Part shown: in pieces, positions 1-64,000 of the stretch
Layout: each line of letters starts with the position of its first letter
Numbering within the stretch: position 1 is the stretch's first letter
Origin: an uncultured Lachnospiraceae bacterium
GTDB taxonomy: Bacteria; Bacillota; Clostridia; Lachnospirales; Lachnospiraceae
Direction of reading: 5' to 3'
Length of the DNA: 64,000 bases
Assembly: GCA_947571775.1 (NCBI GenBank)
Contig: CANOZK010000005.1
Coordinates: forward strand, 124,001 to 188,000
Program-made: the position numbers and the translations under genes
The notes under the pieces: generated by a model
Seen by the model: the letters and a program-made list of their open reading frames with translations, nothing else
Told to the model about the DNA's origin: nothing
Database searches by the model: none

Positions 1-18
1 TTTTGCTGTGCTGCTTCG

Positions 19-58
19 GATGTTACCGGCGCATTCTAATGCATCCTCTGGTAACATC
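19..58 (-). promoter_or_regulatory. Leader-RNA hairpin of a gene beyond the left edge
   Basis: A 9-bp inverted repeat (GATGTTACC ... GGTAACATC) encloses a second small stem (GCATT-CT-AATGC). It lies just downstream of a leftward promoter at 85-112, so it would sit in the 5' leader of a transcript leaving the window. It matches no riboswitch class I can recall. Without the following sequence, attenuator, riboswitch and simple leader hairpin cannot be told apart. Confidence 0.35.
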
Positions 59-84
59 TACTTACCACTTACTACTTACGATTT

Positions 85-112
85 ATACTACCATACTTTT
101 ATCATTTGTCAA
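85..112 (-). promoter_or_regulatory. Sigma-A promoter firing off the left edge
   Basis: On the minus strand a perfect -35 TTGACA (107-112) is followed after 16 bp by TAGTAT (85-90). The alternative -10 TATAAA (82-87) has a 19-bp spacer. Nothing on this strand to the left within the window is coding, so the target gene is outside. Confidence 0.5.
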
Positions 113-137
113 TGAAAAAAAGCGGATTATTCCATTT

Positions 138-1127
138 TTATCTCAGTACCTCTTGGTAAACCCGCAGCACATTTTCCCCACAGATTTTATCGATCTGTCT
201 GGGCGAAAACTTTTCCTGCTCTAGCCGCAGCACCAGCTTTTTCATATCTCCTGCCGTCTGCATATCCCGGTTGCCCTCGATACCGTCAAAATCGCTGCCC
301 AGGCCGCAGCAGTCCTCTCCGCCCACCTGAATGATATGACGGATATGACAGATGATGGCATCCAGCAGCCTTCCCTGCTCTCTTTTATGCTCCATGCACA
401 GAAAATCTTCGCAGAAATTGATTCCCATTACGCCGCCTTTGTCTGCCAGGGCGCGAATCATCTCGTCGGTCAGGTTCCTGGTGACGCCGCAAATGGCAGA
501 TGCATTGGAATGGCTGGCCACAAAAGGCCCGCTGGTATGCTGAACCACATCCCAGAATCCCCCGTCGGACAAATGAGAAACGTCCACAATCATCCCCAGA
601 CGCTGTGCCTCCCTGACCACTTCCACCCCAAATTCCGTAAGACCCTGGTTGCTGCGCAGGGTAAACAGCGGATTGCCGTTCTTGTCCTTCTGGAGATTGG
701 GCATACCGATTTCGTTGGGATAATTCCAGGACAGACCGATCATACGCATCCCTAACTGGTATAATTTCTGCAAATTTGATAGGCTGCCCTTTAGGATCCC
801 GCCTTCCTCCATGCTCAAAAACGCGCTGATTTTCCCCGCTTCCCTGTTTCGGCAAATATCCTCCCAGCAAAGCGCAGGGGCGATCCCCTCGCCGCACAAT
901 TCCAACTCCTGCTTGTATAACGCAATCATTTCCAATGCCGTCTCAAACGGATCGTCCACCTTTCCCATATCCACAAAGATCGCAAAATTTTGCAGACAGT
1001 AATCCCCCGACTGCATTTTATTTAGATCTATGGAAAGGCTGTTAGCAGGCAAATGTTCCGTATGGCCTTTTTTCTTTCTCCAATATAACGCACTGATGGT
1101 ATCGCAGTGCATATCCGCGATTAACAT
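138..1127 (-). CDS. Membrane dipeptidase family (M19) zinc dipeptidase
   Basis: A 329-aa protein of the renal dipeptidase family, which hydrolyses dipeptides with a binuclear zinc site. The family pattern is visible in order: HCD near residue 7, the glutamate of SMEEGG near residue 107, a first His in VDVSHLSD, a second in ASHSNA, and GLGSDFDG near the C-terminus. There is no signal peptide, so it should act in the cytosol on imported or recycled peptides. The ATG at 1127 follows GGGAGGATAAAGAT, a good ribosome site. It stands alone: recO, on the same strand, starts from the previous unit, with 243 bp of AT-rich sequence between them in which I see no gene. Confidence 0.9.
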   Translation of the reverse strand: MLIADMHCDTISALYWRKKKGHTEHLPANSLSIDLNKMQSGDYCLQNFAIFVDMGKVDDPFETALEMIALYKQELELCGEGIAPALCWEDICRNREAGKISAFLSMEEGGILKGSLSNLQKLYQLGMRMIGLSWNYPNEIGMPNLQKDKNGNPLFTLRSNQGLTEFGVEVVREAQRLGMIVDVSHLSDGGFWDVVQHTSGPFVASHSNASAICGVTRNLTDEMIRALADKGGVMGINFCEDFLCMEHKREQGRLLDAIICHIRHIIQVGGEDCCGLGSDFDGIEGNRDMQTAGDMKKLVLRLEQEKFSPRQIDKICGENVLRVYQEVLR

Positions 1128-1370
1128 ATCTTTATCCTCCCGTCATTCTACCCAGATCATTTTCCTAAATGCAGATTTTCTCTCTTTATCTTTTCCATAT
1201 GATCAATAAAACAAAATATATCTGTATAAGGATTGCATTCATTTGCGTAGCAGTCTTTCCATATGGATCACCCCCAAAATGCAGTACAAACCATACTTCA
1301 AAACATGGATTAGAAAATATATTGTACAGACCTTCTTTTTTACAGCCATCCAGCAAATGAAATACCCTTT

Positions 1371-2159
1371 TTATATCCGGGTTGGATTTCGGATCGGAAT
1401 CAAACGCACAGTATCCCCTGTCATCCGATCCAGGATTTCCTGGCTTTTGATTTTCCGCTCCAGCGTTTGCTGCATCAGCCCGCCCACCACCAGATCAAGC
1501 TGTGACTGGACTTTTGGTTTTATGGTAAAGGAATACAGCTTTTTTAACGGAACCGAGACAATATACTGCAAAGCATAGACGGCAGGAGCATCCAGTTTTT
1601 GAGCGTCCTGCGCCAGCGGAGCGCAGAGCGGGCACAGCATCCCATGCTTTTTCCAGGAAAAGGCCGTCAGCCTTTCCAGATTCCCACAGGATACGCAGGC
1701 CCCCACCTGGGGGTATTCCCCCTGTACCACGAGTGTCCGCAGCTCAAACACTCTGCGAATCAGACGGTTGTCGATGCTGGGATTCATCAAAGCTTTTAAA
1801 GAGAGATACAGCAAGTTCAGCATCCCGCTTTCGTCCGCATTTTCCTGTCCGTAGTAATCTGCCAGTTCCAGGAAATAAAAGCCGTAGTAAATCTCCGGCT
1901 GTGCTTTCGGCAAATCTGTAAAATAACTGCGCACGCCCGCCTGCTGCATATGATAGCTGTTTCTTCCCTCGTATAGCTGAAAGGAGCCGAAGACAAAAGG
2001 AGTTGCGGCCGCCAGCAGAGAACTGTTGGGCCGCCGCGCGCCTTTGGCAAAAACGGTCAGCTTCCCCCTCTCTTTTGTGAGAAGTACCAACCTTTTGTCA
2101 TAATCCCCCACAGGCATGGAGGAAAGTACCATGCCTGTGACGGTAACGCTGCCGCTCAA
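1371..2159 (-). CDS. recO: DNA repair protein RecO
   Basis: A 262-aa RecO, the recombination mediator that helps RecR load RecA on SSB-coated DNA in the RecFOR pathway. The N-terminal OB fold begins with VTVTGMVLSS and DYDKRLVLLTKERGK. A four-cysteine zinc knuckle (CVSCG ... CPLC) lies near residues 150-180. The start is a TTG: it is the only in-frame start that keeps the conserved N-terminus, and an AAAGGATG site lies in the last codons of era, 3 bp upstream of which era ends. It is the last gene of an M16 peptidase-era-recO unit, a frequent clostridial order. Confidence 0.95.
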   Translation of the reverse strand: MSGSVTVTGMVLSSMPVGDYDKRLVLLTKERGKLTVFAKGARRPNSSLLAAATPFVFGSFQLYEGRNSYHMQQAGVRSYFTDLPKAQPEIYYGFYFLELADYYGQENADESGMLNLLYLSLKALMNPSIDNRLIRRVFELRTLVVQGEYPQVGACVSCGNLERLTAFSWKKHGMLCPLCAPLAQDAQKLDAPAVYALQYIVSVPLKKLYSFTIKPKVQSQLDLVVGGLMQQTLERKIKSQEILDRMTGDTVRLIPIRNPTRI

Positions 2160-2162
2160 GTT

Positions 2163-3074
2163 TTACACATCCTTTTTCTCATAGCCGAAGTTTTTCATCA
2201 GGAAATCGCTGTCCCGCCAATTCTTCTGGATTTTTACCCACAATTTTAAATTGACCTTCTGCTCCAGCATCTGTTCGATCTCATACCGGGCGTTGGTGCC
2301 GATTTTTTTCAGCATAGCCCCCTGCTTTCCGATGATAATTCCTTTGTGAGAAGCCTTTTCGCAGATAATGGTCGCCTCGATGTCCACCAGTTTCTTGCCT
2401 TTTCGCTTTTTCATGGTGTCGATGACGACTGCGATGCCGTGGGGAATTTCTTCATCCAGGGCGTGCAGGGATTTTTCCCGGATCACCTCCGCCACAATCT
2501 GTCTTACGGGCTGGTCGGTTACCGTGTCTTCGTCGTAAAATAGCGGGCCTTCGGGGAGATATTGGTAAATGCTGTCCACCACATCCTGGGTATTGTCGCC
2601 TTTTAACGCGGATACTGGGATGATCTCGTCAAAATCATGCAGTTTGCGGTAAGCGTCGATAACCAGCAGCGCCTCTTCTTTCTGGATCGTATCCACTTTG
2701 TTGATAACCAGAATCACAGGCACCTGCACGCTCTCTAACTGTTCTGCGATATGCCGATCTCCCGGCCCGATATAGTCGGAAGGCTCCACCAGCCACAGAA
2801 TGACGTCCACTTCCCGCAAAGCCCGGTTGGCCACTTGCACCATATATTCGCCCAGCTTGTTTTTCGCCTTGTGGATTCCCGGTGTGTCCAGAAATACAAT
2901 CTGACCCCGCTCGTCGGTATAGACTGTCTGAATGCGGTTGCGGGTGGTCTGCGGCTTCTTGGAGGTGATGGCAATCTTCTGCCCAATCAACTGATTCATC
3001 AAGGTTGATTTTCCTACATTGGGCCGTCCAATGATTGCGGTAAATCCTGATTTCTTTTCCATAAATTCTTTCAC
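2163..3074 (-). CDS. era: GTPase Era
   Basis: A 303-aa Era GTPase, an essential 16S rRNA-binding factor for 30S subunit maturation. G1 is GRPNVGKST, G3 DTPG, G4 NKVD, followed by a C-terminal KH domain with the GKQGAMLKKIG loop. The GTG at 3074 overlaps the stop of the upstream peptidase gene (GTGA), 5 nt after AAGGG, so the two are translationally coupled; an ATG at 3062 is a weaker alternative. Confidence 0.97.
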   Translation of the reverse strand: MKEFMEKKSGFTAIIGRPNVGKSTLMNQLIGQKIAITSKKPQTTRNRIQTVYTDERGQIVFLDTPGIHKAKNKLGEYMVQVANRALREVDVILWLVEPSDYIGPGDRHIAEQLESVQVPVILVINKVDTIQKEEALLVIDAYRKLHDFDEIIPVSALKGDNTQDVVDSIYQYLPEGPLFYDEDTVTDQPVRQIVAEVIREKSLHALDEEIPHGIAVVIDTMKKRKGKKLVDIEATIICEKASHKGIIIGKQGAMLKKIGTNARYEIEQMLEQKVNLKLWVKIQKNWRDSDFLMKNFGYEKKDV

Positions 3075-6001
3075 TTTTTCCCTTCCGCAAGATATTTAAT
3101 GTCTGCAAACAGCTCCTTTTCCTTGCCGATCATCTCCTCGCCGCCGATGACGCAGATCCAATCCTGGCTCAGAACTGCCTCCACAATTTCGGCCAACGCC
3201 TGGATGTCCTCCGGCGTGGCGTCCAAAATCTGATCCCGCTCCCGCTGCATCATCTCCTCTGTAAGTCCCATAAAATACGCGGAGGTGGAGATCTGCCCTT
3301 TCATATGCGGCGTCATCGGTACGTCCTTTACACTGATGGCTCCGATGATATATTTGGTCATCGTCCGTTCGTCCGCCTGGAATGTTCTCAGGTATTTTGG
3401 AATTCCCTGGTATACGTCCAGCGTTTCCCGCAGATGCGGATCACGGTAGGAGACGAAGAAGCCTTCCCCGTTTCTGCGGAATCCGCTCATGCATCCATAC
3501 GCGCCGCCTTTTACCCGCACCTGGCTCCACAGATAATCGTAACTCAAGATCACTTTCAGGACATTCAAAGCCCCAGTATATTCACATCCGGCTTTTCGAT
3601 AATTTCCGGCCTGCGCCACGTACTGCACCTGCCCGGCGGTACAGAATGCCTCATTGTGCCATGGATTTTTGTCTGTCTTGGCTGTTTCCAAAGCTTTGCC
3701 GTCTCTTAACGTACCGCGGAACGCTTCTGCCAAGCTCATGACCTTCTCCCGCTGCGACTCTTCGCCAGTAAAGCTGATTTTCAGATTTTCCGGGCGGAAG
3801 ATCCTGCCCATCAGATCCTGGAGCTTCTCTATCAATTCTTGTTTTCGGGAGTCAAACTCCTGCTCCAGTTTTTCTATAAATTTGTAAAAAGCAATCCCGT
3901 CGATCTGCTCCTGGAACCAGCCCATCGGGGAGAAATAAGACATGGCCCGCTGTACGGCCGTGGAATGGCCGGCGCTCGCCAGACCTGTCTGCATTCTGGA
4001 TTTTAAGCGGGCGATAATCTCGTAAAGCCGCTTGGTATCTTTCAGGTTGGAAGTGGTCAGGATTTCTTCCATCATCTGGAAAACAAAGTCCATTTTCGGA
4101 TAAAGGGCTTTGCTGCGGATGCCGAACAGGGCAGTGTACGAGTCCTCTTTTTCCAGTTGCTGAAAGACCTCCGTGCCGCAGTGGATGCCGCCGGTATTGA
4201 CGTTAATCTCGTTAAACAGCTCTCCGTAGGTGAAATTTTTGGTATCCACATATCCCAGCACCAAGCGCAGAAGCCCCGCATACGGAATCAGCTCTTGTGA
4301 AATTCCTTTTAGGTCAAAGAAAACCGTCAGATAGCCGATGCCGTTGGTATCTACGTCATGATGCAGAAACAGCGTATCGCCGATAAAATATTCCTTGTTA
4401 TATAATTTTGCCGCTTCTCTGCGGATATCGCTTCTTTTTAACATCGGAATGCTGGCGAGAGCCTCCGGCGTTTCCTCCTCTTCCTGATACGCCTCCAAAG
4501 CCTTTGTCCGATCCGCCATTTCCTGAATCTCCTGCTGAGACATTCCCGCCTTTAAGGCAGCCAGCTTTTCCTGTACTTCCTGGTCATTTTCGGCGGCCAG
4601 GCCTTTCTTGGGCTTTAATGTCAGGCAGGTAACATGAGTATTATCCAGCATATAAGTCTGGATCAGATTTTCAAAATAGTTTGTGTGTACTTTTTCTTTC
4701 AAATCTTCATAAATCTTCAATTGCTTCAATTCTGCAAACGGCTGTTCATCGTCGTACAGCCAACTGCTGAAAGCTTCCAGCCCGTATATCAATCCCTTGG
4801 GATGAGAGGAAAAGTCCGCCTCCCGGAAACGGAATTCAAAGTAATTAATGCCCGCCTCCAAGGCTTTCTTGTCCATACCGTCTTTTACCAGATGGGAAAG
4901 CGTATCCCGGATAATCTGGACAAACCGTTCTTTGTCGCATTCGTCGGCATTTTTTGCCACAATGGAGAAATACGGCTGGCAGATACCGTCGTCAAAACTG
5001 CCGTAAATATCTTTGCCGACGCCCGCGTCCAACAGGGCTTTTTTCAAAGGCGCGCCCGGAGAATTTAACAGAGCGTAGTCCAGAATTAAAAAGGACATGC
5101 AAAACGGAATATCCAGGCTGCTGCCCATGACCATATTGTAGGACAGATAGGTGTTGCCCTCCTCATCCTCATTGTCCAGAATCGGGTAATACCGCTCCAG
5201 ATCCTTTGCTTTATCAAACGGTTTTTGCAGAGAAATCGCCGAGTCCACGGCAATCCGATCGAATTTGGATAAATACTCCCGATCGATAAAATCCAGTTTT
5301 TCCGCCATATCCATATCCCCGTACAGATAGATATAGCTGTTGGCCGGGTGATAATACTGCCTGTGAAAATCCAGAAACTGTTCATAGGTCAGGTTGGGAA
5401 TATCTTTGGGGTCGCCGCCGGATTCCACCCCGTAAGGCGTATCTGGGAACAGGGAGTTTAAGATTTCCCGATCCAGCACTTCATCCGCCGAGGAAAAGAC
5501 CCCTTTCATCTCATTGTAAACCACGCCGTTATAAGAAATCGCATCCTCTGTATTTTTTAACTGATAATGCCATCCCTCCTGACGGAAGATCTCCTCATGG
5601 CGATAAATATTCGGGAAAAATACCGCATCCAGATAGACATGCATCAAATTCTGAAAATCCTGCTGGTTGCAGCTTGCTACCGGATAAACCGTCTTGTCGG
5701 AATAAGTCATCGCATTCAAAAACGTGTTCAGGGAGCCCTTGGCCAACTCCACAAACGGGTCTTTTAACGGAAACTTCTCCGAGCCGCACAGCACGCTGTG
5801 TTCTAGGATATGCGCTACTCCGGTGCTGTCCTTGGGCGGCGTGCGAAACCCGATATAGAATACCTTGTTGTCGTCGTCATTTTCCACCAGCATCACTCTG
5901 GCCCCGCTTTTCTTATGGCGAAGGAGCGTTCCCTTAGAGCGAATATCCGCCAGGTCTTCCTCCTTCACCAGTTCGTAAGCTGGTATCTTATCTCTATCCA
6001 T
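3071..6001 (-). CDS. M16C-family zinc metallopeptidase (presequence protease-like)
   Basis: A 976-aa protein of the insulinase family, subfamily M16C, built of two homologous halves that close around short unfolded peptides. The inverted zinc motif HILEH is at about residues 64-68 and the third ligand lies in the NEMKGVFSS segment about 75 residues later. M16C_assoc-like sequence fills the centre. Full length (~970 aa) is usual for the family. There is no signal peptide, so the likely role is turnover of peptide fragments in the cytosol. The ATG at 6001 is preferred to the one at 6007 because GAGGA is then 6 nt upstream. It overlaps era by 4 nt. Confidence 0.92.
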   Translation of the reverse strand: MDRDKIPAYELVKEEDLADIRSKGTLLRHKKSGARVMLVENDDDNKVFYIGFRTPPKDSTGVAHILEHSVLCGSEKFPLKDPFVELAKGSLNTFLNAMTYSDKTVYPVASCNQQDFQNLMHVYLDAVFFPNIYRHEEIFRQEGWHYQLKNTEDAISYNGVVYNEMKGVFSSADEVLDREILNSLFPDTPYGVESGGDPKDIPNLTYEQFLDFHRQYYHPANSYIYLYGDMDMAEKLDFIDREYLSKFDRIAVDSAISLQKPFDKAKDLERYYPILDNEDEEGNTYLSYNMVMGSSLDIPFCMSFLILDYALLNSPGAPLKKALLDAGVGKDIYGSFDDGICQPYFSIVAKNADECDKERFVQIIRDTLSHLVKDGMDKKALEAGINYFEFRFREADFSSHPKGLIYGLEAFSSWLYDDEQPFAELKQLKIYEDLKEKVHTNYFENLIQTYMLDNTHVTCLTLKPKKGLAAENDQEVQEKLAALKAGMSQQEIQEMADRTKALEAYQEEEETPEALASIPMLKRSDIRREAAKLYNKEYFIGDTLFLHHDVDTNGIGYLTVFFDLKGISQELIPYAGLLRLVLGYVDTKNFTYGELFNEINVNTGGIHCGTEVFQQLEKEDSYTALFGIRSKALYPKMDFVFQMMEEILTTSNLKDTKRLYEIIARLKSRMQTGLASAGHSTAVQRAMSYFSPMGWFQEQIDGIAFYKFIEKLEQEFDSRKQELIEKLQDLMGRIFRPENLKISFTGEESQREKVMSLAEAFRGTLRDGKALETAKTDKNPWHNEAFCTAGQVQYVAQAGNYRKAGCEYTGALNVLKVILSYDYLWSQVRVKGGAYGCMSGFRRNGEGFFVSYRDPHLRETLDVYQGIPKYLRTFQADERTMTKYIIGAISVKDVPMTPHMKGQISTSAYFMGLTEEMMQRERDQILDATPEDIQALAEIVEAVLSQDWICVIGGEEMIGKEKELFADIKYLAEGKK

Positions 6002-6022
6002 AAACATTCCTCGCTTTCCTTT

Positions 6023-7138
6023 TTATTTGCTCGTGTATTGCAGTTCGCTTTCTGCCATACTTAAAGCCGCTTCGATTACCTTATCCATGTCCATATAGCG
6101 GTACATTCCCAGTCTTCCGCCGAACAGAACCCTTGGCTCGTCCAGCGCCAGTTTTTCGTATTTGTTGAAAAGCTCTGTGTTTTGGCTGTCATTGACCGGG
6201 TAATACGGCTCCGCCCCCTGCTCCCATGGATGGGGGTATTCTTTTGTGATCACCGTCTTCGGCTGGGTGCCGAACTCAAAATGTTTGTGCTCGATAATCC
6301 GGGTATACGGCACTTCGTAGTCTGTATAATTGATAACCGCATTTCCCTGATAATTGCCCATGTCCAGCACTTCTGTTTCAAATTGCAGAGACCGGTATTC
6401 CAACGGCCCGTAGCAGTAATCGAAATATTCATCGATCATCCCAGTATAAATCACCTTGTCCGCCTGGGCAAGCAGCGCTTCTTTTTCCTCAATAAAATCG
6501 ACTCCCAGACACACCTGCACGCCCTCCAGCAGTTTTTTTATAATACGGGTATAACCGCCCTTGGGAATCCCCTGATAAGGGTCTTTGAAGTAGTTGTTGT
6601 CGTAGGTGTAGCGCAGCGGCAGCCTGCGGATGATAAAAGACGGAAGCTCCTTGCACGGCCGCCCCCACTGTTTTCTGGTATAGCCTTCGATCAATTTTTC
6701 GTAAACGTCCTTGCCCACCAGGGCCAGCGCCTGTTCCTCCAGATTCTTCGGTTCCACAATATGCATTTGGGCGATCTGTTCCTGAATCTTTGCCTGCGCC
6801 TGCGCCGGCGTCACCACGCCCCACAGTTGATGAAACGTGTTCATATTGAACGGAAGGTTGTACAATTCATCTTTATAAATGGCAACCGGGGAATTGACAA
6901 AATGGTTAAATTCTGCGAATTGATTTACATAATCCCAAACCTGCTTATTAGAGGTATGGAAAATGTGCGCGCCGTAGCAGTGTACTTGGATGCCTTCCAC
7001 TTCTTTGGTGTAAATATTCCCCCCGATGTGCTCCCGTTTGTCGATCACCAGGCAGGTCTTTCCCTTCTGCACTGCCTCGCGGGCAAATACTGCGCCAAAC
7101 AGCCCAGCCCCCACAATCAAATAGTCGTATCTCTTCAT
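6023..7138 (-). CDS. glf: UDP-galactopyranose mutase
   Basis: A 371-aa flavoenzyme that interconverts UDP-galactopyranose and UDP-galactofuranose, the donor for Galf in surface glycans. The N-terminal FAD-binding GAGLFGAVFA motif and the ERHIGGN-type second loop (KREHIGGN) are present, as are the GLF-domain arginine segments (TRKQWG, GGRLGMYRYMDMD). Start at 7138 is chosen over 7150 because AAGGATGG is then about 8 nt upstream. It ends 21 bp before the M16 gene and may be co-transcribed with it. No other Galf genes are nearby. Confidence 0.95.
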   Translation of the reverse strand: MKRYDYLIVGAGLFGAVFAREAVQKGKTCLVIDKREHIGGNIYTKEVEGIQVHCYGAHIFHTSNKQVWDYVNQFAEFNHFVNSPVAIYKDELYNLPFNMNTFHQLWGVVTPAQAQAKIQEQIAQMHIVEPKNLEEQALALVGKDVYEKLIEGYTRKQWGRPCKELPSFIIRRLPLRYTYDNNYFKDPYQGIPKGGYTRIIKKLLEGVQVCLGVDFIEEKEALLAQADKVIYTGMIDEYFDYCYGPLEYRSLQFETEVLDMGNYQGNAVINYTDYEVPYTRIIEHKHFEFGTQPKTVITKEYPHPWEQGAEPYYPVNDSQNTELFNKYEKLALDEPRVLFGGRLGMYRYMDMDKVIEAALSMAESELQYTSK

Positions 7139-7231
7139 AGCTGTCACCATCCTTTTTCTAAACGGCCTATAATCAGCCTTTTTGTTATTATACCAAACTT
7201 TAACTTATTTGTAATCTATAATGAAAATCTT

Positions 7232-7260
7232 TTGACAAATTTCCTTGTGTTCCTTATACT
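7232..7260 (+). promoter_or_regulatory. Sigma-A promoter of the TrpB2 gene
   Basis: A perfect TTGACA (7232-7237), a 17-bp spacer and TATACT (7255-7260). Transcription would start near 7267, which rules out an upstream ATG at 7266 as a normal start and supports the ATG at 7317. Confidence 0.75.
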
Positions 7261-7316
7261 AGAGTATGTTTGATATAGTAAAGCAGAAAAGTGAATTACA
7301 GAAGGGAGTCAATGAT

Positions 7317-8693
7317 ATGAGAAAGGTACCTCACAGAATTTATCTAAGCGAAGAACAGATGCCCACACAATGGTACAATCTGCGGGCTGATATGAAAGAC
7401 CTGCCCGATCCCATGATAAATCCCGCTACCGGAAAACCCGCCATAGAGGAAGACCTCTACCCGGTCTTTTGCAAAGAACTTGCCCGTCAGGAAATGGACA
7501 ACACCACCCGTTACGTTCCCATTCCAGAAGAAGTCCTGGAGTTTTACCGAATGTACCGCCCCTCACCTTTGATCCGGGCCTATAACCTGGAAAAATCCCT
7601 GGACACTCCGGCCAAGATTTATTACAAATTCGAGGGAAACAACACGTCGGGAAGCCACAAACTCAATTCCGCTGTGGCGCAGGCTTATTATGCAAAAGAA
7701 CAAAACTTAAAGGGCGTGACTACGGAAACAGGCGCCGGACAATGGGGAACGGCGCTGGCGGAAGCTTGTTCCTTCTTCCACCTGCCGCTGACCGTCTATA
7801 TGGTAAAATGTTCTTACGAACAGAAGCCTTTCCGCAAATCGGTGATTCAGACCTTTGACGCGGACATCATCCCCAGCCCCAGCAACACCACCCAGGTGGG
7901 CAGAAAAATTCTGGAGGAAAATCCAGACACCACCGGAAGCCTGGGCTGCGCCATCTCCGAGGCTGTGGAAAAAGCAGTCACCACAGACGGCTACAAATAC
8001 GTATTGGGCTCTGTGTTAAATCAAGTCCTGCTACACCAGTCCATCATAGGTGAAGAAAGCCTGCTGGCCATGCAGATGATCGACGAATATCCAGATGTGA
8101 TCGTAGGCTGCGCCGGAGGCGGCTCAAATCTGGGCGGATTAATCGCGCCCTTTATGCGGGATAAGCTGACCGGAAAGGCCAATCCTCGGATCGTCGCTGT
8201 GGAACCGGCTTCCTGCCCGTCTATGACCCGTGGAAAATACGCTTATGATTTCTGTGATACCGGAAAAGTAACGCCTATGGCCCGCATGTATACACTGGGC
8301 TGCGATTTCATTCCGTCTGCGAACCATGCCGGGGGCCTGCGTTATCATGGAATGTCCCCCATTTTATCGAAATTATACCATGACGGATATATGGAGGCCG
8401 TCTCCGCCGAACAGACCAAGATTTTTGAAACCGCCGTGCAGTTTGCAAAACAGGAAACCATCCTTCCCGCACCGGAATCTGCCCATGCGATCTACGGCGC
8501 AGTCCAGGAGGCAATCAAATGCAGGGAATCTGGAGAAGCCAAGACCATTCTCTTCGGGCTGACCGGAACCGGATATTTTGATATGGTGGCTTACCAATCT
8601 TATATGGAGCATACTATGGCAGACTATATTCCTTCCGATGAAGAATTAGAAGCAAGCTTTGCCAAACTGCCAAAAATTCCGGGCATTCAATAA
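7317..8693 (+). CDS. trpB: TrpB2-type PLP-dependent tryptophan synthase beta chain
   Basis: A 458-aa PLP enzyme of the TrpB2 branch, longer than classical TrpB (~400 aa). The PLP lysine lies in SGSHKLNSA, the GAGQWG loop follows, and the phosphate loop is GCAGGGSNLGG; GGLRYHG is typical of TrpB2. It would condense indole (or an analogue) with serine. There is no trpA or other trp gene near, so a stand-alone role (indole salvage or another substrate) is possible. The start at 7317 follows GAAGGGAG at a good distance and a strong promoter lies 60 bp before it. A hairpin terminator follows the stop. Confidence 0.9.
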   Translation: MRKVPHRIYLSEEQMPTQWYNLRADMKDLPDPMINPATGKPAIEEDLYPVFCKELARQEMDNTTRYVPIPEEVLEFYRMYRPSPLIRAYNLEKSLDTPAKIYYKFEGNNTSGSHKLNSAVAQAYYAKEQNLKGVTTETGAGQWGTALAEACSFFHLPLTVYMVKCSYEQKPFRKSVIQTFDADIIPSPSNTTQVGRKILEENPDTTGSLGCAISEAVEKAVTTDGYKYVLGSVLNQVLLHQSIIGEESLLAMQMIDEYPDVIVGCAGGGSNLGGLIAPFMRDKLTGKANPRIVAVEPASCPSMTRGKYAYDFCDTGKVTPMARMYTLGCDFIPSANHAGGLRYHGMSPILSKLYHDGYMEAVSAEQTKIFETAVQFAKQETILPAPESAHAIYGAVQEAIKCRESGEAKTILFGLTGTGYFDMVAYQSYMEHTMADYIPSDEELEASFAKLPKIPGIQ

Positions 8694-8700
8694 AAACATC

Positions 8701-8727
8701 TGGTACTTTTCTGCTGGAAAAGTACCA
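8701..8727 (+). terminator. Hairpin after trpB, left part of an interspersed repeat
   Basis: A 10-bp stem, TGGTACTTTT with AAAAGTACCA, 7 bp after the trpB stop. It is the same sequence that opens the repeat copy at 48128, so the element doubles as a 3'-end hairpin between convergent genes. A long T-run is absent, so termination strength is uncertain. Confidence 0.5.
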
Positions 8728-8765
8728 AAAGCGCCGGGGGATTGCAGATTTCAATTTCCGCACTC
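8701..8765. repeat. Interspersed repeat, copy A (left half)
   Basis: GTACTTTTCT, the AAAAGTACC arm, AAAAGC, then CCGGGGGATTGCAGATTT. It matches copy B at 48128 for about 50 bp and then diverges. It extends into the last codons of the convergent MOSC-Mog gene. Only the left half of the element is present here. Confidence 0.5.
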
Positions 8766-9683
8766 CCCGGCGGTTCCCCGCAGGATACCCAAGCCGTGAT
8801 CCAACTGGGGCAGTACATATTCCAGACTTTCTCTGACTGCCTTCGGGCTTCCGGGAAGGTTGATAATCAGCGTTTTTTTGCGGATTCCAGACACCGCGCG
8901 GCTTAACATAGCACGGCCGGTTATCGTTAGAGAATACTGCCGAATCGCATCGGCAATCCCATTTGCCATGCGGTCGCAGACCGCAATGGTTGCCTCAGGC
9001 GTCAAATCCCGCTCCGAAAATCCAGTCCCCCCTGTGGTAAAAATCACGTTGACCTGGCGCTGATCTGCCAGCCTGCAAAGCTGTGCGGACAAAGGCTCTT
9101 TCCCATCGGGCAGAAGCAAGGTTTCCACCACATGATAGCCCTCCTGCTCCAGCATTTCCTGAATCACAGGCCCGCTTTTATCTTCTCTCTCTCCCTTTGA
9201 ACCTTTGTCGCTCAGCGTAATCACTGCCGCCGTAAACGGACGGTCGTTCGGCAGGGGAAGCAGCTGAATCTCATCTCCGGTTTTGATTTCGCCGCCTTTG
9301 ATAACCTTGGTAAAGACTCCTTCCCTTGGCATAATGCAGTCGCCCACGGCCTGGTAAATGGCGCAATGATTATGGCACTCTTTCCCAATCTGCGTCAGCT
9401 CCAGCACCGCCTCTCCGATTTGAAACTGAGAGCCCACCGGAACTTGCCTTAGATCAAACCCTTCCACCACCAGGTTCTCCCCGAACGCTCCAAAGTCAAC
9501 CTCGGCCCCTTTCTCCCGGAACGCTTCGATCTTTTCAAATGACAACAGACTGACCTGACGGTGCCATTTGCCGCCGTGCGCATCTTTCTCGATCCCCCAG
9601 TCCTCGATCAATCTGGCTGTATTTATCATTTTTTTCTGCGTTCCTTTTTTTTCACTCGTACAGATTGCTAATATTTTTCCCAT
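8751..9683 (-). CDS. MOSC domain-MogA/MoaB fusion protein
   Basis: A 310-aa two-domain protein. Residues ~1-145 are a MOSC domain with the conserved Cys-containing ECHNHCAIYQ segment; residues ~155-310 are a MogA/MoaB fold with TTGGTGFSERDLTPEAT and NLPGSPKAV, which adenylates molybdopterin before metal insertion. Such fusions serve molybdenum or tungsten cofactor assembly; in an acetogen the likely client is formate dehydrogenase, which is not in the window. The ATG at 9683 has AAAGGAGGACGAATTT before it. It is divergent from the sensory operon. Confidence 0.88.
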   Translation of the reverse strand: MGKILAICTSEKKGTQKKMINTARLIEDWGIEKDAHGGKWHRQVSLLSFEKIEAFREKGAEVDFGAFGENLVVEGFDLRQVPVGSQFQIGEAVLELTQIGKECHNHCAIYQAVGDCIMPREGVFTKVIKGGEIKTGDEIQLLPLPNDRPFTAAVITLSDKGSKGEREDKSGPVIQEMLEQEGYHVVETLLLPDGKEPLSAQLCRLADQRQVNVIFTTGGTGFSERDLTPEATIAVCDRMANGIADAIRQYSLTITGRAMLSRAVSGIRKKTLIINLPGSPKAVRESLEYVLPQLDHGLGILRGTAGECGN

Positions 9684-9776
9684 AAATTCGTCCTCCTTTG
9701 GTGATACCATACTATCACAGGAAAACATTTCCTGCAAATGCTTTGAATACGACTTTAGGAAGCTTGAGCAATTTTA

Positions 9777-9805
9777 TTGAAAATAACGCCAAATGATGAT
9801 ATACT
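9777..9805 (+). promoter_or_regulatory. Sigma-A promoter of the sensory hydrogenase-like operon
   Basis: TTGAAA (9777-9782), 17-bp spacer, TATACT (9800-9805). The predicted start near 9812 gives a 43-nt leader before the ATG at 9855. No other promoter-sized gap occurs until 15969, so seven genes probably depend on it. Confidence 0.7.
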
Positions 9806-9854
9806 GATACTGTACAATATTATAAAATCCAGTTTGAGAGGAGTACTGCGAAAA

Positions 9855-10202
9855 ATGACTGTAAAAGATATCCTGAAAGCCCTGGATGCCACAGTGAGCA
9901 GCGGCAGCGAACATTTGGATCAGGAGATCACCTCTGCTTTTGCCTCCGACATGATGAGCGAGGTATTGGCTTATTCCAAGGGCCAGTCTGTCCTGGTTAC
10001 GGGCTTGTGCAACCCCCAGGTAATCCGAACCGCCGAAATGCTGGACATCACCTGCATTGTCCTGATCCGGGGCAAAGAAGCTAATGAAGAAATGATTCGT
10101 CTGGCGGAAGAAAGGAATTTGGTTATCCTTGAGACCAAATATATCATGTTTTCTGCCTGCGGAATCTTATATGGATTAGGCTTGGAGGGAGGTACTACAT
10201 AA
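9855..10202 (+). CDS. DRTGG-domain protein, first gene of the sensory operon
   Basis: A 115-aa protein consisting of little more than a DRTGG-like fold: TVKDILKAL at the start, then LVTGLCNPQVIRTAEMLDITCIVLIRG and a C-terminal ILYGLGLEGGT. DRTGG domains are small regulatory modules that often occur with CBS domains and phosphotransacetylase; the ligand is not established. The ATG at 9855 follows GAGAGGAG and lies downstream of the promoter, unlike the in-frame codon at 9777. It overlaps the next gene by one base (TAATG). A second DRTGG paralogue lies at 12001-12333. Confidence 0.8.
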   Translation: MTVKDILKALDATVSSGSEHLDQEITSAFASDMMSEVLAYSKGQSVLVTGLCNPQVIRTAEMLDITCIVLIRGKEANEEMIRLAEERNLVILETKYIMFSACGILYGLGLEGGTT

Positions 10203-10645
10203 TGAGCGAACAAACAGGCACCTCCGGCGTAGAGCTGAAATACATGGTCTCACCTGATGATTTCACCAGAGCCGGAGAAGCCTCCAGTAAAGTAAAAAAT
10301 ATTTTAAAACAGATGGGAATTTCCCCGGATGTGATCCGAAAAGTATCCATTGCCATGTATGAGGGGGAAATCAACATGGTCATCCATGCCCACGGCGGCG
10401 ATATTACCGTAACCATCACCCCAGAGGAAATCCGTATGGTGCTGCGGGACGACGGACCAGGCATCCCGGATGTGGAAAAAGCTATGAAGGCCGGCTATTC
10501 TACCGCCCCGGAACAAGTTCGGGCACTGGGTTTTGGCGCAGGCATGGGCTTACCCAATATGCAGAACTATACCGATGAGATGAAGGTGGAAACCGAAATC
10601 GGCGTAGGCACGACCATCACCATGTCTGTCCACATTGAGGGCTGA
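10202..10645 (+). CDS. RsbW/SpoIIAB-like anti-sigma factor-type ATPase
   Basis: A 147-aa GHKL-fold protein. The N box is EGEINMVIHAH, G1 DDGPGIPD and G2 GFGAGMGLPN, so ATP binding should be intact. Members of this family act as serine kinases or anti-sigma factors that release their partner when an antagonist is dephosphorylated. The PP2C phosphatase at the end of the same operon (14791-15969) would be the natural opposing enzyme, but no STAS-type anti-anti-sigma protein is encoded here; the DRTGG proteins are possible phospho-acceptors (inference). Confidence 0.85.
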   Translation: MSEQTGTSGVELKYMVSPDDFTRAGEASSKVKNILKQMGISPDVIRKVSIAMYEGEINMVIHAHGGDITVTITPEEIRMVLRDDGPGIPDVEKAMKAGYSTAPEQVRALGFGAGMGLPNMQNYTDEMKVETEIGVGTTITMSVHIEG

Positions 10646-10684
10646 TTTTCCTTTATCATTGTAGCTTTAGAAAGGATCGTTATT

Positions 10685-12004
10685 ATGGCTAATTTTTACC
10701 ACTCTGTACGCCTGGACGAGTCTCTATGCAAAGGCTGCATCAACTGCATCAAACGCTGCCCCACGCAAGCTATCCGGGTTAGAAACGGCAAAGCCGTCAT
10801 TACATCGGAATTCTGTATCGACTGCGGCGAATGCATCCGCATCTGCCAAAGCCACGCCAAGCTTCCCACTTATGATTCTGTGGATATTATGAAGAATTAT
10901 AAGTATACCGTTGCTCTGCCCGCGCCTGCCTTATATGGACAGTTTAACAACCTGACGGATGTCAGGGTTGTGCTGACTGCTTTGAAAATTATGGGGTTCG
11001 ATGACGTATACGAAGTCAGCGGCGCGGCAGAGCTTGTCTCGGAAATATCGCGGGATTATGTGCTAAAGCATAAGGAATACTGGCCGATTATTTCTACTGC
11101 CTGCCCCACCATTGTGCGTCTGATCCGTGTACGTTTTCCCAACCTGATTACACACATGCTTCCAGTTCTTCCTCCAGTGGAAATCGCGGCACGTCTCGCG
11201 CGCAAGAAAGCCATAGAGAAAACGGGGCTGCCTTCCAAGGATATCGGCATTTTGTTTATCTCTCCTTGCCCGGCCAAATCTACGTTTGTAAAAGCGCCTC
11301 TGTGTACTGACAAAAGCGAGATTGACGGCGTTTTGGCGATTAAGGACGTTTATCCTCTTTTGCTCGGCCCTATGAAACAGGCCGTGCTGGCCCCGGAAGA
11401 CCTGTCTATTTCAGGCAGGATTGGTATCGGATGGGGTTCTACCGGCGGCGAAGCCGGAGGGCTTCTCTCTGACAGTTATCTAGCCGCAGACGGCATGGAA
11501 AACGTGATCCATGTGCTGGAGGATCTGGAGGATGAGAAATTCCATGATTTGCAGTTTATCGAGTTAAACGCCTGCAACGGCGGCTGCGTCGGCGGCGTGT
11601 TAACCGTGGAAAATCCTTATGTCGCCCAGGCAAAATTAAAACGGCTGCTCAAATACGAGGCGGTGGCCCGTTCCCATCTGGATATGACGCCAGTAGAAAA
11701 GCCCCACTGGAAAAACCGGCTGCAATACGAACCAGTATTCAAACTGGGCGAAAGTTTGCTGGAAAATATCAACAAGATCAACCAAGTGGAACAATTATGC
11801 AATCGGTTCCCCGGACTGGACTGCGGTTCCTGCGGCGCGCCTACCTGCAAGGCTCTGGCAGAGGATATCGTCAGAGGAAAAGCCAGTGAGAATGACTGTA
11901 TCCATATTTTAAGAGAATATTTAAAACAGATTATCAGTCCGTTTTCCATGTTGGACAAAGATTTAAAGCGTGGAGATGCCAATGAGAAGGAGGAGGAAGA
12001 ATGA
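10685..12004 (+). CDS. [FeFe]-hydrogenase-like iron-sulfur protein with altered active-site motif
   Basis: A 439-aa protein: two [4Fe-4S] ferredoxin motifs (C15/18/21/25 and C44/47/50/54), a hydrogenase H-cluster domain, and a C-terminal four-cysteine motif (C380/C383/C388 in CGSCGAPTC, with C405). The H-cluster ligands are C140, C195, C297 and C301. The usual TSCCP reads STACP: the first cysteine, which relays protons to the active site in catalytic enzymes, is Ala139. It is therefore expected to be a sensor or poorly catalytic (group D-type) rather than a bulk hydrogenase. It overlaps the next gene by 4 nt (ATGA). A cytosolic location is expected. Confidence 0.88.
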   Translation: MANFYHSVRLDESLCKGCINCIKRCPTQAIRVRNGKAVITSEFCIDCGECIRICQSHAKLPTYDSVDIMKNYKYTVALPAPALYGQFNNLTDVRVVLTALKIMGFDDVYEVSGAAELVSEISRDYVLKHKEYWPIISTACPTIVRLIRVRFPNLITHMLPVLPPVEIAARLARKKAIEKTGLPSKDIGILFISPCPAKSTFVKAPLCTDKSEIDGVLAIKDVYPLLLGPMKQAVLAPEDLSISGRIGIGWGSTGGEAGGLLSDSYLAADGMENVIHVLEDLEDEKFHDLQFIELNACNGGCVGGVLTVENPYVAQAKLKRLLKYEAVARSHLDMTPVEKPHWKNRLQYEPVFKLGESLLENINKINQVEQLCNRFPGLDCGSCGAPTCKALAEDIVRGKASENDCIHILREYLKQIISPFSMLDKDLKRGDANEKEEEE

Positions 12005-12333
12005 CAATTGATGATTTATTAAAACAGCAGCCCCTGACTACAATTTCCGAAGGGGATACTTCACGGGAAATCTCCCAGGTATTTTGCTGTGATTTGTTAA
12101 GCGTTGCCATGAGCAAGGCTCCGGCTGACTGCGCATGGGTAACCGTTATGGGTAATGTCAATACGTTGGCGGTGGCTTCTCTCACAGACGCCGCATGCGT
12201 GGTGCTGGCGGAAGGGACCGTTTTGGATGAAGCCGTCATTGAACAGGCGAAAGTGCAGGGGCTCACTGTTCTGGCAACCGGGGAACCAGTATTTGACACT
12301 GCGCTGGCCATCCATCAGCAGCTAAACGCCTGA
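12001..12333 (+). CDS. DRTGG-domain protein, second copy
   Basis: A 110-aa DRTGG-like protein, related to the product of 9855-10202 by its TIDDLLKQQPL start, the CAWVTVMGNVNTLAVASL core and the LAEGTVLDEAVIEQAK helix. It is translationally coupled on both sides (4-nt overlap before, 1-nt overlap after). Two copies flanking a hydrogenase-like protein suggests that each may partner one of the two iron-sulfur proteins; this is inference only. Confidence 0.78.
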   Translation: MTIDDLLKQQPLTTISEGDTSREISQVFCCDLLSVAMSKAPADCAWVTVMGNVNTLAVASLTDAACVVLAEGTVLDEAVIEQAKVQGLTVLATGEPVFDTALAIHQQLNA

Positions 12334-13058
12334 TGATTAGTTTAACCTATGATTTGCATCTGCATTCCTGCCTTTCCCCGTGCGGGGATGAAGATATGAC
12401 CCCTGGAAACATTGCGGGTATGGCTGTGGTCAACGGACTGGATATGGTGGCCCTCACCGACCACAACACCTGCAAGAACTGCCCTGCTTTTCTGAAAATA
12501 GCCAACGACTACGGGCTTTTGGCCCTGCCGGGGATGGAGCTGACAACCCAGGAGGAGGTACATGTGCTGTGCCTGTTCGCCAAGCTGGCAGACGCCATGG
12601 ACTTTGACGCTTACGTGGAAGAACGGATGATTCCTTTTCCCAACAACGAAGAAATCTTTGGACGGCAGATTATCCGCGACGAGCAAGACGAGATCTGCGG
12701 CTCGCTGCCCAATCTGCTGATCAACGCCACGTCCATAGGCTTTGACGACGTTTACGATGCGGTCACCCAGTTCCATGGAATTATGATTCCGGCACATCTG
12801 GATAAGACCACTACAAGCCTTTTATCAAACTTAGGGTTCGTCCCGGACGGCAGCCGGTTTACCTGCTTTGAGCTAAAGAACCTTGCAAATCTGCACCAGG
12901 TTCGGAAAGACCATCCCTATTTGAGACAATGCAACGTCATCAGCAGTTCCGACGCCCACTATCTGGAACATATGCGGGACCCCGGATACAGCCTTATGAT
13001 TGAAGATAGGACACCAGAAGCTGTGCTTGCAGCTCTAAACGAGGTACATAACGGATGA
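12333..13058 (+). CDS. PHP-domain metal-dependent phosphoesterase
   Basis: A 241-aa PHP-family protein. Metal ligands are visible in DLHLHSCLSPCGDEDMTP, the ALTDHNTCKNC segment, GMELTTQEEVHVL, and near the end SSSDAHYLEHM. It lacks polymerase or histidinol-phosphatase additions, so its substrate (a nucleotide or phosphorylated signal) is unknown. PHP genes recur in such sensory hydrogenase clusters. It overlaps hydS by 4 nt, giving tight coupling. Confidence 0.85.
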   Translation: MISLTYDLHLHSCLSPCGDEDMTPGNIAGMAVVNGLDMVALTDHNTCKNCPAFLKIANDYGLLALPGMELTTQEEVHVLCLFAKLADAMDFDAYVEERMIPFPNNEEIFGRQIIRDEQDEICGSLPNLLINATSIGFDDVYDAVTQFHGIMIPAHLDKTTTSLLSNLGFVPDGSRFTCFELKNLANLHQVRKDHPYLRQCNVISSSDAHYLEHMRDPGYSLMIEDRTPEAVLAALNEVHNG

Positions 13059-14794
13059 AAGCGATTGATTTTAAACCCGCCAGGTGCAGCCATTGCTACC
13101 GCTGTGTCCGCACCTGCGGGGTAAAAGCCATTACCATTAAAGACCAGCAGGCGCAGATCCTGGAAGACTCTTGTATTCTCTGCGGGTATTGCCTGAATGA
13201 ATGCCCCCAGGATGCAAAGGTTTGCCTCAGCGATCTGGATAAGGTAAAAAAGTGGATTGCCTCCGGTGTGACAACGGTTGTTTCACTGGCGCCCTCTTAC
13301 CGCAGCCTGTTTTCTTTTCACGAGCCTAGACAGGTTTTCACTGCGCTGAAACGTCTGGGCTTCACCCATATCCGCGAGACGGCAGAGGGAGCGGCCCTGG
13401 TTACCAACGACTACCGGAAGCTGCTGGAACAAAAAACCATGGCGAATATTATCACGTCCTGCTGTCCCAGCGTCAACCTTCTAATTGAAACCTATTATCC
13501 AGCTTTGATTCCATATCTGGCCCCTGTCGTCTCTCCGATGACTGCGCATGCCAGAATGTTAAAGCAGGAATATGGCCCCGACGTCAAAGTGATTTTCATT
13601 GGGCCGTGTATTTCCAAACGTGCGGAAGCTTATGAGAATCCTGTGGAGCACGCCGTGGACGCCGTCCTCAATTTCTCCGAAACCAGGCAGTGGCTTTTGG
13701 AGGAAAACATACAGGTAAAGGACTGCGTATCCACAGTCTCAGCCGCACCGGATCCGCATGTGAACAGACTCTATCCCATATCCGGCGGCATCATTACTTC
13801 TGTGAAAGCTACGAAGCCGGGAACCCAGGAGACTTACCGGAAGTTTGCCGCAGACGGCGTAAAAAACTGTATTGATTTGTGTGAAAATCTCCTGACCGGG
13901 GAGCTATCCGGGTGCTTTATCGAGATGAATGCCTGTGAAGGCGGCTGCATCCAAGGCCCTATGAGCGGAAAATTCCACGCACCCCGGTTCCTGGCACGAG
14001 TGGAATTGGAAGAAGATATCGAAGTCGTACCGGCAGATGACAGATTGCTGAACTTTCAGCCCTCTGGTTTTTCCACTGCAAAAATCTTCCGCAACAAAGC
14101 TCCGCGGAAAAAACTGCCTTCCGAGCAGGAGTTACAGAAGATCCTGGCAAAAATCGGAAAATATTCCAAAGAAGACGAACTGAACTGCGGCGCCTGCGGC
14201 TATCCAACCTGCCGTGACAAGGCGGCCGCCGTATTCCAGGGCAAGGCCGAACTCACCATGTGCATCCCGTATATGAGTGAAAGGGCACAGTCACTGGCCA
14301 ATGTAGTGTTAGAGACTTCCCCCAATATGACCATCATCGTAGACACCGATATGAAAATCCAGGAATTTTCCGCAGCCGCGGAAAAACATTTCGGCATCAC
14401 CCGAAAGGAAGCTCTGGAAACGTATCTGTTTGAATTGATGGACACGGATGATTTTGAATGGGTATTCCAGCACAAACAGCAGCTTCAAAACAAGAAAGTA
14501 AAATTTCCCGAATACGGTTTTATCGCCACAATGAGCCTAGTCTATATCAAAAAGCAAAACGCAGTGCTGGCCACCCTGATCGACATCACCAAAGAGGAGG
14601 AAACGGCTCTGCAAGATTACACCAAGAAGCTGGAAACCGTAGAGCTGGCTCAGAAAGTGATCGACAAACAGATGATGGTCGCCCAGCAGATTGCGGGCCT
14701 TCTGGGAGAAACCACCGCGGAAACGAAAGTAACCCTGACCAATGTCTGCAAAACGCTTCTGGATGAAGACGACGATGGGGATGAAGAAAGATGA
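13055..14794 (+). CDS. hydS: HydS-type sensory [FeFe]-hydrogenase with PAS domain
   Basis: A 579-aa protein. Two N-terminal [4Fe-4S] motifs (C11/14/17/21 and C40/43/46/50) lead into an H-cluster domain with TSCCP (C136, C137), GPCISK (C185) and MNACEGGC (C294, C298). A further four-cysteine site (C378, C381, C386, C403) precedes a PAS domain at about 413-520 and a C-terminal helix. This is the layout of group C (HydS) hydrogenases, thought to sense H2 and pass the signal through PAS to a partner; here the partner is probably the phosphatase overlapping it by 4 nt. Unlike its paralogue at 10685 it keeps the proton-relay cysteine. Confidence 0.9.
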   Translation: MKAIDFKPARCSHCYRCVRTCGVKAITIKDQQAQILEDSCILCGYCLNECPQDAKVCLSDLDKVKKWIASGVTTVVSLAPSYRSLFSFHEPRQVFTALKRLGFTHIRETAEGAALVTNDYRKLLEQKTMANIITSCCPSVNLLIETYYPALIPYLAPVVSPMTAHARMLKQEYGPDVKVIFIGPCISKRAEAYENPVEHAVDAVLNFSETRQWLLEENIQVKDCVSTVSAAPDPHVNRLYPISGGIITSVKATKPGTQETYRKFAADGVKNCIDLCENLLTGELSGCFIEMNACEGGCIQGPMSGKFHAPRFLARVELEEDIEVVPADDRLLNFQPSGFSTAKIFRNKAPRKKLPSEQELQKILAKIGKYSKEDELNCGACGYPTCRDKAAAVFQGKAELTMCIPYMSERAQSLANVVLETSPNMTIIVDTDMKIQEFSAAAEKHFGITRKEALETYLFELMDTDDFEWVFQHKQQLQNKKVKFPEYGFIATMSLVYIKKQNAVLATLIDITKEEETALQDYTKKLETVELAQKVIDKQMMVAQQIAGLLGETTAETKVTLTNVCKTLLDEDDDGDEER

Positions 14795-15969
14795 GTATCA
14801 GTATCGATATGGCTTACAAAAGCCTGAACAAACTGAATGAAGAGCTGTGCGGGGACAAAGTGGAGATTCTCCATACGGAAAATTCTCATATCCTGATTCT
14901 CGCAGACGGAATGGGCAGCGGCGTCAAGGCAAATATTCTTGCCACCCTCACTTCCAAGATCCTGGGAACCATGTTTTTAAACGGGGCAAACCTGGAGGAC
15001 TGCGTGGAAACCATCGCCAAAACCCTGCCCATCTGCCAGGAACGGCTGGTGGCTTACGCCACCTTTAGCATTCTCCAGGTATTTGACAGCAAAGAGGCTT
15101 ATCTGGTGGAATACGACAACCCCTCCTGCATTTTTATCCGGGACGGAGAACAGGTGATGATTCCGCAGAACATCCGCGAAATCGAGGGCAAGAAGATCAA
15201 CGAGTACCGATTTCGGGTAAAAGAAGGGGACACCTTCGTACTGACCAGCGACGGCACCCTCTATGTGGGAACGGGCAAGCTGTTCAATCTGAGCTGGACT
15301 TGGGAGAGCATGTCCGCCCAAGCCGTAAAAGAGGCAAAATCCACCCGTTCTGCCTCCCGCCTGGCCACTGTGCTGACCCAGGCCTGCAACAATTTATATG
15401 AAGGCAGGCCGGGAGACGACACCACCGTAGCCGTTATGCGGATTTCGCCGAAAAAGCGGGTAAAACTGATGACCGGCCCGCCCCGCTATCCAGAGAACGA
15501 TGAAATGGCTGTAAAACAGCTTATGGAAGGGCAAGCCTGCCGGATTGTCAGTGGAGGCACCAGCGCCAATATCGTTGCCCGCATTCTAAACAAAGAAGTG
15601 ACGGATATCGAAGATCAGACCCTTCACCCATATGTTCCTCCGATTGCCCATATAAACGGAATCGATTTAACCACAGAAGGCGTTCTGACTCTAAGCTACG
15701 CCCTAAAGCTTCTGGAACGCTATACCACAGACCCGGATTTGGACGAGGCTTTTTACGACGAGCTGGACGAGGAAAACGGCGGCTCTATGATTGCTAAGGT
15801 TTTGATCGAGGAATGCACCGATCTGGAAATCATTCTCGGCACTGCCGTTAATGAGGCCCATCAGAAAGCCAACCTGGCTTTCCGGCTGCATGCAAGGAAC
15901 CAACTGGCGGAACACCTGAAACGATTGATGGAAAAATTAGGAAAACAGGTGACTTTGACCTATTATTGA
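14791..15969 (+). CDS. SpoIIE/PP2C-type serine phosphatase with uncharacterised C-terminal domain
   Basis: A 392-aa protein. Residues ~1-225 are a PP2C-like SpoIIE phosphatase with metal-binding aspartates in LADGMGSG, LTSDGTLYVG and PGDDTTVAV. Residues ~230-392 form a second domain with VSGGTSANIVARIL and IDLTTEGVLTLSYALKLLER that I do not recognise. It would dephosphorylate a serine or threonine set by the RsbW-like kinase of the same operon, under control of HydS. It ends the operon; a small hairpin (ACTGGT-N7-ACCAGT) overlaps its stop. Confidence 0.85.
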   Translation: MSISIDMAYKSLNKLNEELCGDKVEILHTENSHILILADGMGSGVKANILATLTSKILGTMFLNGANLEDCVETIAKTLPICQERLVAYATFSILQVFDSKEAYLVEYDNPSCIFIRDGEQVMIPQNIREIEGKKINEYRFRVKEGDTFVLTSDGTLYVGTGKLFNLSWTWESMSAQAVKEAKSTRSASRLATVLTQACNNLYEGRPGDDTTVAVMRISPKKRVKLMTGPPRYPENDEMAVKQLMEGQACRIVSGGTSANIVARILNKEVTDIEDQTLHPYVPPIAHINGIDLTTEGVLTLSYALKLLERYTTDPDLDEAFYDELDEENGGSMIAKVLIEECTDLEIILGTAVNEAHQKANLAFRLHARNQLAEHLKRLMEKLGKQVTLTYY

Positions 15970-16020
15970 CTGGTTATCCATACCAGTTCAGATAACTTTA
16001 CGGTTACTGATATCCCTCTT

Positions 16021-16842
16021 TTATTTCTGGGATCGGATCAGCCTGCGCACTGTCCGCCGTTTATCCAACTCAAAAATTTCCTGAACCTTGACCTCCCGCT
16101 TGTGGGCTTTCAAGACAGCCAGACCATTGTTATAGATTTTCCAGGCTGTCCCCACAGGCACGAGGTTCCAGGCTGGATGCTGCCTGACCGGCTCCCGCTC
16201 CTGGCCTCCGCAGCTTACCACATATCCATTTTTTACCGCATAAATAAAATCATTGCAATTACGGATCTCGTAGTTAATATCGGTATAAGCCGTTCCCACA
16301 TACTGTTCTCTGTGGGAATCCGATCCGCCGAAAGCGGGTATCTTATATTTCCTGGCCAGGTTCCTGGCTTTCCGATTCGATTCCGGTAGCTCGCAGGTAT
16401 TGAAAGCCTCAATAAAATCAAACTGGTGAATCAGCCCTGGATTCTTTCTCAGTTTCTTGGAGCGCATCGCACTCAAAAATTTTGCCCCAAACGGATGGGC
16501 CGGGCCAATAATCCCACCATAACGGTGGACAATCTTCATCAATAACTGTACTGGAAGTCCGCGAACCTCCAGAATCCGCAGCTTCCATTGATCCGGCATA
16601 ATGACCAGCATATGGCCGGCGTCTATGGTATCGTATTCCACACCTTTTAAAATCACAAAATCATCGTATTCATCCGTTCTGGTACGGATTTTTTTCCAGG
16701 CGCGGTATCCATTGTAAGTATTATGATCTGTGACCAACATCCCATCAAAGCCCTTTTGCCGCAGAAGCCGCATATAATCCTCGATATCAATCTTTCCATC
16801 CAGGGAACCATTTTTGGTATGGCAGTGTAAATCAAACCTCAT
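16021..16842 (-). CDS. PHP-domain phosphoesterase at the end of the acetogenesis operon
   Basis: A 273-aa PHP protein: DLHCHTKNGSLDGKID, LVTDHNTYNGYRAW, KGVEYDTIDAGHMLVI, GPAHPFGAKF and FGGSDSHREQYVG give the metal-binding set. The C-terminal ~50 residues (VPVGTAWKIYNNGLAVLK onward) are basic and unassigned. It starts 6 bp after folD and is probably the last gene of the Wood-Ljungdahl operon, convergent with the sensory operon, which carries a different PHP protein (12333). Substrate unknown. Confidence 0.82.
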   Translation of the reverse strand: MRFDLHCHTKNGSLDGKIDIEDYMRLLRQKGFDGMLVTDHNTYNGYRAWKKIRTRTDEYDDFVILKGVEYDTIDAGHMLVIMPDQWKLRILEVRGLPVQLLMKIVHRYGGIIGPAHPFGAKFLSAMRSKKLRKNPGLIHQFDFIEAFNTCELPESNRKARNLARKYKIPAFGGSDSHREQYVGTAYTDINYEIRNCNDFIYAVKNGYVVSCGGQEREPVRQHPAWNLVPVGTAWKIYNNGLAVLKAHKREVKVQEIFELDKRRTVRRLIRSQK

Positions 16843-16848
16843 TATTTC

Positions 16849-17715
16849 TTATCTCCCTTTTTTGCAGTTCTTTAGAGCCGCCTCTGCTACATGGCTCACC
16901 AATACCGATGTCGTCACGCCTCCCACGCCTCCGGGTACTGGAGTAATCGCACCCACAATGGGTTCTGCTTTTGCGTAGTCCACATCGCCGCAGAGCTTGC
17001 CCTCCTTATCTACATTGATTCCCACGTCAATCACGACCTGCCCCGGTGAGAAATACGTATCGTCTAGGATGCCCGCCCGCCCGACGGCTGCGATTACGAT
17101 ATCTGCCGCTCTTACCAAAGAGGCCATATCCTCGGTCTTTGTGTGGCAGATGGTCACAGTGGCATCTCTCCTCAGCAGCATCATGGCCACCGGCTTGCCC
17201 GTCACAAGGCTGCGCCCCACTACCACCGCTTTTTTTCCTTTACAATCAATTCCATAATAATCCAGAATTTCCATACACGCCTGCGGTGTACAGGGCGGAA
17301 ATCCTTCTGTTTTTCCGGTAAATACGCTGCTCATGGAGATATCGGTCATGCCGTCCACATCCTTGCTGGAAAGCAGGGCATTTTCTATCATGGCCTGATT
17401 TTGCTGCAAATGCTTTGGCAGCGGACGAAACAACAGCACCCCATGAATATGGTCCGCCCGGTTCATTTTTTCCACGGCAGCCAGCAATTCGTCCTGGGAA
17501 GCATCTGCCGGAAGAACCAGTTTCTCACATTCAATAGTAAGAAACTGACAGCAGTTGGTAATCCCCTTTTCATAAGATAAATCGCTTTTGTTCTCCCCTA
17601 CGCGGATGATGCCCAGGGTAGGTTTTATGCCTTTTTCATTCAGCTCTGCCGCCTTGGCGCGGGTTTTCTCGTTTAATGCCGCCGCCACTTCTTTTCCTGA
17701 TAATCGTTTTGCCAT
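16849..17715 (-). CDS. folD: Methylenetetrahydrofolate dehydrogenase (FolD family, variant active site)
   Basis: A 288-aa FolD homologue that converts methenyl-THF to methylene-THF with NAD(P)H. The Rossmann motif is VVVGRSLVTGKPVAMMLL and the C-terminal signature is PVPGGVGGVTTSVLVSH, a variant of PGGVGPMT. The catalytic lysine of bifunctional FolD (YxxxK) is missing: SYEKGITN places Ile52 there, and the glutamine of GILVQLPLP is Phe96 in GVLLFRPLP. The KDVDG aspartates remain. This favours a dehydrogenase that has lost cyclohydrolase activity, which FchA, 14 bp upstream, would supply. Both act in the methyl branch of acetogenesis. Confidence 0.92.
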   Translation of the reverse strand: MAKRLSGKEVAAALNEKTRAKAAELNEKGIKPTLGIIRVGENKSDLSYEKGITNCCQFLTIECEKLVLPADASQDELLAAVEKMNRADHIHGVLLFRPLPKHLQQNQAMIENALLSSKDVDGMTDISMSSVFTGKTEGFPPCTPQACMEILDYYGIDCKGKKAVVVGRSLVTGKPVAMMLLRRDATVTICHTKTEDMASLVRAADIVIAAVGRAGILDDTYFSPGQVVIDVGINVDKEGKLCGDVDYAKAEPIVGAITPVPGGVGGVTTSVLVSHVAEAALKNCKKGR

Positions 17716-17729
17716 AAATATCCCCCCTT

Positions 17730-18359
17730 TTACTTTAACCTGTCACGGACACTGTCAAAAACACTCTGCGCCAAAGGAAGATATTTCTGAAGCATCGCTT
17801 CTGCTTTGTGATTCAAAGTCTCCGCGCGCTCTCGATTCAGCATGGATCTGGTGTTGATAAACACATTCAGACTAGCGCCCTCAAGGGCCGCTTTGCAAAA
17901 AGCTACTCCCATACCCGCATCACTGATAACCAGATTCGATCCTTTTTCCGCACACTCCTGTAAAATCTCAATGGTTTCACAGCATTTTTCCATAATTTCC
18001 ATCGGAACAATGCAGGCTTCCTGCAATACCGATTCCATTACCCGATCTTTTTCTGCTTTCTGTTCTTCGGTCTCCCGCGGCATTCCGTAGGCTTTTGCCA
18101 GAGGTGCAAACACTTCCGCATCCCTCTCCAGCAGCCGCAGGAAATCCGCCTGTAAGCTATCGCACTTTCGCGTCAGTTCCCGCATTTCCTGATCCACATC
18201 GGCATATTCTTTTTTGCCCACAGTCAGATTTCCCACCATATTTCCCAGGGCTGTTCCCAAAGCTCCCGCCAAGGCAGAGGCCCCGCCTCCTCCCGGCACA
18301 GGCGCTTTTGATGCCAAGACTTCTATAAATTCTGCACAGGTTTTTGTCGAAAACTCCAT
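17730..18359 (-). CDS. fchA: Methenyltetrahydrofolate cyclohydrolase (FchA)
   Basis: A 209-aa member of the formiminotransferase-cyclodeaminase (FTCD_C) family, all-helical, with the glycine-rich APVPGGGGASALAGALGTALG near residues 19-39. In acetogens FchA interconverts formyl-THF and methenyl-THF. The ATG at 18359 is chosen because AAGGAGG lies 5 nt before it; seven codons upstream of it would lack a site. Placed next to a FolD lacking its cyclohydrolase residues, its role is likely to be essential here. Confidence 0.92.
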   Translation of the reverse strand: MEFSTKTCAEFIEVLASKAPVPGGGGASALAGALGTALGNMVGNLTVGKKEYADVDQEMRELTRKCDSLQADFLRLLERDAEVFAPLAKAYGMPRETEEQKAEKDRVMESVLQEACIVPMEIMEKCCETIEILQECAEKGSNLVISDAGMGVAFCKAALEGASLNVFINTRSMLNRERAETLNHKAEAMLQKYLPLAQSVFDSVRDRLK

Positions 18360-18404
18360 CTCGCCCTCCTTATTTTTCAAAAATTATGCCCGTCGTACAC
18401 GTGA

Positions 18405-18438
18405 TTTAAGGGACAGGCTTTTTTACCCGTCCCTCAAA
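18405..18438 (-). other. Intercistronic hairpin between DUF3786 gene and fchA
   Basis: Arms TTTAAGGGACAGG and CCCGTCCCTCAAA pair over 13 positions with G-U pairs, with a T/A-rich loop. It lies in the 87-bp gap inside the operon. There is no T-run after the stem in the operon's direction, so processing, mRNA stabilisation or partial attenuation fits better than full termination. Confidence 0.5.
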
Positions 18439-18446
18439 TGCTCCGT

Positions 18447-19115
18447 TTAGGAGCCTATACAGCCGTCCAGGGCCTTCATCATCCCGATACATACATCGCC
18501 GACCACAGTTCGATCCTCCGCCTCAAAAGCAACGGGAAAATTATCCGAAAATAGAATCTGCGAAGACGGCGGGAATTCATCGTCCCCTTCCCATAAGATA
18601 AAACGCACAAAATACTGGCCTGTGAGACAGACTTCATAGGAAATGTCTCCAAATTCCAGCTTCTTTCCGCCCATGTGCTCCATAACCAGACGGAAACGAT
18701 CGATTTTATTTCCAAAACCGTAGGCTAAACGGGTAATGCAGCGTCCGTTAAACTGCCTGTCATAGAGATCCCCCGAAGGCATTTCCCGGTAAGTGAAGAA
18801 TTCTCCGCCTGCAAGGGATGGCTCTCCATACAGCAGATAACGGATGGCAAGGATTTTGGCAGCTATCATTTCTTCTAACGGATAATAACCGATGCTGTCT
18901 TCCTTATGGGATACTTCAAATTCCGGCCATGTGATAAAATAAACGGTTCCCAGCAATTTCATCTCAAAAGTTTTTGCATCTGGATCGTATGGAAGCTGCG
19001 TCCGCTCTGTAATTTCCTGGGGATCGGCCTGCTTGTATTCCGCCAAGTAATGCTCCCAGGGCAGACGGTCTTTGTTGTCCTTTCCATATGGAAATTCTTT
19101 GCTAGTCTTTTCCAT
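18447..19115 (-). CDS. DUF3786 protein
   Basis: A 222-aa protein I assign to DUF3786, whose members are found near corrinoid and acetyl-CoA synthase genes; function unknown. Visible traits: no signal peptide or membrane segment, the WPEFEVSH and PLEEMIAAKILAIRYLLYG segments, a RFRLVMEHMGGKKLEFGDISYEV core and an acidic stretch WEGDDEFPPSSQILFSDN. There are no cysteine pairs for a cluster. Its position between acsV and fchA suggests work on the corrinoid protein or its reactivation, but this is context only. Confidence 0.75.
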   Translation of the reverse strand: MEKTSKEFPYGKDNKDRLPWEHYLAEYKQADPQEITERTQLPYDPDAKTFEMKLLGTVYFITWPEFEVSHKEDSIGYYPLEEMIAAKILAIRYLLYGEPSLAGGEFFTYREMPSGDLYDRQFNGRCITRLAYGFGNKIDRFRLVMEHMGGKKLEFGDISYEVCLTGQYFVRFILWEGDDEFPPSSQILFSDNFPVAFEAEDRTVVGDVCIGMMKALDGCIGS

Positions 19116-19140
19116 TTTTTCCTCCTATTATGCAGTTTTC

Positions 19141-21075
19141 TTAATGTTTTTCACTATCAACGGATGGAAACAGGGTAATATCCGTATGAGGCAGAAAGCA
19201 AGCTGCCACAAACTCATCCATATAAGAAGGCACTGTGCTCAATTCCAAATAAGTCATATTCTTTGCAACCTCATAAACTTTCCGCTCTGATTCCGTGGAA
19301 AGCAGCATCGCATAAGAACCAGAAAGCGAAGAATTTCCCACATAATGGAATCTATCCACATCAATATCGGGCAGCATTCCGATATATACCGCATTTTGCA
19401 TATTGATCCCGCTTCCGATGCCCCCGGCAACGTACACGTTTTCAATCATAGAAACGTCAAAGTCCAAAGATGCAAGCATGGTACGGATGGCTGAAAAAAT
19501 GGCTCCTTTTGCACGGATAAAGTTGTCGATATCCACCTCTGTGATTTCCACATCTTTTACCGATCCGGCATCTTCTTCAAAGGCCAGCACATAACTTCCC
19601 ATCCCATATTGATCGTGCTTGATGCGTTTCCCTTCCCGGATAAATTTACCCTTTGGATCGATGATATCTGCTCGGTACAGTTCGGAGATCACATCGATAA
19701 TTCCAGAACCACACAGACCAACCGGCTTCGTCCCTTCATCGCCGATAATCTTGCAAGTCGGCTCCATGGTTTCTTTATCAATGGTACATGCCTCAATCGC
19801 GCCGTCAGTGGCCCGCATTCCGCAGCTGATATCGCCGCCCTCAAAGGCCGGACCTGCCGAACATGCACAGCTCATCAGGAAATCTGAATTTCCAAATACC
19901 AATTCTCCGTTGGTTCCCAGATCGATAAACAGAGAAAATTCTGGTTTGTTCCAAATCATGCTGACAAACGTTCCGGCTGTAATGTCGCCGCCTACATAAC
20001 TGCCGATGTTCGGTGCCACAATGATATGCGCATCTGGATTGATGTCAATGTCAAGATCTCCTGCAAACAGGGAATTGGTCTTGAAGAATGCAGGAATATA
20101 AGGCTCCATACGCAGAGGATTCGCATTGATTCCCGCAAACAAATGGTTCATGGTACTGTTGCCGCCTACACACATACGGTAAACTTGATTTTTTGGCAAA
20201 TGGATACTCTGACACATTTGCTGAACCAGGGGATTGATAGTCTCCTGTATCACGGCATCCTGAAGGCGTTTTTTCCCGCCTGGTTTTGTGGATTCGATGA
20301 TCCGGTTGATTACGTCTGCCCCATAGCGGATCTGTCCATTCCCCGCCGATGCTTTTGCCAGGATCTCTCCATTCTCCATATTGATAATCAATGCAGAAAC
20401 CGTTGTTGTCCCAATATCAATTGCAAGACCTGCGATGACCACATCTTGATCTTTCGGGAAAATATCGTATACGAATACATCGTTGGGCGTTGTGCGCAAT
20501 ACACATTTTACCGTAAAATCACTGGCCCTGAGTACGTCTGGCATTTTCAACAGAACAGAATAGGGGAATCTTATCGTTTCCAGATTTAAATACTTCCTCA
20601 ATGCACGGGCAAGCCGCTCATTATCCGGCATTGTATCATCCAATGTCGGCGGATTCATAGTCACCTCTACCACATCCAAGCTGTTGCTCAGTGCTATCCC
20701 CGCCAATTCGATGCTTTCCTTTGTCCGCTCAAAAATCTGAATCTCATCCTTAGAGCTCAGATCCGCTACTTTCATCCGGCTCTTAAACGCAGACGCAATA
20801 TCCGGCACCAAAATCTCCACATCGCTCAAAGGTTCGCTGATACACGCTAACCTCCAGCCCATTTCGTATTCTTCGTCCTCGATATGACGAGTCTTCTTTG
20901 ATTCGAGCTGCCCGTTCAGCAGTTTTACTTTACATTTTCCGCAGGAAGCATTACCAGAACAAGGCGCATCAATTGTCACATTAGACTTCCGGGCTAATTC
21001 CAGAAGACTCTCACCTTCTGTTGCATAGTTTTCCACCTGACTACCATCTTCAAATTTAAATGTCACCTTATACAT
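19141..21075 (-). CDS. acsV: Corrinoid protein reductive activator (RACo/AcsV)
   Basis: A 644-aa protein with an N-terminal plant-type [2Fe-2S] ferredoxin domain (C39, C45, C48, C78), a linker, and a C-terminal ASKHA-like ATPase region of the DUF4445 family (GLAIDIGTTTVSALI, FIDLGTNGELVFG, AGGIGSGINM). RACo uses ATP to reduce inactive Co(II) corrinoid back to Co(I) on the AcsCD protein. Length and layout are typical. It is separated from acsE by 162 bp containing a perfect terminator-like stem, so its expression is probably lower than that of acsABCDE, in line with a catalytic repair role. Confidence 0.93.
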   Translation of the reverse strand: MYKVTFKFEDGSQVENYATEGESLLELARKSNVTIDAPCSGNASCGKCKVKLLNGQLESKKTRHIEDEEYEMGWRLACISEPLSDVEILVPDIASAFKSRMKVADLSSKDEIQIFERTKESIELAGIALSNSLDVVEVTMNPPTLDDTMPDNERLARALRKYLNLETIRFPYSVLLKMPDVLRASDFTVKCVLRTTPNDVFVYDIFPKDQDVVIAGLAIDIGTTTVSALIINMENGEILAKASAGNGQIRYGADVINRIIESTKPGGKKRLQDAVIQETINPLVQQMCQSIHLPKNQVYRMCVGGNSTMNHLFAGINANPLRMEPYIPAFFKTNSLFAGDLDIDINPDAHIIVAPNIGSYVGGDITAGTFVSMIWNKPEFSLFIDLGTNGELVFGNSDFLMSCACSAGPAFEGGDISCGMRATDGAIEACTIDKETMEPTCKIIGDEGTKPVGLCGSGIIDVISELYRADIIDPKGKFIREGKRIKHDQYGMGSYVLAFEEDAGSVKDVEITEVDIDNFIRAKGAIFSAIRTMLASLDFDVSMIENVYVAGGIGSGINMQNAVYIGMLPDIDVDRFHYVGNSSLSGSYAMLLSTESERKVYEVAKNMTYLELSTVPSYMDEFVAACFLPHTDITLFPSVDSEKH

Positions 21076-21144
21076 AGATGAAATCTCCTTTATCCTCTTG
21101 AATCCGGAAACCGCCGCCTACTCAATTTCCGCTTCTGTTTTATT

Positions 21145-21183
21145 AAAAAAGGTGGAGGAAATAGGGGCTAATCCACCTTTTTT
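21145..21183 (-). terminator. Strong bidirectional hairpin between acsE and acsV
   Basis: A perfect 12-bp stem, AAAAAAGGTGGA (21145-21156) and TCCACCTTTTTT (21172-21183), with a 15-nt loop and a T-tract on either strand. On the operon strand it would terminate most transcripts after acsE and leave acsV, DUF3786, fchA and folD to readthrough; I see no clear promoter between it and acsV. Confidence 0.75.
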
Positions 21184-21237
21184 CTCCACCTCTTAGAAAA
21201 TTATCACACAGCTATACAGCTATGCAGGCAATCCATA

Positions 21238-22023
21238 TTAAAGTTCCAGATAAGAATCTGCATACATTGTATTATTTAACAGCATATCACAAGTCTTAAC
21301 TGTTTCCATCAGCTTGCGGTCACATGGATTGGCAATGATAGATGACAGACCATTAGCCATACACATAGCGAGCATGAAAGAATCCACGATTGGACGGATT
21401 TCTTTTGGCATACCGTTGGAAATATTGGACAGACCACCTGTTGTGATCAGACCCATTTCGTTCATCATGCGTGTAGCGTTCATGATGTGCTGAGCCTGTT
21501 CCTGCATTCCTTTTGCAACTAAGAATAACGGATCAAACCACAGATCTTCTGCTTCCATACCCAGTGTCAAACCATGCTCTAACATCTGCTGGCAGAATAC
21601 CATACGTTCGTCAGCATCTGCAGGAACAGCGCCTGCTGAACACAGAGCGAATACGATTGCATCATTGTGAGCAGCCAGGTCAATGTAGCTAAGTCTATCA
21701 CCTGCGTCTGCAGAGTTGATGATTGGTTTGCCTTTGTCCCTGTTGTATACAGAGATACCAGCTTCGATAGCAGCTTTATTAGCTGTATCCAGTGCCAGAG
21801 GAATGTTATCGAAATTCTCCTGGATTAACTTAACGCCCCATTTCATCAGATCTTCGCCATCGTTTTCAGCAGGTCCAATGTTCAGGTCGATGTAAGTAGC
21901 GCCAGCTTCGATCTGCTCTTTCGCTCTTTTCAAAATTGGTTCTGGATCTCTTTTCTCGAAAGCTTCGCGAATAACGGGAGAAATACAATGAATCCTCTCA
22001 CCAACTACGATAAATTTTGCCAT
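21238..22023 (-). CDS. acsE: Methyl-THF:corrinoid/iron-sulfur protein methyltransferase
   Basis: A 261-aa TIM-barrel pterin-binding methyltransferase that passes the methyl group of methyl-THF to the cobalt of the AcsCD protein. Motifs: GERIHCISP at the N-terminus, YIDLNIGPAENDGEDLM, the ALDTANKAAIEAG strand and ITTGGLSNISNGMP. Length equals the characterised acetogen enzymes (~262 aa). It lies 35 bp after acsC and closes the highly expressed part of the operon, just before the hairpin at 21145. Confidence 0.96.
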   Translation of the reverse strand: MAKFIVVGERIHCISPVIREAFEKRDPEPILKRAKEQIEAGATYIDLNIGPAENDGEDLMKWGVKLIQENFDNIPLALDTANKAAIEAGISVYNRDKGKPIINSADAGDRLSYIDLAAHNDAIVFALCSAGAVPADADERMVFCQQMLEHGLTLGMEAEDLWFDPLFLVAKGMQEQAQHIMNATRMMNEMGLITTGGLSNISNGMPKEIRPIVDSFMLAMCMANGLSSIIANPCDRKLMETVKTCDMLLNNTMYADSYLEL

Positions 22024-22058
22024 ATTCGTTCTCCTTTTCTTTGTATAAAAATTAAAAA

Positions 22059-23402
22059 TTATTTAAATTCTTTCATGAATTTCACAAGCTGAACGGCTTC
22101 ATCTGGAGCTACGATGATTTCCCAGCCTGGAAGTTTAGCTTCCAAATCACCCTTCAGTACAGCAACTTTTCCGGGGATTACCAGCTTACGGCATTTGATC
22201 TTATCTTCAACGTTTTCCTGAACAAACTTAGCGATTGTTCCAGAGGACAATTTACCAGCAGCCCATGCAGTCAAAACGGACATACCAGCAGCATCGCTGA
22301 TTAACAGGTTACAAGGTACGCCGGATCTCTCCAACTCGCCAGATACAACGAAATAGGTAAGAGCAAAGTCTACGGTTGTCAGGCACAGAGAATTTTCGTC
22401 TCCGCCGTTGATCGGGTAGATACCTGGCTCTACGGTCATTGGTTTCTGTGGATCGGTAAATACGTTCTGACGCAGGCCGTACAGTGGCAGAGCTACATCA
22501 TAACTCATCTGATCCAAAACTACGATAGAACCATATTTCATGGTAAACAGAGAAACCAGGGCTTCCTGCATATATTTGTCATCTTTTGCGATCTTGCTCA
22601 GGTTAACGATAGAAGGATAACCAAATGTACGATCTTCATTCTTGATAGCTGCACGTCTTACCTGTACAGTATTTGCGAATGTAGTCTTAACGTCAGCACC
22701 AGTTGTATCAAGCACCAGGTTCTTGTTGCCCAGGCCTTCCAGTTTTGCAACGGTGTCATACAGTTCGTTTAAGTCAGCTCCGCTAACGCCCAATACAACG
22801 CCAGCGTCTGTTGCCAGTTTGCTCATAGCTTCTGCATTTGCAGCGTTTGCGCCATTTAAGATTGGCTTGCCGTCTTTGCAGATATCCAGAGCAGCTTTTG
22901 CAACTGCTTCATCTGTACATCCCAATACCAGAACTCTGCCTGTTGCAGCAGCTTTCTTTACGATATCCAGATACTTGTCCTGTGCATCGCCTTCATGATA
23001 GTTTACATAAACCATCTCAACATACATCTGCTCGCCGATACGCTCGTAGTCAACTTTCTTCATTGCTTCGAGTTTTGCGTCGATGTCAGCATCGTCCATG
23101 CATGAGCAAAGGCTGATTGCATATCTTGTACGGCTAACAAATGTTTTGTCATGTCTGTAAAGTACAGTTTCTCCGCCCAATGTGTATTCTTTGTCGCCAG
23201 CGCCAACTTTGATTGTCTTCATTGGAGGAGCTGTTGCTTCAGCCAATGTAGCCAGAGCTTCTTCTGACATATGTGGGCAAGCTGAGATCTCCGCTGCACC
23301 CTGAGCAACTTTCATAGAGAAAGCCATACAGGTTGGAGATCCACATTCCTTACAGTTTGTTTTTGGTGTCATTTTAAAGATTTGAATACCATTCAGTGCC
23401 AT
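22059..23402 (-). CDS. acsC: Corrinoid/iron-sulfur protein large subunit
   Basis: A 447-aa subunit carrying the low-potential [4Fe-4S] cluster (C17, C20, C25, C42) at its N-terminus, then a TIM barrel and a C-terminal cobalamin-binding domain. With AcsD it holds the corrinoid that accepts methyl groups from AcsE and donates them to AcsB. No part is missing. It is 27 bp downstream of acsD. Codon use is more uniform and AT-leaning at third positions than in flanking housekeeping genes, as expected of an abundant enzyme. Confidence 0.96.
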   Translation of the reverse strand: MALNGIQIFKMTPKTNCKECGSPTCMAFSMKVAQGAAEISACPHMSEEALATLAEATAPPMKTIKVGAGDKEYTLGGETVLYRHDKTFVSRTRYAISLCSCMDDADIDAKLEAMKKVDYERIGEQMYVEMVYVNYHEGDAQDKYLDIVKKAAATGRVLVLGCTDEAVAKAALDICKDGKPILNGANAANAEAMSKLATDAGVVLGVSGADLNELYDTVAKLEGLGNKNLVLDTTGADVKTTFANTVQVRRAAIKNEDRTFGYPSIVNLSKIAKDDKYMQEALVSLFTMKYGSIVVLDQMSYDVALPLYGLRQNVFTDPQKPMTVEPGIYPINGGDENSLCLTTVDFALTYFVVSGELERSGVPCNLLISDAAGMSVLTAWAAGKLSSGTIAKFVQENVEDKIKCRKLVIPGKVAVLKGDLEAKLPGWEIIVAPDEAVQLVKFMKEFK

Positions 23403-23429
23403 TCTTCCTAATCCTCCTGTTTTTTTCTA

Positions 23430-24371
23430 TTACACTAATTCTTTGATCATTTTAGCGATTGTTGCAACAGACTGAGGATGTTTCAGGATTACTGCATGGG
23501 ATCCAGAAACCAAATCAGCTGCAGCCCCCATAATTTCCATACCAATTCCTCTTTCTTCTGCTGGTCCCCATTCCGGCATATCCTCTTCGGAAGCCATAGA
23601 CTCTTTTACGCTCCATGCATCCACAGATACAGGTGTAATGATAGGCATCTGCAGTGTATCGTCATTCTGGCTCAGTGCAGCGTTTCTGATACGGTCCATT
23701 GTAGATACTACATATTCATAACCATATCCAACTGCAGCATTACCGATGTTCATAACGATTTTTTCAGGATTTACACCCAACTTTGTAGTGATAACGTTCA
23801 ACTGTTTTGCCAAGTTGATATCTACGGCAGACTCTGCACCTACGTTCAGGCCATAAGCCAAACCAGCAGACGCGCCTACTGTTTTGTAGTTTTCTTCTTT
23901 TGCAGACATAATCAGAGCGTTTGTGCCCTGGCATGCTTCAGAAACTTTTGTGAGCAGTTCGTTGTCTTTTTCAACATTTCCGCTGCCTTCCACTACCAGA
24001 GGGTAATCTCCGAGAGCAGCTACAACTTCTTTAACGATAGCTACCAGATCTTCCGTAGGTTTGTCCTCACCGTTGGGATCTCCGCCTTTTAAGGAAAGAA
24101 CTACGAAATCTGCGCCTTCCATTTCAGATGCTTTCTTTGCCATATCGGCAACAGAACCGCATCCTTCATAGTAAGCCTTTACTCCAGGAATATCCTCAAC
24201 GCCAAGATCCGTGATTTCTACGCCTACCTTTGGCGCGTTGTCAATAGGGCCGTCAAAAGTATACAAAGGAAGTACGCTCTCCCCGCCCAGTGCAATAGCT
24301 TTGTCGCCATTGCCAATGGTTACAGTGTTAATTTTTGCAGCAAATTTTTCTGGTTTTTGATTAAACGGCAT
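23430..24371 (-). CDS. acsD: Corrinoid/iron-sulfur protein small subunit
   Basis: A 313-aa TIM-barrel subunit of the corrinoid/iron-sulfur protein. The start MPFNQKPEKF, the GGESVLPLYTFDG segment and NIGNAAVGYGYEYVVSTMDR are characteristic. It carries no cysteine cluster of its own and contributes to cobalamin binding at the subunit interface. The ATG at 24371 follows AAGGAGG. It is separated from acsB by 72 bp that contain a GC-rich hairpin (24409-24435). Confidence 0.96.
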   Translation of the reverse strand: MPFNQKPEKFAAKINTVTIGNGDKAIALGGESVLPLYTFDGPIDNAPKVGVEITDLGVEDIPGVKAYYEGCGSVADMAKKASEMEGADFVVLSLKGGDPNGEDKPTEDLVAIVKEVVAALGDYPLVVEGSGNVEKDNELLTKVSEACQGTNALIMSAKEENYKTVGASAGLAYGLNVGAESAVDINLAKQLNVITTKLGVNPEKIVMNIGNAAVGYGYEYVVSTMDRIRNAALSQNDDTLQMPIITPVSVDAWSVKESMASEEDMPEWGPAEERGIGMEIMGAAADLVSGSHAVILKHPQSVATIAKMIKELV

Positions 24372-24408
24372 TATTCATTAGCCTCCTTATAAAAATTTTC
24401 TATCGATA

Positions 24409-24435
24409 GCCTGCCTGCCCAAAGGCAGGTCAGGC
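24409..24435 (-). other. Hairpin between acsB and acsD
   Basis: GCCTGCCTGCCC and GGCAGGTCAGGC pair around an AAA loop, next to the palindrome CTATCGATAG (24400-24409). No T-run follows on the operon strand, so it is likely to stabilise or separate the upstream acsB message rather than terminate fully. Confidence 0.55.
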
Positions 24436-24443
24436 AAAATCGC

Positions 24444-26573
24444 TTACATCAGTGGATCCAGTCCAAGTGCAGGATGACCTTTCTCGGTCAGGAATGCAAA
24501 CAATGCTTCTGGATCGGAATCGGTAACGGTCTCATCACCAATCATATCAGCAAAGTTGTCAATTCCATACAGTTCTTTCGCCGTAGCATTCAGTCTGTCA
24601 GCCACTACGTCTTTGAGTTCTTTCGGCATCCATACGATACGCTGGATACCACCCTCGGCTGCCATAAACTTCTTGGAACCAATGAAATGTTTTCCATGTC
24701 CCATGAAACCAGGAGTCTGAACACCACCACCGGTCATAGAAGCCAGTTCTGGGAAAGTCATACCCAGAGGAGTCATACCTGCATACTCACGGTTAGCGAT
24801 AGCCACACCATTGGAGAATGGCTCAATACCGCAGATACACTCGAAGCATCCACAGGAGGTCATTGGGTCTACCATGATGGAGTACATCGTGATTCTCTCC
24901 AGTGCACCCATGGAGTATTTATGTACTGCTTCGTTAAAGGACTCGTAAGCGCCCAGGTTCTCGTCAATCAAACCTACTTTTTCAACAACTTGGCATGCGC
25001 CGTCAGGCTCTAACTCATGGGTAGCTTTCGCATCCAGCCATGAAACAGCACCGCACAGACCAAGTCTCTCAGGAGTAACAATACATACATGAGATGGTGA
25101 GAATGCCTGGCACAGAATACAGGTGTAGAATACATCTACGTTTTCATCTGTCAGACTGGACAGTCTCTCATCACGTTTGTCAAAGGATGCCTGTGCAACT
25201 TCATGACGAAGTCTGCTGCACTCTGCCTGATCGGTATAAACCGTAACCTGGCATTTGTCTACAACGGCTTCAAACTCACCTTTGATCTTCGCATACAGGA
25301 TTTCACCGAAGTGTTTTGCACGGAATCCAGCTTCAAAAGCATCCTTGCTTACACGGATACGGATCATATCCCTCTGTCCGGTATGCATAATGCCCTCAGC
25401 GCCGTTGATCCAAGCATGGAATTTACGCTCAAATACAGGCTCGAAGTCTGGCTGCATCTTCTTGCCGGCTACTTCTACGATAAACGCAATACCATTCTTG
25501 CTTCCCTGTTCAAACTCATCCAGTTCTGGTCCGACAACCTCAATCTTATGATCTTCGATCTCTGTAAGTTCTTTGGTCTGTACCAACTCGAAGGAGTCTA
25601 TACGGGAACCGTCGAATTCCACCTGCATATCGCCACGACGAATGATTTCGCCCTCGAATGCGGTTGCAAATGCAACAGGAATATCTACGTTGGTAACCTT
25701 AATCTTGATGTTACGTGCTTCCAGAGAAGCTTTGTTGAACTTGGATACGTCTGCCAGTTTGATCAAGCTCTTCGGTACAGACGGTGTGTATTCCATATCG
25801 TTGGTGATAACTGGGAAGCCATAGTAAATAGCGCCAGCACCGCAGGCAACGGTCTTTTCATCCAAAGGACCAAAAGCGTTTACAAAGCAGCGGAAACGTT
25901 CAAAATGATATTTCTGCAGACCAACTTTATCACCAGGTGTAATGTTACCAAATACCATAGCAACCCTGGATGCTACGGATACTGCGTGTGCAGCACAGGA
26001 AATGTTATCTCCGATTGGGTATACACGTACATTGAAGCCCATGTTGTAATTCGCTTCTTTCAACTGATCGATGATACCACCAACCAGACATACGAAGTTA
26101 CCCTGTGACTGGTAGCTCTTAACCAGATCTACTGCTTCCTGTACGCTTGGTGCAGCATGAATAATCAAAGCAACACAAGGAATATCGTAAACTACAAGCG
26201 GTACACCCAGCTCACGAAGCTGTGCGTCGGTCATAGCGCCTTCGGAAATTCCTTCATATGGGTCGCCTTCGATATATTTGGTAACCTCCAGGATCTCTGC
26301 TGCAAGAGCAGTAGCAACACCAGATTTGAAGACAGAATCCAGTCTTCTCTCTCTTGGCATCTGTGTTTTAATATACTCAAGACCAGCTTTACATTCTTTC
26401 AGGTTTGTAATCTTGTCTCCGGTTTCTGCATAATATGCTGCCAGAGCATAAGCGGTTTCTGGGAAGCCTACGGCTTTTTCTTCACCATATTTGGCAATCG
26501 CTGCATTTACAGCTTCTTCTGCCTCAGCATACATCTTATCATTTCCATTGAAAACGATATCAAATAATAGCAC
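24444..26573 (-). CDS. acsB: Acetyl-CoA synthase catalytic subunit
   Basis: A 709-aa ACS alpha subunit, full length (about 730 aa in Moorella). It joins CO, the corrinoid methyl group and CoA. The A-cluster is complete: C485, C488, C497 and C507 for [4Fe-4S], and C574-G-C576 for the distal nickel, with the same spacing (3, 9, 10 and 67) as the Moorella enzyme. The conserved SPSHVCIVTPERLGLCGAVS region surrounds the cluster. The start is GTG at 26573, 10 nt after AGGAGG. It lies between cooC and acsD. Confidence 0.97.
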   Translation of the reverse strand: MLLFDIVFNGNDKMYAEAEEAVNAAIAKYGEEKAVGFPETAYALAAYYAETGDKITNLKECKAGLEYIKTQMPRERRLDSVFKSGVATALAAEILEVTKYIEGDPYEGISEGAMTDAQLRELGVPLVVYDIPCVALIIHAAPSVQEAVDLVKSYQSQGNFVCLVGGIIDQLKEANYNMGFNVRVYPIGDNISCAAHAVSVASRVAMVFGNITPGDKVGLQKYHFERFRCFVNAFGPLDEKTVACGAGAIYYGFPVITNDMEYTPSVPKSLIKLADVSKFNKASLEARNIKIKVTNVDIPVAFATAFEGEIIRRGDMQVEFDGSRIDSFELVQTKELTEIEDHKIEVVGPELDEFEQGSKNGIAFIVEVAGKKMQPDFEPVFERKFHAWINGAEGIMHTGQRDMIRIRVSKDAFEAGFRAKHFGEILYAKIKGEFEAVVDKCQVTVYTDQAECSRLRHEVAQASFDKRDERLSSLTDENVDVFYTCILCQAFSPSHVCIVTPERLGLCGAVSWLDAKATHELEPDGACQVVEKVGLIDENLGAYESFNEAVHKYSMGALERITMYSIMVDPMTSCGCFECICGIEPFSNGVAIANREYAGMTPLGMTFPELASMTGGGVQTPGFMGHGKHFIGSKKFMAAEGGIQRIVWMPKELKDVVADRLNATAKELYGIDNFADMIGDETVTDSDPEALFAFLTEKGHPALGLDPLM

Positions 26574-26597
26574 TTTTCAATTACCTCCTACAACGAA

Positions 26598-27362
26598 TCA
26601 TTGATGATCGATTTTTTCTTTTATCATCTCAATTTCTTTGGTTACAGTCTGACTAAAGTCAAAGGGAGATTTTCCCTGACGGTCAGCATCCATCACTTCG
26701 GTATTATAATGAATCATGCCCAGCAAATCTTCTGGAGGGATCTTGGCTTGGATAAATGCTTCGTCTTCTGGTCCCCGAACTTTATTGGCAACCACGCGCA
26801 CCTGCCTGATGCCCAAATCCTCGGCCAAACGCTTCACATTCTTATAAGTCTGCACGCTTCTGGCTCCCGGCTCAATGACTACGATAAACTGATCCATACC
26901 TTCTGTCGTTCCCCTGCCCAGATGTTCCAGGCCGGCTTCCATATCCAGAATGACCACATCGTCCCTCCGAAGCACCATATTGTTGATGATGCGTTTCAGC
27001 ATGACATGCTCTGGACAGACACAGCCTCCGCCTCCGGTTTCCACAGTGCCCAGTACCAACAGTTTTACGCCGTTACATACCTTTCCATAAGCATCTGGAA
27101 TGTCATCCACTTTGGGATTAATCCGATAAAACTGATTATCTGGACTGGCTCCGGTTCGTTCTTCCACCAGTTTTCGCATCCTTGAGATGGGGACAATAGA
27201 ATCCAACGTTTCTTCATCAAATCCCAATGCCAGTCCCAGATTTGCATCCGGATCCACATCTGCGGCCAACACTTTCCTGCCTTCCTGGGCATACAGCCTG
27301 GCCAATGTAGCCGCAAAAGTTGTCTTTCCTACTCCGCCTTTTCCGGTAATTGCAATCTTCAT
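26598..27362 (-). CDS. cooC: CooC/AcsF-type nickel-insertion ATPase
   Basis: A 254-aa MinD-like ATPase with a deviant Walker A GKGGVGKTTFA at residues 7-17, the ADVDPDANLGLALG switch and a CxC pair in GGGGCVCPEHV that can bind metal at the dimer interface. Such proteins load nickel into CODH or ACS. Lying between acsA and acsB it is the best candidate for the AcsF-type factor of ACS. The ATG at 27362 (4 nt after GGAGGG) is preferred over the GTG at 27374. A second paralogue lies upstream of acsA. Confidence 0.92.
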   Translation of the reverse strand: MKIAITGKGGVGKTTFAATLARLYAQEGRKVLAADVDPDANLGLALGFDEETLDSIVPISRMRKLVEERTGASPDNQFYRINPKVDDIPDAYGKVCNGVKLLVLGTVETGGGGCVCPEHVMLKRIINNMVLRRDDVVILDMEAGLEHLGRGTTEGMDQFIVVIEPGARSVQTYKNVKRLAEDLGIRQVRVVANKVRGPEDEAFIQAKIPPEDLLGMIHYNTEVMDADRQGKSPFDFSQTVTKEIEMIKEKIDHQ

Positions 27363-27384
27363 ACATCCCTCCACATTTCTGTCA

Positions 27385-29283
27385 TTAGATACCTAAAGCT
27401 ACTCTCTTCTCTTCGATTTTTTCAATCATCAAATCGCCTAATTTGTCAATATCTTTTTCTACTGTATAGCAAGCCTCTACCCAGTCTTTGATACCGCCCT
27501 TGAGCAGACCATCTACCTCAGAAGAACCATAAGCATAAGGTTCTACGCCAAGATATGTATCAATACCCGTAGATACTACATAGTTACCGATAGATACGGC
27601 TTTCTCAGACATCCACTCTGGTGCACATCCTACCAGCGGAATCTGTGAAACAGTCCATCCAGAATGTTTCGCGATATTTGAGGCAAGAATCATCATACGG
27701 CTGATATCTACGCAGGAACCCATATGCAAAACTGGAGGAATGTCGGCCAGTTCACATACTCTTCTGATACCAGCGCCCACGATATCTGTATGAATTACTT
27801 CTTTGTCCATAAGACCTGCTCTGGCTGCTGCCTGTGCGGAACATCCAGACAATACCAGGATAATATCGTTTTTCAGCAGTTTCTTCATCAGTTCAATGTG
27901 TGCAGCATCCGGACGAACTTTCGGGTTGTTACATCCAACCATAGCCACTGCTCCACGAAGAACACCAGATTTCACACAGTCAACCAGAGGCAGTGTAGTA
28001 CCCAGATCGTCAACCTGAGAGTTGGTTACGCCGTCCAGTTTGTGAATGATTTCTTCATAAGAGTATCCTACATATGCTTTCTGTTTCATCTGCGGAATAT
28101 GTACGAGCTCTTTCTTTCTGTTCTGGAAGTTCTCAATCGCTGTTTTCACGATAGCCTTTGCATTCTCGCCTGCTGTATGAGAATTAAATCTGATAAAGTC
28201 AGACTCTGGCATCTGCGCAATCGGTGATGTGGTGATAAATTTTGTATGGAAACATTTGCTCAACGGTCCAAGAGCTGGGAAGATACACTGCACGTCTACG
28301 ACGATTGCTTCACAAGCTCCGGTCAGAACAACGTTCTCCTGCTGCAAATAGTTACCAGCCATCGGAATTCCACGACGCATTGCTACTTCGTTGGAAGTAC
28401 AGCAAACACCGGATACGGTAATGCCCTGTGCGCCTTTTTCCTTAGCGTAAGCGATCATTTCTGGATCTTCTGCATACTCGCAGATCATCTCAGAAAGTGA
28501 CGGATCGTGTCCATGAACCACGATGTTTACATTTTCTTCTACCATAACACCCAAGTTTGCTTCTGTTTCCATTTCCTTAGGTGTTCCAAACATTACGTCA
28601 GAGAATTCTGTTCCCATCATGGAACCGCCCCATCCATCGGACAGACCAACTCTTAACGCCTGGCGAACCAGAGCTTCCGGTTTGGAAGAACATCCTACGT
28701 GAGACATATGCAGAGAACAGGAAACCTCTCTGTCGATTGCACGAGGAACGATTTCTTCTCTTTCCCAGATTTCCTGGGTATGTTTGTCTGCTCTCTTTAA
28801 GAATCTCTGTGTTCCAAAAGGTTTACCATATTCCATCAAACCTGTTTCAGCCACTTCATGAGCCAGATCGTAGATGTCTTTACCCTCTGTCTCGATGTCC
28901 CACTCTTTTGCGATCCGGATCAGTTTCTCAGGATCTTTAACTTTGTAGTTTCCATCCGCTGATGTCTCATACAGGGTATGGCAGATTTCACGTCCGTGAT
29001 CGGAATGGGTTGCAGCGCCGCCTGCTGTAAATCTCAGGAAATTTCTACCAACGATTCCATGAACATCACATCCACAGATACCTCTTGGCGCTTTCGCAGT
29101 AATACGGCATGGTCCCATAGAACAAATCTTACAGCATGCGCCAGATTCACCAAACTTACAGTGGGGAGTCTGGTTTTTTACACGCATCTGCCAAGAATCG
29201 GCACCAACTTTTGCCCCAGTCTCCAGAAGCCGCTCGGTAGCCGCCTCAAATTCTTCCACTGTGGTTAACTTGAACTCACTCAT
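27385..29283 (-). CDS. acsA: Carbon monoxide dehydrogenase catalytic subunit
   Basis: A 632-aa Ni-Fe CODH (CooS/AcsA type), which reduces CO2 to CO for acetyl-CoA synthase. The N-terminal cysteines C42, C50, C51, C54, C59, C70 and C72 supply the D- and B-clusters, with CSMGPCRI typical. Later cysteine-rich segments such as GVCCTSNEVAMRRG and VGCNNPKVR supply C-cluster ligands. The ATG at 29283 follows AAGGAGG and a good promoter is 45 bp upstream. It is the first gene of the strongly expressed acsA-cooC-acsBDCE block. Confidence 0.97.
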   Translation of the reverse strand: MSEFKLTTVEEFEAATERLLETGAKVGADSWQMRVKNQTPHCKFGESGACCKICSMGPCRITAKAPRGICGCDVHGIVGRNFLRFTAGGAATHSDHGREICHTLYETSADGNYKVKDPEKLIRIAKEWDIETEGKDIYDLAHEVAETGLMEYGKPFGTQRFLKRADKHTQEIWEREEIVPRAIDREVSCSLHMSHVGCSSKPEALVRQALRVGLSDGWGGSMMGTEFSDVMFGTPKEMETEANLGVMVEENVNIVVHGHDPSLSEMICEYAEDPEMIAYAKEKGAQGITVSGVCCTSNEVAMRRGIPMAGNYLQQENVVLTGACEAIVVDVQCIFPALGPLSKCFHTKFITTSPIAQMPESDFIRFNSHTAGENAKAIVKTAIENFQNRKKELVHIPQMKQKAYVGYSYEEIIHKLDGVTNSQVDDLGTTLPLVDCVKSGVLRGAVAMVGCNNPKVRPDAAHIELMKKLLKNDIILVLSGCSAQAAARAGLMDKEVIHTDIVGAGIRRVCELADIPPVLHMGSCVDISRMMILASNIAKHSGWTVSQIPLVGCAPEWMSEKAVSIGNYVVSTGIDTYLGVEPYAYGSSEVDGLLKGGIKDWVEACYTVEKDIDKLGDLMIEKIEEKRVALGI

Positions 29284-29324
29284 TAATAAACCTCCTTAGA
29301 ATAAATGTGGCATTCTCATCTAAT

Positions 29325-29353
29325 AATATAATCGATTTAACGAGGAATGTAAA
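29325..29353 (-). promoter_or_regulatory. Promoter of acsA inside the acetogenesis operon
   Basis: On the minus strand TTTACA (29348-29353), a 17-bp spacer and TATATT (29325-29330). It places transcription start near 29318. The flanks carry related 9-bp repeats, GGCATTCTC at 29309 and GCCATTCTC at 29391, one on each side of the promoter, which could bind a regulator. Confidence 0.65.
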
Positions 29354-29401
29354 CCCCTGAAATTTTTTCCCTCTGCAATAAGGGTGAATGCCATTCTCGC
29401 T

Positions 29402-30172
29402 TTACAAGTGCAGTTTCTGTACAATATCCCGAACAGCCTTCTTTACTGGCGAATCGTTCGGAAGCTGTACGGTTGGCTTTCCGTCACAGTCAAATTCATA
29501 GACTGTATCGTCGTGGGGAACTACCCCCAGCAATTCAAGCCCCTGCTTTTCAATTTCTTCCCGCGTACCCTGGTTCAATTCCCCGTTGGGCGCCCGGTTT
29601 ACGATCAGGCCCACGGTCTTTGGCTTCATGCCACAGTCCCGAATCAACTGAGCAATACGCCCCACGGCCTGTACGCCTCTTCTGGAGCAGTCACTGACTA
29701 AAATCGCTGTCTCCATGCTGGGCAAAATACCACGGCTGATATGCTCCATGCCCGCCTCATTATCCACAACAAAAACCGGATAATTGTTCTGCAACTTGGT
29801 AAGCTGCGACTGAAGCAGTCCATTTACGAAACAGTAACAGCCTTTTCCCTGGGTACGTCCCATAACCAACATATCAAAATCATCATCTTCAATGATCGCC
29901 TGCTGAAATTGAATCTCAGCATAGTCTGCTTTTGACATACTGGGGGGGATCGGACTTTCCTTTGCGATCTCCGCTTGGGCTATTTCTTCGCGGATATCCC
30001 CCAGGGTTTTCTCCACTTCCACGCCCAAAACTTCATTCAGGTTGGAATTTGCGTCCGCATCTACTGCCAGAATCGGACCTTTCCCCATTTCGCCAAGATA
30101 TTGGATGATCAGCCCGCATAAAGTTGTCTTCCCTACTCCGCCTTTGCCGGCGACAGCAATTACATGTGCCAT
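29402..30172 (-). CDS. cooC: CooC-type nickel-insertion ATPase, second copy
   Basis: A 256-aa MinD-like ATPase: GKGGVGKTTLCGLII, AVDADANSNLNEVLGV, and a CxC pair in GKGCYCFVNGLL. It is clearly divergent from the copy at 26598, so a distinct target is likely; standing just upstream of acsA, CODH maturation is the obvious guess. The acsA promoter lies after it, so it belongs to the weaker upstream part of the operon with metF. Confidence 0.9.
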   Translation of the reverse strand: MAHVIAVAGKGGVGKTTLCGLIIQYLGEMGKGPILAVDADANSNLNEVLGVEVEKTLGDIREEIAQAEIAKESPIPPSMSKADYAEIQFQQAIIEDDDFDMLVMGRTQGKGCYCFVNGLLQSQLTKLQNNYPVFVVDNEAGMEHISRGILPSMETAILVSDCSRRGVQAVGRIAQLIRDCGMKPKTVGLIVNRAPNGELNQGTREEIEKQGLELLGVVPHDDTVYEFDCDGKPTVQLPNDSPVKKAVRDIVQKLHL

Positions 30173-30236
30173 CAGGTTCCCTCCAAAATCACATTGTTTT
30201 TTTGTAAAACTTTAACTATTCAATGATACTTCCTTC

Positions 30237-30265
30237 ATAGTCACAAACAATGCGCCAGTGACTAT
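30237..30265 (-). promoter_or_regulatory. Inverted repeat upstream of the second cooC
   Basis: Eight-bp arms ATAGTCAC (30237-30244) and GTGACTAT (30258-30265) around 13 bp, in the 144-bp gap between metF and cooC. It could be an operator or an RNA hairpin; no convincing promoter accompanies it. Confidence 0.4.
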
Positions 30266-30316
30266 AAAATATATCCCACGGCCGCCAAACTTTCGCAGGC
30301 AACCGTATGTAAACGC

Positions 30317-31231
30317 TCAGACAACTGAGCGGATACCGGCTTTTTTCAAAATTTCTGTGGAATTCTCCCAGGTATTCAGCGCATATAAGTGGATGCCTTC
30401 CACACCTAAAGCCATATATTGCAGAATCTGATCCACCGTGTACTCGATTCCCTCTTCCCGGAACGCGTCCAGAACGTCCTGGCGCTTCTTCCCTTCTGCA
30501 TCCGTGTCAAACCAATGATGCGATATGATTTCTGCCAGCCTGCGGGGAATTGCGCATCCATTGCGGGACAAACACATATTGATCACAGATTCCCTGTTCA
30601 AAACAGGCATGACGCCCACATCAACTGGCATGGTTATGCCTGCGGATCGAATCGCGTCCAGCCAATATTCAAACTGCTCCATATCAAAGGTAAGCTGCGT
30701 CATAATGTAATCTGCGCCCTCATCTTGCTTTTGTTTCAGATGAGCGATATCCGCTTCCAGGGACCTGCAGGAAATATGCCCTTCCGGCGAACCGGCCACG
30801 GCAATTTCAAATTTATCCCCAAATTCTTTACGGACGAAACTGACCAGATCCACAGCATAGGAAAAATCTCCTCCTGTACCTGTCCACCCGTTAGGAAGGT
30901 CGCCCCTCACCGCCAGCATATGATCGATTCCATTATCCAGATAATTCTGAAGTTTTTCTCTGATATCTTCTTTCATGCTGCCAATGCAGGTGAAATGGGT
31001 GACCGGAACCGTATCGTTGTCCGCCTCCCGAATCATCTTGCAGACATCCATATTCCTGCCTACATTCGTTCCGCCGGCCCCATATGTACATGAGATATAG
31101 TCCGGCCGGAAAGCATATAAGTGATCCAGACAATCTTTCAGCTTATCCAATCCTTTATCTGTTTTCGGCGGGAACACTTCAAACGAAAGAAGCGTCCTTT
31201 CCTTCATCCTCTCTGCCAAACGCTTGCTCAT
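30317..31231 (-). CDS. metF: Methylenetetrahydrofolate reductase
   Basis: A 304-aa MetF, FAD-dependent TIM barrel that reduces methylene-THF to methyl-THF. Landmarks: the catalytic glutamate in LSFEVFPPK, the CTYGAGGT loop, LAVRGDLP and the C-terminal EGIHLYALN. Many acetogens pair MetF with a zinc-containing MetV; no metV is adjacent here. The gene lies between cooT and the second cooC in the operon. Confidence 0.94.
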   Translation of the reverse strand: MSKRLAERMKERTLLSFEVFPPKTDKGLDKLKDCLDHLYAFRPDYISCTYGAGGTNVGRNMDVCKMIREADNDTVPVTHFTCIGSMKEDIREKLQNYLDNGIDHMLAVRGDLPNGWTGTGGDFSYAVDLVSFVRKEFGDKFEIAVAGSPEGHISCRSLEADIAHLKQKQDEGADYIMTQLTFDMEQFEYWLDAIRSAGITMPVDVGVMPVLNRESVINMCLSRNGCAIPRRLAEIISHHWFDTDAEGKKRQDVLDAFREEGIEYTVDQILQYMALGVEGIHLYALNTWENSTEILKKAGIRSVV

Positions 31232-31285
31232 ACTGCTTTTCCCTCTGTGAAAACCACTTTGCCATTCTTCTTACTCGATTTATAT

Positions 31286-31471
31286 TCAGTCTGCGCATTC
31301 CAGCTCTACAATGCTGTTTGCCAGGTCCACCATACGAATGGATCCCTGCACTTCCTTCTCATCCCCCATAACATCCCGAATCCGAAGCATATCGCCTTCC
31401 ACATCAATCCGGCTTACGTTTTTGAGGATTGTGCTTCCGTCCCTCTTCCTGATTACCGTTGCCAAGCACAT
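31286..31471 (-). CDS. cooT: CooT-type nickel-binding protein
   Basis: A 61-aa protein with the CooT pattern MCLATVIRKRDG ... VEGDMLRIRDVMGDEKEV ... LANSIVELE. In Rhodospirillum rubrum CooT is a homodimer that binds one Ni(II), with Cys2 important, and works with CooC and CooJ in CODH maturation; Cys2 is present here. A strong AAAGGAGG site precedes the ATG. It begins 3 bp after the His-rich gene, so the two are co-translated. Confidence 0.88.
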   Translation of the reverse strand: MCLATVIRKRDGSTILKNVSRIDVEGDMLRIRDVMGDEKEVQGSIRMVDLANSIVELECAD

Positions 31472-31474
31472 GCT

Positions 31475-31819
31475 TTATGCCTCCTTTATCAGTTCTTTCA
31501 CTTGAGTCAAAGCCAGGCTGAAACGCATATTGGCCTTCTGGAAATCTGCTACGCCGTCCCGGATAGTCCTGGCCGCATCATACATATCCAGCTTTTCCAG
31601 ATTATCCGCCATCTGATCCAGTTCCGCCGCGTGGTGCTCATTATGCTGAACCATATAGGCGAGCAAAGCTACGGTTTCTTTCTTGGGATCTCCGCCACCG
31701 TGAGGACATTGCCCCTCTCCGTGATGGCCGCAGTGCTCATGATGGCCATGAGGGCAATCTTCTCCGTGTCCATGGTCATGGGAAATCACATTGCCATTCT
31801 CGTCTTTAATTAAGTGCAT
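31475..31819 (-). CDS. His/Cys-rich metal-binding protein (CooJ-like role)
   Basis: A 114-aa protein. Residues 1-43 hold eleven histidines and three cysteines in short HGHG, HGHHEHCGHH and CPHGGG blocks; the rest is a predicted helical hairpin with a further HNEHH. It is the first gene of the acetogenesis operon, directly before cooT. R. rubrum CooJ is a His-rich nickel chaperone encoded with cooC and cooT, but has its His-rich tail at the C-terminus, so this looks like a functional counterpart rather than a clear homologue. Nickel storage or delivery is inferred. The ATG at 31819 follows AAAGGAGCAGGAG. Confidence 0.8.
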   Translation of the reverse strand: MHLIKDENGNVISHDHGHGEDCPHGHHEHCGHHGEGQCPHGGGDPKKETVALLAYMVQHNEHHAAELDQMADNLEKLDMYDAARTIRDGVADFQKANMRFSLALTQVKELIKEA

Positions 31820-31902
31820 CTCCTGCTCCTTTCCATTAACCCGGCTCCCACAAAAACTTGTAGGAAATCCTTCTCGTGACATGAATTTATCAAGTGCTTG
31901 TA

Positions 31903-31931
31903 ATTATACAACCTTATCAAATTTTTTTCAA
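31903..31931 (-). promoter_or_regulatory. Main upstream promoter of the acetogenesis operon
   Basis: Minus strand: TTGAAA (31926-31931), 17-bp spacer, TATAAT (31903-31908). Transcription from about 31896 leaves a 77-nt leader. An imperfect inverted repeat, AGGAATTC and GAATTTCT with 6 bp between, lies some 40 bp upstream (about 31970-31991) and might be a regulator site. The rest of the 31820-32132 gap is AT-rich without genes. Confidence 0.7.
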
Positions 31932-32132
31932 GGAAATCTTATTAATTTTTTATAAAAAACAGAAATTCTTTTTTGGAATTCCTGATCAAATTGTGCAAAA
32001 ACGCCCATTATGTGCCGATTCTCCTTTGATGGATTTATTATTTTTGTAATACTTTTCTTGCATTAACTTCACATTTATATGTTATACTCCACCAATATAT
32101 TCTCCCATCTTACACCAGTTAAGGAGGTTCTC

Positions 32133-32963
32133 ATGACAACGAAATTCATAAAATTAAATTCCGAAAATGAAATGCCCCTTTTGGGGCTTGGCGTATATAA
32201 AGCAACCGGAGAACGGGAAGTGGAGCGTGCCATCGGCTATGCGGTAAACGCCGGATACCGACTGATTGACACCGCGTCCGCCTACAAAAACGAGGATGGA
32301 GTAGGCCGCGGCATCCGGGAGTGCCACGTCCCACGCAGCGACTTGTTTATCACTACCAAAATCTGGAATAACGCCCAGCGGTTAGGCGATGTAGAAGGTT
32401 CTTTCGCCAGAAGCCTGGAACGTCTGATGACCGATTATGTCGATCTTTATCTGATCCACTGGCCGGTTCCCGGCTGCTATTTAAGTACTTGGAAGGAATT
32501 GGAAAATCTATATAAACAGGGCCGGGCGCGCTCCATCGGCGTCAGCAATTTTGAAATCCGCCATCTGGAGGAGCTGGCCAGCGTCTCAGATATCACGCCA
32601 GCCGTCAATCAGATCGAATTTCATCCTTATTGGTATCAGAAAAAACTAGTCGAGTACTGCCAATCCAAAGGAATTGTTGTACAGGCTTACGCACCTCTCG
32701 CCCGCGGCGCCTATTTAGACGACGATGTGATCTGTATCCTGGCCACAAAATACGGGAAGACGCCGGCCCAAATTGGTCTGCGCTGGATTTTGCAAAAGGG
32801 CGTAGCCGTCATCCCCAAATCCACTCAGGAAGAGCGCATCATCAGCAATGGAGATATTTTTGATTTTGTGCTGGAAGACGAGGATGTCGACGCCATCGAC
32901 CAGCTCAACCGGGACTTCCGCAGCGCATCCCTCCCGGACGACTTAAAGGATGTGTCCTTCTGA
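32133..32963 (+). CDS. Aldo/keto reductase
   Basis: A 276-aa NAD(P)H-dependent aldo/keto reductase with the catalytic tetrad spread through GYRLIDTASAYKNE (Asp, Tyr), TTKIWN (Lys) and LIHWPVP (His). The C-terminal IPKSTQEERI binds the cofactor 2'-phosphate. The physiological substrate is not apparent. The ATG at 32133 follows AAGGAGG; a weak promoter (TTGCAT 32058, TATACT 32083, 19-bp spacer) is upstream. It is divergent from the acetogenesis operon. Confidence 0.9.
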   Translation: MTTKFIKLNSENEMPLLGLGVYKATGEREVERAIGYAVNAGYRLIDTASAYKNEDGVGRGIRECHVPRSDLFITTKIWNNAQRLGDVEGSFARSLERLMTDYVDLYLIHWPVPGCYLSTWKELENLYKQGRARSIGVSNFEIRHLEELASVSDITPAVNQIEFHPYWYQKKLVEYCQSKGIVVQAYAPLARGAYLDDDVICILATKYGKTPAQIGLRWILQKGVAVIPKSTQEERIISNGDIFDFVLEDEDVDAIDQLNRDFRSASLPDDLKDVSF

Positions 32964-32992
32964 CACCTGCAAGGCAAATCCTGCCTGCCCCC

Positions 32993-34003
32993 TCATTCCC
33001 AGGGCAGAGCAGGGGATTCTACCTTTTTATCCCTCAGCATCAGATCTTTGACCGCATCGGCAGCCGGTTTATTTTCAAACAATACTCTACATATCTCTGT
33101 AACAATCGGCATTTCAATGTGATACTTTTCTGCCAATCCTTTGGCGGCTTTCGCCGAATACACGCCCTCAACCACCATTTTCACCTCATCCATAGCTTCC
33201 TGCATGGTTCTGCCCTGTCCGATCAGGAACCCGGCCCTGCGGTTTCTGCTGTGTACGCTGGCACAGGTCACGATCAGATCCCCCATACCGGAAAGGCCGT
33301 AAAAAGTCTCCATTCTCGCGCCCATCTTCATACCCAGCCGGCAGATTTCGGCCACGCCCCTGGTGATCAAGGCCGCTTTGGTGTTATCTCCATAACCAAG
33401 GCCGTCTGCGGTTCCAGCCGCCAGGGCGATGACGTTTTTGAGAGCCGCGCCCAATTCCACGCCCAGAATATCCGGCGTGGTGTACACTCGAAATACTGGA
33501 TTCATAAAAATAGACTGAAGGTATTCCGCCGTTTTCTGCGTCTTGGCGGTGACTACGCAGGTAGTCGGAATTTTCCTTCCCACTTCTTCGGCATGGCTGG
33601 GTCCGGACAGCACACCCACGTCTGCCTGGGGAATTTCCTCTTCAATGATCTCACTGAGCGTCATCAGCGTGCTCTCTTCGATCCCCTTTGCCACATTCAC
33701 AATCCGCTGTCCTTTTTCCACAAAGTCCTTTATCTTATGCGCTGTGTTTCTGGTAAACGGCGAGGGAACCGCCAATACCACGACGTCTTTACCCCGCACG
33801 CTGTCTTCCAGATCTTCCGTAAAAAAAATCGTCTCCGGGATTTTTACCCCTGGCAGCTTCGCGCTGTGCTCATGCGTTTGACTGAGCATCTGGATCTCCT
33901 CCGCAAGCGCAGACCAGACCTGCACTTGATGCCTGTTATTGTCCAAAAGTATGGCCAGTGCCGTCCCCCAGCTTCCTGCGCCCAGTATCCCAATTTTTGC
34001 CAT
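32993..34003 (-). CDS. gpsA: NAD(P)-dependent glycerol-3-phosphate dehydrogenase
   Basis: A 336-aa GpsA that makes sn-glycerol 3-phosphate from dihydroxyacetone phosphate for phospholipid synthesis. The dinucleotide motif is GAGSWGTALA at residues 7-16; GPSHAEEVGRK and the catalytic lysine in GAALKNVIALAAG follow. The start at 34003 is set by GGAGGG 6 nt upstream. It directly follows plsY, which uses its product, and ends the DUF512-der-plsY-gpsA unit. Confidence 0.96.
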   Translation of the reverse strand: MAKIGILGAGSWGTALAILLDNNRHQVQVWSALAEEIQMLSQTHEHSAKLPGVKIPETIFFTEDLEDSVRGKDVVVLAVPSPFTRNTAHKIKDFVEKGQRIVNVAKGIEESTLMTLSEIIEEEIPQADVGVLSGPSHAEEVGRKIPTTCVVTAKTQKTAEYLQSIFMNPVFRVYTTPDILGVELGAALKNVIALAAGTADGLGYGDNTKAALITRGVAEICRLGMKMGARMETFYGLSGMGDLIVTCASVHSRNRRAGFLIGQGRTMQEAMDEVKMVVEGVYSAKAAKGLAEKYHIEMPIVTEICRVLFENKPAADAVKDLMLRDKKVESPALPWE

Positions 34004-34020
34004 AGTCAGCCCTCCTGAAG

Positions 34021-34659
34021 TCATTTTTTTGAAAACGTAATTTTACTCTCTGTACCTTTTAAAAGCCTCTGAATATTTTCCCGGTGTCGGTAAACCGCCA
34101 GCAAAAGCAACGCGCCCATCACTACGTACAACTCTATCCGATACGCCTTTTCCAGATGATAGCAGCCCATCCGCCCGAAAACAATGGTTCCGATAAACGT
34201 GGACAGATAAGCGGCCAAAGAACTTACCGAGACATAGTGAAAAAGGAAAAACAAGGCAAAAAATATTACCGCCGCAATCAGAAACAATTTCCAGTCGAAG
34301 GCGAGCACCATGCCTACCGACGCTGCAATTCCTTTTCCGCCTTTAAAGCCCATAGTAATCGGAAAATTGTGCCCCAAGACGCAGCCGGCCGCCCCGTAGA
34401 GCACCAGCAGGGACATCATATCCGGGTGGGTTTTTCCGAAAACAAGCCGGATCACCCATACAGCCAGCACGCATTTCAAACAGTCGCAAAGCAGCGTGAT
34501 AGCCGCCGCTTTTTTGCCCATAGTGCGCAGGGCGTTGGTCGTTCCGGCGTTCCCGCTTCCATGCTCCCGGATATCCATATGGTGCATCTTTCCCAGAAAA
34601 TACGAAGTCTGAAACAAACCAAATAAATATCCGATCAACAAACATATCACACGAATCAT
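34021..34659 (-). CDS. plsY: Acyl-phosphate:glycerol-3-phosphate acyltransferase
   Basis: A 212-aa integral membrane enzyme with about five transmembrane helices. It transfers an acyl group from acyl-phosphate to glycerol 3-phosphate. The conserved loops are EHGSGNAGTTNALRTMG, GHNFPITMGFKGGKG and, near the C-terminus, YRHRENIQRLLKGTE. It overlaps der by 4 nt (the start codon lies in the end of der), indicating coupled translation. Confidence 0.95.
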   Translation of the reverse strand: MIRVICLLIGYLFGLFQTSYFLGKMHHMDIREHGSGNAGTTNALRTMGKKAAAITLLCDCLKCVLAVWVIRLVFGKTHPDMMSLLVLYGAAGCVLGHNFPITMGFKGGKGIAASVGMVLAFDWKLFLIAAVIFFALFFLFHYVSVSSLAAYLSTFIGTIVFGRMGCYHLEKAYRIELYVVMGALLLLAVYRHRENIQRLLKGTESKITFSKK

Positions 34660-35981
34660 GCACCCGCCCCCTTACGCTCACGGATGATAAATCTCAGAGG
34701 AGTTCCCTCAAAACCAAACGCATCCCGAATCCGATTTTCCAGATACCGGACATAGGAAAAGTGCATCAGCTTTCTGCTGTTTACAAAAAGCACAAACGTG
34801 GGCGGCTTCACCGATACCTGCGTCATATAGAAGATTTTCAGCCTTTTTCCCTTGTCGGACGGCGGCTGCTGTAAGGCTACCGCTTCAGTAAGAATCTCAT
34901 TGAGCACCCCGGTCTGCACCCGCAGGGCATGATTTTGGATTACCGCGTCGATGGTTTCAAACATCCGGGAAATCCGCTGTCCAGTCTTAGCCGATATGAA
35001 AATCAGTTTTGCATAAGGCATAAAAGACAACACCTGGCGGATTTGGTCCGTATACCGGTACACGGTTTTATCGTTTTTTTCGACCGCATCCCATTTATTT
35101 ACCGCTATAATCACGCCCTTGCCGTTTTCATGGGCAATGCCTGCGATTTTTGCGTCTTGCTCGGTCACGCCCTCCTCGGCGTCAATGACCACCAGCACCA
35201 CATCCGCCCGTTCTACGGCCGTTACCGCCCGGATAACGCTGTACCGTTCCAGGCTTTCCCGGACTTTACTCTTTCTGCGCAGTCCTGCCGTATCAATAAA
35301 AATATATTCCTGTCCGTTCCAATTTACTTGTGTATCCACGGCATCTCTGGTGGTTCCGGCAATATCCGATACAATGACCCGATCCTGCCCCAAAATTCTG
35401 TTGATAATCGAAGATTTTCCCACATTCGGCTTTCCAATAATGGCGACATGCGGGATCTCCGAGTCCTCCTCTTCCCCAGAGTCTTCTGGAAAACTGCCAA
35501 CAACCCGATCCAGGAGTTCCCCCATTCCCAGCTTGCCTGCCGCCGCAATGGGCAGAGGTTCTCCCATTCCCAGATTGTAAAATTCATAGACATCCATTTC
35601 AAATTTTTTGTCGTCAACTTTATTCACCGCCAGCAACACCGGTTTTCCACTTCTGCGCAGCATATCCGCTACCTTGGAATCCGCGTCCACCAGCCCCTGC
35701 CTGACGTCCGTCATAAACAGGATTACATCCGCCGTGTCTATGGCAATCTGAGCCTGCTCCCGCATCTGGGATAAAATCACGTCGCTGCTCTCCGGCTCAA
35801 TACCGCCGGTATCAACCATGGTAAAATGCCTGCCCAGCCATTCCACATCCGCATAAATACGATCCCTGGTCACGCCAGGGGTTGCCTCCACAATCGAAAT
35901 CTTTTCACCGGCCAAAGCGTTAAACAGTGTGGATTTCCCCACATTCGGCCTGCCCACAATGGCCACGATCGGTTTGCTCAT
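34656..35981 (-). CDS. der: Ribosome-assembly GTPase Der (EngA)
   Basis: A 441-aa tandem GTPase needed for 50S subunit assembly. The first G domain starts with GRPNVGKSTLFN, the second near residue 180 with GKPNVGKSSIINR; each has DTAG/DTGG and NKxD motifs; a KH-like domain closes the protein. The ATG at 35981 follows AAAGGAGAC. The upstream DUF512 gene runs 62 bp into der in another frame, an unusually long overlap. Confidence 0.97.
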   Translation of the reverse strand: MSKPIVAIVGRPNVGKSTLFNALAGEKISIVEATPGVTRDRIYADVEWLGRHFTMVDTGGIEPESSDVILSQMREQAQIAIDTADVILFMTDVRQGLVDADSKVADMLRRSGKPVLLAVNKVDDKKFEMDVYEFYNLGMGEPLPIAAAGKLGMGELLDRVVGSFPEDSGEEEDSEIPHVAIIGKPNVGKSSIINRILGQDRVIVSDIAGTTRDAVDTQVNWNGQEYIFIDTAGLRRKSKVRESLERYSVIRAVTAVERADVVLVVIDAEEGVTEQDAKIAGIAHENGKGVIIAVNKWDAVEKNDKTVYRYTDQIRQVLSFMPYAKLIFISAKTGQRISRMFETIDAVIQNHALRVQTGVLNEILTEAVALQQPPSDKGKRLKIFYMTQVSVKPPTFVLFVNSRKLMHFSYVRYLENRIRDAFGFEGTPLRFIIRERKGAGA

Positions 35982-37350
35982 AAACTTGTCTCCTTTTATG
36001 CTTTCCTCTTGCCGGAGGATGAAGTGCCGCCCAGAGCAGATCTGCTCCAGAAGAATCTGTCACAGCCACCGAAACGCCCAGACGCCGCTCCAGCTCCCCC
36101 ACGCTCCAATCATCCAGAAACACTTCCTCCCCGCTTCTTAACATATTGCAGGGAATCAGAAGCTTCTCTCCCAATACCTGCCCTTGTAATTGTTCCCATA
36201 AATCCCGCCCGGTCAACAGCCCAGACACCGTAATATTTTTTCCAAAAAAACGATTCTCCACAGCAAATACCCGGATATGCACCCGCGGAAATTTCCGGTT
36301 CAGCCATTTCATATACGTATCCAGAAACGGCGCGGCCAAAAGCCCTGTGACAAGGCTGCCCTGAACCTCTCTGTCGTCGCCCTCCTGCTCCTCCAGCGCT
36401 TCCCGAAATTCCTCCTCCAGCAGCCGCAGCATCCCCACGCCGTTTTCCAACTGGGGATAGCCGTCGTACTCCTGCTCGGACGGCAGAGATCGGCCTGCCA
36501 GAAGGTACCATTCGTCGCTGGCATAGACAAAACCCGTACCGCCTCCAGCCCCATCGCTGCGCAGGCGTTTCTGCCATTTTTCGATTCTTTCCAGCACTTT
36601 TTCAGCTTCTTCCCGGCCAAACGGCTGCAAAGGCTCCAAGCCCTCCCGCCAGCGGGTCAGCCCCACCGGAACCACCGAAAGGCTTCTCATATGGGGGCGA
36701 AGCCTGACCAGATCCCGAATCGTCTGTTCCAAAACCTCCCCGTCGTTCCAGCCCTTACAGAGCACCACCTGGCCGTTCAGCTCTATTCCGGCCTGAGCCA
36801 AAAACTCCAGCTTCTCCATTATATCCCCGGCAAAACGATTGCGCAGCATCTTTTTTCGCAGCTCGGGGTCCGTGGTATGAACCGAAACATTGATGGGCGA
36901 AAAATGGTAATGGGCCAATCGCTCCAGCTCCTGTCTGTCCATATTGGTCAGCGTGATGTAATTCCCCTGTAAAAAAGAAAGTCTGGAATCGTCATCTTTA
37001 AAATACAGAGTATCGCGCATCCCTGGAGGCATCTGGTCAATAAAGCAGAAAATACACCGGTTGGAACAAGACTGGTAATCGTCCATCAGTCCGTTTTCAA
37101 ACTCCGCGCCAAGTTCCTCCTCCTCGTCCTTTTCCACTTCATAAAGCCACTGCTCCCCCTCCCGCGTCTCCACCAGCAGTTCCACATATTCTTCTCGCAT
37201 TTCATATTCATAATCGAAAATATCCCGGATTCTGCGTCCATTTATTTCCAGCAGACGATCCCCCGGAGCCAATCCCAGCTCCTCGGCAATGCTGCCCGCC
37301 TCTATGCTTTTGACTTCATGACCCTTACAAACGCTTTTTGCATTTTTCAT
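35920..37350 (-). CDS. DUF512 radical-SAM-like protein with PDZ domain
   Basis: A 476-aa protein: a PDZ-like domain (IAEELGLAPGDRLLEINGR, residues ~20-40), a CxxxCxxC motif (C95, C99, C102) of radical-SAM type, and a DUF512 C-terminal domain. Its reaction is unknown; the family is common in Clostridia upstream of der. The family normally ends soon after the SSGADLLWAAL segment; here about 30 further residues, rich in Lys, Arg, Cys and His, are read from the start of der in a different frame. This tail is probably not functional and could be due to loss of an earlier stop. Confidence 0.85.
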   Translation of the reverse strand: MKNAKSVCKGHEVKSIEAGSIAEELGLAPGDRLLEINGRRIRDIFDYEYEMREEYVELLVETREGEQWLYEVEKDEEEELGAEFENGLMDDYQSCSNRCIFCFIDQMPPGMRDTLYFKDDDSRLSFLQGNYITLTNMDRQELERLAHYHFSPINVSVHTTDPELRKKMLRNRFAGDIMEKLEFLAQAGIELNGQVVLCKGWNDGEVLEQTIRDLVRLRPHMRSLSVVPVGLTRWREGLEPLQPFGREEAEKVLERIEKWQKRLRSDGAGGGTGFVYASDEWYLLAGRSLPSEQEYDGYPQLENGVGMLRLLEEEFREALEEQEGDDREVQGSLVTGLLAAPFLDTYMKWLNRKFPRVHIRVFAVENRFFGKNITVSGLLTGRDLWEQLQGQVLGEKLLIPCNMLRSGEEVFLDDWSVGELERRLGVSVAVTDSSGADLLWAALHPPARGKHKRRQVYEQTDRGHCGQAECGEIHTV

Positions 37351-37420
37351 CCTGATACACCTGCTTTTTGTTTGCTTTCCCTATCATACCAATTTATAGA
37401 TAAAAAAGCAATAAATTTCC

Positions 37421-37449
37421 TTGACTGGCATTGGGGCAAATGTTATAAC
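37421..37449 (+). promoter_or_regulatory. Sigma-A promoter of prs
   Basis: TTGACT (37421-37426), 17-bp spacer and TATAAC (37444-37449), about 37 bp before the GGGAGG ribosome site of prs. The gap to the divergent DUF512 gene holds nothing else. Confidence 0.6.
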
Positions 37450-37492
37450 TGAATAAAAGGGAAATACCAATGATACAATAGGGAGGATCACT

Positions 37493-38665
37493 ATGTCCAA
37501 CATAGAATTACAGGAAAAGCCCATGGCTGTGGCACCGCTGAAAATCGCAGCTCTGGCAGGATGCAAGACACTGGCAAAAGAAGTAGACACGAAGCTTGTC
37601 CGGCTGCGCAGGGAAATGGCAGACCATGACAAATCTGGAATTCAGCTTCCCGGATACAGCCCGGATACGTTTCTCATTGACTGTGAATGTCCCCGTTTCG
37701 GCACCGGAGAGGGCAAGGCCTATATCAACGAATCTGTGCGCGGGGTAGATTTATACATCATGGCGGATATCACCAATTACAGTCTGACTTATACAGTCTG
37801 CGGACACGAAAACCATATGTCCCCCGACAACCACTATCAAGATCTAAAGCGAATCATTTCTGCCGCCAACGGCAAAGCGCACCGGATTAACGTGGTGATG
37901 CCTTTCCTATATGAAGGCAGACAGCACAAACGCACCAAGCGGGAGTCTTTGGACTGCGCAATGGCACTGCGGGAACTGGCGGACATGGGGGTTTCCAATA
38001 TCCTTACCTTTGACGCTCACGATCCCAGGGTGCAGAACTCCATACCCTTAAACGGATTTGACAACTTTTTCCCCACTTACCAATTTCTGAAAGCATTGAT
38101 TAAAAACGTCCCTGATTTCCAGACGGATCCCAGCCACCTGATGATCATCAGCCCGGACGAAGGAGCTATGTCCAGAGCAGTCTATTTCTCTAACATCCTC
38201 GGCGTGGATATGGGCATGTTCTACAAACGCAGGGATTATTCCACCATCATCGGCGGCAAAAACCCTATCGTTGCACACGAATTTCTGGGCGCTTCTGTGG
38301 AAGGAAAAGACGTAGTCATCATCGACGATATGATTTCCTCTGGGGGAAGTATGCTGGATGTGGCAATCCAATTAAAAGAACGCAAAGCCAACCGGGTCTT
38401 TATATGCACCACCTTCGGTTTATTCACAGACGGATTGGAAAAGTTTGATGAATATTATGAAAAAGGGTATATTTACCGGCTGATTACCACTAACTTAAAC
38501 TACCGTGTACCCGAATTGCTGAAACGCCCCTATTATATAGAAGCAAACATGAGCAAATATTTGGCCAGCATTATGAACAACATCAACCATAACATATCTG
38601 TGGAAAAAGTTCGCTCTCATAACGACAAGATTATCAAATTGCTGGAAAAGACAAAAAACCGCTGA
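37493..38665 (+). CDS. prs: Ribose-phosphate pyrophosphokinase (long form)
   Basis: A 390-aa PRPP synthase, longer than the common 315-aa form because of an N-terminal region of about 60 residues, a type seen in Clostridia. It makes PRPP from ribose 5-phosphate and ATP for nucleotide, His and Trp synthesis. The PRPP-binding loop is VVIIDDMISSGGSMLDVA, and VVMPFLYEGRQHKRTKRES carries the catalytic region. The ATG at 37493 follows GGGAGGATCACT. A terminator overlaps its stop codon. Confidence 0.93.
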   Translation: MSNIELQEKPMAVAPLKIAALAGCKTLAKEVDTKLVRLRREMADHDKSGIQLPGYSPDTFLIDCECPRFGTGEGKAYINESVRGVDLYIMADITNYSLTYTVCGHENHMSPDNHYQDLKRIISAANGKAHRINVVMPFLYEGRQHKRTKRESLDCAMALRELADMGVSNILTFDAHDPRVQNSIPLNGFDNFFPTYQFLKALIKNVPDFQTDPSHLMIISPDEGAMSRAVYFSNILGVDMGMFYKRRDYSTIIGGKNPIVAHEFLGASVEGKDVVIIDDMISSGGSMLDVAIQLKERKANRVFICTTFGLFTDGLEKFDEYYEKGYIYRLITTNLNYRVPELLKRPYYIEANMSKYLASIMNNINHNISVEKVRSHNDKIIKLLEKTKNR

Positions 38666-38682
38666 ATCATAGCGGTTTTTTT
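38655..38682 (+). terminator. Rho-independent terminator of prs
   Basis: AAAACCGCT and AGCGGTTTT pair around GAATCAT and are followed by a T-tract. The left arm includes the last codons and stop of prs. Confidence 0.85.
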
Positions 38683-38856
38683 CACACTTTAGATCTTCCC
38701 AATTAATCACTTCTGCAACAGACAACAACTCTGAAACCTCAACAAAAATTCCATCCAAATTCCGGTTCTGCGGTCATACTGGCTCCGAATAATTATGTAA
38801 GGATACAAGTGCGTCAGAAAGAAGAAACCATGCATACAGAAAGGGAGGAAAAGGAA

Positions 38857-39669
38857 ATGCCCATCTCTATCCAAAAGAAGCTAATCGGAATCAACCAAAC
38901 ACCTCTGCGGCGTTCCGCAGCAGATATCCAGTACATCGTGGTACATTACGTCGGAGCGTTAGGCGGGGCGCAGGAAAATATAGATTATTACGCAGGCGGC
39001 AGTCGGAACGCGTCCGCAGATTTCTTTGTGGGCCATGATGGGGAAATTTACCAGGCAGTCGATTATTACCAAGCTTATAGCTGGCACTGCGGCGGCGGTT
39101 TGCAGGGAAACAGCGGGGCTTCTCATTACGGAAAATGCACCAACAAAAATTCCATCGGGATTGAAGTGTGTGTGAAAAAGCGCAGCACAGCCACGATGAA
39201 CGCCACAGACAAAGATTGGTATTTTACAGAACAGACCTATCAGGCCGCCGTGGAGCTTGTCAAACACTTGATGGGAGAACTTAGCATCGACGCAGACCAT
39301 GTCATCCGACATTACGACGTAACCGGAAAAATCTGTCCCAATCCATTTGTTTACAACACAGGCGCCCACACATGGACAGGATTCAAAAAAGCCATTGCAA
39401 GCATAGGAGGAGATTACATGTTTGAAGTAAAGACGGTAAAAAAAGGTGAAACCGGAAATCATGTGCTGTTGGTGCAGGAAATCCTGCGGGCAAGAGGTTT
39501 CAAGGGTAAAAATGGAAAAGACCTGCTGCTGGATAAGACGTGCGACGCCCAGACGGTATACGCCATCAAACAGTATCAAAAAGCCAGAGAAAAGGATTCT
39601 CCAGGTATTATCGGAGCAGTCGATGGGATCGCCGGGCCGAAGACGCTGCGGGATATGATCGCACTATAA
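38857..39669 (+). CDS. N-acetylmuramoyl-L-alanine amidase with peptidoglycan-binding domain
   Basis: A 270-aa protein: an amidase_2 domain (residues ~10-170) with zinc ligands in IVVHYVGA, VIRHYDVTGKICPNP, then a PG_binding_1 domain (~190-270) containing HVLLVQEILRARGF and VDGIAGPKTLRDM. It cleaves the amide between muramic acid and the stem peptide. There is no signal peptide, as in phage endolysins, and no holin or other phage gene is adjacent, so it may be a domesticated lysin or an autolysin freed on lysis. The ATG at 38857 is chosen for GGGAGG just upstream; two in-frame starts further up lack one. Confidence 0.88.
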   Translation: MPISIQKKLIGINQTPLRRSAADIQYIVVHYVGALGGAQENIDYYAGGSRNASADFFVGHDGEIYQAVDYYQAYSWHCGGGLQGNSGASHYGKCTNKNSIGIEVCVKKRSTATMNATDKDWYFTEQTYQAAVELVKHLMGELSIDADHVIRHYDVTGKICPNPFVYNTGAHTWTGFKKAIASIGGDYMFEVKTVKKGETGNHVLLVQEILRARGFKGKNGKDLLLDKTCDAQTVYAIKQYQKAREKDSPGIIGAVDGIAGPKTLRDMIAL

Positions 39670-39694
39670 AGAAAGCAGATTGAATTCAGATAAA

Positions 39695-39722
39695 AAAGCC
39701 AGAGCGCAACAGCCCTGGCTTT
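39695..39722. terminator. Bidirectional terminator between amidase gene and blaR1
   Basis: AAAGCCAG (39695-39702) pairs with CTGGCTTT (39715-39722). On the minus strand the stem is followed by six T, serving blaR1; on plus it would also stop amidase transcripts. Confidence 0.75.
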
Positions 39723-39725
39723 AGG

Positions 39726-41876
39726 TCACCCGCAAGATTGCGCCGAAAACAAAGATGCGTCCTCCAATGCAATCGAAATACTGCCCTTTATATTTCTCAA
39801 AGTGTTATTTGTAGCCCGGAGAAACAGCTTATATTTTCCGGGTTTTACTGGGGGCCCGAAAGTAAAATTCGCAGTACATTTCAAGGGTTCACCTTTTTGA
39901 CGCAGGTTCTTCACAGAATAATAAGTTGTCTTTAAACGTTTGTCCCCAGATTTGGCGAAACCAATCTGCATTCCTTTTCCGGTTTTTGCAGAAACGTCAT
40001 ACCAAATTCTGTCGCCCTTGGATAAGGTATATTCTCCCAGCCAAATAACTTGTTTTTTTGCCACCTTTTTCAGATTGACCGGAATAATTTCCGGGCTGTT
40101 TTCATCGTCCAACTCTTCCTCATCTTCAAATAGTTCAGCCACCTCTGCTTCCGTCATATAGGCAACGCCTGTAATCTCATTATCTGTATCACGCATAATC
40201 TTGATATTTACGGTTCCAGCCGGGTTTGTATCCAGCGTATAAAAGGATTTATCTGGCCGAATGTCCAGAAAGATATTGACCAACTGCCCTTGGTAATAAT
40301 AATTCTTACCCTCCATTGTAACGCCTACCGCCTGATATTTAGCCAACTGCGCTTTTTCCTGTTCCTCTTCCAGTTCATCAAATTCATCGCCCCGATCCAG
40401 CGCGTCGAACAATACGGACTGGAAAGCCCAATCCCCATCTTTCAACGCCCGATCCAGCCAATCTTCCAATTCTGTTTCATCCATACAGTCCGTCAAGGTG
40501 GAAAAGAAAGCAATTTCTTCATCCAAATATGCCTTTTCTGCAAAGTCGTCAAGAAACAAGGCGCCGCTCTCCTCCAATACCTGCACAGCGACGGAGAAAA
40601 AACTAATATCGTTATTGGTATAGAGTTTTTCAAGCCATTCCCTTTGCGCGTTCTCATCCAGCTGGGAGAAAGCAATTTCAAACAACGGCAAACTGCCAGC
40701 CTCATAGTAGCGCTGCGCCTGCGAGGAATAGTCTTTGCTGTGCGTGCCTGTTCCTTCCTGAGTAGCATTTTTGCTCCATTCAGACGCTAACGGCTCATCT
40801 GTTGCCTGGTTGGATGCCGCAGCAGTGGAATAAACCCCGATAAAAGAAGCGCCAAAAATCACGCACAGCGTCAGCACTCCCGTCAAAAGCCGAATTGCCG
40901 TTGACTTCCTCTTAAAATTCATAATCGCACCTAACCTTTCTTTTAATAATTGTTTATTTTCACTTAAAGTGACGGCTCCGAGATTTTCCCTGTATTTTCC
41001 AACTGCGGCCATAGCGTCAAGCAAAGTTTTCCCATAATCCTGCGCATTCTCACACCCCACTTTGGCAAGAACGGCTTCATCACAAGAAAATTCACACGCT
41101 TTTGTAATTTCCCGGCTCATAAAATACACAAGAGGGTTGAACCAATGCAGACAGACCGCAACCTGTACCAGCCATTTATAGAACATATCCCGCCGTTTAT
41201 AATGCGTCAGTTCGTGCAAGGCGATATACCAAAAATCTTTTTCGGAAATATCCGCGCTTGGAAGCACAATGCATGGATGGAAAAATCCGATCAGAAGCGG
41301 AGAAGAAGCCAGTGGATTGCTACATAATTCTACCGGCTTTCTAATGCCTGCCTGTTCTGCAATGACGGAAAGCCGGTCTAAAATCCCAATGTCCGCAATC
41401 GGAACCAATCCAGCGTTGAGATACCGCAGAAACCCCTGATAGACCGTTACTTTTCGTATCAGCATCCCCAGTGCGGCCGCCAGCCAAATCAGCCAGATAT
41501 GATTTGCCAGCACAGACCTAATCTCTTGAAGCGGGCGGACGGTTGTCAAATCTTCTGCCGGACGATTCGCAGTCTCATTGTCCTGTTCTAAACCGGCAGC
41601 AGAATCGGGAACACCTCCTGGAGTATTGAGCGAGGCTTGCCGCGGCAAAGGATCGGTCTGGATTATCGCCCGATCGACAGCTTGGTAAGTTTTCCCCAGC
41701 AGATTTGTTTCCGGCCCAAAAGGGAGCAGCAACCGCAAAAGGACAATGAGCCAAACATAATATTGCCATTGCCGGCTGATTCTATCTTGCAAAAATCGCT
41801 TTCCCAAGAGCAGAAGCGCAATCAGCAAACCGCCGGAAAACGACATGGACAGGAAAATTTTCAAAACCGTGTTCAT
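39726..41876 (-). CDS. blaR1: BlaR1/MecR1-family M56 membrane metallopeptidase
   Basis: A 716-aa sensor-protease. The N-terminal ~330 residues carry transmembrane helices and the gluzincin motif HELTH (221-225) with the distal glutamate in CEFSCDE (~262-268). A helix near 325-350 leads to an outside part of ~365 residues. This lacks the SxxK/transpeptidase domain of true BlaR1. Instead it shows helical repeats (NDISFFSVAV, EEIAFFSTL, DWAFQSVLF) and a C-terminal beta-rich domain. It therefore probably senses something other than a beta-lactam by acylation, and acts by cleaving the BlaI repressor encoded with a 4-nt overlap upstream. Confidence 0.88.
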   Translation of the reverse strand: MNTVLKIFLSMSFSGGLLIALLLLGKRFLQDRISRQWQYYVWLIVLLRLLLPFGPETNLLGKTYQAVDRAIIQTDPLPRQASLNTPGGVPDSAAGLEQDNETANRPAEDLTTVRPLQEIRSVLANHIWLIWLAAALGMLIRKVTVYQGFLRYLNAGLVPIADIGILDRLSVIAEQAGIRKPVELCSNPLASSPLLIGFFHPCIVLPSADISEKDFWYIALHELTHYKRRDMFYKWLVQVAVCLHWFNPLVYFMSREITKACEFSCDEAVLAKVGCENAQDYGKTLLDAMAAVGKYRENLGAVTLSENKQLLKERLGAIMNFKRKSTAIRLLTGVLTLCVIFGASFIGVYSTAAASNQATDEPLASEWSKNATQEGTGTHSKDYSSQAQRYYEAGSLPLFEIAFSQLDENAQREWLEKLYTNNDISFFSVAVQVLEESGALFLDDFAEKAYLDEEIAFFSTLTDCMDETELEDWLDRALKDGDWAFQSVLFDALDRGDEFDELEEEQEKAQLAKYQAVGVTMEGKNYYYQGQLVNIFLDIRPDKSFYTLDTNPAGTVNIKIMRDTDNEITGVAYMTEAEVAELFEDEEELDDENSPEIIPVNLKKVAKKQVIWLGEYTLSKGDRIWYDVSAKTGKGMQIGFAKSGDKRLKTTYYSVKNLRQKGEPLKCTANFTFGPPVKPGKYKLFLRATNNTLRNIKGSISIALEDASLFSAQSCG

Positions 41877-42256
41877 TGTTTCTCTTTCCCTTTCTCAAGC
41901 AGCCTTTTTAACTCTTCGTATTCTTCGTCCGCCAGCAGATCGCCCATAATCAGATTAGAAACCAGACCCTTTGCGCTCCCCTCGTAAATCTTATCCAGGA
42001 AGTTTTTCGTCTGCGCTGTCTGGTATTCTGTTTCCGAAACCAGCGTGGTATATTCGTTGCGGCGTCCAATTTTCTTGGCGCTTAAAAAGCCTTTGTTTAT
42101 CAACCGCGATAAAAGCACAATCAAGGTATTCTTTTGACACGGCCTGCCCCTGGCCGCCAGTCCGTCCATGATATAGGCGAACAACGTCACCTCCTCTGGG
42201 TTTCCCCATACGATTTTCATAATTTCAAGTTCGGCGTCGGATAGTTTCTGTATCAT
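41873..42256 (-). CDS. blaI: BlaI/MecI-family repressor
   Basis: A 127-aa winged-helix repressor: LSDAELEIMKIVWGNPEEVTL, then KNTLIVLLSRLINKGFL as recognition helix and wing, and a C-terminal dimerisation helix pair. It should repress its own operon until BlaR1 cleaves it. The ATG at 42256 follows GGGAGGG. Two copies of a matching dyad lie upstream (42277-42291 and 42300-42314), one over the -10 box. Confidence 0.92.
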   Translation of the reverse strand: MIQKLSDAELEIMKIVWGNPEEVTLFAYIMDGLAARGRPCQKNTLIVLLSRLINKGFLSAKKIGRRNEYTTLVSETEYQTAQTKNFLDKIYEGSAKGLVSNLIMGDLLADEEYEELKRLLEKGKEKQ

Positions 42257-42276
42257 ATTCTTACCCTCCCAAATGT

Positions 42277-42314
42277 ATAACATTATGTTGTTATTTAATA
42301 TAACATAGTGTTGT
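42277..42314 (-). promoter_or_regulatory. Two BlaI operators
   Basis: ATAACATTATGTTGT (42277-42291) and ATAACATAGTGTTGT (42300-42314), centres 23 bp apart. Each is an ACA-N-TGT-type dyad as used by BlaI/MecI repressors. The second overlaps the -10 region of the blaI promoter and the first covers the start region. Confidence 0.75.
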
Positions 42315-42325
42315 CATTCTGTCAA
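42297..42325 (-). promoter_or_regulatory. Promoter of blaI-blaR1
   Basis: Minus strand: perfect TTGACA (42320-42325), 17-bp spacer, TATATT (42297-42302). The spacer and -10 are embedded in a BlaI dyad, so bound repressor would exclude RNA polymerase. Confidence 0.75.
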
Positions 42326-42352
42326 TCCCCTATCCGCCGAAGAAACTAAAAC

Positions 42353-42387
42353 AAAAAAACGGGCGCTGCCATATGGACAGTTCCCGT
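42353..42387 (-). terminator. Terminator of the B12-riboswitch transcript
   Basis: Minus strand stem ACGGGaaCTG ... CAGcgCCCGT around a CCATATGG-containing loop, followed by seven T. It closes the short unit that begins at 42675 and insulates it from blaI. Confidence 0.8.
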
Positions 42388-42405
42388 CTCTTCCAGTGTT
42401 TTTCT

Positions 42406-42489
42406 CTATATCGTTATCACGTCCTTGCCTTTGGCACGAAGCAGTCTGCAAAGCCCTTCCATATCCAGTCCGACCATTTTTACCGCCAT
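42406..42489 (-). CDS. 27-codon ORF under a cobalamin riboswitch
   Basis: ATG at 42489 with GGAG 6 nt upstream; it starts MAVKMVGLDMEGLCRLLRA and ends KDVITI before TAG. It is the only reading frame with a ribosome site in the unit riboswitch-ORF-terminator. I recognise no family. It could be a real small protein (a cation-rich amphipathic helix is plausible), a regulatory leader peptide, or the remnant of a decayed B12-related gene; reading on past the stop gives no longer conserved frame. Confidence 0.4.
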   Translation of the reverse strand: MAVKMVGLDMEGLCRLLRAKGKDVITI

Positions 42490-42530
42490 GCTCTCCAAAA
42501 TTCAATGAATCGTTAAATTAAGGGTTCCGA

Positions 42531-42632
42531 CAAAATATTTCAGTATCCTGGCTTAACTTCACAGCAATGGCTGATCGGTCTTACAGTGGCGGCACCGCTC
42601 CGGTCTCTCACCGGATTCCCTCAAATATTCTG
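42531..42632 (-). promoter_or_regulatory. Cobalamin riboswitch (short form)
   Basis: On the minus strand the core reads GGGAATCCGGTGAGAGACC, then GGAGCGGTGCCGCCACTGTAA, and later AAGCCAGGATACTG, matching the conserved B12-box elements (CCGGTG, GCCGCCACTG and the GCCAGGATAC element). P1 is formed by CAGAATATTT (42632-42623) and AAATATTTTG (42540-42531). At about 100 nt the aptamer lacks the large peripheral arms of long AdoCbl riboswitches. A promoter stands just before it and a 27-codon ORF and terminator after it. Confidence 0.85.
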
Positions 42633-42646
42633 CTGAAATTGTAATT

Positions 42647-42675
42647 AATATAACATACGTTCTCTTTAATAGCAA
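42647..42675 (-). promoter_or_regulatory. Promoter of the riboswitch unit
   Basis: Minus strand: TTGCTA (42670-42675), 17-bp spacer, TATATT (42647-42652), start near 42640, immediately before the aptamer. It diverges from the lysR promoter 26 bp away. Confidence 0.65.
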
Positions 42676-42700
42676 CCAGATAGAAAAACGTTTTTTTTCA

Positions 42701-42729
42701 TTGTCAGCTATCGTTTTTTCTGATAGCAT
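42701..42729 (+). promoter_or_regulatory. lysR promoter with LysR-type binding site
   Basis: TTGTCA (42701-42706), 17-bp spacer, TAGCAT (42724-42729). A perfect dyad GCTATC-N9-GATAGC (42707-42727) occupies the spacer and -10, as expected for an autoregulating LysR protein. The same position, just upstream of the divergent riboswitch promoter, would let the regulator control that transcript too. Confidence 0.6.
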
Positions 42730-42804
42730 AGATCAAAACAGACGGTAATTCACAATCGCCAAATATATAGACACTTGACAATTTATATCGAGAAAGGAAT
42801 CGCT

Positions 42805-43743
42805 ATGACACTTCAAAACCTGAAATACGCCATCGAAATATCCAATTGCAATTCTTTTTCCGAAGCGGCAAAACACCTTTTCGTCTCCCAGTCTACGCTG
42901 TCCGCTGCGATTCGGGATATTGAAGAGGACTTGGGAATACAGATTTTTCACCGGACTAATCGGGGCATCACGCTCACTTATGACGGAGAAGATTTTATCA
43001 AATATGCAAAGGAGATTGTCGAGCGCTCCCAATATCTCGAACAGCGATACCATGCGCGCAAAACCATCCCTATGCGCTTCTCCGTGTCGTCTCAGAGACT
43101 GCCCTTTGCCGCTCTGGCGTTCACGCGGATTTTCCAGGATATGGATTCGCAAAGTTATGATATCGCCATCCGGGAGTGTGATACCAATTCCGTCATCCAC
43201 GACGTCTCTGCCGGAAGGAGCGATCTGGGCATCCTGGCCATTCACGATACGCATATGAAAAGCCTGCAAATGCTGTTCTCGTCCTGTGACGTCTGTTTTC
43301 ACGAGATTGCGCCCATGAAAAATTATGCCTTTTTCCGCGCTGGCCACCCTTTATCTGACAAACAGTCTGTCACGTTAAAGGATCTGGAAGAGTACCCCTT
43401 TGTCACCTATGACCAGGGACTGGAAAATTCACATTTTTCCGAAGAACCCCTGTTTTACAAAATTTTAAGCAGAAACGTCCATGTGTGCGACCGCAGCACA
43501 AAAATAGCCGTCGTGAGAAAAACCGACAGCTTCAGCATAGGCCCCGGACTGACCAACAGCAACGCAGACAATTTTCACAAAGGACAGGGGGAAATCCTGG
43601 CAAAACCGCTGGAGGATCCGCTGGGAGATCTGCATCTGGGCTATCTTGTCAAAAACGGGCATACTGCCAGCCAAATAGAGGAATCCTATCTTAATTTTCT
43701 AAGAGAGGATATCCTGTCGCTGCAATCGTCCAAAGAATCGTAA
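42805..43743 (+). CDS. LysR-family transcriptional regulator
   Basis: A 312-aa LysR-type regulator: N-terminal helix-turn-helix (FSEAAKHLFVSQSTLSAAIRDIEEDLG, shown in part as SQSTLSAAIRDIEEDLG) and a C-terminal effector domain in two lobes. The ATG at 42805 follows AGAAAGGAA. The effector is unknown. Candidate targets are itself, the divergent riboswitch unit and the exporter gene downstream on the same strand, which has its own promoter. Confidence 0.92.
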   Translation: MTLQNLKYAIEISNCNSFSEAAKHLFVSQSTLSAAIRDIEEDLGIQIFHRTNRGITLTYDGEDFIKYAKEIVERSQYLEQRYHARKTIPMRFSVSSQRLPFAALAFTRIFQDMDSQSYDIAIRECDTNSVIHDVSAGRSDLGILAIHDTHMKSLQMLFSSCDVCFHEIAPMKNYAFFRAGHPLSDKQSVTLKDLEEYPFVTYDQGLENSHFSEEPLFYKILSRNVHVCDRSTKIAVVRKTDSFSIGPGLTNSNADNFHKGQGEILAKPLEDPLGDLHLGYLVKNGHTASQIEESYLNFLREDILSLQSSKES

Positions 43744-43779
43744 GCAAAAAGGTATTCCAAAATGGAAGCGGTTACACTG

Positions 43780-43808
43780 TTGAAATCTTTGTCGAGTTGT
43801 GGTAGAAT
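43780..43808 (+). promoter_or_regulatory. Promoter of the DMT transporter gene
   Basis: TTGAAA (43780-43785), 17-bp spacer, TAGAAT (43803-43808). It lies downstream of the first in-frame ATG (43762) and so fixes the TTG at 43843 as start. Confidence 0.65.
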
Positions 43809-43842
43809 CTCTGCTCAAATACAACGAGAAAGGAAGAAAAAA

Positions 43843-44739
43843 TTGGCAAATTTCACAAAACAAACAGCGCCGATACTGATTTTATCGGCCGGAACTTTAT
43901 GGGGAACGATGGGGATTTTCGTCCGAAAATTAAGCGCATTCCAATTTACCTCGATACAGATCGCCGCTTTGCGTATTGTGGTAGGATCTGTCATTTTGCT
44001 GGCCGTTACCGCGGCTTTGAATCGGGATAAATTAAAAATCCGCCTGCGGGACGCCGGATGGTTTTTGGCTATGGGACTTTGCAGCATCCTTCTTTTTACC
44101 ATCTGTTATTTTCAGGCGATTTCGCTGGCATCCCTGTCCGTAGCGGCAATTTTGCTCTATACTGCGCCGATTATGGTGATGTTGATGTCTCTGGTCTTGT
44201 TTCATGAAAAGATGACCAAACGTAAATTTCTGGCTCTGCTGATGGCCTTTTTGGGCTGCGTCCTGGTAAGCGGAATCGGCCGAGACAGCCGTATATCCGC
44301 AGCGGCAATCGGTTTTGGCCTGGCTTCTGCTTTTGGATACGGGTTATACAGTATTTTGGGAACCTTCGTACTTCGGCGTTATCATCCCATTACGGTAACC
44401 ACCTATTCTTTTCTGTGTGCCGGAATCGGCGCGCTGCTGATTAGCCATCCAACAGATATTTTGCGGAAAATACAGGCGGCGCAGAATCCAGCGAACGTCG
44501 TTCTGCTGATCTTCCTTACCGCTATCGTAACTGCGGTGCTGCCCTATTTGGCCTACACCATCGGTCTGTCTTTTGTAAAAGCGAGTTCCTCGTCCATTAT
44601 GGCGTCCATTGAACCTGTGGTGGCGACCATTGCCGGATTCGTGATATTTCAAGAGAAACTTACCGTTTTCTCACTAATCGGAATCGCTCTGGTTATTGCT
44701 GCAATCCTAACCTTGAATCTACAATCCGACGTTTGCTAA
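43843..44739 (+). CDS. EamA-family (DMT) transporter
   Basis: A 298-aa membrane protein with ten predicted transmembrane helices in two EamA repeats (SAGTLWGTMGIFVRKL in the first; FGLASAFGYGLYSILGTF in the second). Members export amino acids or other metabolites. TTG at 43843 is the likely start: GAAAGGAAG precedes it and the promoter at 43780 lies after the upstream ATG. A LysR gene stands just before it and may regulate it. Confidence 0.88.
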   Translation: MANFTKQTAPILILSAGTLWGTMGIFVRKLSAFQFTSIQIAALRIVVGSVILLAVTAALNRDKLKIRLRDAGWFLAMGLCSILLFTICYFQAISLASLSVAAILLYTAPIMVMLMSLVLFHEKMTKRKFLALLMAFLGCVLVSGIGRDSRISAAAIGFGLASAFGYGLYSILGTFVLRRYHPITVTTYSFLCAGIGALLISHPTDILRKIQAAQNPANVVLLIFLTAIVTAVLPYLAYTIGLSFVKASSSSIMASIEPVVATIAGFVIFQEKLTVFSLIGIALVIAAILTLNLQSDVC

Positions 44740-44834
44740 TTACTGAATATATAGAGCAGAGACAGAAGAAAAACTGTAACCCCAAAGGGCGTGTGGACAT
44801 AACATAAATTAACAAAAAATAAGGATTTTTTGAT

Positions 44835-46037
44835 ATGATGAAGAAATTATTTATGTTTATGACCCTCACGCTCATCTTTCTTGTGACCTCGGCGACTTCC
44901 GCATTTGCTCTGTCGCCTACTCCGGGAAAAAAGCATCAGGGAATAGATGTCAGTCAGTGGCAAGGAGATATTGATTTTGAACAGGTAGCGGCTTCCGGGA
45001 TAAGCGTGGTCTATATCCGCTCCAGCCTGGGAGGTGGCTTTATCGATCCCTATTTTGAGCAAAATTATCAGCGGGCAAAGGCGGCGGGACTGCAAATCGG
45101 CTTTTACCATTATGTAACGGCGCGCACCGCCTCTCAGGCTCAATACCAGGCGCGCTTTTTTGTCCAGACAATCCAAGGCAAAGACTTTGACTGCCGCCTG
45201 GCCATGGATTTTGAAGACTTGACCAATCTGTCGGCAGCGGAAGCCAATGAAATCGGCCTGGCCTTTATTCAGGAACTGGAAAAAGCATCCGGTAAAAAAG
45301 CCGTTGTTTACAGCAATGCGTACAATGCGGGTTCCATGTTCAGCGGCGCTTTGACAGACTATCCGTTATGGATAGCTGAATATGGCGTCTCGCAGCCTTC
45401 TTCCGCTGTCAACTGGTCTTCCTGGGCAGGATGGCAGTACACGGATCAAGGGCGGGTGCCTGGAATATCCGGTTACGTGGATCGAGACGTCTTTACAGAC
45501 TCCATGCTTTTGAAAGATTCCGGCCAGGTAAGCCCCATCCCTCAACCCTCTCCTTCTTCTGGAATAATCGCTTACCAGGTCAAAGCCGGGGACACTCTGC
45601 GGGCCATCGCCCGGCGATACCACACCAGCGTAGCCGCGATTGTGCAGGAGAATGATATTGACAATCCAAATCTCATTTACCCAGGAGAAACTCTGTGCAT
45701 CACCATCCATGACGACACCCCGGAGGCAGACAGCCACACGTCCTATACCGTGCGCGCGGGCGATACTTTAACCGCCATTGCGTCTAGATTCCAGACTACC
45801 GTACAGCGGCTGGCGGCCCTCAATGACATTGGCAACCCAAATCTGATCTATATCGGGGAACGGCTACAGATCCCGACGACGGGGTCTTCCGCCGCTGAGA
45901 CTTATACCGTACGTCCCGGAGATACTTTATGGAACATTGCCCAAAGATATGGAACCACGGTATCCCATCTGGCAGCCATAAACAACGTTGCAAATCCCAA
46001 TTTGATTTACCCAGGAGAAACTCTTTACATTTCTTAA
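44835..46037 (+). CDS. Secreted GH25 lysozyme with three LysM domains
   Basis: A 400-aa protein with a signal peptide (residues ~1-27, ending SAFALS), a GH25 muramidase domain (~30-235: GIDVSQWQGDIDF, GFYHYVTA, MDFEDL with the catalytic acids) and three LysM repeats at about 247-290, 303-345 and 353-398 ending in NPNLIYPGETL or NPNLIYIGERL. The muramidase cuts glycan strands; LysM anchors it to peptidoglycan. All parts look intact. Role in cell-wall turnover or competition. Confidence 0.93.
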   Translation: MMKKLFMFMTLTLIFLVTSATSAFALSPTPGKKHQGIDVSQWQGDIDFEQVAASGISVVYIRSSLGGGFIDPYFEQNYQRAKAAGLQIGFYHYVTARTASQAQYQARFFVQTIQGKDFDCRLAMDFEDLTNLSAAEANEIGLAFIQELEKASGKKAVVYSNAYNAGSMFSGALTDYPLWIAEYGVSQPSSAVNWSSWAGWQYTDQGRVPGISGYVDRDVFTDSMLLKDSGQVSPIPQPSPSSGIIAYQVKAGDTLRAIARRYHTSVAAIVQENDIDNPNLIYPGETLCITIHDDTPEADSHTSYTVRAGDTLTAIASRFQTTVQRLAALNDIGNPNLIYIGERLQIPTTGSSAAETYTVRPGDTLWNIAQRYGTTVSHLAAINNVANPNLIYPGETLYIS

Positions 46038-46054
46038 ATGCATCTATTTTGGAG

Positions 46055-46561
46055 CTATTCTATAAACAGAGGCAGAGCAGGCGGCCAAAACGTAAAGATA
46101 AAAAAGCAAAGACACGTCAAGATAACCAGCCCCCAGGATAAAAAGCCCCTGCCCGCCGGCAAAAAACTGTTTTGATTCATCTTTTTTCGCTGTCCGTAAA
46201 ATCCCAGAAAAAGCCCCAACAAAAGCGTTGCGATATCCAAAGCCAACAGATGAAATCCCAGAATACCCGTATAGGTATAAAAAATAATCGGAATCGAAAA
46301 CGTTCCTATCAAAATCCCCCATGCGCTTGCAGAGGACAGAGACGGAAATTGCTTTTGGATACAGAGAATCTCATATAAAAAATAAACCAGCAATGGAAAG
46401 AACGCCAGCTTCATATGTTCCCACACCGACTCATTGATTGGGGAAAAGAAACCAGCCCACATTGATTTTCCGGTAAACTCATACAAAAAATGCAGCAAGA
46501 TTCCCAGGAAGGTCACCAACAGCATTCCCCACTTTGTGTAAGATTTTAACCTTTTTTCCAT
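46055..46561 (-). CDS. Small polytopic membrane protein of unknown function
   Basis: A 168-aa protein with about five transmembrane helices. The second segment has GKSMWAGFFSPINESVWEHMKL, shown in part as FFSPINESVWEHMKL, a pattern I associate with an uncharacterised clostridial membrane family (DUF6512-like). No catalytic motif is visible. AAAGGAGG precedes the ATG. It is convergent with the lysozyme gene and divergent from the cotJ genes. Confidence 0.7.
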   Translation of the reverse strand: MEKRLKSYTKWGMLLVTFLGILLHFLYEFTGKSMWAGFFSPINESVWEHMKLAFFPLLVYFLYEILCIQKQFPSLSSASAWGILIGTFSIPIIFYTYTGILGFHLLALDIATLLLGLFLGFYGQRKKMNQNSFLPAGRGFLSWGLVILTCLCFFIFTFWPPALPLFIE

Positions 46562-46704
46562 ACAAAACCTCCTTTCTTGACTGAGAGTACACGCCCTCTT
46601 GTAGTATATACACTTTTAACAAATAATCCCTGAAAAAAACAAGAAATTTTTGCGGATACTAGGATATATCTCTGAGAAAAGCACATCAGAAAGGAGTGTT
46701 TTCC

Positions 46705-47163
46705 ATGAATTTACAGCATTTATCCATTGCGTCGGTTCCAATACAGTCCTGGGGCCCGATTTATGACGGAGCGCTGGCTTTGAAAAAAGGAACTATTTTC
46801 CAGGATCTGGACATGCCTTTTTTTGCCGCGAACGACACCGAAACAACCAATCGCTGCTGTGAACCGTCCAACGCCTCAGACCCCAAACAACAGGAACGGG
46901 AAGCCATGATGCTGCAAATCTACCAGGTCAGCTTTGAGGCGGACGACCTGCGCCTTTATCTGGATACCCACCCTCAGGATGCCCAGGCATTGGAGCTGTT
47001 AAAGAACCGTCTGATGCAGCGCAGGCAGTTACTGAAAAATTTTGCCCAGCAATTTTATCCACTGACCATGGACTGTATGGCGAATTGTGAACAGATGCAA
47101 GATAAGACTGGATGTTACTGCTGGCAGGAAGGGCCGATGCCCTGGGAAGGAGCGTGTGTCTAA
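46705..47163 (+). CDS. CotJA-CotJB fusion spore coat protein
   Basis: A 152-aa protein. Residues ~15-48 match CotJA (PIQSWGPIYDGALALKKGTIF, here cited in part as WGPIYDGALALKKGTIF, then DLDMPFF). Residues ~72-152 match CotJB (LQIYQVSFEADDLRLYLDT, ending in the WQEGPMPWE motif). In Bacillus these are two genes. A Cys-rich linker (NRCCEPSN) joins them. The ATG at 46705 follows AAAGGAGTG. It shares one base with cotJC (TAATG). Expected in the mother cell and spore coat. Confidence 0.85.
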   Translation: MNLQHLSIASVPIQSWGPIYDGALALKKGTIFQDLDMPFFAANDTETTNRCCEPSNASDPKQQEREAMMLQIYQVSFEADDLRLYLDTHPQDAQALELLKNRLMQRRQLLKNFAQQFYPLTMDCMANCEQMQDKTGCYCWQEGPMPWEGACV

Positions 47164-47777
47164 TGTGGACGTATGAAAAAAGATTGCAGTTCCCGGTAAA
47201 AATCACCAAAACCTGTCCCAAAACCGCTCAACTGATCATCAGCCAGTATGGCGGGCCGGACGGCGAATTATCCGCTTCTCTGCGCTATCTGTCCCAGCGG
47301 TACACCATGCCCGTAAAAGCGGTGGGCGGACTTCTGACCGACATCGGCACAGAAGAATTGGCCCATATGGAAATCATCTGCGCCATGGTTTATCAGCTTA
47401 CCAGGAATTTAACCATAGAAGAAGCGCAGGCGGCCGGATTTGACGCCTACTATATCGACCACACCTGCGGCCTATGGCCCCAGGCAGCCGCCGGCGTTCC
47501 TTTTACCGCGCTGGAATTTCAGTCAAAAGGCGACGCCATCGCGGATTTAACGGAAAACCTGGCGGCCGAACAAAAGGCAAGAACCGTCTACGACAACCTG
47601 CTGCGCATGATTCCCGATCCAGAGGTACGGGAACCGTTGAAATTCCTGCGTACGAGAGAAATCGTCCATTTCCAGCGTTTTGGGGAAGCATTGGAGAAAA
47701 CAAAAGAGAAATTAAACGAAAAGAATTATTATTTCTACAACCCGGAATTTGATAAACAGATGATCCACAAAGAATAA
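47163..47777 (+). CDS. cotJC: Spore coat protein CotJC, manganese-catalase family
   Basis: A 204-aa CotJC: start MWTYEKRLQFPVKI, di-metal ligands in GTEELAHMEII and NLAAEQKARTVYD, then REIVHFQRFGEAL, as in manganese catalases. It is a coat component that may also remove peroxide. Coupled to the cotJAB gene. A hairpin follows at 47789. Confidence 0.92.
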   Translation: MWTYEKRLQFPVKITKTCPKTAQLIISQYGGPDGELSASLRYLSQRYTMPVKAVGGLLTDIGTEELAHMEIICAMVYQLTRNLTIEEAQAAGFDAYYIDHTCGLWPQAAAGVPFTALEFQSKGDAIADLTENLAAEQKARTVYDNLLRMIPDPEVREPLKFLRTREIVHFQRFGEALEKTKEKLNEKNYYFYNPEFDKQMIHKE

Positions 47778-47788
47778 ATTATGTCGCA

Positions 47789-47818
47789 GAGAGCTGTCCG
47801 CTCGATGGGCGGCTCTCC
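47789..47818 (+). terminator. Hairpin after cotJC
   Basis: GAGAGC-TGT-CCGC and GCGGCTCTC pair around a short loop 12 bp after the cotJC stop. The T-run is poor, so it may stabilise the sporulation message or terminate weakly. Confidence 0.5.
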
Positions 47819-47852
47819 TAATCTATACAGTCAGCAAAAAAGGGGATTTTAA

Positions 47853-47928
47853 TAGCCACTGTACCGGAAAAATCCGGTACATTCTGTCGCCGATATACAT
47901 TGCTTGTGGCTATGAAGGATGAAATCCT
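47853..47928. other. Structured non-coding segment of unknown class
   Basis: TAGCCAC (47853-47859) pairs with GTGGCTA (47906-47912). Inside is a perfect 8-bp hairpin GTACCGGA-AAAA-TCCGGTAC (47861-47880), and just outside a third stem AGGAT-GAA-ATCCT (47916-47928). It lies in the 439-bp gene-poor gap between cotJC and arsR. It could be a small RNA, a leader, or a mobile repeat; strand not determined. Confidence 0.45.
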
Positions 47929-47965
47929 GAATAGTTATGGTTATTATATAAGAACAAACTTTGGA

Positions 47966-48031
47966 TTACAAGTCAAATCTGAAAAATATTTTTTCCACTT
48001 TCTTCCAGATATTTTCCAAAAACACCAGCAA
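47966..48031 (-). CDS. Possible 21-aa amphipathic peptide
   Basis: TTG at 48031 preceded by AAAGGAGGGATGTAAA, an excellent ribosome site, then 21 codons (MLVFLENIWKKVEKIFFRFD, plus Leu) and TAA. The alternating hydrophobic and charged residues would form an amphipathic helix. It lies 3' of arsR on the same strand. I recognise no family; the strong site is the only support. Confidence 0.3.
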   Translation of the reverse strand: MLVFLENIWKKVEKIFFRFDL

Positions 48032-48127
48032 TTTACATCCCTCCTTTTGCGCAATGTCATTTATTTAAACTAACGTGAGTTCGGCGAATACTTGGCGCCG
48101 TTTACGGCTGCTCCCATTTTTTTATTT

Positions 48128-48240
48128 GTACTTTTCTATGAGAAAAATACCAAAAGCCCCAGGGGATTGCGATTTTTCCCGGACCCCTTAAAACGCTGTT
48201 CTTCAAGGGAAAGTATTCAACCAATTTCTGTTTTACCGCT
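48128..48240. repeat. Interspersed repeat, copy B (full)
   Basis: It joins the left part seen at 8701 (GTACTTTTCT, a short stem, CCAAAAGC, GGGGATTGC) to the right part seen at 49391 (CTTAAAACGCTGTTCTTCA, then CAATTTCTG-TTTAC). It provides the last few codons and stop of arsR. Confidence 0.6.
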
Positions 48241-48582
48241 TCGATCCGGCAATTCTGCTGTGAATTCTTTTGCCCTTTGCAGCACGTGAATCAGCCTGTC
48301 GAAGCTTTTGGTATCTGGATCGAAATAATAATAATTTTTGGTTGCTTCCTTGCGTACTTTTAAGATTCCGGCATCCTTTAAAATCTGGAGATGATGGGAT
48401 ACCGCCGGACGTGAGAGATGTGTTTTTTCCGTAATTTCCCCCACCCGCGCCCCGAAACAATTCCTTATTTTCATCATCTCAAGAATCAAATGCTGCCGAT
48501 TTTCATCTCCAAGTGCAGTCAACACTTTCTGACATTTTTCAAAATCCTCTGCTAACATTTCTATATCTGTCTGGGCATGCAT
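48217..48582 (-). CDS. ArsR-family regulator
   Basis: A 121-aa winged-helix repressor: EKTHLSRPAVSHHLQILKDAG is the recognition helix region, followed by the KNYYYFD wing. It has only two cysteines and no ELCVCD-type metal site, so the signal is not the classical arsenic/cadmium site. It is 46 bp after the nitroreductase gene and probably represses that operon through the palindrome at 49295. Its last residues are encoded by the interspersed repeat. Confidence 0.88.
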   Translation of the reverse strand: MHAQTDIEMLAEDFEKCQKVLTALGDENRQHLILEMMKIRNCFGARVGEITEKTHLSRPAVSHHLQILKDAGILKVRKEATKNYYYFDPDTKSFDRLIHVLQRAKEFTAELPDRSGKTEIG

Positions 48583-48628
48583 AGATGGTCACCTGCCTAA
48601 CTATTTTGTATAATTGTTATGAATAAAT

Positions 48629-49279
48629 CTATTGTACCTTACGACCTGTGGCAGCCTCAAAATGATATTTTACGATACCAAGATCCAGCTTCGTATAGAA
48701 TCCCTTTTTTGCCTTGGCAAATATCTTTTCGTTTTTTAGGGTAAAATAGAATTTCTGCTGATTCACCGCCGTAGGAGCAAGCAGGGCGGCTTCCATTCCC
48801 TTGGAAAACCAATCTGGCATCGCGGGCGCACAGTTGCATAACTGCTCCACAGGTTTGTTCTTATGTTTGATTCCCTGCGTGGTTCCATATCCCAAGGCGA
48901 TGACGCACACCAGCTTTTCCCCTCTTTTTATTTTAGCGGTGCTCTTTCCGTGCGTCAACGCAACCCAGCAGGTATTCAATCCCAGTTCCTGAGCTTTTAA
49001 CACCAGTTTTTCTCCATAATATCCAACCTTCTCTTCCAAATCCACGCCTTTCTTTCCGACAAGCGCGATATAATTTTCTACTCCACGGAATTTGCCATAA
49101 TGCGCCATGGTAGAGTCGAAACATTTTGGCTCGTCAAAAATTATCTGGATGTTTAAACCGCTTTTGGTATTGCATTCTTTCGCCAAATCCATCAATGTAT
49201 TTCTTTTTTCCTCCTCGATCTCTTTCCCGCTGTATTGCCGTACACTATGGCGAGCTCTCATAATTTCCAAAACGTCCAT
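48629..49279 (-). CDS. Nitroreductase-family flavoprotein
   Basis: A 216-aa FMN-dependent nitroreductase-like protein. The FMN-binding RARHSVRQYSGKEIEEE is at the N-terminus; GYYGEKLVLKAQELGLNTCW and the CVIALGYGT strand follow. It uses NAD(P)H to reduce nitro compounds, quinones or flavins. It is the first gene of a pair with arsR. The ATG at 49279 follows AAAGGAG. Confidence 0.88.
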   Translation of the reverse strand: MDVLEIMRARHSVRQYSGKEIEEEKRNTLMDLAKECNTKSGLNIQIIFDEPKCFDSTMAHYGKFRGVENYIALVGKKGVDLEEKVGYYGEKLVLKAQELGLNTCWVALTHGKSTAKIKRGEKLVCVIALGYGTTQGIKHKNKPVEQLCNCAPAMPDWFSKGMEAALLAPTAVNQQKFYFTLKNEKIFAKAKKGFYTKLDLGIVKYHFEAATGRKVQ

Positions 49280-49294
49280 AATAAAGTCTCCTTT

Positions 49295-49319
49295 GGTTTA
49301 AATATTTAAACCGATTATA
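49295..49319 (-). promoter_or_regulatory. Extended -10 promoter and palindromic operator of the nitroreductase-arsR pair
   Basis: Minus strand: TGGTATAAT (extended -10, TATAAT at 49314-49319) followed 1 bp later by the perfect palindrome GGTTTAAATATTTAAACC (49295-49312), which spans the transcription start. This is a classical repressor position; the ArsR protein of the operon is the likely ligand. Confidence 0.7.
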
Positions 49320-49390
49320 CCATGTTTTTGGACAGAAAACGGATTGGTAAAGAAAATCGAGACGAATCACTTTTTTCCAAATATTTTCCA

Positions 49391-49475
49391 AAGGGGGCGT
49401 GGGATTGTGATTTCCCCGGCCCCCTTAAAACGCTGTTCTTCAAGGCAAAGCGCCCAACAATTTCTGCTTTACTTC
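49391..49475. repeat. Interspersed repeat, copy C (right part)
   Basis: GGGCGTGGGATTGTGATTT, CCCCGGCC, CTTAAAACGCTGTTCTTCA and CAATTTCTGCTTTAC match copy B at 48128 over about 80 bp. The GTACTTTTCT stem of the left part is replaced by TTTTTTCCAAATATTTTCC, similar to sequence at 48005. It ends 26 bp before the stop of the Tp47-like gene. Confidence 0.6.
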
Positions 49476-49500
49476 TTTAAAAGTAAACGATGTTGTCATT

Positions 49501-51423
49501 TTACAAATTTTTTACTCGAATCTTCTTTCCTGCTCCTTTTGCCTGAAAAATAGCTTTGTAAGCGGCTGTTTTTTTGGAAGGCACTTTCAATGTACAGGTG
49601 GATTTTATGTTCTTAAACGCGTTTGCGCCAACCTTTGCTTTTGTCAGTTTACTGGTTTTTACAGAAATGCTTGCCAGATTGGTGTCTCCAAAAAATGCTT
49701 TTTTTCCAATGGAGGCGACATTGCTTCCGATTTCCATGGATTTGAGCTTTTTACAGTTAGCAAATGCTTGATTGAAAATGGCAGTTACTTTAAAGCGGTA
49801 TCCGTCGATGGTAATAGTCGCCGGGATTTTTGCCGCTGTAAGGGTTTTTGTATTTGCTTTCAATGCAGTAGCCGTATTGGAACCGGTTACCCGATACTGT
49901 ACTTTATTATAAACAGAAACGGTTCCCTTTTTCGGCCTTGCCGGTGCCGGATTCTCCGGTTCCGGGGTGGCGGTTGGTTCTGGTACTTTTGTATAAGTAA
50001 ATGTGAATGGCAGGTATCCAGTAGAGGAAACGCTGAGCTGTGCGCTTTCTTTGTCTGCCAACGGTTCTGCGTCAGTTACCAGAATGCCGTTGTCACTGAT
50101 AATTTTTACGGATCCGTGTCCGCTGGCTGAATAATTCTTTCCGTCAACTTCTACGGAAGTAATGTTTGCAAGATAATCAAAGAAGTCGCTTTCGCCAAAT
50201 CCCTCTGCTGCTGTCAATGTTTTGTTGACAGAATCGTATGCCGCCGGCATATCCTCCACATATAATTCAAAGGTTGTCTGTAATGGTGCATAGTGGCCTT
50301 TAGCATCTTTTACAGTAAAGGTATATTCTCCTTTTGATGCTGCGGCAAAGCTCAGGCTGTTTCCGGCAACTTCAATTTGCAGGCCCTCTGCGCTGTACTG
50401 CGCTTCATAGTCTGACGGCAGTCCAGACAGTTCCAGAGTGGTAGAGCCTGATGCCGCCGGGGCATTGGCCACATTCAGCGTATAATTTCCAAATTTTACA
50501 GGTACATATTCTTCCATGGGAATTTCATAAATCCCTTTGCTGGTGTAGTAGATAACTTTTTTGATCGTCTGTCCCATCATACCCTGATAATGAACCGAAG
50601 ATGTGGGGCAGTTATGAACAGACTGGGTAAATCCGGCGCACCAGGACAGATTGGTCTGTCTCCAAATATTTTCCAGATGGCGGAGTCCATATCCGGCCTC
50701 GTCAGTTTCTACTACGACGCCGTGTACTTTTTCCCCTTCCAGATCCAGTCCGTCCAAATTCAACTGATAATCTCCATAGGAAGTTTCGGTCAAAAGCTCT
50801 GGCATCACACCCGTTTTCGTAGTGCGTTCGCCCTGCGCCGCTCCAAAACTCAGTGTTCCGTCTGCCTGAACCGTCACTTCCTTGTAATTCTGCGGAATCT
50901 CGCTGTCGTCCAGTAAATAATAAGAATAGCTTTCATTTTCAAACAGAGCGTCTGCGCCAGTATAGGTGCTGGTGCTGGTCTGTCCGCGGTTGGTTACGGT
51001 GATGGAGACAGAATCCTCTGGTTTCACCTGATGGTATTTAGACAGATCTACACCTTCACCGACTTTCACCGGATAGGTAATTCCAGTAATATCGCCGCCG
51101 TTTGGATCCACATGGTAGGAACCTTCCGCCATAGCTGAGGAATTGGTTCTGGTTTTATTTAAAGTTGCAGATGTAAATGCATCCACCGGAATCGTGTTAT
51201 TTTTTACCTCCGCTTTGTAAAAATCGTCATAAGGGATATTCATCAGTACGTATTGGCTGTTTTCGGCAGCGTCCGCTTTTTCCTGTCCCGCCGCTTCTTC
51301 TGTAATGACCAGGTCATTTCCTCCGGCGGCAAAAACGGCTGCCGAAGGCCCGCAGAGTCCGGCGGCCACAGATAGGGCCAGAACTTCGGCAAAAACTCTC
51401 ATTTTTAAATCTTTTCTGTTCAT
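49501..51423 (-). CDS. Secreted Tp47-like protein with BspA-type repeats
   Basis: A 640-aa exported protein: signal peptide (~1-33), an N-terminal domain resembling Treponema Tp47 domain A (YVLMNIPYDDFYKAE, VDAFTSATLNKTR, GYGLRHLENIW), Ig-like middle parts, a Pro-rich segment (EPTATPEPENPAPARP, ~492-507) and C-terminal BspA-like leucine-rich repeats. No lipobox or sortase motif is clear. Function unknown; in clostridial genomes such proteins sit next to FMN_bind and NapH-like genes, as here, which suggests a surface ligand-binding part of that system. Tp47 assignment is from motif memory. Confidence 0.65.
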   Translation of the reverse strand: MNRKDLKMRVFAEVLALSVAAGLCGPSAAVFAAGGNDLVITEEAAGQEKADAAENSQYVLMNIPYDDFYKAEVKNNTIPVDAFTSATLNKTRTNSSAMAEGSYHVDPNGGDITGITYPVKVGEGVDLSKYHQVKPEDSVSITVTNRGQTSTSTYTGADALFENESYSYYLLDDSEIPQNYKEVTVQADGTLSFGAAQGERTTKTGVMPELLTETSYGDYQLNLDGLDLEGEKVHGVVVETDEAGYGLRHLENIWRQTNLSWCAGFTQSVHNCPTSSVHYQGMMGQTIKKVIYYTSKGIYEIPMEEYVPVKFGNYTLNVANAPAASGSTTLELSGLPSDYEAQYSAEGLQIEVAGNSLSFAAASKGEYTFTVKDAKGHYAPLQTTFELYVEDMPAAYDSVNKTLTAAEGFGESDFFDYLANITSVEVDGKNYSASGHGSVKIISDNGILVTDAEPLADKESAQLSVSSTGYLPFTFTYTKVPEPTATPEPENPAPARPKKGTVSVYNKVQYRVTGSNTATALKANTKTLTAAKIPATITIDGYRFKVTAIFNQAFANCKKLKSMEIGSNVASIGKKAFFGDTNLASISVKTSKLTKAKVGANAFKNIKSTCTLKVPSKKTAAYKAIFQAKGAGKKIRVKNL

Positions 51424-51496
51424 GATATTTGGTTTCCTCCTTCAAATGTTTTCACTATTTATTAAAAGTCAGCTAAAATCAGCCAACGATTAATCT

Positions 51497-52351
51497 TTAT
51501 AAACCAATCCACAGATACAGGGCAATCAGCAGCCCTGTCCGTAACAGGGTAAAAACAATTTCATTCCCCTGAATTTCTTTGAGCCCGCAATGAATGTTCT
51601 GTTTGGGGCAGGCGCCAATGCATTTCTGGCACTGAAAACAATCCTCTGTTGTCTCGTAAAAACCGTCAAAAGGAAGTGCAATGTCGGACGGACATTTACG
51701 CGTACATCTGGAACATCCTTTGAGACAATCCCCACGGCTTCGGCGCAGAGAAAAAGCCGGCAGCACCGGAAGCAGGGAGAAAATTGCCCCCATAGGGCAA
51801 AGGAAGCGGCAGAAAAACCGTTCCTGTACACCCATTCCTAAGAAAATCAAAAACAGCAGAAGCATTCCAGGAAGATGGCCGCTTAGACGGAAGTTCCCAG
51901 CATGAAGCATAGAAAACACTTCCCAGGGACTGCTTCCTTTTATCGGGGGATAGACTCCCAGGTAACATAAGATTACAATCAGCACCAGTACCAAGTATTT
52001 TACAGCAGAAAGCTTTTCCGATATTTTTTCGCTTAGCTTGAGCGGTTCTTTGCCGCATTTCTTGCATATCCAGCAATAAAAAGTATGTATGCCGTCTCCA
52101 AGACTTCCAAACGCGCAGGAAAAGCCGCAGAAAAACCGTCCGAATACAATGGTAAATCCGCATAATCCCACAAGCGTTTTCAGAAACGCCGTCCAGGCAA
52201 TTTTTTCTCCGGCTCCCAACTGCGCGGCAATATATGTGATTCCGGCAAAAGACGCGGTAAATGCAGAGGAAAAGAAAAGAAAGGAAAACAGTTGCAGAGC
52301 GGCCCGAAGCCACTGATATTTTTGGTGTTTTTTTCTCTTGGATTTTTCCAT
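51497..52351 (-). CDS. NapH/NosR-like membrane 4Fe-4S protein
   Basis: A 284-aa membrane protein with about five helices. Two cytosol-facing motifs FCGFSCAFGSLGD and FCRFLCPMGAIFS flank the membrane part, followed by two [4Fe-4S] clusters (CLKGCSRCTRKCP and CFQCQKCIGACP). NapH and NosR homologues pass electrons from the cell interior or quinol to periplasmic flavin or metal sites. It sits 1 bp after an FMN_bind gene, so the likely acceptor is the covalently bound flavin of the two neighbouring proteins. Confidence 0.85.
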   Translation of the reverse strand: MEKSKRKKHQKYQWLRAALQLFSFLFFSSAFTASFAGITYIAAQLGAGEKIAWTAFLKTLVGLCGFTIVFGRFFCGFSCAFGSLGDGIHTFYCWICKKCGKEPLKLSEKISEKLSAVKYLVLVLIVILCYLGVYPPIKGSSPWEVFSMLHAGNFRLSGHLPGMLLLFLIFLGMGVQERFFCRFLCPMGAIFSLLPVLPAFSLRRSRGDCLKGCSRCTRKCPSDIALPFDGFYETTEDCFQCQKCIGACPKQNIHCGLKEIQGNEIVFTLLRTGLLIALYLWIGL

Positions 52352-52352
52352 G

Positions 52353-52805
52353 CTAGGTTTCCGCCTTTTCTAATGCCTGTGCCACGGCGTTTTTGATTCC
52401 GGCAGAGCTAAATGTGGCTCCAGTTATAGTATCCACATCCGCTGACTGTTTCTGCAACATAGCTGGAATGATCTCTTTTGCCATGGACAGATAAGCCGCA
52501 TCTTCTTTTTTTGCCGATAAAAGCTCAATCTCTGTAAGCCTTCCTTTCTCCACCTTCACTTTCACCGTGATGCTTCCTCCAAATCCTTGGGCCTCTCCGT
52601 CCCATTCCCCATCGGTATAGACGCCCGCAGACTCGGTTTCCTGAGTTTCTTGGCTGCTCTGGATAAATTTCTCCAGCGCCGCTACCTGAGCGCAGAGTTT
52701 GGCAAATTCATCCTCTTTTTCTCTGTTTTTCAACACCGCGTTATAACCCGCCAGCATACATACAACCGCTGCTAGGCTTACTGTTTTTATAAAAAGTCCT
52801 TGCAT
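52353..52805 (-). CDS. Membrane-anchored FMN-binding domain protein
   Basis: A 150-aa protein with an N-terminal transmembrane segment (~5-22), a coiled-coil-like stretch (~28-55) and one FMN_bind domain (~62-150: YTDGEWDGEAQGFGG ... DTITGATFSS). In this family ApbE attaches FMN by a phosphoester bond to the second Thr/Ser of the [ST]GA[ST]xS motif, here within TGATFSS. It should hold a redox flavin outside the membrane. No apbE is in the window. It lies 7 bp after the four-domain protein. Confidence 0.88.
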   Translation of the reverse strand: MQGLFIKTVSLAAVVCMLAGYNAVLKNREKEDEFAKLCAQVAALEKFIQSSQETQETESAGVYTDGEWDGEAQGFGGSITVKVKVEKGRLTEIELLSAKKEDAAYLSMAKEIIPAMLQKQSADVDTITGATFSSAGIKNAVAQALEKAET

Positions 52806-52812
52806 CGCCTAC

Positions 52813-54588
52813 TTACTCCTGCTGCCTTTGTGCTTTTTTGAGTGCCTGCCGGCAGGCTTCGAGGATCGATTGAGAGGAACAGGTCGCGTGCGACACGGCG
52901 TCGATGTCCTCCAGGCTGTTTTTCTCCAAGATCTGGCTGACCACGCCGGGATACTTTGTGCTTCCACTGACCGCCCGCCGGATATAGGAAGCATTTTCGG
53001 AACCCCCATCCCCAGAAATATTTTTGATTTCTGCTATCTTGTCGTTTTCCATGACGAGAGTCAGTGTCAGGCCATAGGGAGCAAAATCTTCATACATATC
53101 TGGGGTGCAGGGCACGGTTATCATATATTCTCCGTCCAGATAAAAAGAAGTGCCACTGTCATTATCTTCCTCCTTATCTTCCAAATCATCTCTGTTATCC
53201 GGTGCGCTGCTCTCTTCTGGAAGAGCAGGCGTTGGCTCCTGAGGACTTGGTGTTTCTTCTGGCTGAGGTTTTGGTATTTCCTCTGGCTTTGGCGTTTCTT
53301 GCGGCTTTGGACTCACTTCGGTTTTCGAGTCTGCCGCTTCTTGGGCTGCTTTCAAGGCATTGCCGACTCCTTCCAGGATACCCTGAGAGCTGTAAGTCGC
53401 TCCGGTTATAACATCTACCTTCGTACTTTGGTTTTGAATAATCTGATCTACAATCGTCTTTGCACGCTGGAAGAATGCATCGTCTTCCCCGTCATGGCTG
53501 GTAATCTGAATTTTCTGGATGGTTTTGTTTTTGATTACCACAATAATGGCAATGTCTCCCCCAAAGCCCTCTCCTACTCCGGTATAAGCTCCATTCGGAT
53601 AAGGAAATAACCCGGTGGGCGCGGCAGGTTCGATGGTTACGGCAGGTTTCTGATTGGATATGGCAGGTGTTATAGGAGGCACTGTGACTGGCTGCGGAGC
53701 GGTTGTTGCGCTTTGAACTCCTGTAAGAGCATTTTTTACTGCACCGATGATTCCGCTGGAGCTGTAAGTCGCTCCGGTTACGGTATCCACATCCAGTCTT
53801 TGAGCGGAAAGGATGCTGCTGATCACGCCTTCTTTTGCATGGTTAAAAAATGACTCGTCGTCCGAATGGCTGAGGATCTCAATCGCCGTAATGGTTTTGT
53901 CCTTTACGGTCACCGAGACTCTTACCTGACCGGAAAAGCCTTCGGCGCTCCCTTCGTAGGTGCCGTCTGCATAGTCAAAGGCCCCCTGCCCGATGGATAC
54001 AGTCCTGGGTGTGCTGGTTGGACTGCTGGTTGGATTGCTGGTTTTTACCTCTGTACTTGTATTTTCTCCAGTATCCGATTCCCCTGTGAGGGCGTTTTTT
54101 ACTGCCTGGATAATTCCTCTGGAGCTGTACGTAGCCCCGGTTACGGTATCCACATCCAGTCTTTGAGCGGAAAGGATGCTGCTGATCACGCCTTCTTTTG
54201 CACGGTTAAAAAATGCCTCGTCATCCGAATGGCTAAGGATCTCAATCGCACCCGCCGACTGATCCTGAATTTTTACAGAAACCATAATTTCCCCGCGGTA
54301 ACCGGTTCCAGTTCCCTGGTAAGTGCCATCTTTCAAATCGAAGGCTCCTTTTGCCTGCGGTTCCTGCGTAGGAGTTACCGCCTCTTCTTGCGCCGGTGTC
54401 TCTGTTGGTACTGCGGTCTGCGTCCTTTTGGTCTTTGCAGGCACATCTGCTTTTTTGGTAATCTGAAAATCTTCCAGTCCATAAGCGGGAACCGTATAAC
54501 CGTCCAGGCTGACCGCTGCGCCCACGGCCACGCCGCCTACGGCCAGAATCGGCGCCAGCGCAGGGACAATTTTCCATATTTTTTTCAT
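52813..54588 (-). CDS. Four-domain FMN-binding surface protein
   Basis: A 591-aa exported protein with an N-terminal hydrophobic segment (~5-27) and four FMN_bind domains at about 81-168, 201-290, 327-413 and 482-584, joined by Pro/Thr/Ser-rich linkers (for example KPQETPKPEEIPKPQPEETP). Attachment motifs are TGATYSS at 150-156, 271-277 and 395-401; the fourth reads SHATCSS (566-572) and has lost the TGA core, so it is probably not flavinylated. Domains 1 and 2 are nearly identical in DNA, a recent duplication. It may act as a flexible multi-flavin electron wire outside the cell (inference). Confidence 0.88.
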   Translation of the reverse strand: MKKIWKIVPALAPILAVGGVAVGAAVSLDGYTVPAYGLEDFQITKKADVPAKTKRTQTAVPTETPAQEEAVTPTQEPQAKGAFDLKDGTYQGTGTGYRGEIMVSVKIQDQSAGAIEILSHSDDEAFFNRAKEGVISSILSAQRLDVDTVTGATYSSRGIIQAVKNALTGESDTGENTSTEVKTSNPTSSPTSTPRTVSIGQGAFDYADGTYEGSAEGFSGQVRVSVTVKDKTITAIEILSHSDDESFFNHAKEGVISSILSAQRLDVDTVTGATYSSSGIIGAVKNALTGVQSATTAPQPVTVPPITPAISNQKPAVTIEPAAPTGLFPYPNGAYTGVGEGFGGDIAIIVVIKNKTIQKIQITSHDGEDDAFFQRAKTIVDQIIQNQSTKVDVITGATYSSQGILEGVGNALKAAQEAADSKTEVSPKPQETPKPEEIPKPQPEETPSPQEPTPALPEESSAPDNRDDLEDKEEDNDSGTSFYLDGEYMITVPCTPDMYEDFAPYGLTLTLVMENDKIAEIKNISGDGGSENASYIRRAVSGSTKYPGVVSQILEKNSLEDIDAVSHATCSSQSILEACRQALKKAQRQQE

Positions 54589-54662
54589 TTTTACAGAATT
54601 GCTTCCTTTCCTTTTCTTACTAATACGCCCAAACTCAAATGGCCTGTTTTAACAGAAATATA

Positions 54663-54676
54663 TTAGTTATAACTAA
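54663..54676 (-). promoter_or_regulatory. Palindromic operator at the start of the FMN operon
   Basis: TTAGTTATAACTAA, a perfect 14-bp palindrome of TTAG-N6-CTAA form like MarR/SlyA sites, lying about +5 to +18 of the predicted transcript. Bound repressor would block the operon. No MarR gene is in the window. Confidence 0.55.
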
Positions 54677-54687
54677 CTCATGAATAG

Positions 54688-54715
54688 ATTATCATATTTA
54701 GATACGCGCTGTCAA
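54688..54715 (-). promoter_or_regulatory. Promoter of the FMN-binding operon
   Basis: Minus strand: perfect TTGACA (54710-54715), 16-bp spacer, GATAAT (54688-54693); start near 54681. The leader to the ATG at 54588 is about 95 nt. Confidence 0.7.
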
Positions 54716-54724
54716 ACCCATAAA

Positions 54725-54739
54725 TGATAATGTTTCTCA
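54725..54739. promoter_or_regulatory. Fur-like box
   Basis: TGATAATGTTTCTCA matches the 7-1-7 Fur pattern TGATAAT-N-ATTATCA at 12 of 14 positions. It abuts the -35 box of the FMN operon. A second TGATAAT half-site covers the -10 box (54688-54694). Iron control is plausible but not proven. Confidence 0.45.
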
Positions 54740-54797
54740 TTTACCTCTCAAATTTGACCGATTATCGCAAAGTTTTGAGTGAAATGCGCACAGAGTG

Positions 54798-54806
54798 TGG
54801 TATAAT
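54798..54806 (+). promoter_or_regulatory. Extended -10 promoter of the dnaJ-like gene
   Basis: TGGTATAAT with TATAAT at 54801-54806; the only -35 candidate, TTGAGT at 54775, is 20 bp away, so the TG extension probably compensates. The ATG is at 54849. Confidence 0.6.
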
Positions 54807-54848
54807 GATGACAGATATCCGCAAAGGATAAGAGAGAGGGATAAGGTT

Positions 54849-55919
54849 ATGAAGAGCTATTATGAAATACTGGGGGTGGAGCCAGACGCTACACAAAACC
54901 AGATAAAAAAAGCGTATCGAAAACTGGCGAAGAAATACCATCCAGACTCTGGCGGCAGCGACCCGGCATCCAATGCCAGATTTCAGGAGATATCAGAAGC
55001 ATATGCGGTTCTGTCAGACCCGGACCTGCGCAGCAAATACGACTATTTGGGCCACGAAGCGTTTCAGAGTTCGGGCGCTCAACGGAGCGCCTCTGCGGAT
55101 TACGAGACGGAGGACGGCCATTGCGGAGCCTGCGATATGGGCAGGAAGAAAAAAGACGAAGACGAGGGGCCGCCGCCCAAAAGCATCCGAATGGCAGTTC
55201 ATTTAACTCTAGCAGAGACATTAAAGGAAATCGTCAAGACGGTTTCATTTTATACGAAAGAACAATGTCCGCGGTGCCAAGGGGAACACGCAAAGATCCA
55301 ATATGTAGAGTGTCCGGTGTGCAACGGCAAAGGACGGCGCGTGTATTTTGAAAACAACTGGGGATATAAGGTGCGCCAGGAGGTTTTCTGCAACACTTGC
55401 AGGGGCAAGGGCAAGATTCCCGAAGAAATCTGTCCCGAATGCCTCGGGTTGGGATACAAAGAAAAGAAATGGGAGTTTCAAGTGAAGATTCCCGCCGGCT
55501 CCTATGAGCGGCAGTATTTTCTGCTGGAGGATATTGCCTGCTGCGACAAAGAAGAAATCGATCGGGTACCCCACGAAGATAAAAACCTGATCGTGATTGT
55601 ACTGGTGGACGAGGACCCCAAGTTTGAACGGAAGGGTTACCATCTCTATTCCACCTATGACGTGGATTATGCTACGCTTGTTCTGGGGGGGAAAGTCAAA
55701 ATCCCTACCATTGAAGGGGACGTCTGGCACGAGATACCAGAGGGAATGCAGATGGGCAGCCGGATACAGTTGTTAAACCGGGGACTGATCCGGCCGAAGA
55801 AAATGGGAGGCCGAGGCGATCAGTACGTTACCTTGAACATACGAATCCCCCGAAATCTCACAGCGCAGCAGAAACGGGCGTTAAAAGAATATCAAAAGAC
55901 TTTGCAGGCGGATCGGTAA
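54849..55919 (+). CDS. dnaJ: DnaJ-family co-chaperone
   Basis: A 356-aa J-protein. The J domain (residues 3-70) has the HPD motif in KYHPDSGG. The usual Gly/Phe-rich region is reduced to a short charged linker (MGRKKKDEDEGPPPK). Four CxxCxGxG-type motifs (CPRCQGEH, CPVCNGKG, CNTCRGKG, CPECLGLG) form the zinc fingers, followed by two beta-barrel substrate domains. No dnaK or grpE is adjacent, so it may be a second, specialised DnaJ. Its last 28 bp overlap the convergent pabC. Confidence 0.88.
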   Translation: MKSYYEILGVEPDATQNQIKKAYRKLAKKYHPDSGGSDPASNARFQEISEAYAVLSDPDLRSKYDYLGHEAFQSSGAQRSASADYETEDGHCGACDMGRKKKDEDEGPPPKSIRMAVHLTLAETLKEIVKTVSFYTKEQCPRCQGEHAKIQYVECPVCNGKGRRVYFENNWGYKVRQEVFCNTCRGKGKIPEEICPECLGLGYKEKKWEFQVKIPAGSYERQYFLLEDIACCDKEEIDRVPHEDKNLIVIVLVDEDPKFERKGYHLYSTYDVDYATLVLGGKVKIPTIEGDVWHEIPEGMQMGSRIQLLNRGLIRPKKMGGRGDQYVTLNIRIPRNLTAQQKRALKEYQKTLQADR

Positions 55920-56617
55920 GCTTCCAGACAGGACTGGCTTACCGGCCCTCTGACGTACTCTTTTTGTTCCAGCGCATTTACTGGCATCACGCCCATCAGA
56001 GAGTTCGTGACAAAACATTCGTCCATTTTTAACGCATCTTCTCTGTCCAGGGTCTGCTCCGTTACAGGAAAATGCGTCAGAATAAACCGACGCATAATTC
56101 CTGGAAGCAGGCCGCTGGCGACCGGAGGGGTGTAGAGTTTCCCGCCGCTGGCAAAGAAAATATTCGTGGTTGTTCCCTCACAGATATTGCCGCGGCTATT
56201 TAAGAAAATTAGTTCATCGACATTTAAAGACTTTGCCCGGCGTTTTTCCAAAATGCAGTCCCCATAATTCAGGGTTTTGTGGCGTATTAGAGGGGAGGTT
56301 TCATTGCGGTAGACATTGCTGTAAGCCAGACGAAATCCCGCCCGAATCTGCGCTGGGGTATAGGAATTGGGACGCAGGGTAAACAACAGGTTTTCGCCGG
56401 AGGCCATGATTTTCAGCGCATGATGCTCGGCCGTCTGCCCAGACAGCCAGGAAAAGACGTCGGATTCTGTCACCGACTGCTGGATTCCAAACGTTTTCAT
56501 GGAGCGGCAAAGCCTTTCCAGATGCCAGGAAAGAAGAAGAGGAGCCCCCTGCTCCACCGCAATCGTCTCAAAAACGCCCAATCCAAACTGATATCCTTCA
56601 TCTAATGTGATCTGCAT
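55892..56617 (-). CDS. pabC: Aminodeoxychorismate lyase (class IV aminotransferase)
   Basis: A 241-aa PLP enzyme of fold type IV. LDEGYQFGLGVFETIAVEQG is the N-terminal signature, the PLP lysine lies in IRHKTLNYGDCI, and EGTTTNIFF binds the cofactor phosphate. Beside pabB and pabA it should release pyruvate to give 4-aminobenzoate for folate, in demand in an acetogen. The ATG at 56617 follows AGAAAGGAAA; upstream in-frame codons lie in the end of pabB. Confidence 0.9.
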   Translation of the reverse strand: MQITLDEGYQFGLGVFETIAVEQGAPLLLSWHLERLCRSMKTFGIQQSVTESDVFSWLSGQTAEHHALKIMASGENLLFTLRPNSYTPAQIRAGFRLAYSNVYRNETSPLIRHKTLNYGDCILEKRRAKSLNVDELIFLNSRGNICEGTTTNIFFASGGKLYTPPVASGLLPGIMRRFILTHFPVTEQTLDREDALKMDECFVTNSLMGVMPVNALEQKEYVRGPVSQSCLEAYRSACKVF

Positions 56618-56636
56618 AACAGTTTCCTTTCTGAAT

Positions 56637-58001
56637 CTAAAACGCAAGCGCACGCAGCAGGGCCTGCGCTTTCTGCAAAGTTTCTTCGTATTCAAATTCC
56701 AGATCGGATTCGTAGGTGATGCCGCCGCCCACGCCCAGATGATAGAGACCGTTTTGATAGAGGGCCGTCCGAATCACAATATTAAAATCGCAGTTTCCGT
56801 CCAACGACAGATATCCCATCGATCCCGTATATAGATTCCTTCTGTCACGTTCCAGTTCGTCAATCAGTTCCATGGCCCGCAGCTTCGGCGCGCCGGTAAT
56901 GGAACCTCCGGGAAAAGCCGCTTCCAGCAAATCCATCACTGTCAGATCTGGACGCAAAGTTCCGATAACATTGGAAATCAGATGAAAAACAGTGGCATAT
57001 GTTTCCACAGAAAACAATTCCGTGACCTTCACGCTTCCAGGAATACAGACACGATTTAGGTCATTGCGCTCCAAATCCACAATCATCAAAAGCTCGCTTT
57101 TATCCTTCCCGGACTGTTCCAGTTCCGCTTTTAACGCCGCATCTTCCTCAGGCGTGCTTCCGCGCTTTCGGGTGCCCTTGATGGGACGGGTCTGGATCCG
57201 GCCTTTTTGCATTTGCAGAAAACGTTCCGGTGACGCGGACACCACCTGGAAATCTCCATAGTTGAAGTATCCGCCAAAGGGAGACGGGTTGTTCACACGC
57301 AATCTCTGGAACATCTCAAAGGGTTTTACCGGACTGGCAATCTGTAATTGCTGCGTCATATTCGCAATGTAAATATCCCCCTCCACAATATACTGGATCA
57401 TACGCTGTACAGCATCCATATAATCCTGCTTGGCAAAATTAGCGGTAAACGCCGGCAGTACAGGGGAATCCGTTTTTACAAAGGAAGCCGCTGCGGACGA
57501 ATTTTTTTCCGCCTGCTCGAGCAGCCCCTTCATCTCATCCATGGCCGCCGCCGCATCCTGTCCGTGGCTGTTGGCCACAAGATACAGACGATGTTGCGCA
57601 TGATTTTCAATCATAAAATTGTCATAAAAGACCAGGATACTATCTGGAATGTCCACTTCTCTGGGATGGCGGGAAGCTACCCGTTCTTTTTTTCGCCCAT
57701 AATCATAGGAAAAATAACCGATTGCGCCGGAAGTCAGCGGAAGCCCTGTTCGATTTTCTTCTTGATGTGACTTCAAATAATTCTTTACCCAGACTTCATA
57801 GCTTTCCTCTGATATTGTGCCGTTAATGGTAAAGGCTTCTCCTTTTACCAGCTTTAGATAAGGATTGAGTCCGATAATCGAAAATCTGCCAAGCTGGTTT
57901 GTCATAGAGGAATCCAGAAAAACCGCGTCCTCCCGGTCATGCACCAGTGCAAAAATCTGGTCAATGGGCGGATACTGTTCAAATTCCTGAATAAGCTGCA
58001 T
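56637..58001 (-). CDS. pabB: Aminodeoxychorismate synthase component I
   Basis: A 454-aa chorismate-using enzyme of the anthranilate/aminodeoxychorismate synthase family. Landmarks: QTRPIKGTRKRG, LLMIVDLERNDLNRV and GGSITGAPKLRAMELI in the C-terminal catalytic domain. PIKGT (rather than PIAGT) marks PabB over TrpE. The ATG at 58001 lies in the last codons of pabA (23-bp overlap). With PabA it aminates chorismate. Confidence 0.92.
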   Translation of the reverse strand: MQLIQEFEQYPPIDQIFALVHDREDAVFLDSSMTNQLGRFSIIGLNPYLKLVKGEAFTINGTISEESYEVWVKNYLKSHQEENRTGLPLTSGAIGYFSYDYGRKKERVASRHPREVDIPDSILVFYDNFMIENHAQHRLYLVANSHGQDAAAAMDEMKGLLEQAEKNSSAAASFVKTDSPVLPAFTANFAKQDYMDAVQRMIQYIVEGDIYIANMTQQLQIASPVKPFEMFQRLRVNNPSPFGGYFNYGDFQVVSASPERFLQMQKGRIQTRPIKGTRKRGSTPEEDAALKAELEQSGKDKSELLMIVDLERNDLNRVCIPGSVKVTELFSVETYATVFHLISNVIGTLRPDLTVMDLLEAAFPGGSITGAPKLRAMELIDELERDRRNLYTGSMGYLSLDGNCDFNIVIRTALYQNGLYHLGVGGGITYESDLEFEYEETLQKAQALLRALAF

Positions 58002-58584
58002 AGGACAGATTCCACCTTTCACAGATTTTATGAAAATTCACAAGCAGCTCGCGGCCGTACTGTGTCAGCACCGCTTCCGGGTGAAACTGGACTCCGTAAA
58101 TGGGCATGGCGCAGTGGGACATGGCCATAATCGCCCCATCCTCGCTCCAGGCGTTGATCCAAAAACAAGAGGGGATCTGCTCTTTGGAGACTACCAGCGA
58201 GTGATAGCGGGTAACCTCAAAGGAGGCAGGCAGATCGAAGAATAATCCGGTGCGGTTGTGGCGGATGGCAGAGAGCTTTCCATGCATAGGCCGCGTGCCC
58301 TTGCAGACTTTTGCCCCAAAGGTATATCCAATGACCTGATGGCCCAGACATACGCCGAGAATGGGGATTTTATTTTGAAATTCCTGAAGAACTTGGATAG
58401 ACTCTGCGGCGTCTTCTGGATGTTTTGGGCCGGGCGAGAGAATAATACCCTCGGGCTTCAGCGCATAGATTTCAGACAAATCCACCTGATCGGCGCGTCT
58501 GACTAAGACTTCCTGTCCGGCTTCCTCAAAATAGGCGGACAGGTTGTAGACAAAAGAATCGTAATTATCAACCATGTAATACAT
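57979..58584 (-). CDS. pabA: Aminodeoxychorismate/anthranilate synthase glutamine amidotransferase
   Basis: A 201-aa class I glutamine amidotransferase: DNYDSFVYNLSAYF at the start, the nucleophile in LGVCLGHQVIGYTFG, and the His-Glu pair in YGVQFHPEAVLT. It supplies ammonia to PabB. AAGGAGGG precedes the ATG at 58584. First gene of pabA-pabB-pabC. The 261 bp to the next gene hold only the two divergent promoters. Confidence 0.92.
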   Translation of the reverse strand: MYYMVDNYDSFVYNLSAYFEEAGQEVLVRRADQVDLSEIYALKPEGIILSPGPKHPEDAAESIQVLQEFQNKIPILGVCLGHQVIGYTFGAKVCKGTRPMHGKLSAIRHNRTGLFFDLPASFEVTRYHSLVVSKEQIPSCFWINAWSEDGAIMAMSHCAMPIYGVQFHPEAVLTQYGRELLVNFHKICERWNLSYAAYSGI

Positions 58585-58751
58585 AAAAAAGACCCTCCTT
58601 ACTTTTTCTGTGTACTCTTTTTGCAAATCATACAGTCGTTATCCCAAAGTAAGTTTAGGTCCGTAACCTGCATATTCAATTTACACGTATTTTACAATTT
58701 CCCAGATGGGATGTCAACTGGAAAAATCAGAAGTCCGCGGAAATTTCCCGA

Positions 58752-58779
58752 TTGGTAAAATTTCCTTGTAAAATATACA
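58752..58779 (+). promoter_or_regulatory. Promoter of the amidohydrolase gene
   Basis: TTGGTA (58752-58757), 16-bp spacer, TATACA (58774-58779), about 50 bp before the AGGAGG site of the gene. Confidence 0.5.
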
Positions 58780-58845
58780 TGCGGCGAATATAATAATTTT
58801 AAAATACCAGCAGCAGAATTTTTTATTCAGGAGGTGAAAAAACCT

Positions 58846-60123
58846 ATGCGGACACGTTTTTATAATTGCAGGATTCTCTCTATGCAGGAATCTATGGATG
58901 TACAACAGGGCGAGGTATGGGTAGACGGGCGGCACATTTCCTATGTGGGAGCAAAAAAGGCGTCCGATCTGCCCTTTGATCGCGACATAGATGTACAGGG
59001 CAATCTGATTATGCCTGGGTTTAAGAACGCCCACACGCATTCTTCCATGACGTTTTTGCGCAGTTATGCGGACGACCTGCCTTTGCAGGAATGGCTGAAT
59101 GACAAGGTGTTTCCACTGGAAGCAAAATTAACAGGGGAAGATATGTATCATCTGGCGAAAGTGGCCATTTTGGAGTATCTCACCAGCGGAATCACCTGTA
59201 ATTTTGATATGTATTTAGACTCTTATCAGGTAGCGAAAGCCTCGGTGGACTGCGGCTTCCGCACGGTATTAGTTGGGGCGGTCAATGATTTTGGACAATC
59301 TCCCGAAGAATTGGAAACCTGTTTTCAAAAGCTCAATGCCTATCATCCGCTAATCCGGTTCTGTCTGGGCTTTCACGGGGAATACACCAACAGCCGGCAG
59401 CGGCTGGAGCAAGTGGCGGCCCTGGCAGAGAAATACAAGGCCCCTGTATATAGCCACAACTCCGAGACAAAGGCAGAGGTAGCGCAGTGTATCGAACGTT
59501 ACGGCAAAACGCCCACAGCGTTTCTGGACGAGCTGGGGATGTTCCGCTATGGGGGCGGAGGATATCATTGTGTGCATTTCAATCAGGAGGATATGGAGAT
59601 TTTCCACAAACGGGGGTTGTATGTGGTGACCAATCCCGGCTCCAATGCGAAGCTGGCCAGCGGGATTGCGCCCATTACCCGGATGATGGAGATGGGCATT
59701 CCCATAGCTCTGGGAACAGACGGGCCGGCCAGCAACAATTGTCTGGACATGTTCCGGGAGATGTTTTTGACCACGGCCCTGGCAAAGTTAAGAGAAGAAG
59801 ACGCGGCGGCTGTGGATGCTCAGGAAGTGCTGCGCATGGCTGTCTGTCACGGAGCCCACGCCATGGGTTTGCCAGAATGCGATTGTCTGACCACAGGAAA
59901 ACTGGCAGATCTGATTATTGTAGATCTGCATCAGCCCAATATGCAGCCGCTGAATCACATTCCGAAAAACCTGGTGTACAGCGGCAGCAAGCAGAATATC
60001 AAACTGACCATGGTAGATGGGGAAATCCTTTACGAAGACGGGAAATTCTTTGTAGGAGAAGACCCGGAGGCAATCTATGCGCGGGCCAACGAGATTACCC
60101 GTCGGATTCAAGAGGGAAGATGA
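58846..60123 (+). CDS. SsnA/MtaD-type amidohydrolase
   Basis: A 425-aa metal-dependent hydrolase of the cytosine deaminase-like amidohydrolase group. Metal ligands: GFKNAHTHSSM, HGEYTNS, YSHNSETKAE and GTDGPASNN. This pattern suits thiomethyladenosine/S-adenosylhomocysteine deaminase or related deaminases, but the substrate is not certain. AGGAGG lies 11 nt before the ATG at 58846. The GNAT gene follows after 4 bp. Confidence 0.85.
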   Translation: MRTRFYNCRILSMQESMDVQQGEVWVDGRHISYVGAKKASDLPFDRDIDVQGNLIMPGFKNAHTHSSMTFLRSYADDLPLQEWLNDKVFPLEAKLTGEDMYHLAKVAILEYLTSGITCNFDMYLDSYQVAKASVDCGFRTVLVGAVNDFGQSPEELETCFQKLNAYHPLIRFCLGFHGEYTNSRQRLEQVAALAEKYKAPVYSHNSETKAEVAQCIERYGKTPTAFLDELGMFRYGGGGYHCVHFNQEDMEIFHKRGLYVVTNPGSNAKLASGIAPITRMMEMGIPIALGTDGPASNNCLDMFREMFLTTALAKLREEDAAAVDAQEVLRMAVCHGAHAMGLPECDCLTTGKLADLIIVDLHQPNMQPLNHIPKNLVYSGSKQNIKLTMVDGEILYEDGKFFVGEDPEAIYARANEITRRIQEGR

Positions 60124-60127
60124 CAAA

Positions 60128-60655
60128 ATGTTAGAGAAAATGCAGCTTGCGAATTTTGCGCAGGTATTTTGGATTATGGAGGAGAGTTTTCCCCTCGACG
60201 AATACCGGCCTTATGAGGAACAAAAATCTTTGTTAAAAGAATCCAAATACGGAATCTATATTCTGCCGGATTCAAAAAGCGGGAACATAAAGGCGTTTAT
60301 CTCCGTATGGCAATTTACAGATTTTACCTACATTGAGCATTTCGCGGTGGCACGAAAATACCGCAGCCAGGGCCTCGGCTCACTGATTCTGGGCGAAATC
60401 AGGCAAATATTGGCGTGTCAAATCTGTCTGGAAGTAGAGCTTCCAGAAAACGATATGGCAGAAAGAAGAATCGAATTTTACAAAAGAAACGGTTTCTTCC
60501 TGAATGAATATCCGTATCTGCAGCCGCCGATTTCCAAAGGGCGAAACCCGCTGCCTCTTATGATTATGACATCCCAAAGCCCAATCCCAGAGGACAGATT
60601 TGAAACGATCAAAACCGTTCTTTATCAAAACGTTTATAAAGTCGATCGCTTATAA
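60128..60655 (+). CDS. GNAT-family acetyltransferase
   Basis: A 175-aa GNAT protein. The acetyl-CoA pyrophosphate loop is ARKYRSQGLGSLIL, followed by RIEFYKRNGFFLNEYPY. The acceptor is unknown. The ATG at 60128 has GAGGGAAG upstream. It is co-transcribed with the amidohydrolase gene and ends at a strong shared terminator. Confidence 0.88.
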   Translation: MLEKMQLANFAQVFWIMEESFPLDEYRPYEEQKSLLKESKYGIYILPDSKSGNIKAFISVWQFTDFTYIEHFAVARKYRSQGLGSLILGEIRQILACQICLEVELPENDMAERRIEFYKRNGFFLNEYPYLQPPISKGRNPLPLMIMTSQSPIPEDRFETIKTVLYQNVYKVDRL

Positions 60656-60661
60656 AACCGG

Positions 60662-60696
60662 AAAAGCCATCCCTGCATCAGACAGGAATGGCTTTT
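60662..60696. terminator. Bidirectional terminator
   Basis: AAAAGCCAT-x-CCTG pairs with CAGG-x-ATGGCTTTT, with T-tracts on both sides. It serves the GNAT gene on plus and the secreted protein gene on minus. Confidence 0.88.
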
Positions 60697-60699
60697 TTC

Positions 60700-61194
60700 T
60701 CAGGAAATTCCCAGAACTTTTAATGTGGATTGGTTGATCACGCTGTTTGCTTTGAGGCCCTCTGCCATTTTAAATTCTCTCAGGGCATTGCAGGTCTTTG
60801 CGTTCATAACCCCGTTGACTTTACCGCAGCGATAGCCGATTTTGTTCAGTCTCCTTTGAACTTTTTTGATCGTGCTCTTTTTTGTGACGGTTTTTGTCGC
60901 AGCAGCATTTTTCACAGCAGTATTTTGAATGGAGCTGGTAACGCCTGCGCCGCCCTGGCCGCGTCTTTGTCCCTGCCCTTGCCCGTATCCGTATCCAGGG
61001 CAGTTGTCGTTGATTCCGTCCCCATTGTTATCCACGAAATTGTCACAGGCTCCATCCCCATTGGCATCTACATAATTTTGGCCGCATCGGGGATCTGAGC
61101 CTCTGCCGCCGCAACATGGCGCCGCTGTTACCGGAATCGTGCTTCCGATCATCAGGGTTGTCAGTAATAATACAGCTATGCTTTTCTTCTTCAT
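60700..61194 (-). CDS. Secreted protein with calcium-loop repeats and peptidoglycan-binding domain
   Basis: A 164-aa protein: signal peptide (1-24, ending PVTAAP), a Cys/Gly-rich part (CCGGRGSDPRCG), two acidic loops DANGDGACDNF and DNNGDGINDN of EF-hand/dockerin/thrombospondin-3 type, a Gly/Gln stretch (YGYGQGQGQRRGQG), then a PG_binding_1-like domain (~105-164: IKKVQRRLNKIGYRCGKVNG). It should bind Ca2+ and the cell wall. No enzyme domain is present. Its place next to a two-component system suggests envelope sensing or structure. Confidence 0.78.
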   Translation of the reverse strand: MKKKSIAVLLLTTLMIGSTIPVTAAPCCGGRGSDPRCGQNYVDANGDGACDNFVDNNGDGINDNCPGYGYGQGQGQRRGQGGAGVTSSIQNTAVKNAAATKTVTKKSTIKKVQRRLNKIGYRCGKVNGVMNAKTCNALREFKMAEGLKANSVINQSTLKVLGIS

Positions 61195-61328
61195 TTATGG
61201 TACCTCCAAGATCTAATGGGTTTTTTGTGCTCGATCTAATTAGCATTTTATATGTTTTATGTGTCATTTTGATGGCATTTACGGTACGATCTGAGGTAAT
61301 TTTATGACTTTAACACACTGCTTTCGGC

Positions 61329-61357
61329 GTCGCCGTTGACGAGAGTCAACATGGCGC
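61329..61357 (-). other. GC-rich hairpin between sensor kinase and secreted protein genes
   Basis: GTTGAC-GAGA-GTCAAC, a perfect 6-bp stem with tetraloop, extended by pairing of GTCGCC with GGCGC across a two-base bulge. It lies 31 bp after the kinase stop, with no T-run. Confidence 0.45.
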
Positions 61358-61387
61358 TGTTGAAAATGGCAAGCGCTTAGTGTTTAA

Positions 61388-62815
61388 TTATTTATGAAAT
61401 GGTATATCAGGCACGATAAAGATGACTTCTGTCCCCTGTCCATAGACACTGCGGATCTTGAGGACGATCGAATGCCTGTCAGCGATATTTTTCATGATCG
61501 CAAGGCCCAGCCCAGATCCTTTTTCTTTTGTCTTCTGTGAACGAAAAAATTTTTCAAATATATGCTCCTGCTCGTCTTCAGGGATTCCGCAGCCCTCGTC
61601 TTTTATGGAGATACCATGTTCGCCTTGTGTCTCCCATGTTTGAATCCAGACGTTGCTGTCATTTGGTGAATATTTAATAGCATTATCCAGGGCAGCCGTG
61701 AACATTTGGCGCAGACGGCCGTAATCTCCTTTCATACACCATTCTGTTTTTGGCCGGTTGTAGTGCAGGAGCATATTTTTGTTCCTGGCAATAATCCGGG
61801 TCGCCCGCAATGCATCGTCCAGAACCATCAGCAGATCCAGTCCTGATCTCTCAATTGGAAATTCTTTATTTTGCAGGCGGGATAACTCCAGCATATCGTT
61901 TACCAACCGCTGCAAGGAGATGCTCTCTTTTAGGCTCTGCTCCTGGTATTCCTTTAACTTGTCACCGGATACGACTCCATCACAGACAGCCTCCAGCGAA
62001 CTTCTGATTACGGTGACCGGAGTCCGCAGCTCATGGGATATATTTGCGATATAATCTTTCTGCATCTGTTCCAGCGCCTCGCTCTCCCGGCGGGCAGCTC
62101 TTAATTTTTCTGCTAGAATATCGGTTTCTCTGGCCAATACGCCTATCTCGTTTTTGTCATAGACTTTTGTTTCTACCTGGTAATTTCCCTGCGCCAATTC
62201 CCTGGTAGCCGCGGCAATCTTCTGGATTGGAATCAGAAAACGCCTGGACAAAAATGCGGAAAGAAAGCCTGACATAGCCAGCGCAAAGAGCAGACAGCAC
62301 CCCAAAATGGTGATAGACAGCAAGAAGCTATCCTGGTTGAGACTCAATGTATCACGGATCACGACTGCAACAATGGGTTTCTTGTTTCTTTTGACCGGAA
62401 ATCCCAAATAGATAATGTGTTCTCCCTGTTGGCCGTGTTCCTCCAACTGCTGTTCCTGTCCCGAAACAAAAATTTTCTCCGCGATCGTAAGAATCTTTTT
62501 GGAAGGCTCCTTTTCCGGCGCCGCATAATTTCCACAGAAAAGCATCTCGTTTCCTCTGCTGATGATGTATGTGTCCGCCATGGAAATGTCATCTAGAAAT
62601 CTCAGATAAGCACCCTGCCCTCTGTGCGGGCCTGTGGTCGTCATGAAAGTCTCCAACTGGGTTTTTATCGTTCTGGCCCGCTCTTTTAACTCGTCTTTTT
62701 GGAAACGGTAATCATAAAAACGAAACGCACTGTAAAACCCGATAAAAACAAGGATTACAAGGAAAAGAGCAAGCATTGTAAAATACCGAAAAAGCTTCTT
62801 GGTGATCTTATTCAT
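61388..62815 (-). CDS. Sensor histidine kinase
   Basis: A 475-aa membrane kinase: a transmembrane helix (~12-30), an outside domain of ~130 residues, a second helix (~175-195), HAMP, a HisKA domain with the phospho-acceptor in ISHELRTPVTVIRSSLEA and an ATPase domain (DNAIKYSP, DEGCGIPEDE, GSGLGLAI). It pairs with the response regulator whose stop codon it overlaps. The ligand is unknown; the secreted calcium-loop protein downstream is a possible target or partner. Confidence 0.92.
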   Translation of the reverse strand: MNKITKKLFRYFTMLALFLVILVFIGFYSAFRFYDYRFQKDELKERARTIKTQLETFMTTTGPHRGQGAYLRFLDDISMADTYIISRGNEMLFCGNYAAPEKEPSKKILTIAEKIFVSGQEQQLEEHGQQGEHIIYLGFPVKRNKKPIVAVVIRDTLSLNQDSFLLSITILGCCLLFALAMSGFLSAFLSRRFLIPIQKIAAATRELAQGNYQVETKVYDKNEIGVLARETDILAEKLRAARRESEALEQMQKDYIANISHELRTPVTVIRSSLEAVCDGVVSGDKLKEYQEQSLKESISLQRLVNDMLELSRLQNKEFPIERSGLDLLMVLDDALRATRIIARNKNMLLHYNRPKTEWCMKGDYGRLRQMFTAALDNAIKYSPNDSNVWIQTWETQGEHGISIKDEGCGIPEDEQEHIFEKFFRSQKTKEKGSGLGLAIMKNIADRHSIVLKIRSVYGQGTEVIFIVPDIPFHK

Positions 62816-63497
62816 AACATACCTCAAATCGGTATCCCACGCCCCGGACGGTTACGATCTTCCAGTCAGGATGGCTGTGTCTGTCCAATTTTGCGCGCAT
62901 TCTTTTGATATGCGTGTCAACGGTCCGCTCATCTCCATAATAATCGTATCCCCAGACAGAGTCCAGAATATGTCCTCTTGAGAATACGTTTCCTGTCTTT
63001 GAGACCAGAAGGAATAAAATTTCGATCTCCTTCTTTGTCAAGTGGACTTCCTCGCCATGAATAAAAACCTGGAACTTTTCCATAGAGATCTTCAAGCTTC
63101 CTTTTTTCACATATTGCTGCTGTCCGTTTTCTGTCAGTTCAAGTCTCCGCAGGATCGCGCGCAGCCGGGCCATCACCTCAGACGGTGAAAATGGTTTGAC
63201 TACATAATCATCGGCTCCGATATCCAATCCCATGATCCGCTCAAAATCCTCTCCGCGGGCGGTAATCATGATAATGGGAACCATCGATCTCTCCCGGATT
63301 TTCCTGCATACCTCAAATCCATCGATCACAGGCATCATAACGTCCAGCAAAATGGCATGGTAATTGCGTTTCCCAAATTCATCTAAAGCTTCTTTTCCAG
63401 TCTTTGCCGTATAAACCGTATAGTTTTCCTTGACGGCATATTCTTTTAAAACATCTAAGATCTGTTCATTGTCATCAGCGATTAGAAGATTTTTCAT
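62808..63497 (-). CDS. OmpR-family response regulator
   Basis: A 229-aa regulator: receiver domain (ADDNEQ acid pair, phospho-acceptor in ILLDVMMPVIDG, lysine in VVKPFSP) and a C-terminal winged helix (RGHILDSVWGYDYYGDERTVD, cited in part as DSVWGYDYYGDERTVD, then RGVGYRFE). AGAGGTG precedes the ATG at 63497. It overlaps the kinase gene, so they are made together. Confidence 0.94.
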   Translation of the reverse strand: MKNLLIADDNEQILDVLKEYAVKENYTVYTAKTGKEALDEFGKRNYHAILLDVMMPVIDGFEVCRKIRERSMVPIIMITARGEDFERIMGLDIGADDYVVKPFSPSEVMARLRAILRRLELTENGQQQYVKKGSLKISMEKFQVFIHGEEVHLTKKEIEILFLLVSKTGNVFSRGHILDSVWGYDYYGDERTVDTHIKRMRAKLDRHSHPDWKIVTVRGVGYRFEVCYE

Positions 63498-63660
63498 AAA
63501 ACACCTCTGTAATCTTATCATTTGGATCTTGGAATATCCTGTTCATTTTTCTTATGGCAGGATGCGTTAATTTACTATAACCATAACACAAATTGGGGCA
63601 TATGGGAAGCGCCGTATACTTGAAGTCCTTTGCGGAGTTCTGTTGAAAAACAAAAAGAAC

Positions 63661-63689
63661 TTGTAATTTTCTAAAAACTTTATTACAAT
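63661..63689 (+). promoter_or_regulatory. Promoter of the PFOR gamma gene
   Basis: TTGTAA (63661-63666), 17-bp spacer, TACAAT (63684-63689); start near 63696, leader about 85 nt. Confidence 0.65.
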
Positions 63690-63780
63690 AGAGAGTGAAC
63701 GCGGCAGCCGGAGGAAGAAACGGCTGTATCTGCGAAGGAAAAGCATTCAAAAAAGAGTGCACAGGAAGCGGAGGAAAAGC

Positions 63781-64000
63781 ATGAAAGACATGGTAGAAAT
63801 CAGATGGCACGGAAGAGGCGGCCAGGGCGCGAAGACGGCGGCTCTGCTGCTTGCGGACGTGGCTTTCCAGACCGGAAAGTATGTACAGGGGTTTCCAGAG
63901 TACGGGCCGGAACGCATGGGCGCGCCCATCACTGCCTATAACCGGATCGGCTCTGAGAAAATCCGGGTACATTCCAATATTTACGAACCGGATTTCGTGG
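63781..64000 (+). CDS. porG: Pyruvate:ferredoxin oxidoreductase gamma subunit (partial)
   Basis: ATG at 63781, 6 nt after GGAGG, opens a frame that runs off the window after 73 codons. It begins [20 protein letters not shown] and contains [12 protein letters not shown], the signature of the gamma subunit of four-subunit 2-oxoacid:ferredoxin oxidoreductases. With delta, alpha and beta subunits (expected to the right) it would interconvert pyruvate and acetyl-CoA, using acetyl-CoA from the acs operon for growth. A 2-ketoisovalerate enzyme is the alternative. Confidence 0.88.

Follow-up and report, generated by a model that had tools for sequence, protein, structure and literature searches.

A NapH-type flavinylation operon with a Tp47-family surface protein and candidate iron-type control

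NapH-like flavin clusters number in the thousands, and the acceptor is known for few of them. Tp47, a major syphilis antigen long used in serology, has been called a penicillin-binding protein, and its native role is unsettled. Here, we describe a four-gene operon, found in a 64,000-nt stretch of DNA (the window), whose core is not a new system, since NapH-like flavinylation clusters containing a multi-flavinylated protein are a known class to which it belongs. The operon also encodes a remote homologue of Tp47.

A member of the NapH-like flavinylation clusters

As described by Meheust et al. 2021 (PMC8238504), such clusters combine a PF12801 NapH-like protein, a separate FMN_bind protein, a multi-FMN_bind protein and a large surface protein, all of which have counterparts here. 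By the published definition, a NapH-like system has a second FMN_bind gene in its locus; apbE usually lies in the cluster as well but is not required. Our locus differs from those clusters in its recurrent Tp47-family partner (Tp47 is not mentioned in that study), in its Fur-like box, and in that apbE is unlinked to the operon in the source genome. It also resembles CbFMN4 of a Clostridiaceae bacterium, which carries four FMN_bind domains on one secreted chain and in which the four domains were shown to be flavinylated by ApbE (PMC10339131).

An ORF check of the window bore out what a sequence-only reading of this DNA had proposed, namely, four co-directional genes with gaps of 1 to 73 bp; the operon is real and occupies the minus strand at 49501-54588, with intergenic gaps of 7, 1 and 73 bp. 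Domains were called with Pfam models at curated cut-offs and with NapH-family models, and the three flavin and Fe-S genes were as follows.

52813..54588, minus strand: multi-flavin protein of 591 aa, secreted or membrane anchored, with four FMN_bind domains (Pfam E 3e-52, four stretches)
54088-54303, 53725-53940, 53350-53568 and 52837-53061, minus strand: FMN_bind domains of the 591-aa protein (genome domain positions)
52353..52805, minus strand: one-domain FMN_bind protein of 150 aa, with an N-terminal membrane anchor and the site DTITGAT (Pfam E 6e-15; sequence)
51497..52351, minus strand: NapH-like membrane ferredoxin of 284 aa (Fer4_5 and NapH-family models)

The four-domain architecture claimed earlier thus stands, with a canonical ApbE site in three of the four domains (DTVTGAT, DTVTGAT and DVITGAT); unlike in CbFMN4, the terminal site is degenerate (DAVSHAT). 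The models likewise agree with the proposed membrane-anchored FMN_bind protein and NapH-like ferredoxin. The latter scores over the Fer4_5 cut-off (PF12801) and matches NapH models at E 6e-18, which is under the NapH equivalog cut-off; it carries two CxxxC motifs in the membrane and a pair of [4Fe-4S] motifs, and their Cys residues are kept in 42-43 of 43 relatives. A PF12801-type Fe-S membrane protein and FMN_bind proteins with an ApbE site therefore lie in one cluster, as in the published NapH-like systems.

The genome has one copy of apbE, located on another contig than the operon; a lone apbE can act in trans. It also encodes eetB (PF07456) at G000:C2:131879, adjoining an eetA-like NusG_II gene; eetB is the FAD-export ECF-S subunit (PMC9973259). 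In relatives, apbE and eetA/eetB are found inside the operon. The sequence-only reading had stated that no known EET genes are present, which holds inside the window and fails at the level of the genome and for the operons of relatives. Compared with the Listeria-type system (Ndh2, DmkAB, EetAB, FmnAB and PplA), predicted ApbE-flavinylated surface proteins, a candidate ferric iron acceptor and FAD export genes of the EetB type (found both in the genome and within sister operons) are thus common ground. Unlike that system, the window operon has a NapH-like Fe-S carrier and no membrane Ndh2. A PplA-like lipoprotein is absent from the genome, because its FMN_bind proteins are limited to an RnfG-type one, a 133-aa protein and those of this operon. 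Nor did the genome yield a match to a UbiA-type prenyltransferase (PF01040), the positive control being detected in 14/14, and an endogenous menaquinone or Listeria-type demethylmenaquinone route is therefore unlikely. To that extent the earlier suggestion of a distinct route is partly right.

The surface protein and its linkage to flavin genes

The gene at the distal end of the operon encodes a large protein with the following features.

49501..51423, minus strand: predicted secreted Tp47-family surface protein of 640 aa, with a Tp47-like module, a Shr-HID-like domain and C-terminal BspA LRR repeats (Pfam, profile and fold comparisons)
49984..51273, minus strand: Tp47-like module including the HID-like domain, 430 aa (hhalign, AF2, Foldseek)
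51163..51183, minus strand: DAFTSAT motif, residues D81-T87, similar to an ApbE site but with Ser for Gly, nearly invariant in the family (columns D31, S35, A36 and T37)

The LRR_5/BspA repeats are recognized by Pfam (E 1.4e-10). The Pfam Tp47 models (PF14888/PF14889) match neither this protein nor any other in its genome, whereas sister proteins do match them, and a/c domains encoded in sister operons reach the T. pallidum protein (TP0574; 1o75) with a phmmer E of 1e-14. In a profile comparison, the window module aligned with genuine Tp47 a/c domains over the N-terminal part (hhalign probability 94.9, E 4.6e-8). Its predicted structure (AF2, pLDDT 90.8) retrieved 1o75 with a Foldseek probability of 1.00 and a TM score of 0.37-0.40. 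Taken together, profile and predicted fold confirm the proposed Tp47 likeness as that of a remote homologue, one that differs from the treponemal protein in its BspA repeats and in failing the Pfam models; for the treponemal protein, a flavin role is unproven. The HID-like domain resembles the haemoglobin-interacting domain of Shr weakly (E 0.01), the window protein falling under the Pfam cut-off.

Window module and T. pallidum Tp47 have in common the motif D-x-V/F-[ST]-[SR]-A-T. Across the family, the Gly position of the DAFTSAT-type motif is occupied by Ser or Arg. DAFTSAT may be regarded as a candidate flavinylation site of the module; in a tested protein, a Gly-to-Ala change in the flavinylation site reduces flavinylation (PMC12052999). 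We also considered whether Tp47 is a derived FMN_bind domain and rejected this for now: with FMN_bind alignments as the query, hhalign gave probabilities of 0.6-3.6% against both Tp47 alignments, over spans of only 10-18 columns, mainly around the D-x-V-S-x-A-T motif.

The earlier reading had asked for conservation beyond close relatives, and this was found in two phyla. Among 51 named gut loci with genuine Tp47 domains, from Bacillota and Actinomycetota, FMN_bind was nearby in 44, NapH in 43, apbE in 37, all three in 34 and eetB in 26. Gene orders differ between loci. In one arrangement, an N-terminal FMN_bind domain is fused to Tp47 domains; elsewhere, the partner of Tp47-like proteins is a membrane carrier of a second kind, a membrane protein with C-terminal FMN_bind (a weak ferric-reductase-like domain is present in one of these), and two-gene pairs of a Tp47-like lipoprotein and an FMN_bind membrane protein occur. 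This conserved linkage, shown computationally from gene neighbourhoods, goes beyond the sequence-only reading, and we found no relevant publication on a Tp47-FMN link in the literature searched. When 398 genomes of the phylum were scanned with the Pfam Tp47_c model, 0 matches resulted, with the positive control also undetected, so that the family either has a patchy distribution or was missed by this sample.

Promoter and Fur-like box

The region upstream of the operon contains the elements listed here.

54725..54739, minus strand: Fur-like box TGAGAAACATTATCA, directly upstream of the -35 element (2 mismatches to the 7-1-7 box)
54688..54715, minus strand: sigma-70-like promoter TTGACA-16-GATAAT (score 11/12 in promoter scoring)
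54663..54676, no strand assigned: perfect 14-bp palindrome TTAGTTATAACTAA, lying downstream of the -10 element at a distance of 12-25 bp (sole exact copy in the genome)

The good promoter, the flanking Fur-like box and the perfect palindrome described previously are all present. On its own, the 7-1-7 box is near chance in the window (5 sites at ≤3 mismatches, 4.3 expected), and no classical 19-bp Fur box was found at ≤3 mismatches. The refined box TGAKAANNNTTMTCA, in turn, has 5 exact sites in the genome versus 0 for the reversed control. One of these precedes a ferrosome-like operon (DUF6110 and a P-type ATPase), and two 1-mismatch sites precede feoAB; in C. difficile, the ferrosome genes FezA/FezB are Fur repressed (PMC12574912). 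At ≤1 mismatch, the box was found at 7/29 flavin-operon heads, a count that is partly circular because the consensus was refined on those same heads, and at 9/32 Tp47-gene heads, versus 9/546 other genes; none of the sites at Tp47-gene heads, feoAB and the ferrosome-like operon entered the refinement. The genome encodes three FUR-family proteins. In R. callidus and in three Faecalibacterium genomes, the operon has a ferrosome-like P-type ATPase in its vicinity, in the Faecalibacterium cases together with DUF6110. The recurrence of the box before feoAB, the ferrosome-like operon and sister operons supports the proposed iron-type (Fur) control. Several observations count against an iron reading: the box sits upstream of the -35 element, which is not where a repressor usually binds, no Fur-like box precedes apbE in the genome, the match to the Shr domain is weak, and no FeoB homologue was found near the operons.

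The palindrome is a possible operator or 5′ RNA element. As the operator of a regulon it was rejected, the exact copy being unique and near copies numbering 11 versus 35 in the reversed control. A copy with 2 mismatches sits between feoA and feoB.

Electron path, alternatives and implications

We lean, by a little, toward a Fur-regulated, NapH-type flavinylated electron-transfer operon with a Tp47-family surface end that reduces ferric or haem iron for uptake. The electrons would come from a donor in the cytosol, probably ferredoxin given that no quinone prenyltransferase was found (or else an exogenous quinone), and enter the NapH-like protein, whose Fe-S clusters would carry them across the membrane. 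From there they would reach the FMN on the anchored protein with a single domain and then the covalent FMNs of the four-domain protein. The Tp47-family protein would hold or recognize the final acceptor. This is most likely ferric iron or an iron complex, for instance haem, whose reduction would serve iron assimilation under scarcity; FeoAB would import the resulting Fe2+. ApbE, encoded elsewhere in the genome, would attach the FMNs, and EetB/EetA would provide extracytosolic FAD. Genes, domains and sites support the flavin path suggested earlier, and its direction is presumed.

Iron may not be what the electrons are for. NapH-like systems often work with respiratory reductases, and few have a known acceptor (PMC8238504); the operon might instead dispose of excess reductant, in respiration or fermentation, onto an organic or quinone-like gut acceptor bound by the Tp47-family proteins. 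A bulk acceptor would suit a four-flavin wire and a large surface protein, and the size and repeats of Tp47-type surface proteins vary strongly between species. However, the cluster is without a dedicated reductase domain, the box is common to feoAB and the ferrosome-like operon, and the ferrosome-like ATPase lies near several sister operons; we consider disposal unlikely, if a serious contender. The degenerate site of the terminal FMN_bind domain also counts against iron reduction. Two Cys recur in that domain, at the C.PDEDEDF and ATCSS positions, and an HNCPTS..HY stretch recurs in the window-type Tp47 module; both would fit flavins that keep the Tp47-type protein or cell-wall disulfides reduced, with no external acceptor. 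Such a role is improbable in our estimation: neither the genuine Tp47 a/c domains nor several of the window-type modules have these Cys, and no thioredoxin-like or MsrA/B genes were recognized in the operons.

Its name as a penicillin-binding protein might suggest that the Tp47-type protein has nothing to do with the flavins, being an adhesin or cell-wall protein that shares a transcription unit with an independent flavin system; we give similarly little credence to this view. The 44/51 co-occurrence with FMN_bind across two phyla and varied gene orders, the FMN_bind-Tp47 fusion and the pairing with two kinds of membrane flavoprotein speak against it, even though adhesins typically have Ig-like and BspA repeats, a few Tp47 genes occur without such neighbours (e.g., in Anaerostipes L087), and beta-lactam binding and penicillinase activity have been ascribed to T. 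pallidum Tp47 (PMC11057208).

The operon offers two handles on its acceptor, the Fur-like box that it has in common with feoAB and the ferrosome-like operon and its consistent Tp47-family surface partner. It is found in genera that are abundant in the human gut (Faecalibacterium, Blautia, Coprococcus, Fusicatenibacter, Eubacterium, Anaerobutyricum and Collinsella) and may therefore set the iron acquisition of these commensals. More tentatively, and somewhat short of an even chance, the whole Tp47 family, including syphilis Tp47, may form the substrate-facing component of extracytosolic electron transfer by flavins, probably in iron reduction. The T. pallidum protein TP0572, which came up in one paper of the literature searched, carries the annotation of an FMN-binding membrane protein, and Tp47 is TP0574, two locus tags apart, a nearness that recalls the pairs of Tp47-like lipoprotein and FMN_bind membrane protein. 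The operon also provides a testable hypothesis for the role of Tp47.

The four-gene flavin operon

All four open reading frames of the operon outlined in the sequence-only reading are present on the minus strand, with gaps of 7, 1 and 73 bp, as is its promoter (TTGACA-16-GATAAT) upstream:

52813-54588, minus: FMN_bind x4 protein, 591 aa
52353-52805, minus: FMN_bind protein, 150 aa
51497-52351, minus: NapH-like protein, 284 aa
49501-51423, minus: secreted protein, 640 aa

By motif reading, the 591-aa protein carries the FMN_bind sites DTVTGAT, DTVTGAT and DVITGAT plus a degenerate DAVSHAT, and the sequence of the 150-aa protein contains DTITGAT. The NapH-like protein has the full set of expected Fe-S cysteines, kept in 42 to 43 of 43 relatives. 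Of the FMN_bind domains in the multi-flavin protein, the last (52837-53061) combines a degenerate site (SRAT, SHAT) with two recurrent cysteines in about 10 relatives, and may serve in docking or carry a disulfide.

Immediately downstream on the same strand lie an ArsR-family regulator (48217-48582) and a TM1586-type nitroreductase (48629-49279). Elsewhere in the window, the CotJA and CotJB spore coat proteins apparently form one fused ORF (46696-47163); the ORF after it, for a CotJC-like Mn-catalase, overlaps it. A [FeFe]-hydrogenase-like protein (10685-12004) bears ferredoxin domains and a C-terminal FeS domain.

Tp47 homology and its flavin neighborhood

Pfam matches in the 640-aa protein are limited to BspA repeats and, below threshold, a haemoglobin-interacting domain (HID) of the Shr type. 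We find it to be a remote Tp47 homologue, outside the family by Pfam models, because a Tp47 a/c profile matched the profile of 25 window-type modules (430 aa in the window protein, 49984-51273) with a probability of 94.9% across the N-terminal part, and the module of the window protein, as modeled by AlphaFold (pLDDT 90.8, pTM 0.83), matched Treponema pallidum Tp47 (1o75) in Foldseek (probability 1.00; TM 0.37-0.40, the highest TM among 50 matches listed). The Tp47 likeness seen earlier is thus upheld. In sister proteins, which also bear an N-terminal FMN_bind domain, the module is joined to genuine Tp47 a and c domains (PF14889, E 6e-65; PF14888, E 5e-75), and one of these matched 1o75 at E 1e-14 in a single-sequence search. 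The module profile matched the Shr HID at E 0.01.

The motif D-x-x-[ST]-[RS]-A-T occurs in 55/56 Tp47 a domains and 37/43 window-type modules, and 1o75 bears it as FDAVSRAT. It resembles an ApbE site with the Gly replaced; a Gly-to-Arg/His change also marks the multi-flavin protein's terminal FMN_bind domain in the window and about 10 relatives. Since homology between Tp47 and FMN_bind was not detectable beyond the motif, the likeness stays a lead.

In a sample of 200 genomes from the family, strong relatives covering the full module are spread over several genera, and around most of them the order apbE - multi-FMN - FMN1 - NapH - (eetA - eetB) - Tp47 type is recognizable. A scan of named genomes, seeded by exact peptides and therefore missing distant holders, yielded 51 loci with genuine Tp47 domains. 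Conservation of the gene set was borne out: FMN_bind lies outside the Tp47 gene in 44, NapH in 43 and apbE in 37, all three together in 34, eetB in 26 and eetA in 22. Holders include Faecalibacterium, Blautia, Coprococcus, Fusicatenibacter, Eubacterium ramulus, Anaerobutyricum hallii, Thomasclavelia, Collinsella and Eggerthella, and therefore span two phyla. Flavin genes are missing from five loci, four of them on short contigs or next to a contig end; of the five, only the Anaerostipes locus (L087) has full flanks. There is also a second architecture, a Tp47-like lipoprotein with a membrane protein ending in an FMN_bind domain; in one of these membrane partners a ferric-reductase-like domain scores below threshold.

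NapH-like flavin clusters, multi-flavinylated proteins, EetB, and Tp47 as an antigen and beta-lactam-binding protein are already known. No link between Tp47 and flavins was found in the literature searched. T. pallidum TP0572, two locus tags from Tp47 (TP0574), is annotated as an FMN-binding membrane protein.

Proposed iron control and electron path

Taken alone, the window's Fur-like box TGAGAAACATTATCA would be weak evidence for iron control. A recurrent form, TGAGAAnnnTTCTCA, lies upstream of sister operons, and the consensus TGAKAANNNTTMTCA is matched exactly at five sites in the genome versus none for the reversed control, including one at the operon itself and another upstream of a DUF6110 protein and a P-type ATPase; feoAB is preceded by two sites with one mismatch. 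Within one mismatch, the consensus heads 7/29 flavin operons (a partly circular count) and 9/32 Tp47 genes versus 9/546 other genes, relatives in these counts not being independent. FezA and FezB of Clostridioides difficile are Fur repressed (PMC12574912), and the DUF6110/ATPase pair may be read as ferrosome-like, with DUF6110 as a putative Fez protein. The pair lies no more than about 5 kb from the operon in three Faecalibacterium genomes, as does the ATPase in R. callidus. The iron-type control proposed earlier, still putative, is supported by a box shared by the operon, feoAB (one mismatch) and this pair.

An exact box also precedes a DUF2325 gene (G000:C9:22832, L126). Directly after feoB lies a truncated Fur-family protein of 94 aa with a Cys-rich tail (L132, G000:C11, contig coordinates 9579-9863). 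Between feoA and feoB (G000:C11:7467), a palindrome-like element differs by two mismatches from the operon's TTAGTTATAACTAA (window 54663-54676), in the same orientation relative to transcription; it is possibly an operator or RNA element.

The genome holds one apbE, and an Rnf cluster with an RnfG-type FMN_bind protein. The claim that known extracellular electron transfer genes are absent holds only inside the window, because homologues of eetA and eetB adjoin each other elsewhere in the genome; eetB (PF07456) is a FAD-export ECF-S subunit often next to apbE (PMC9973259). Endogenous menaquinone is unlikely, judging from gene content, because no UbiA prenyltransferase was found in the genome (control positive in 14/14 genomes), so that electrons more likely come from ferredoxin or an exogenous quinone.

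Transfer from a NapH-like carrier through FMN_bind proteins and a multi-flavinylated protein toward a cell-wall or surface protein is a published class (PMC8238504). We infer the direction of electron flow, its donor and acceptor, and the Tp47 step. Most likely, the operon would serve this organism as a surface reductase that is under Fur control and acts on iron sources.
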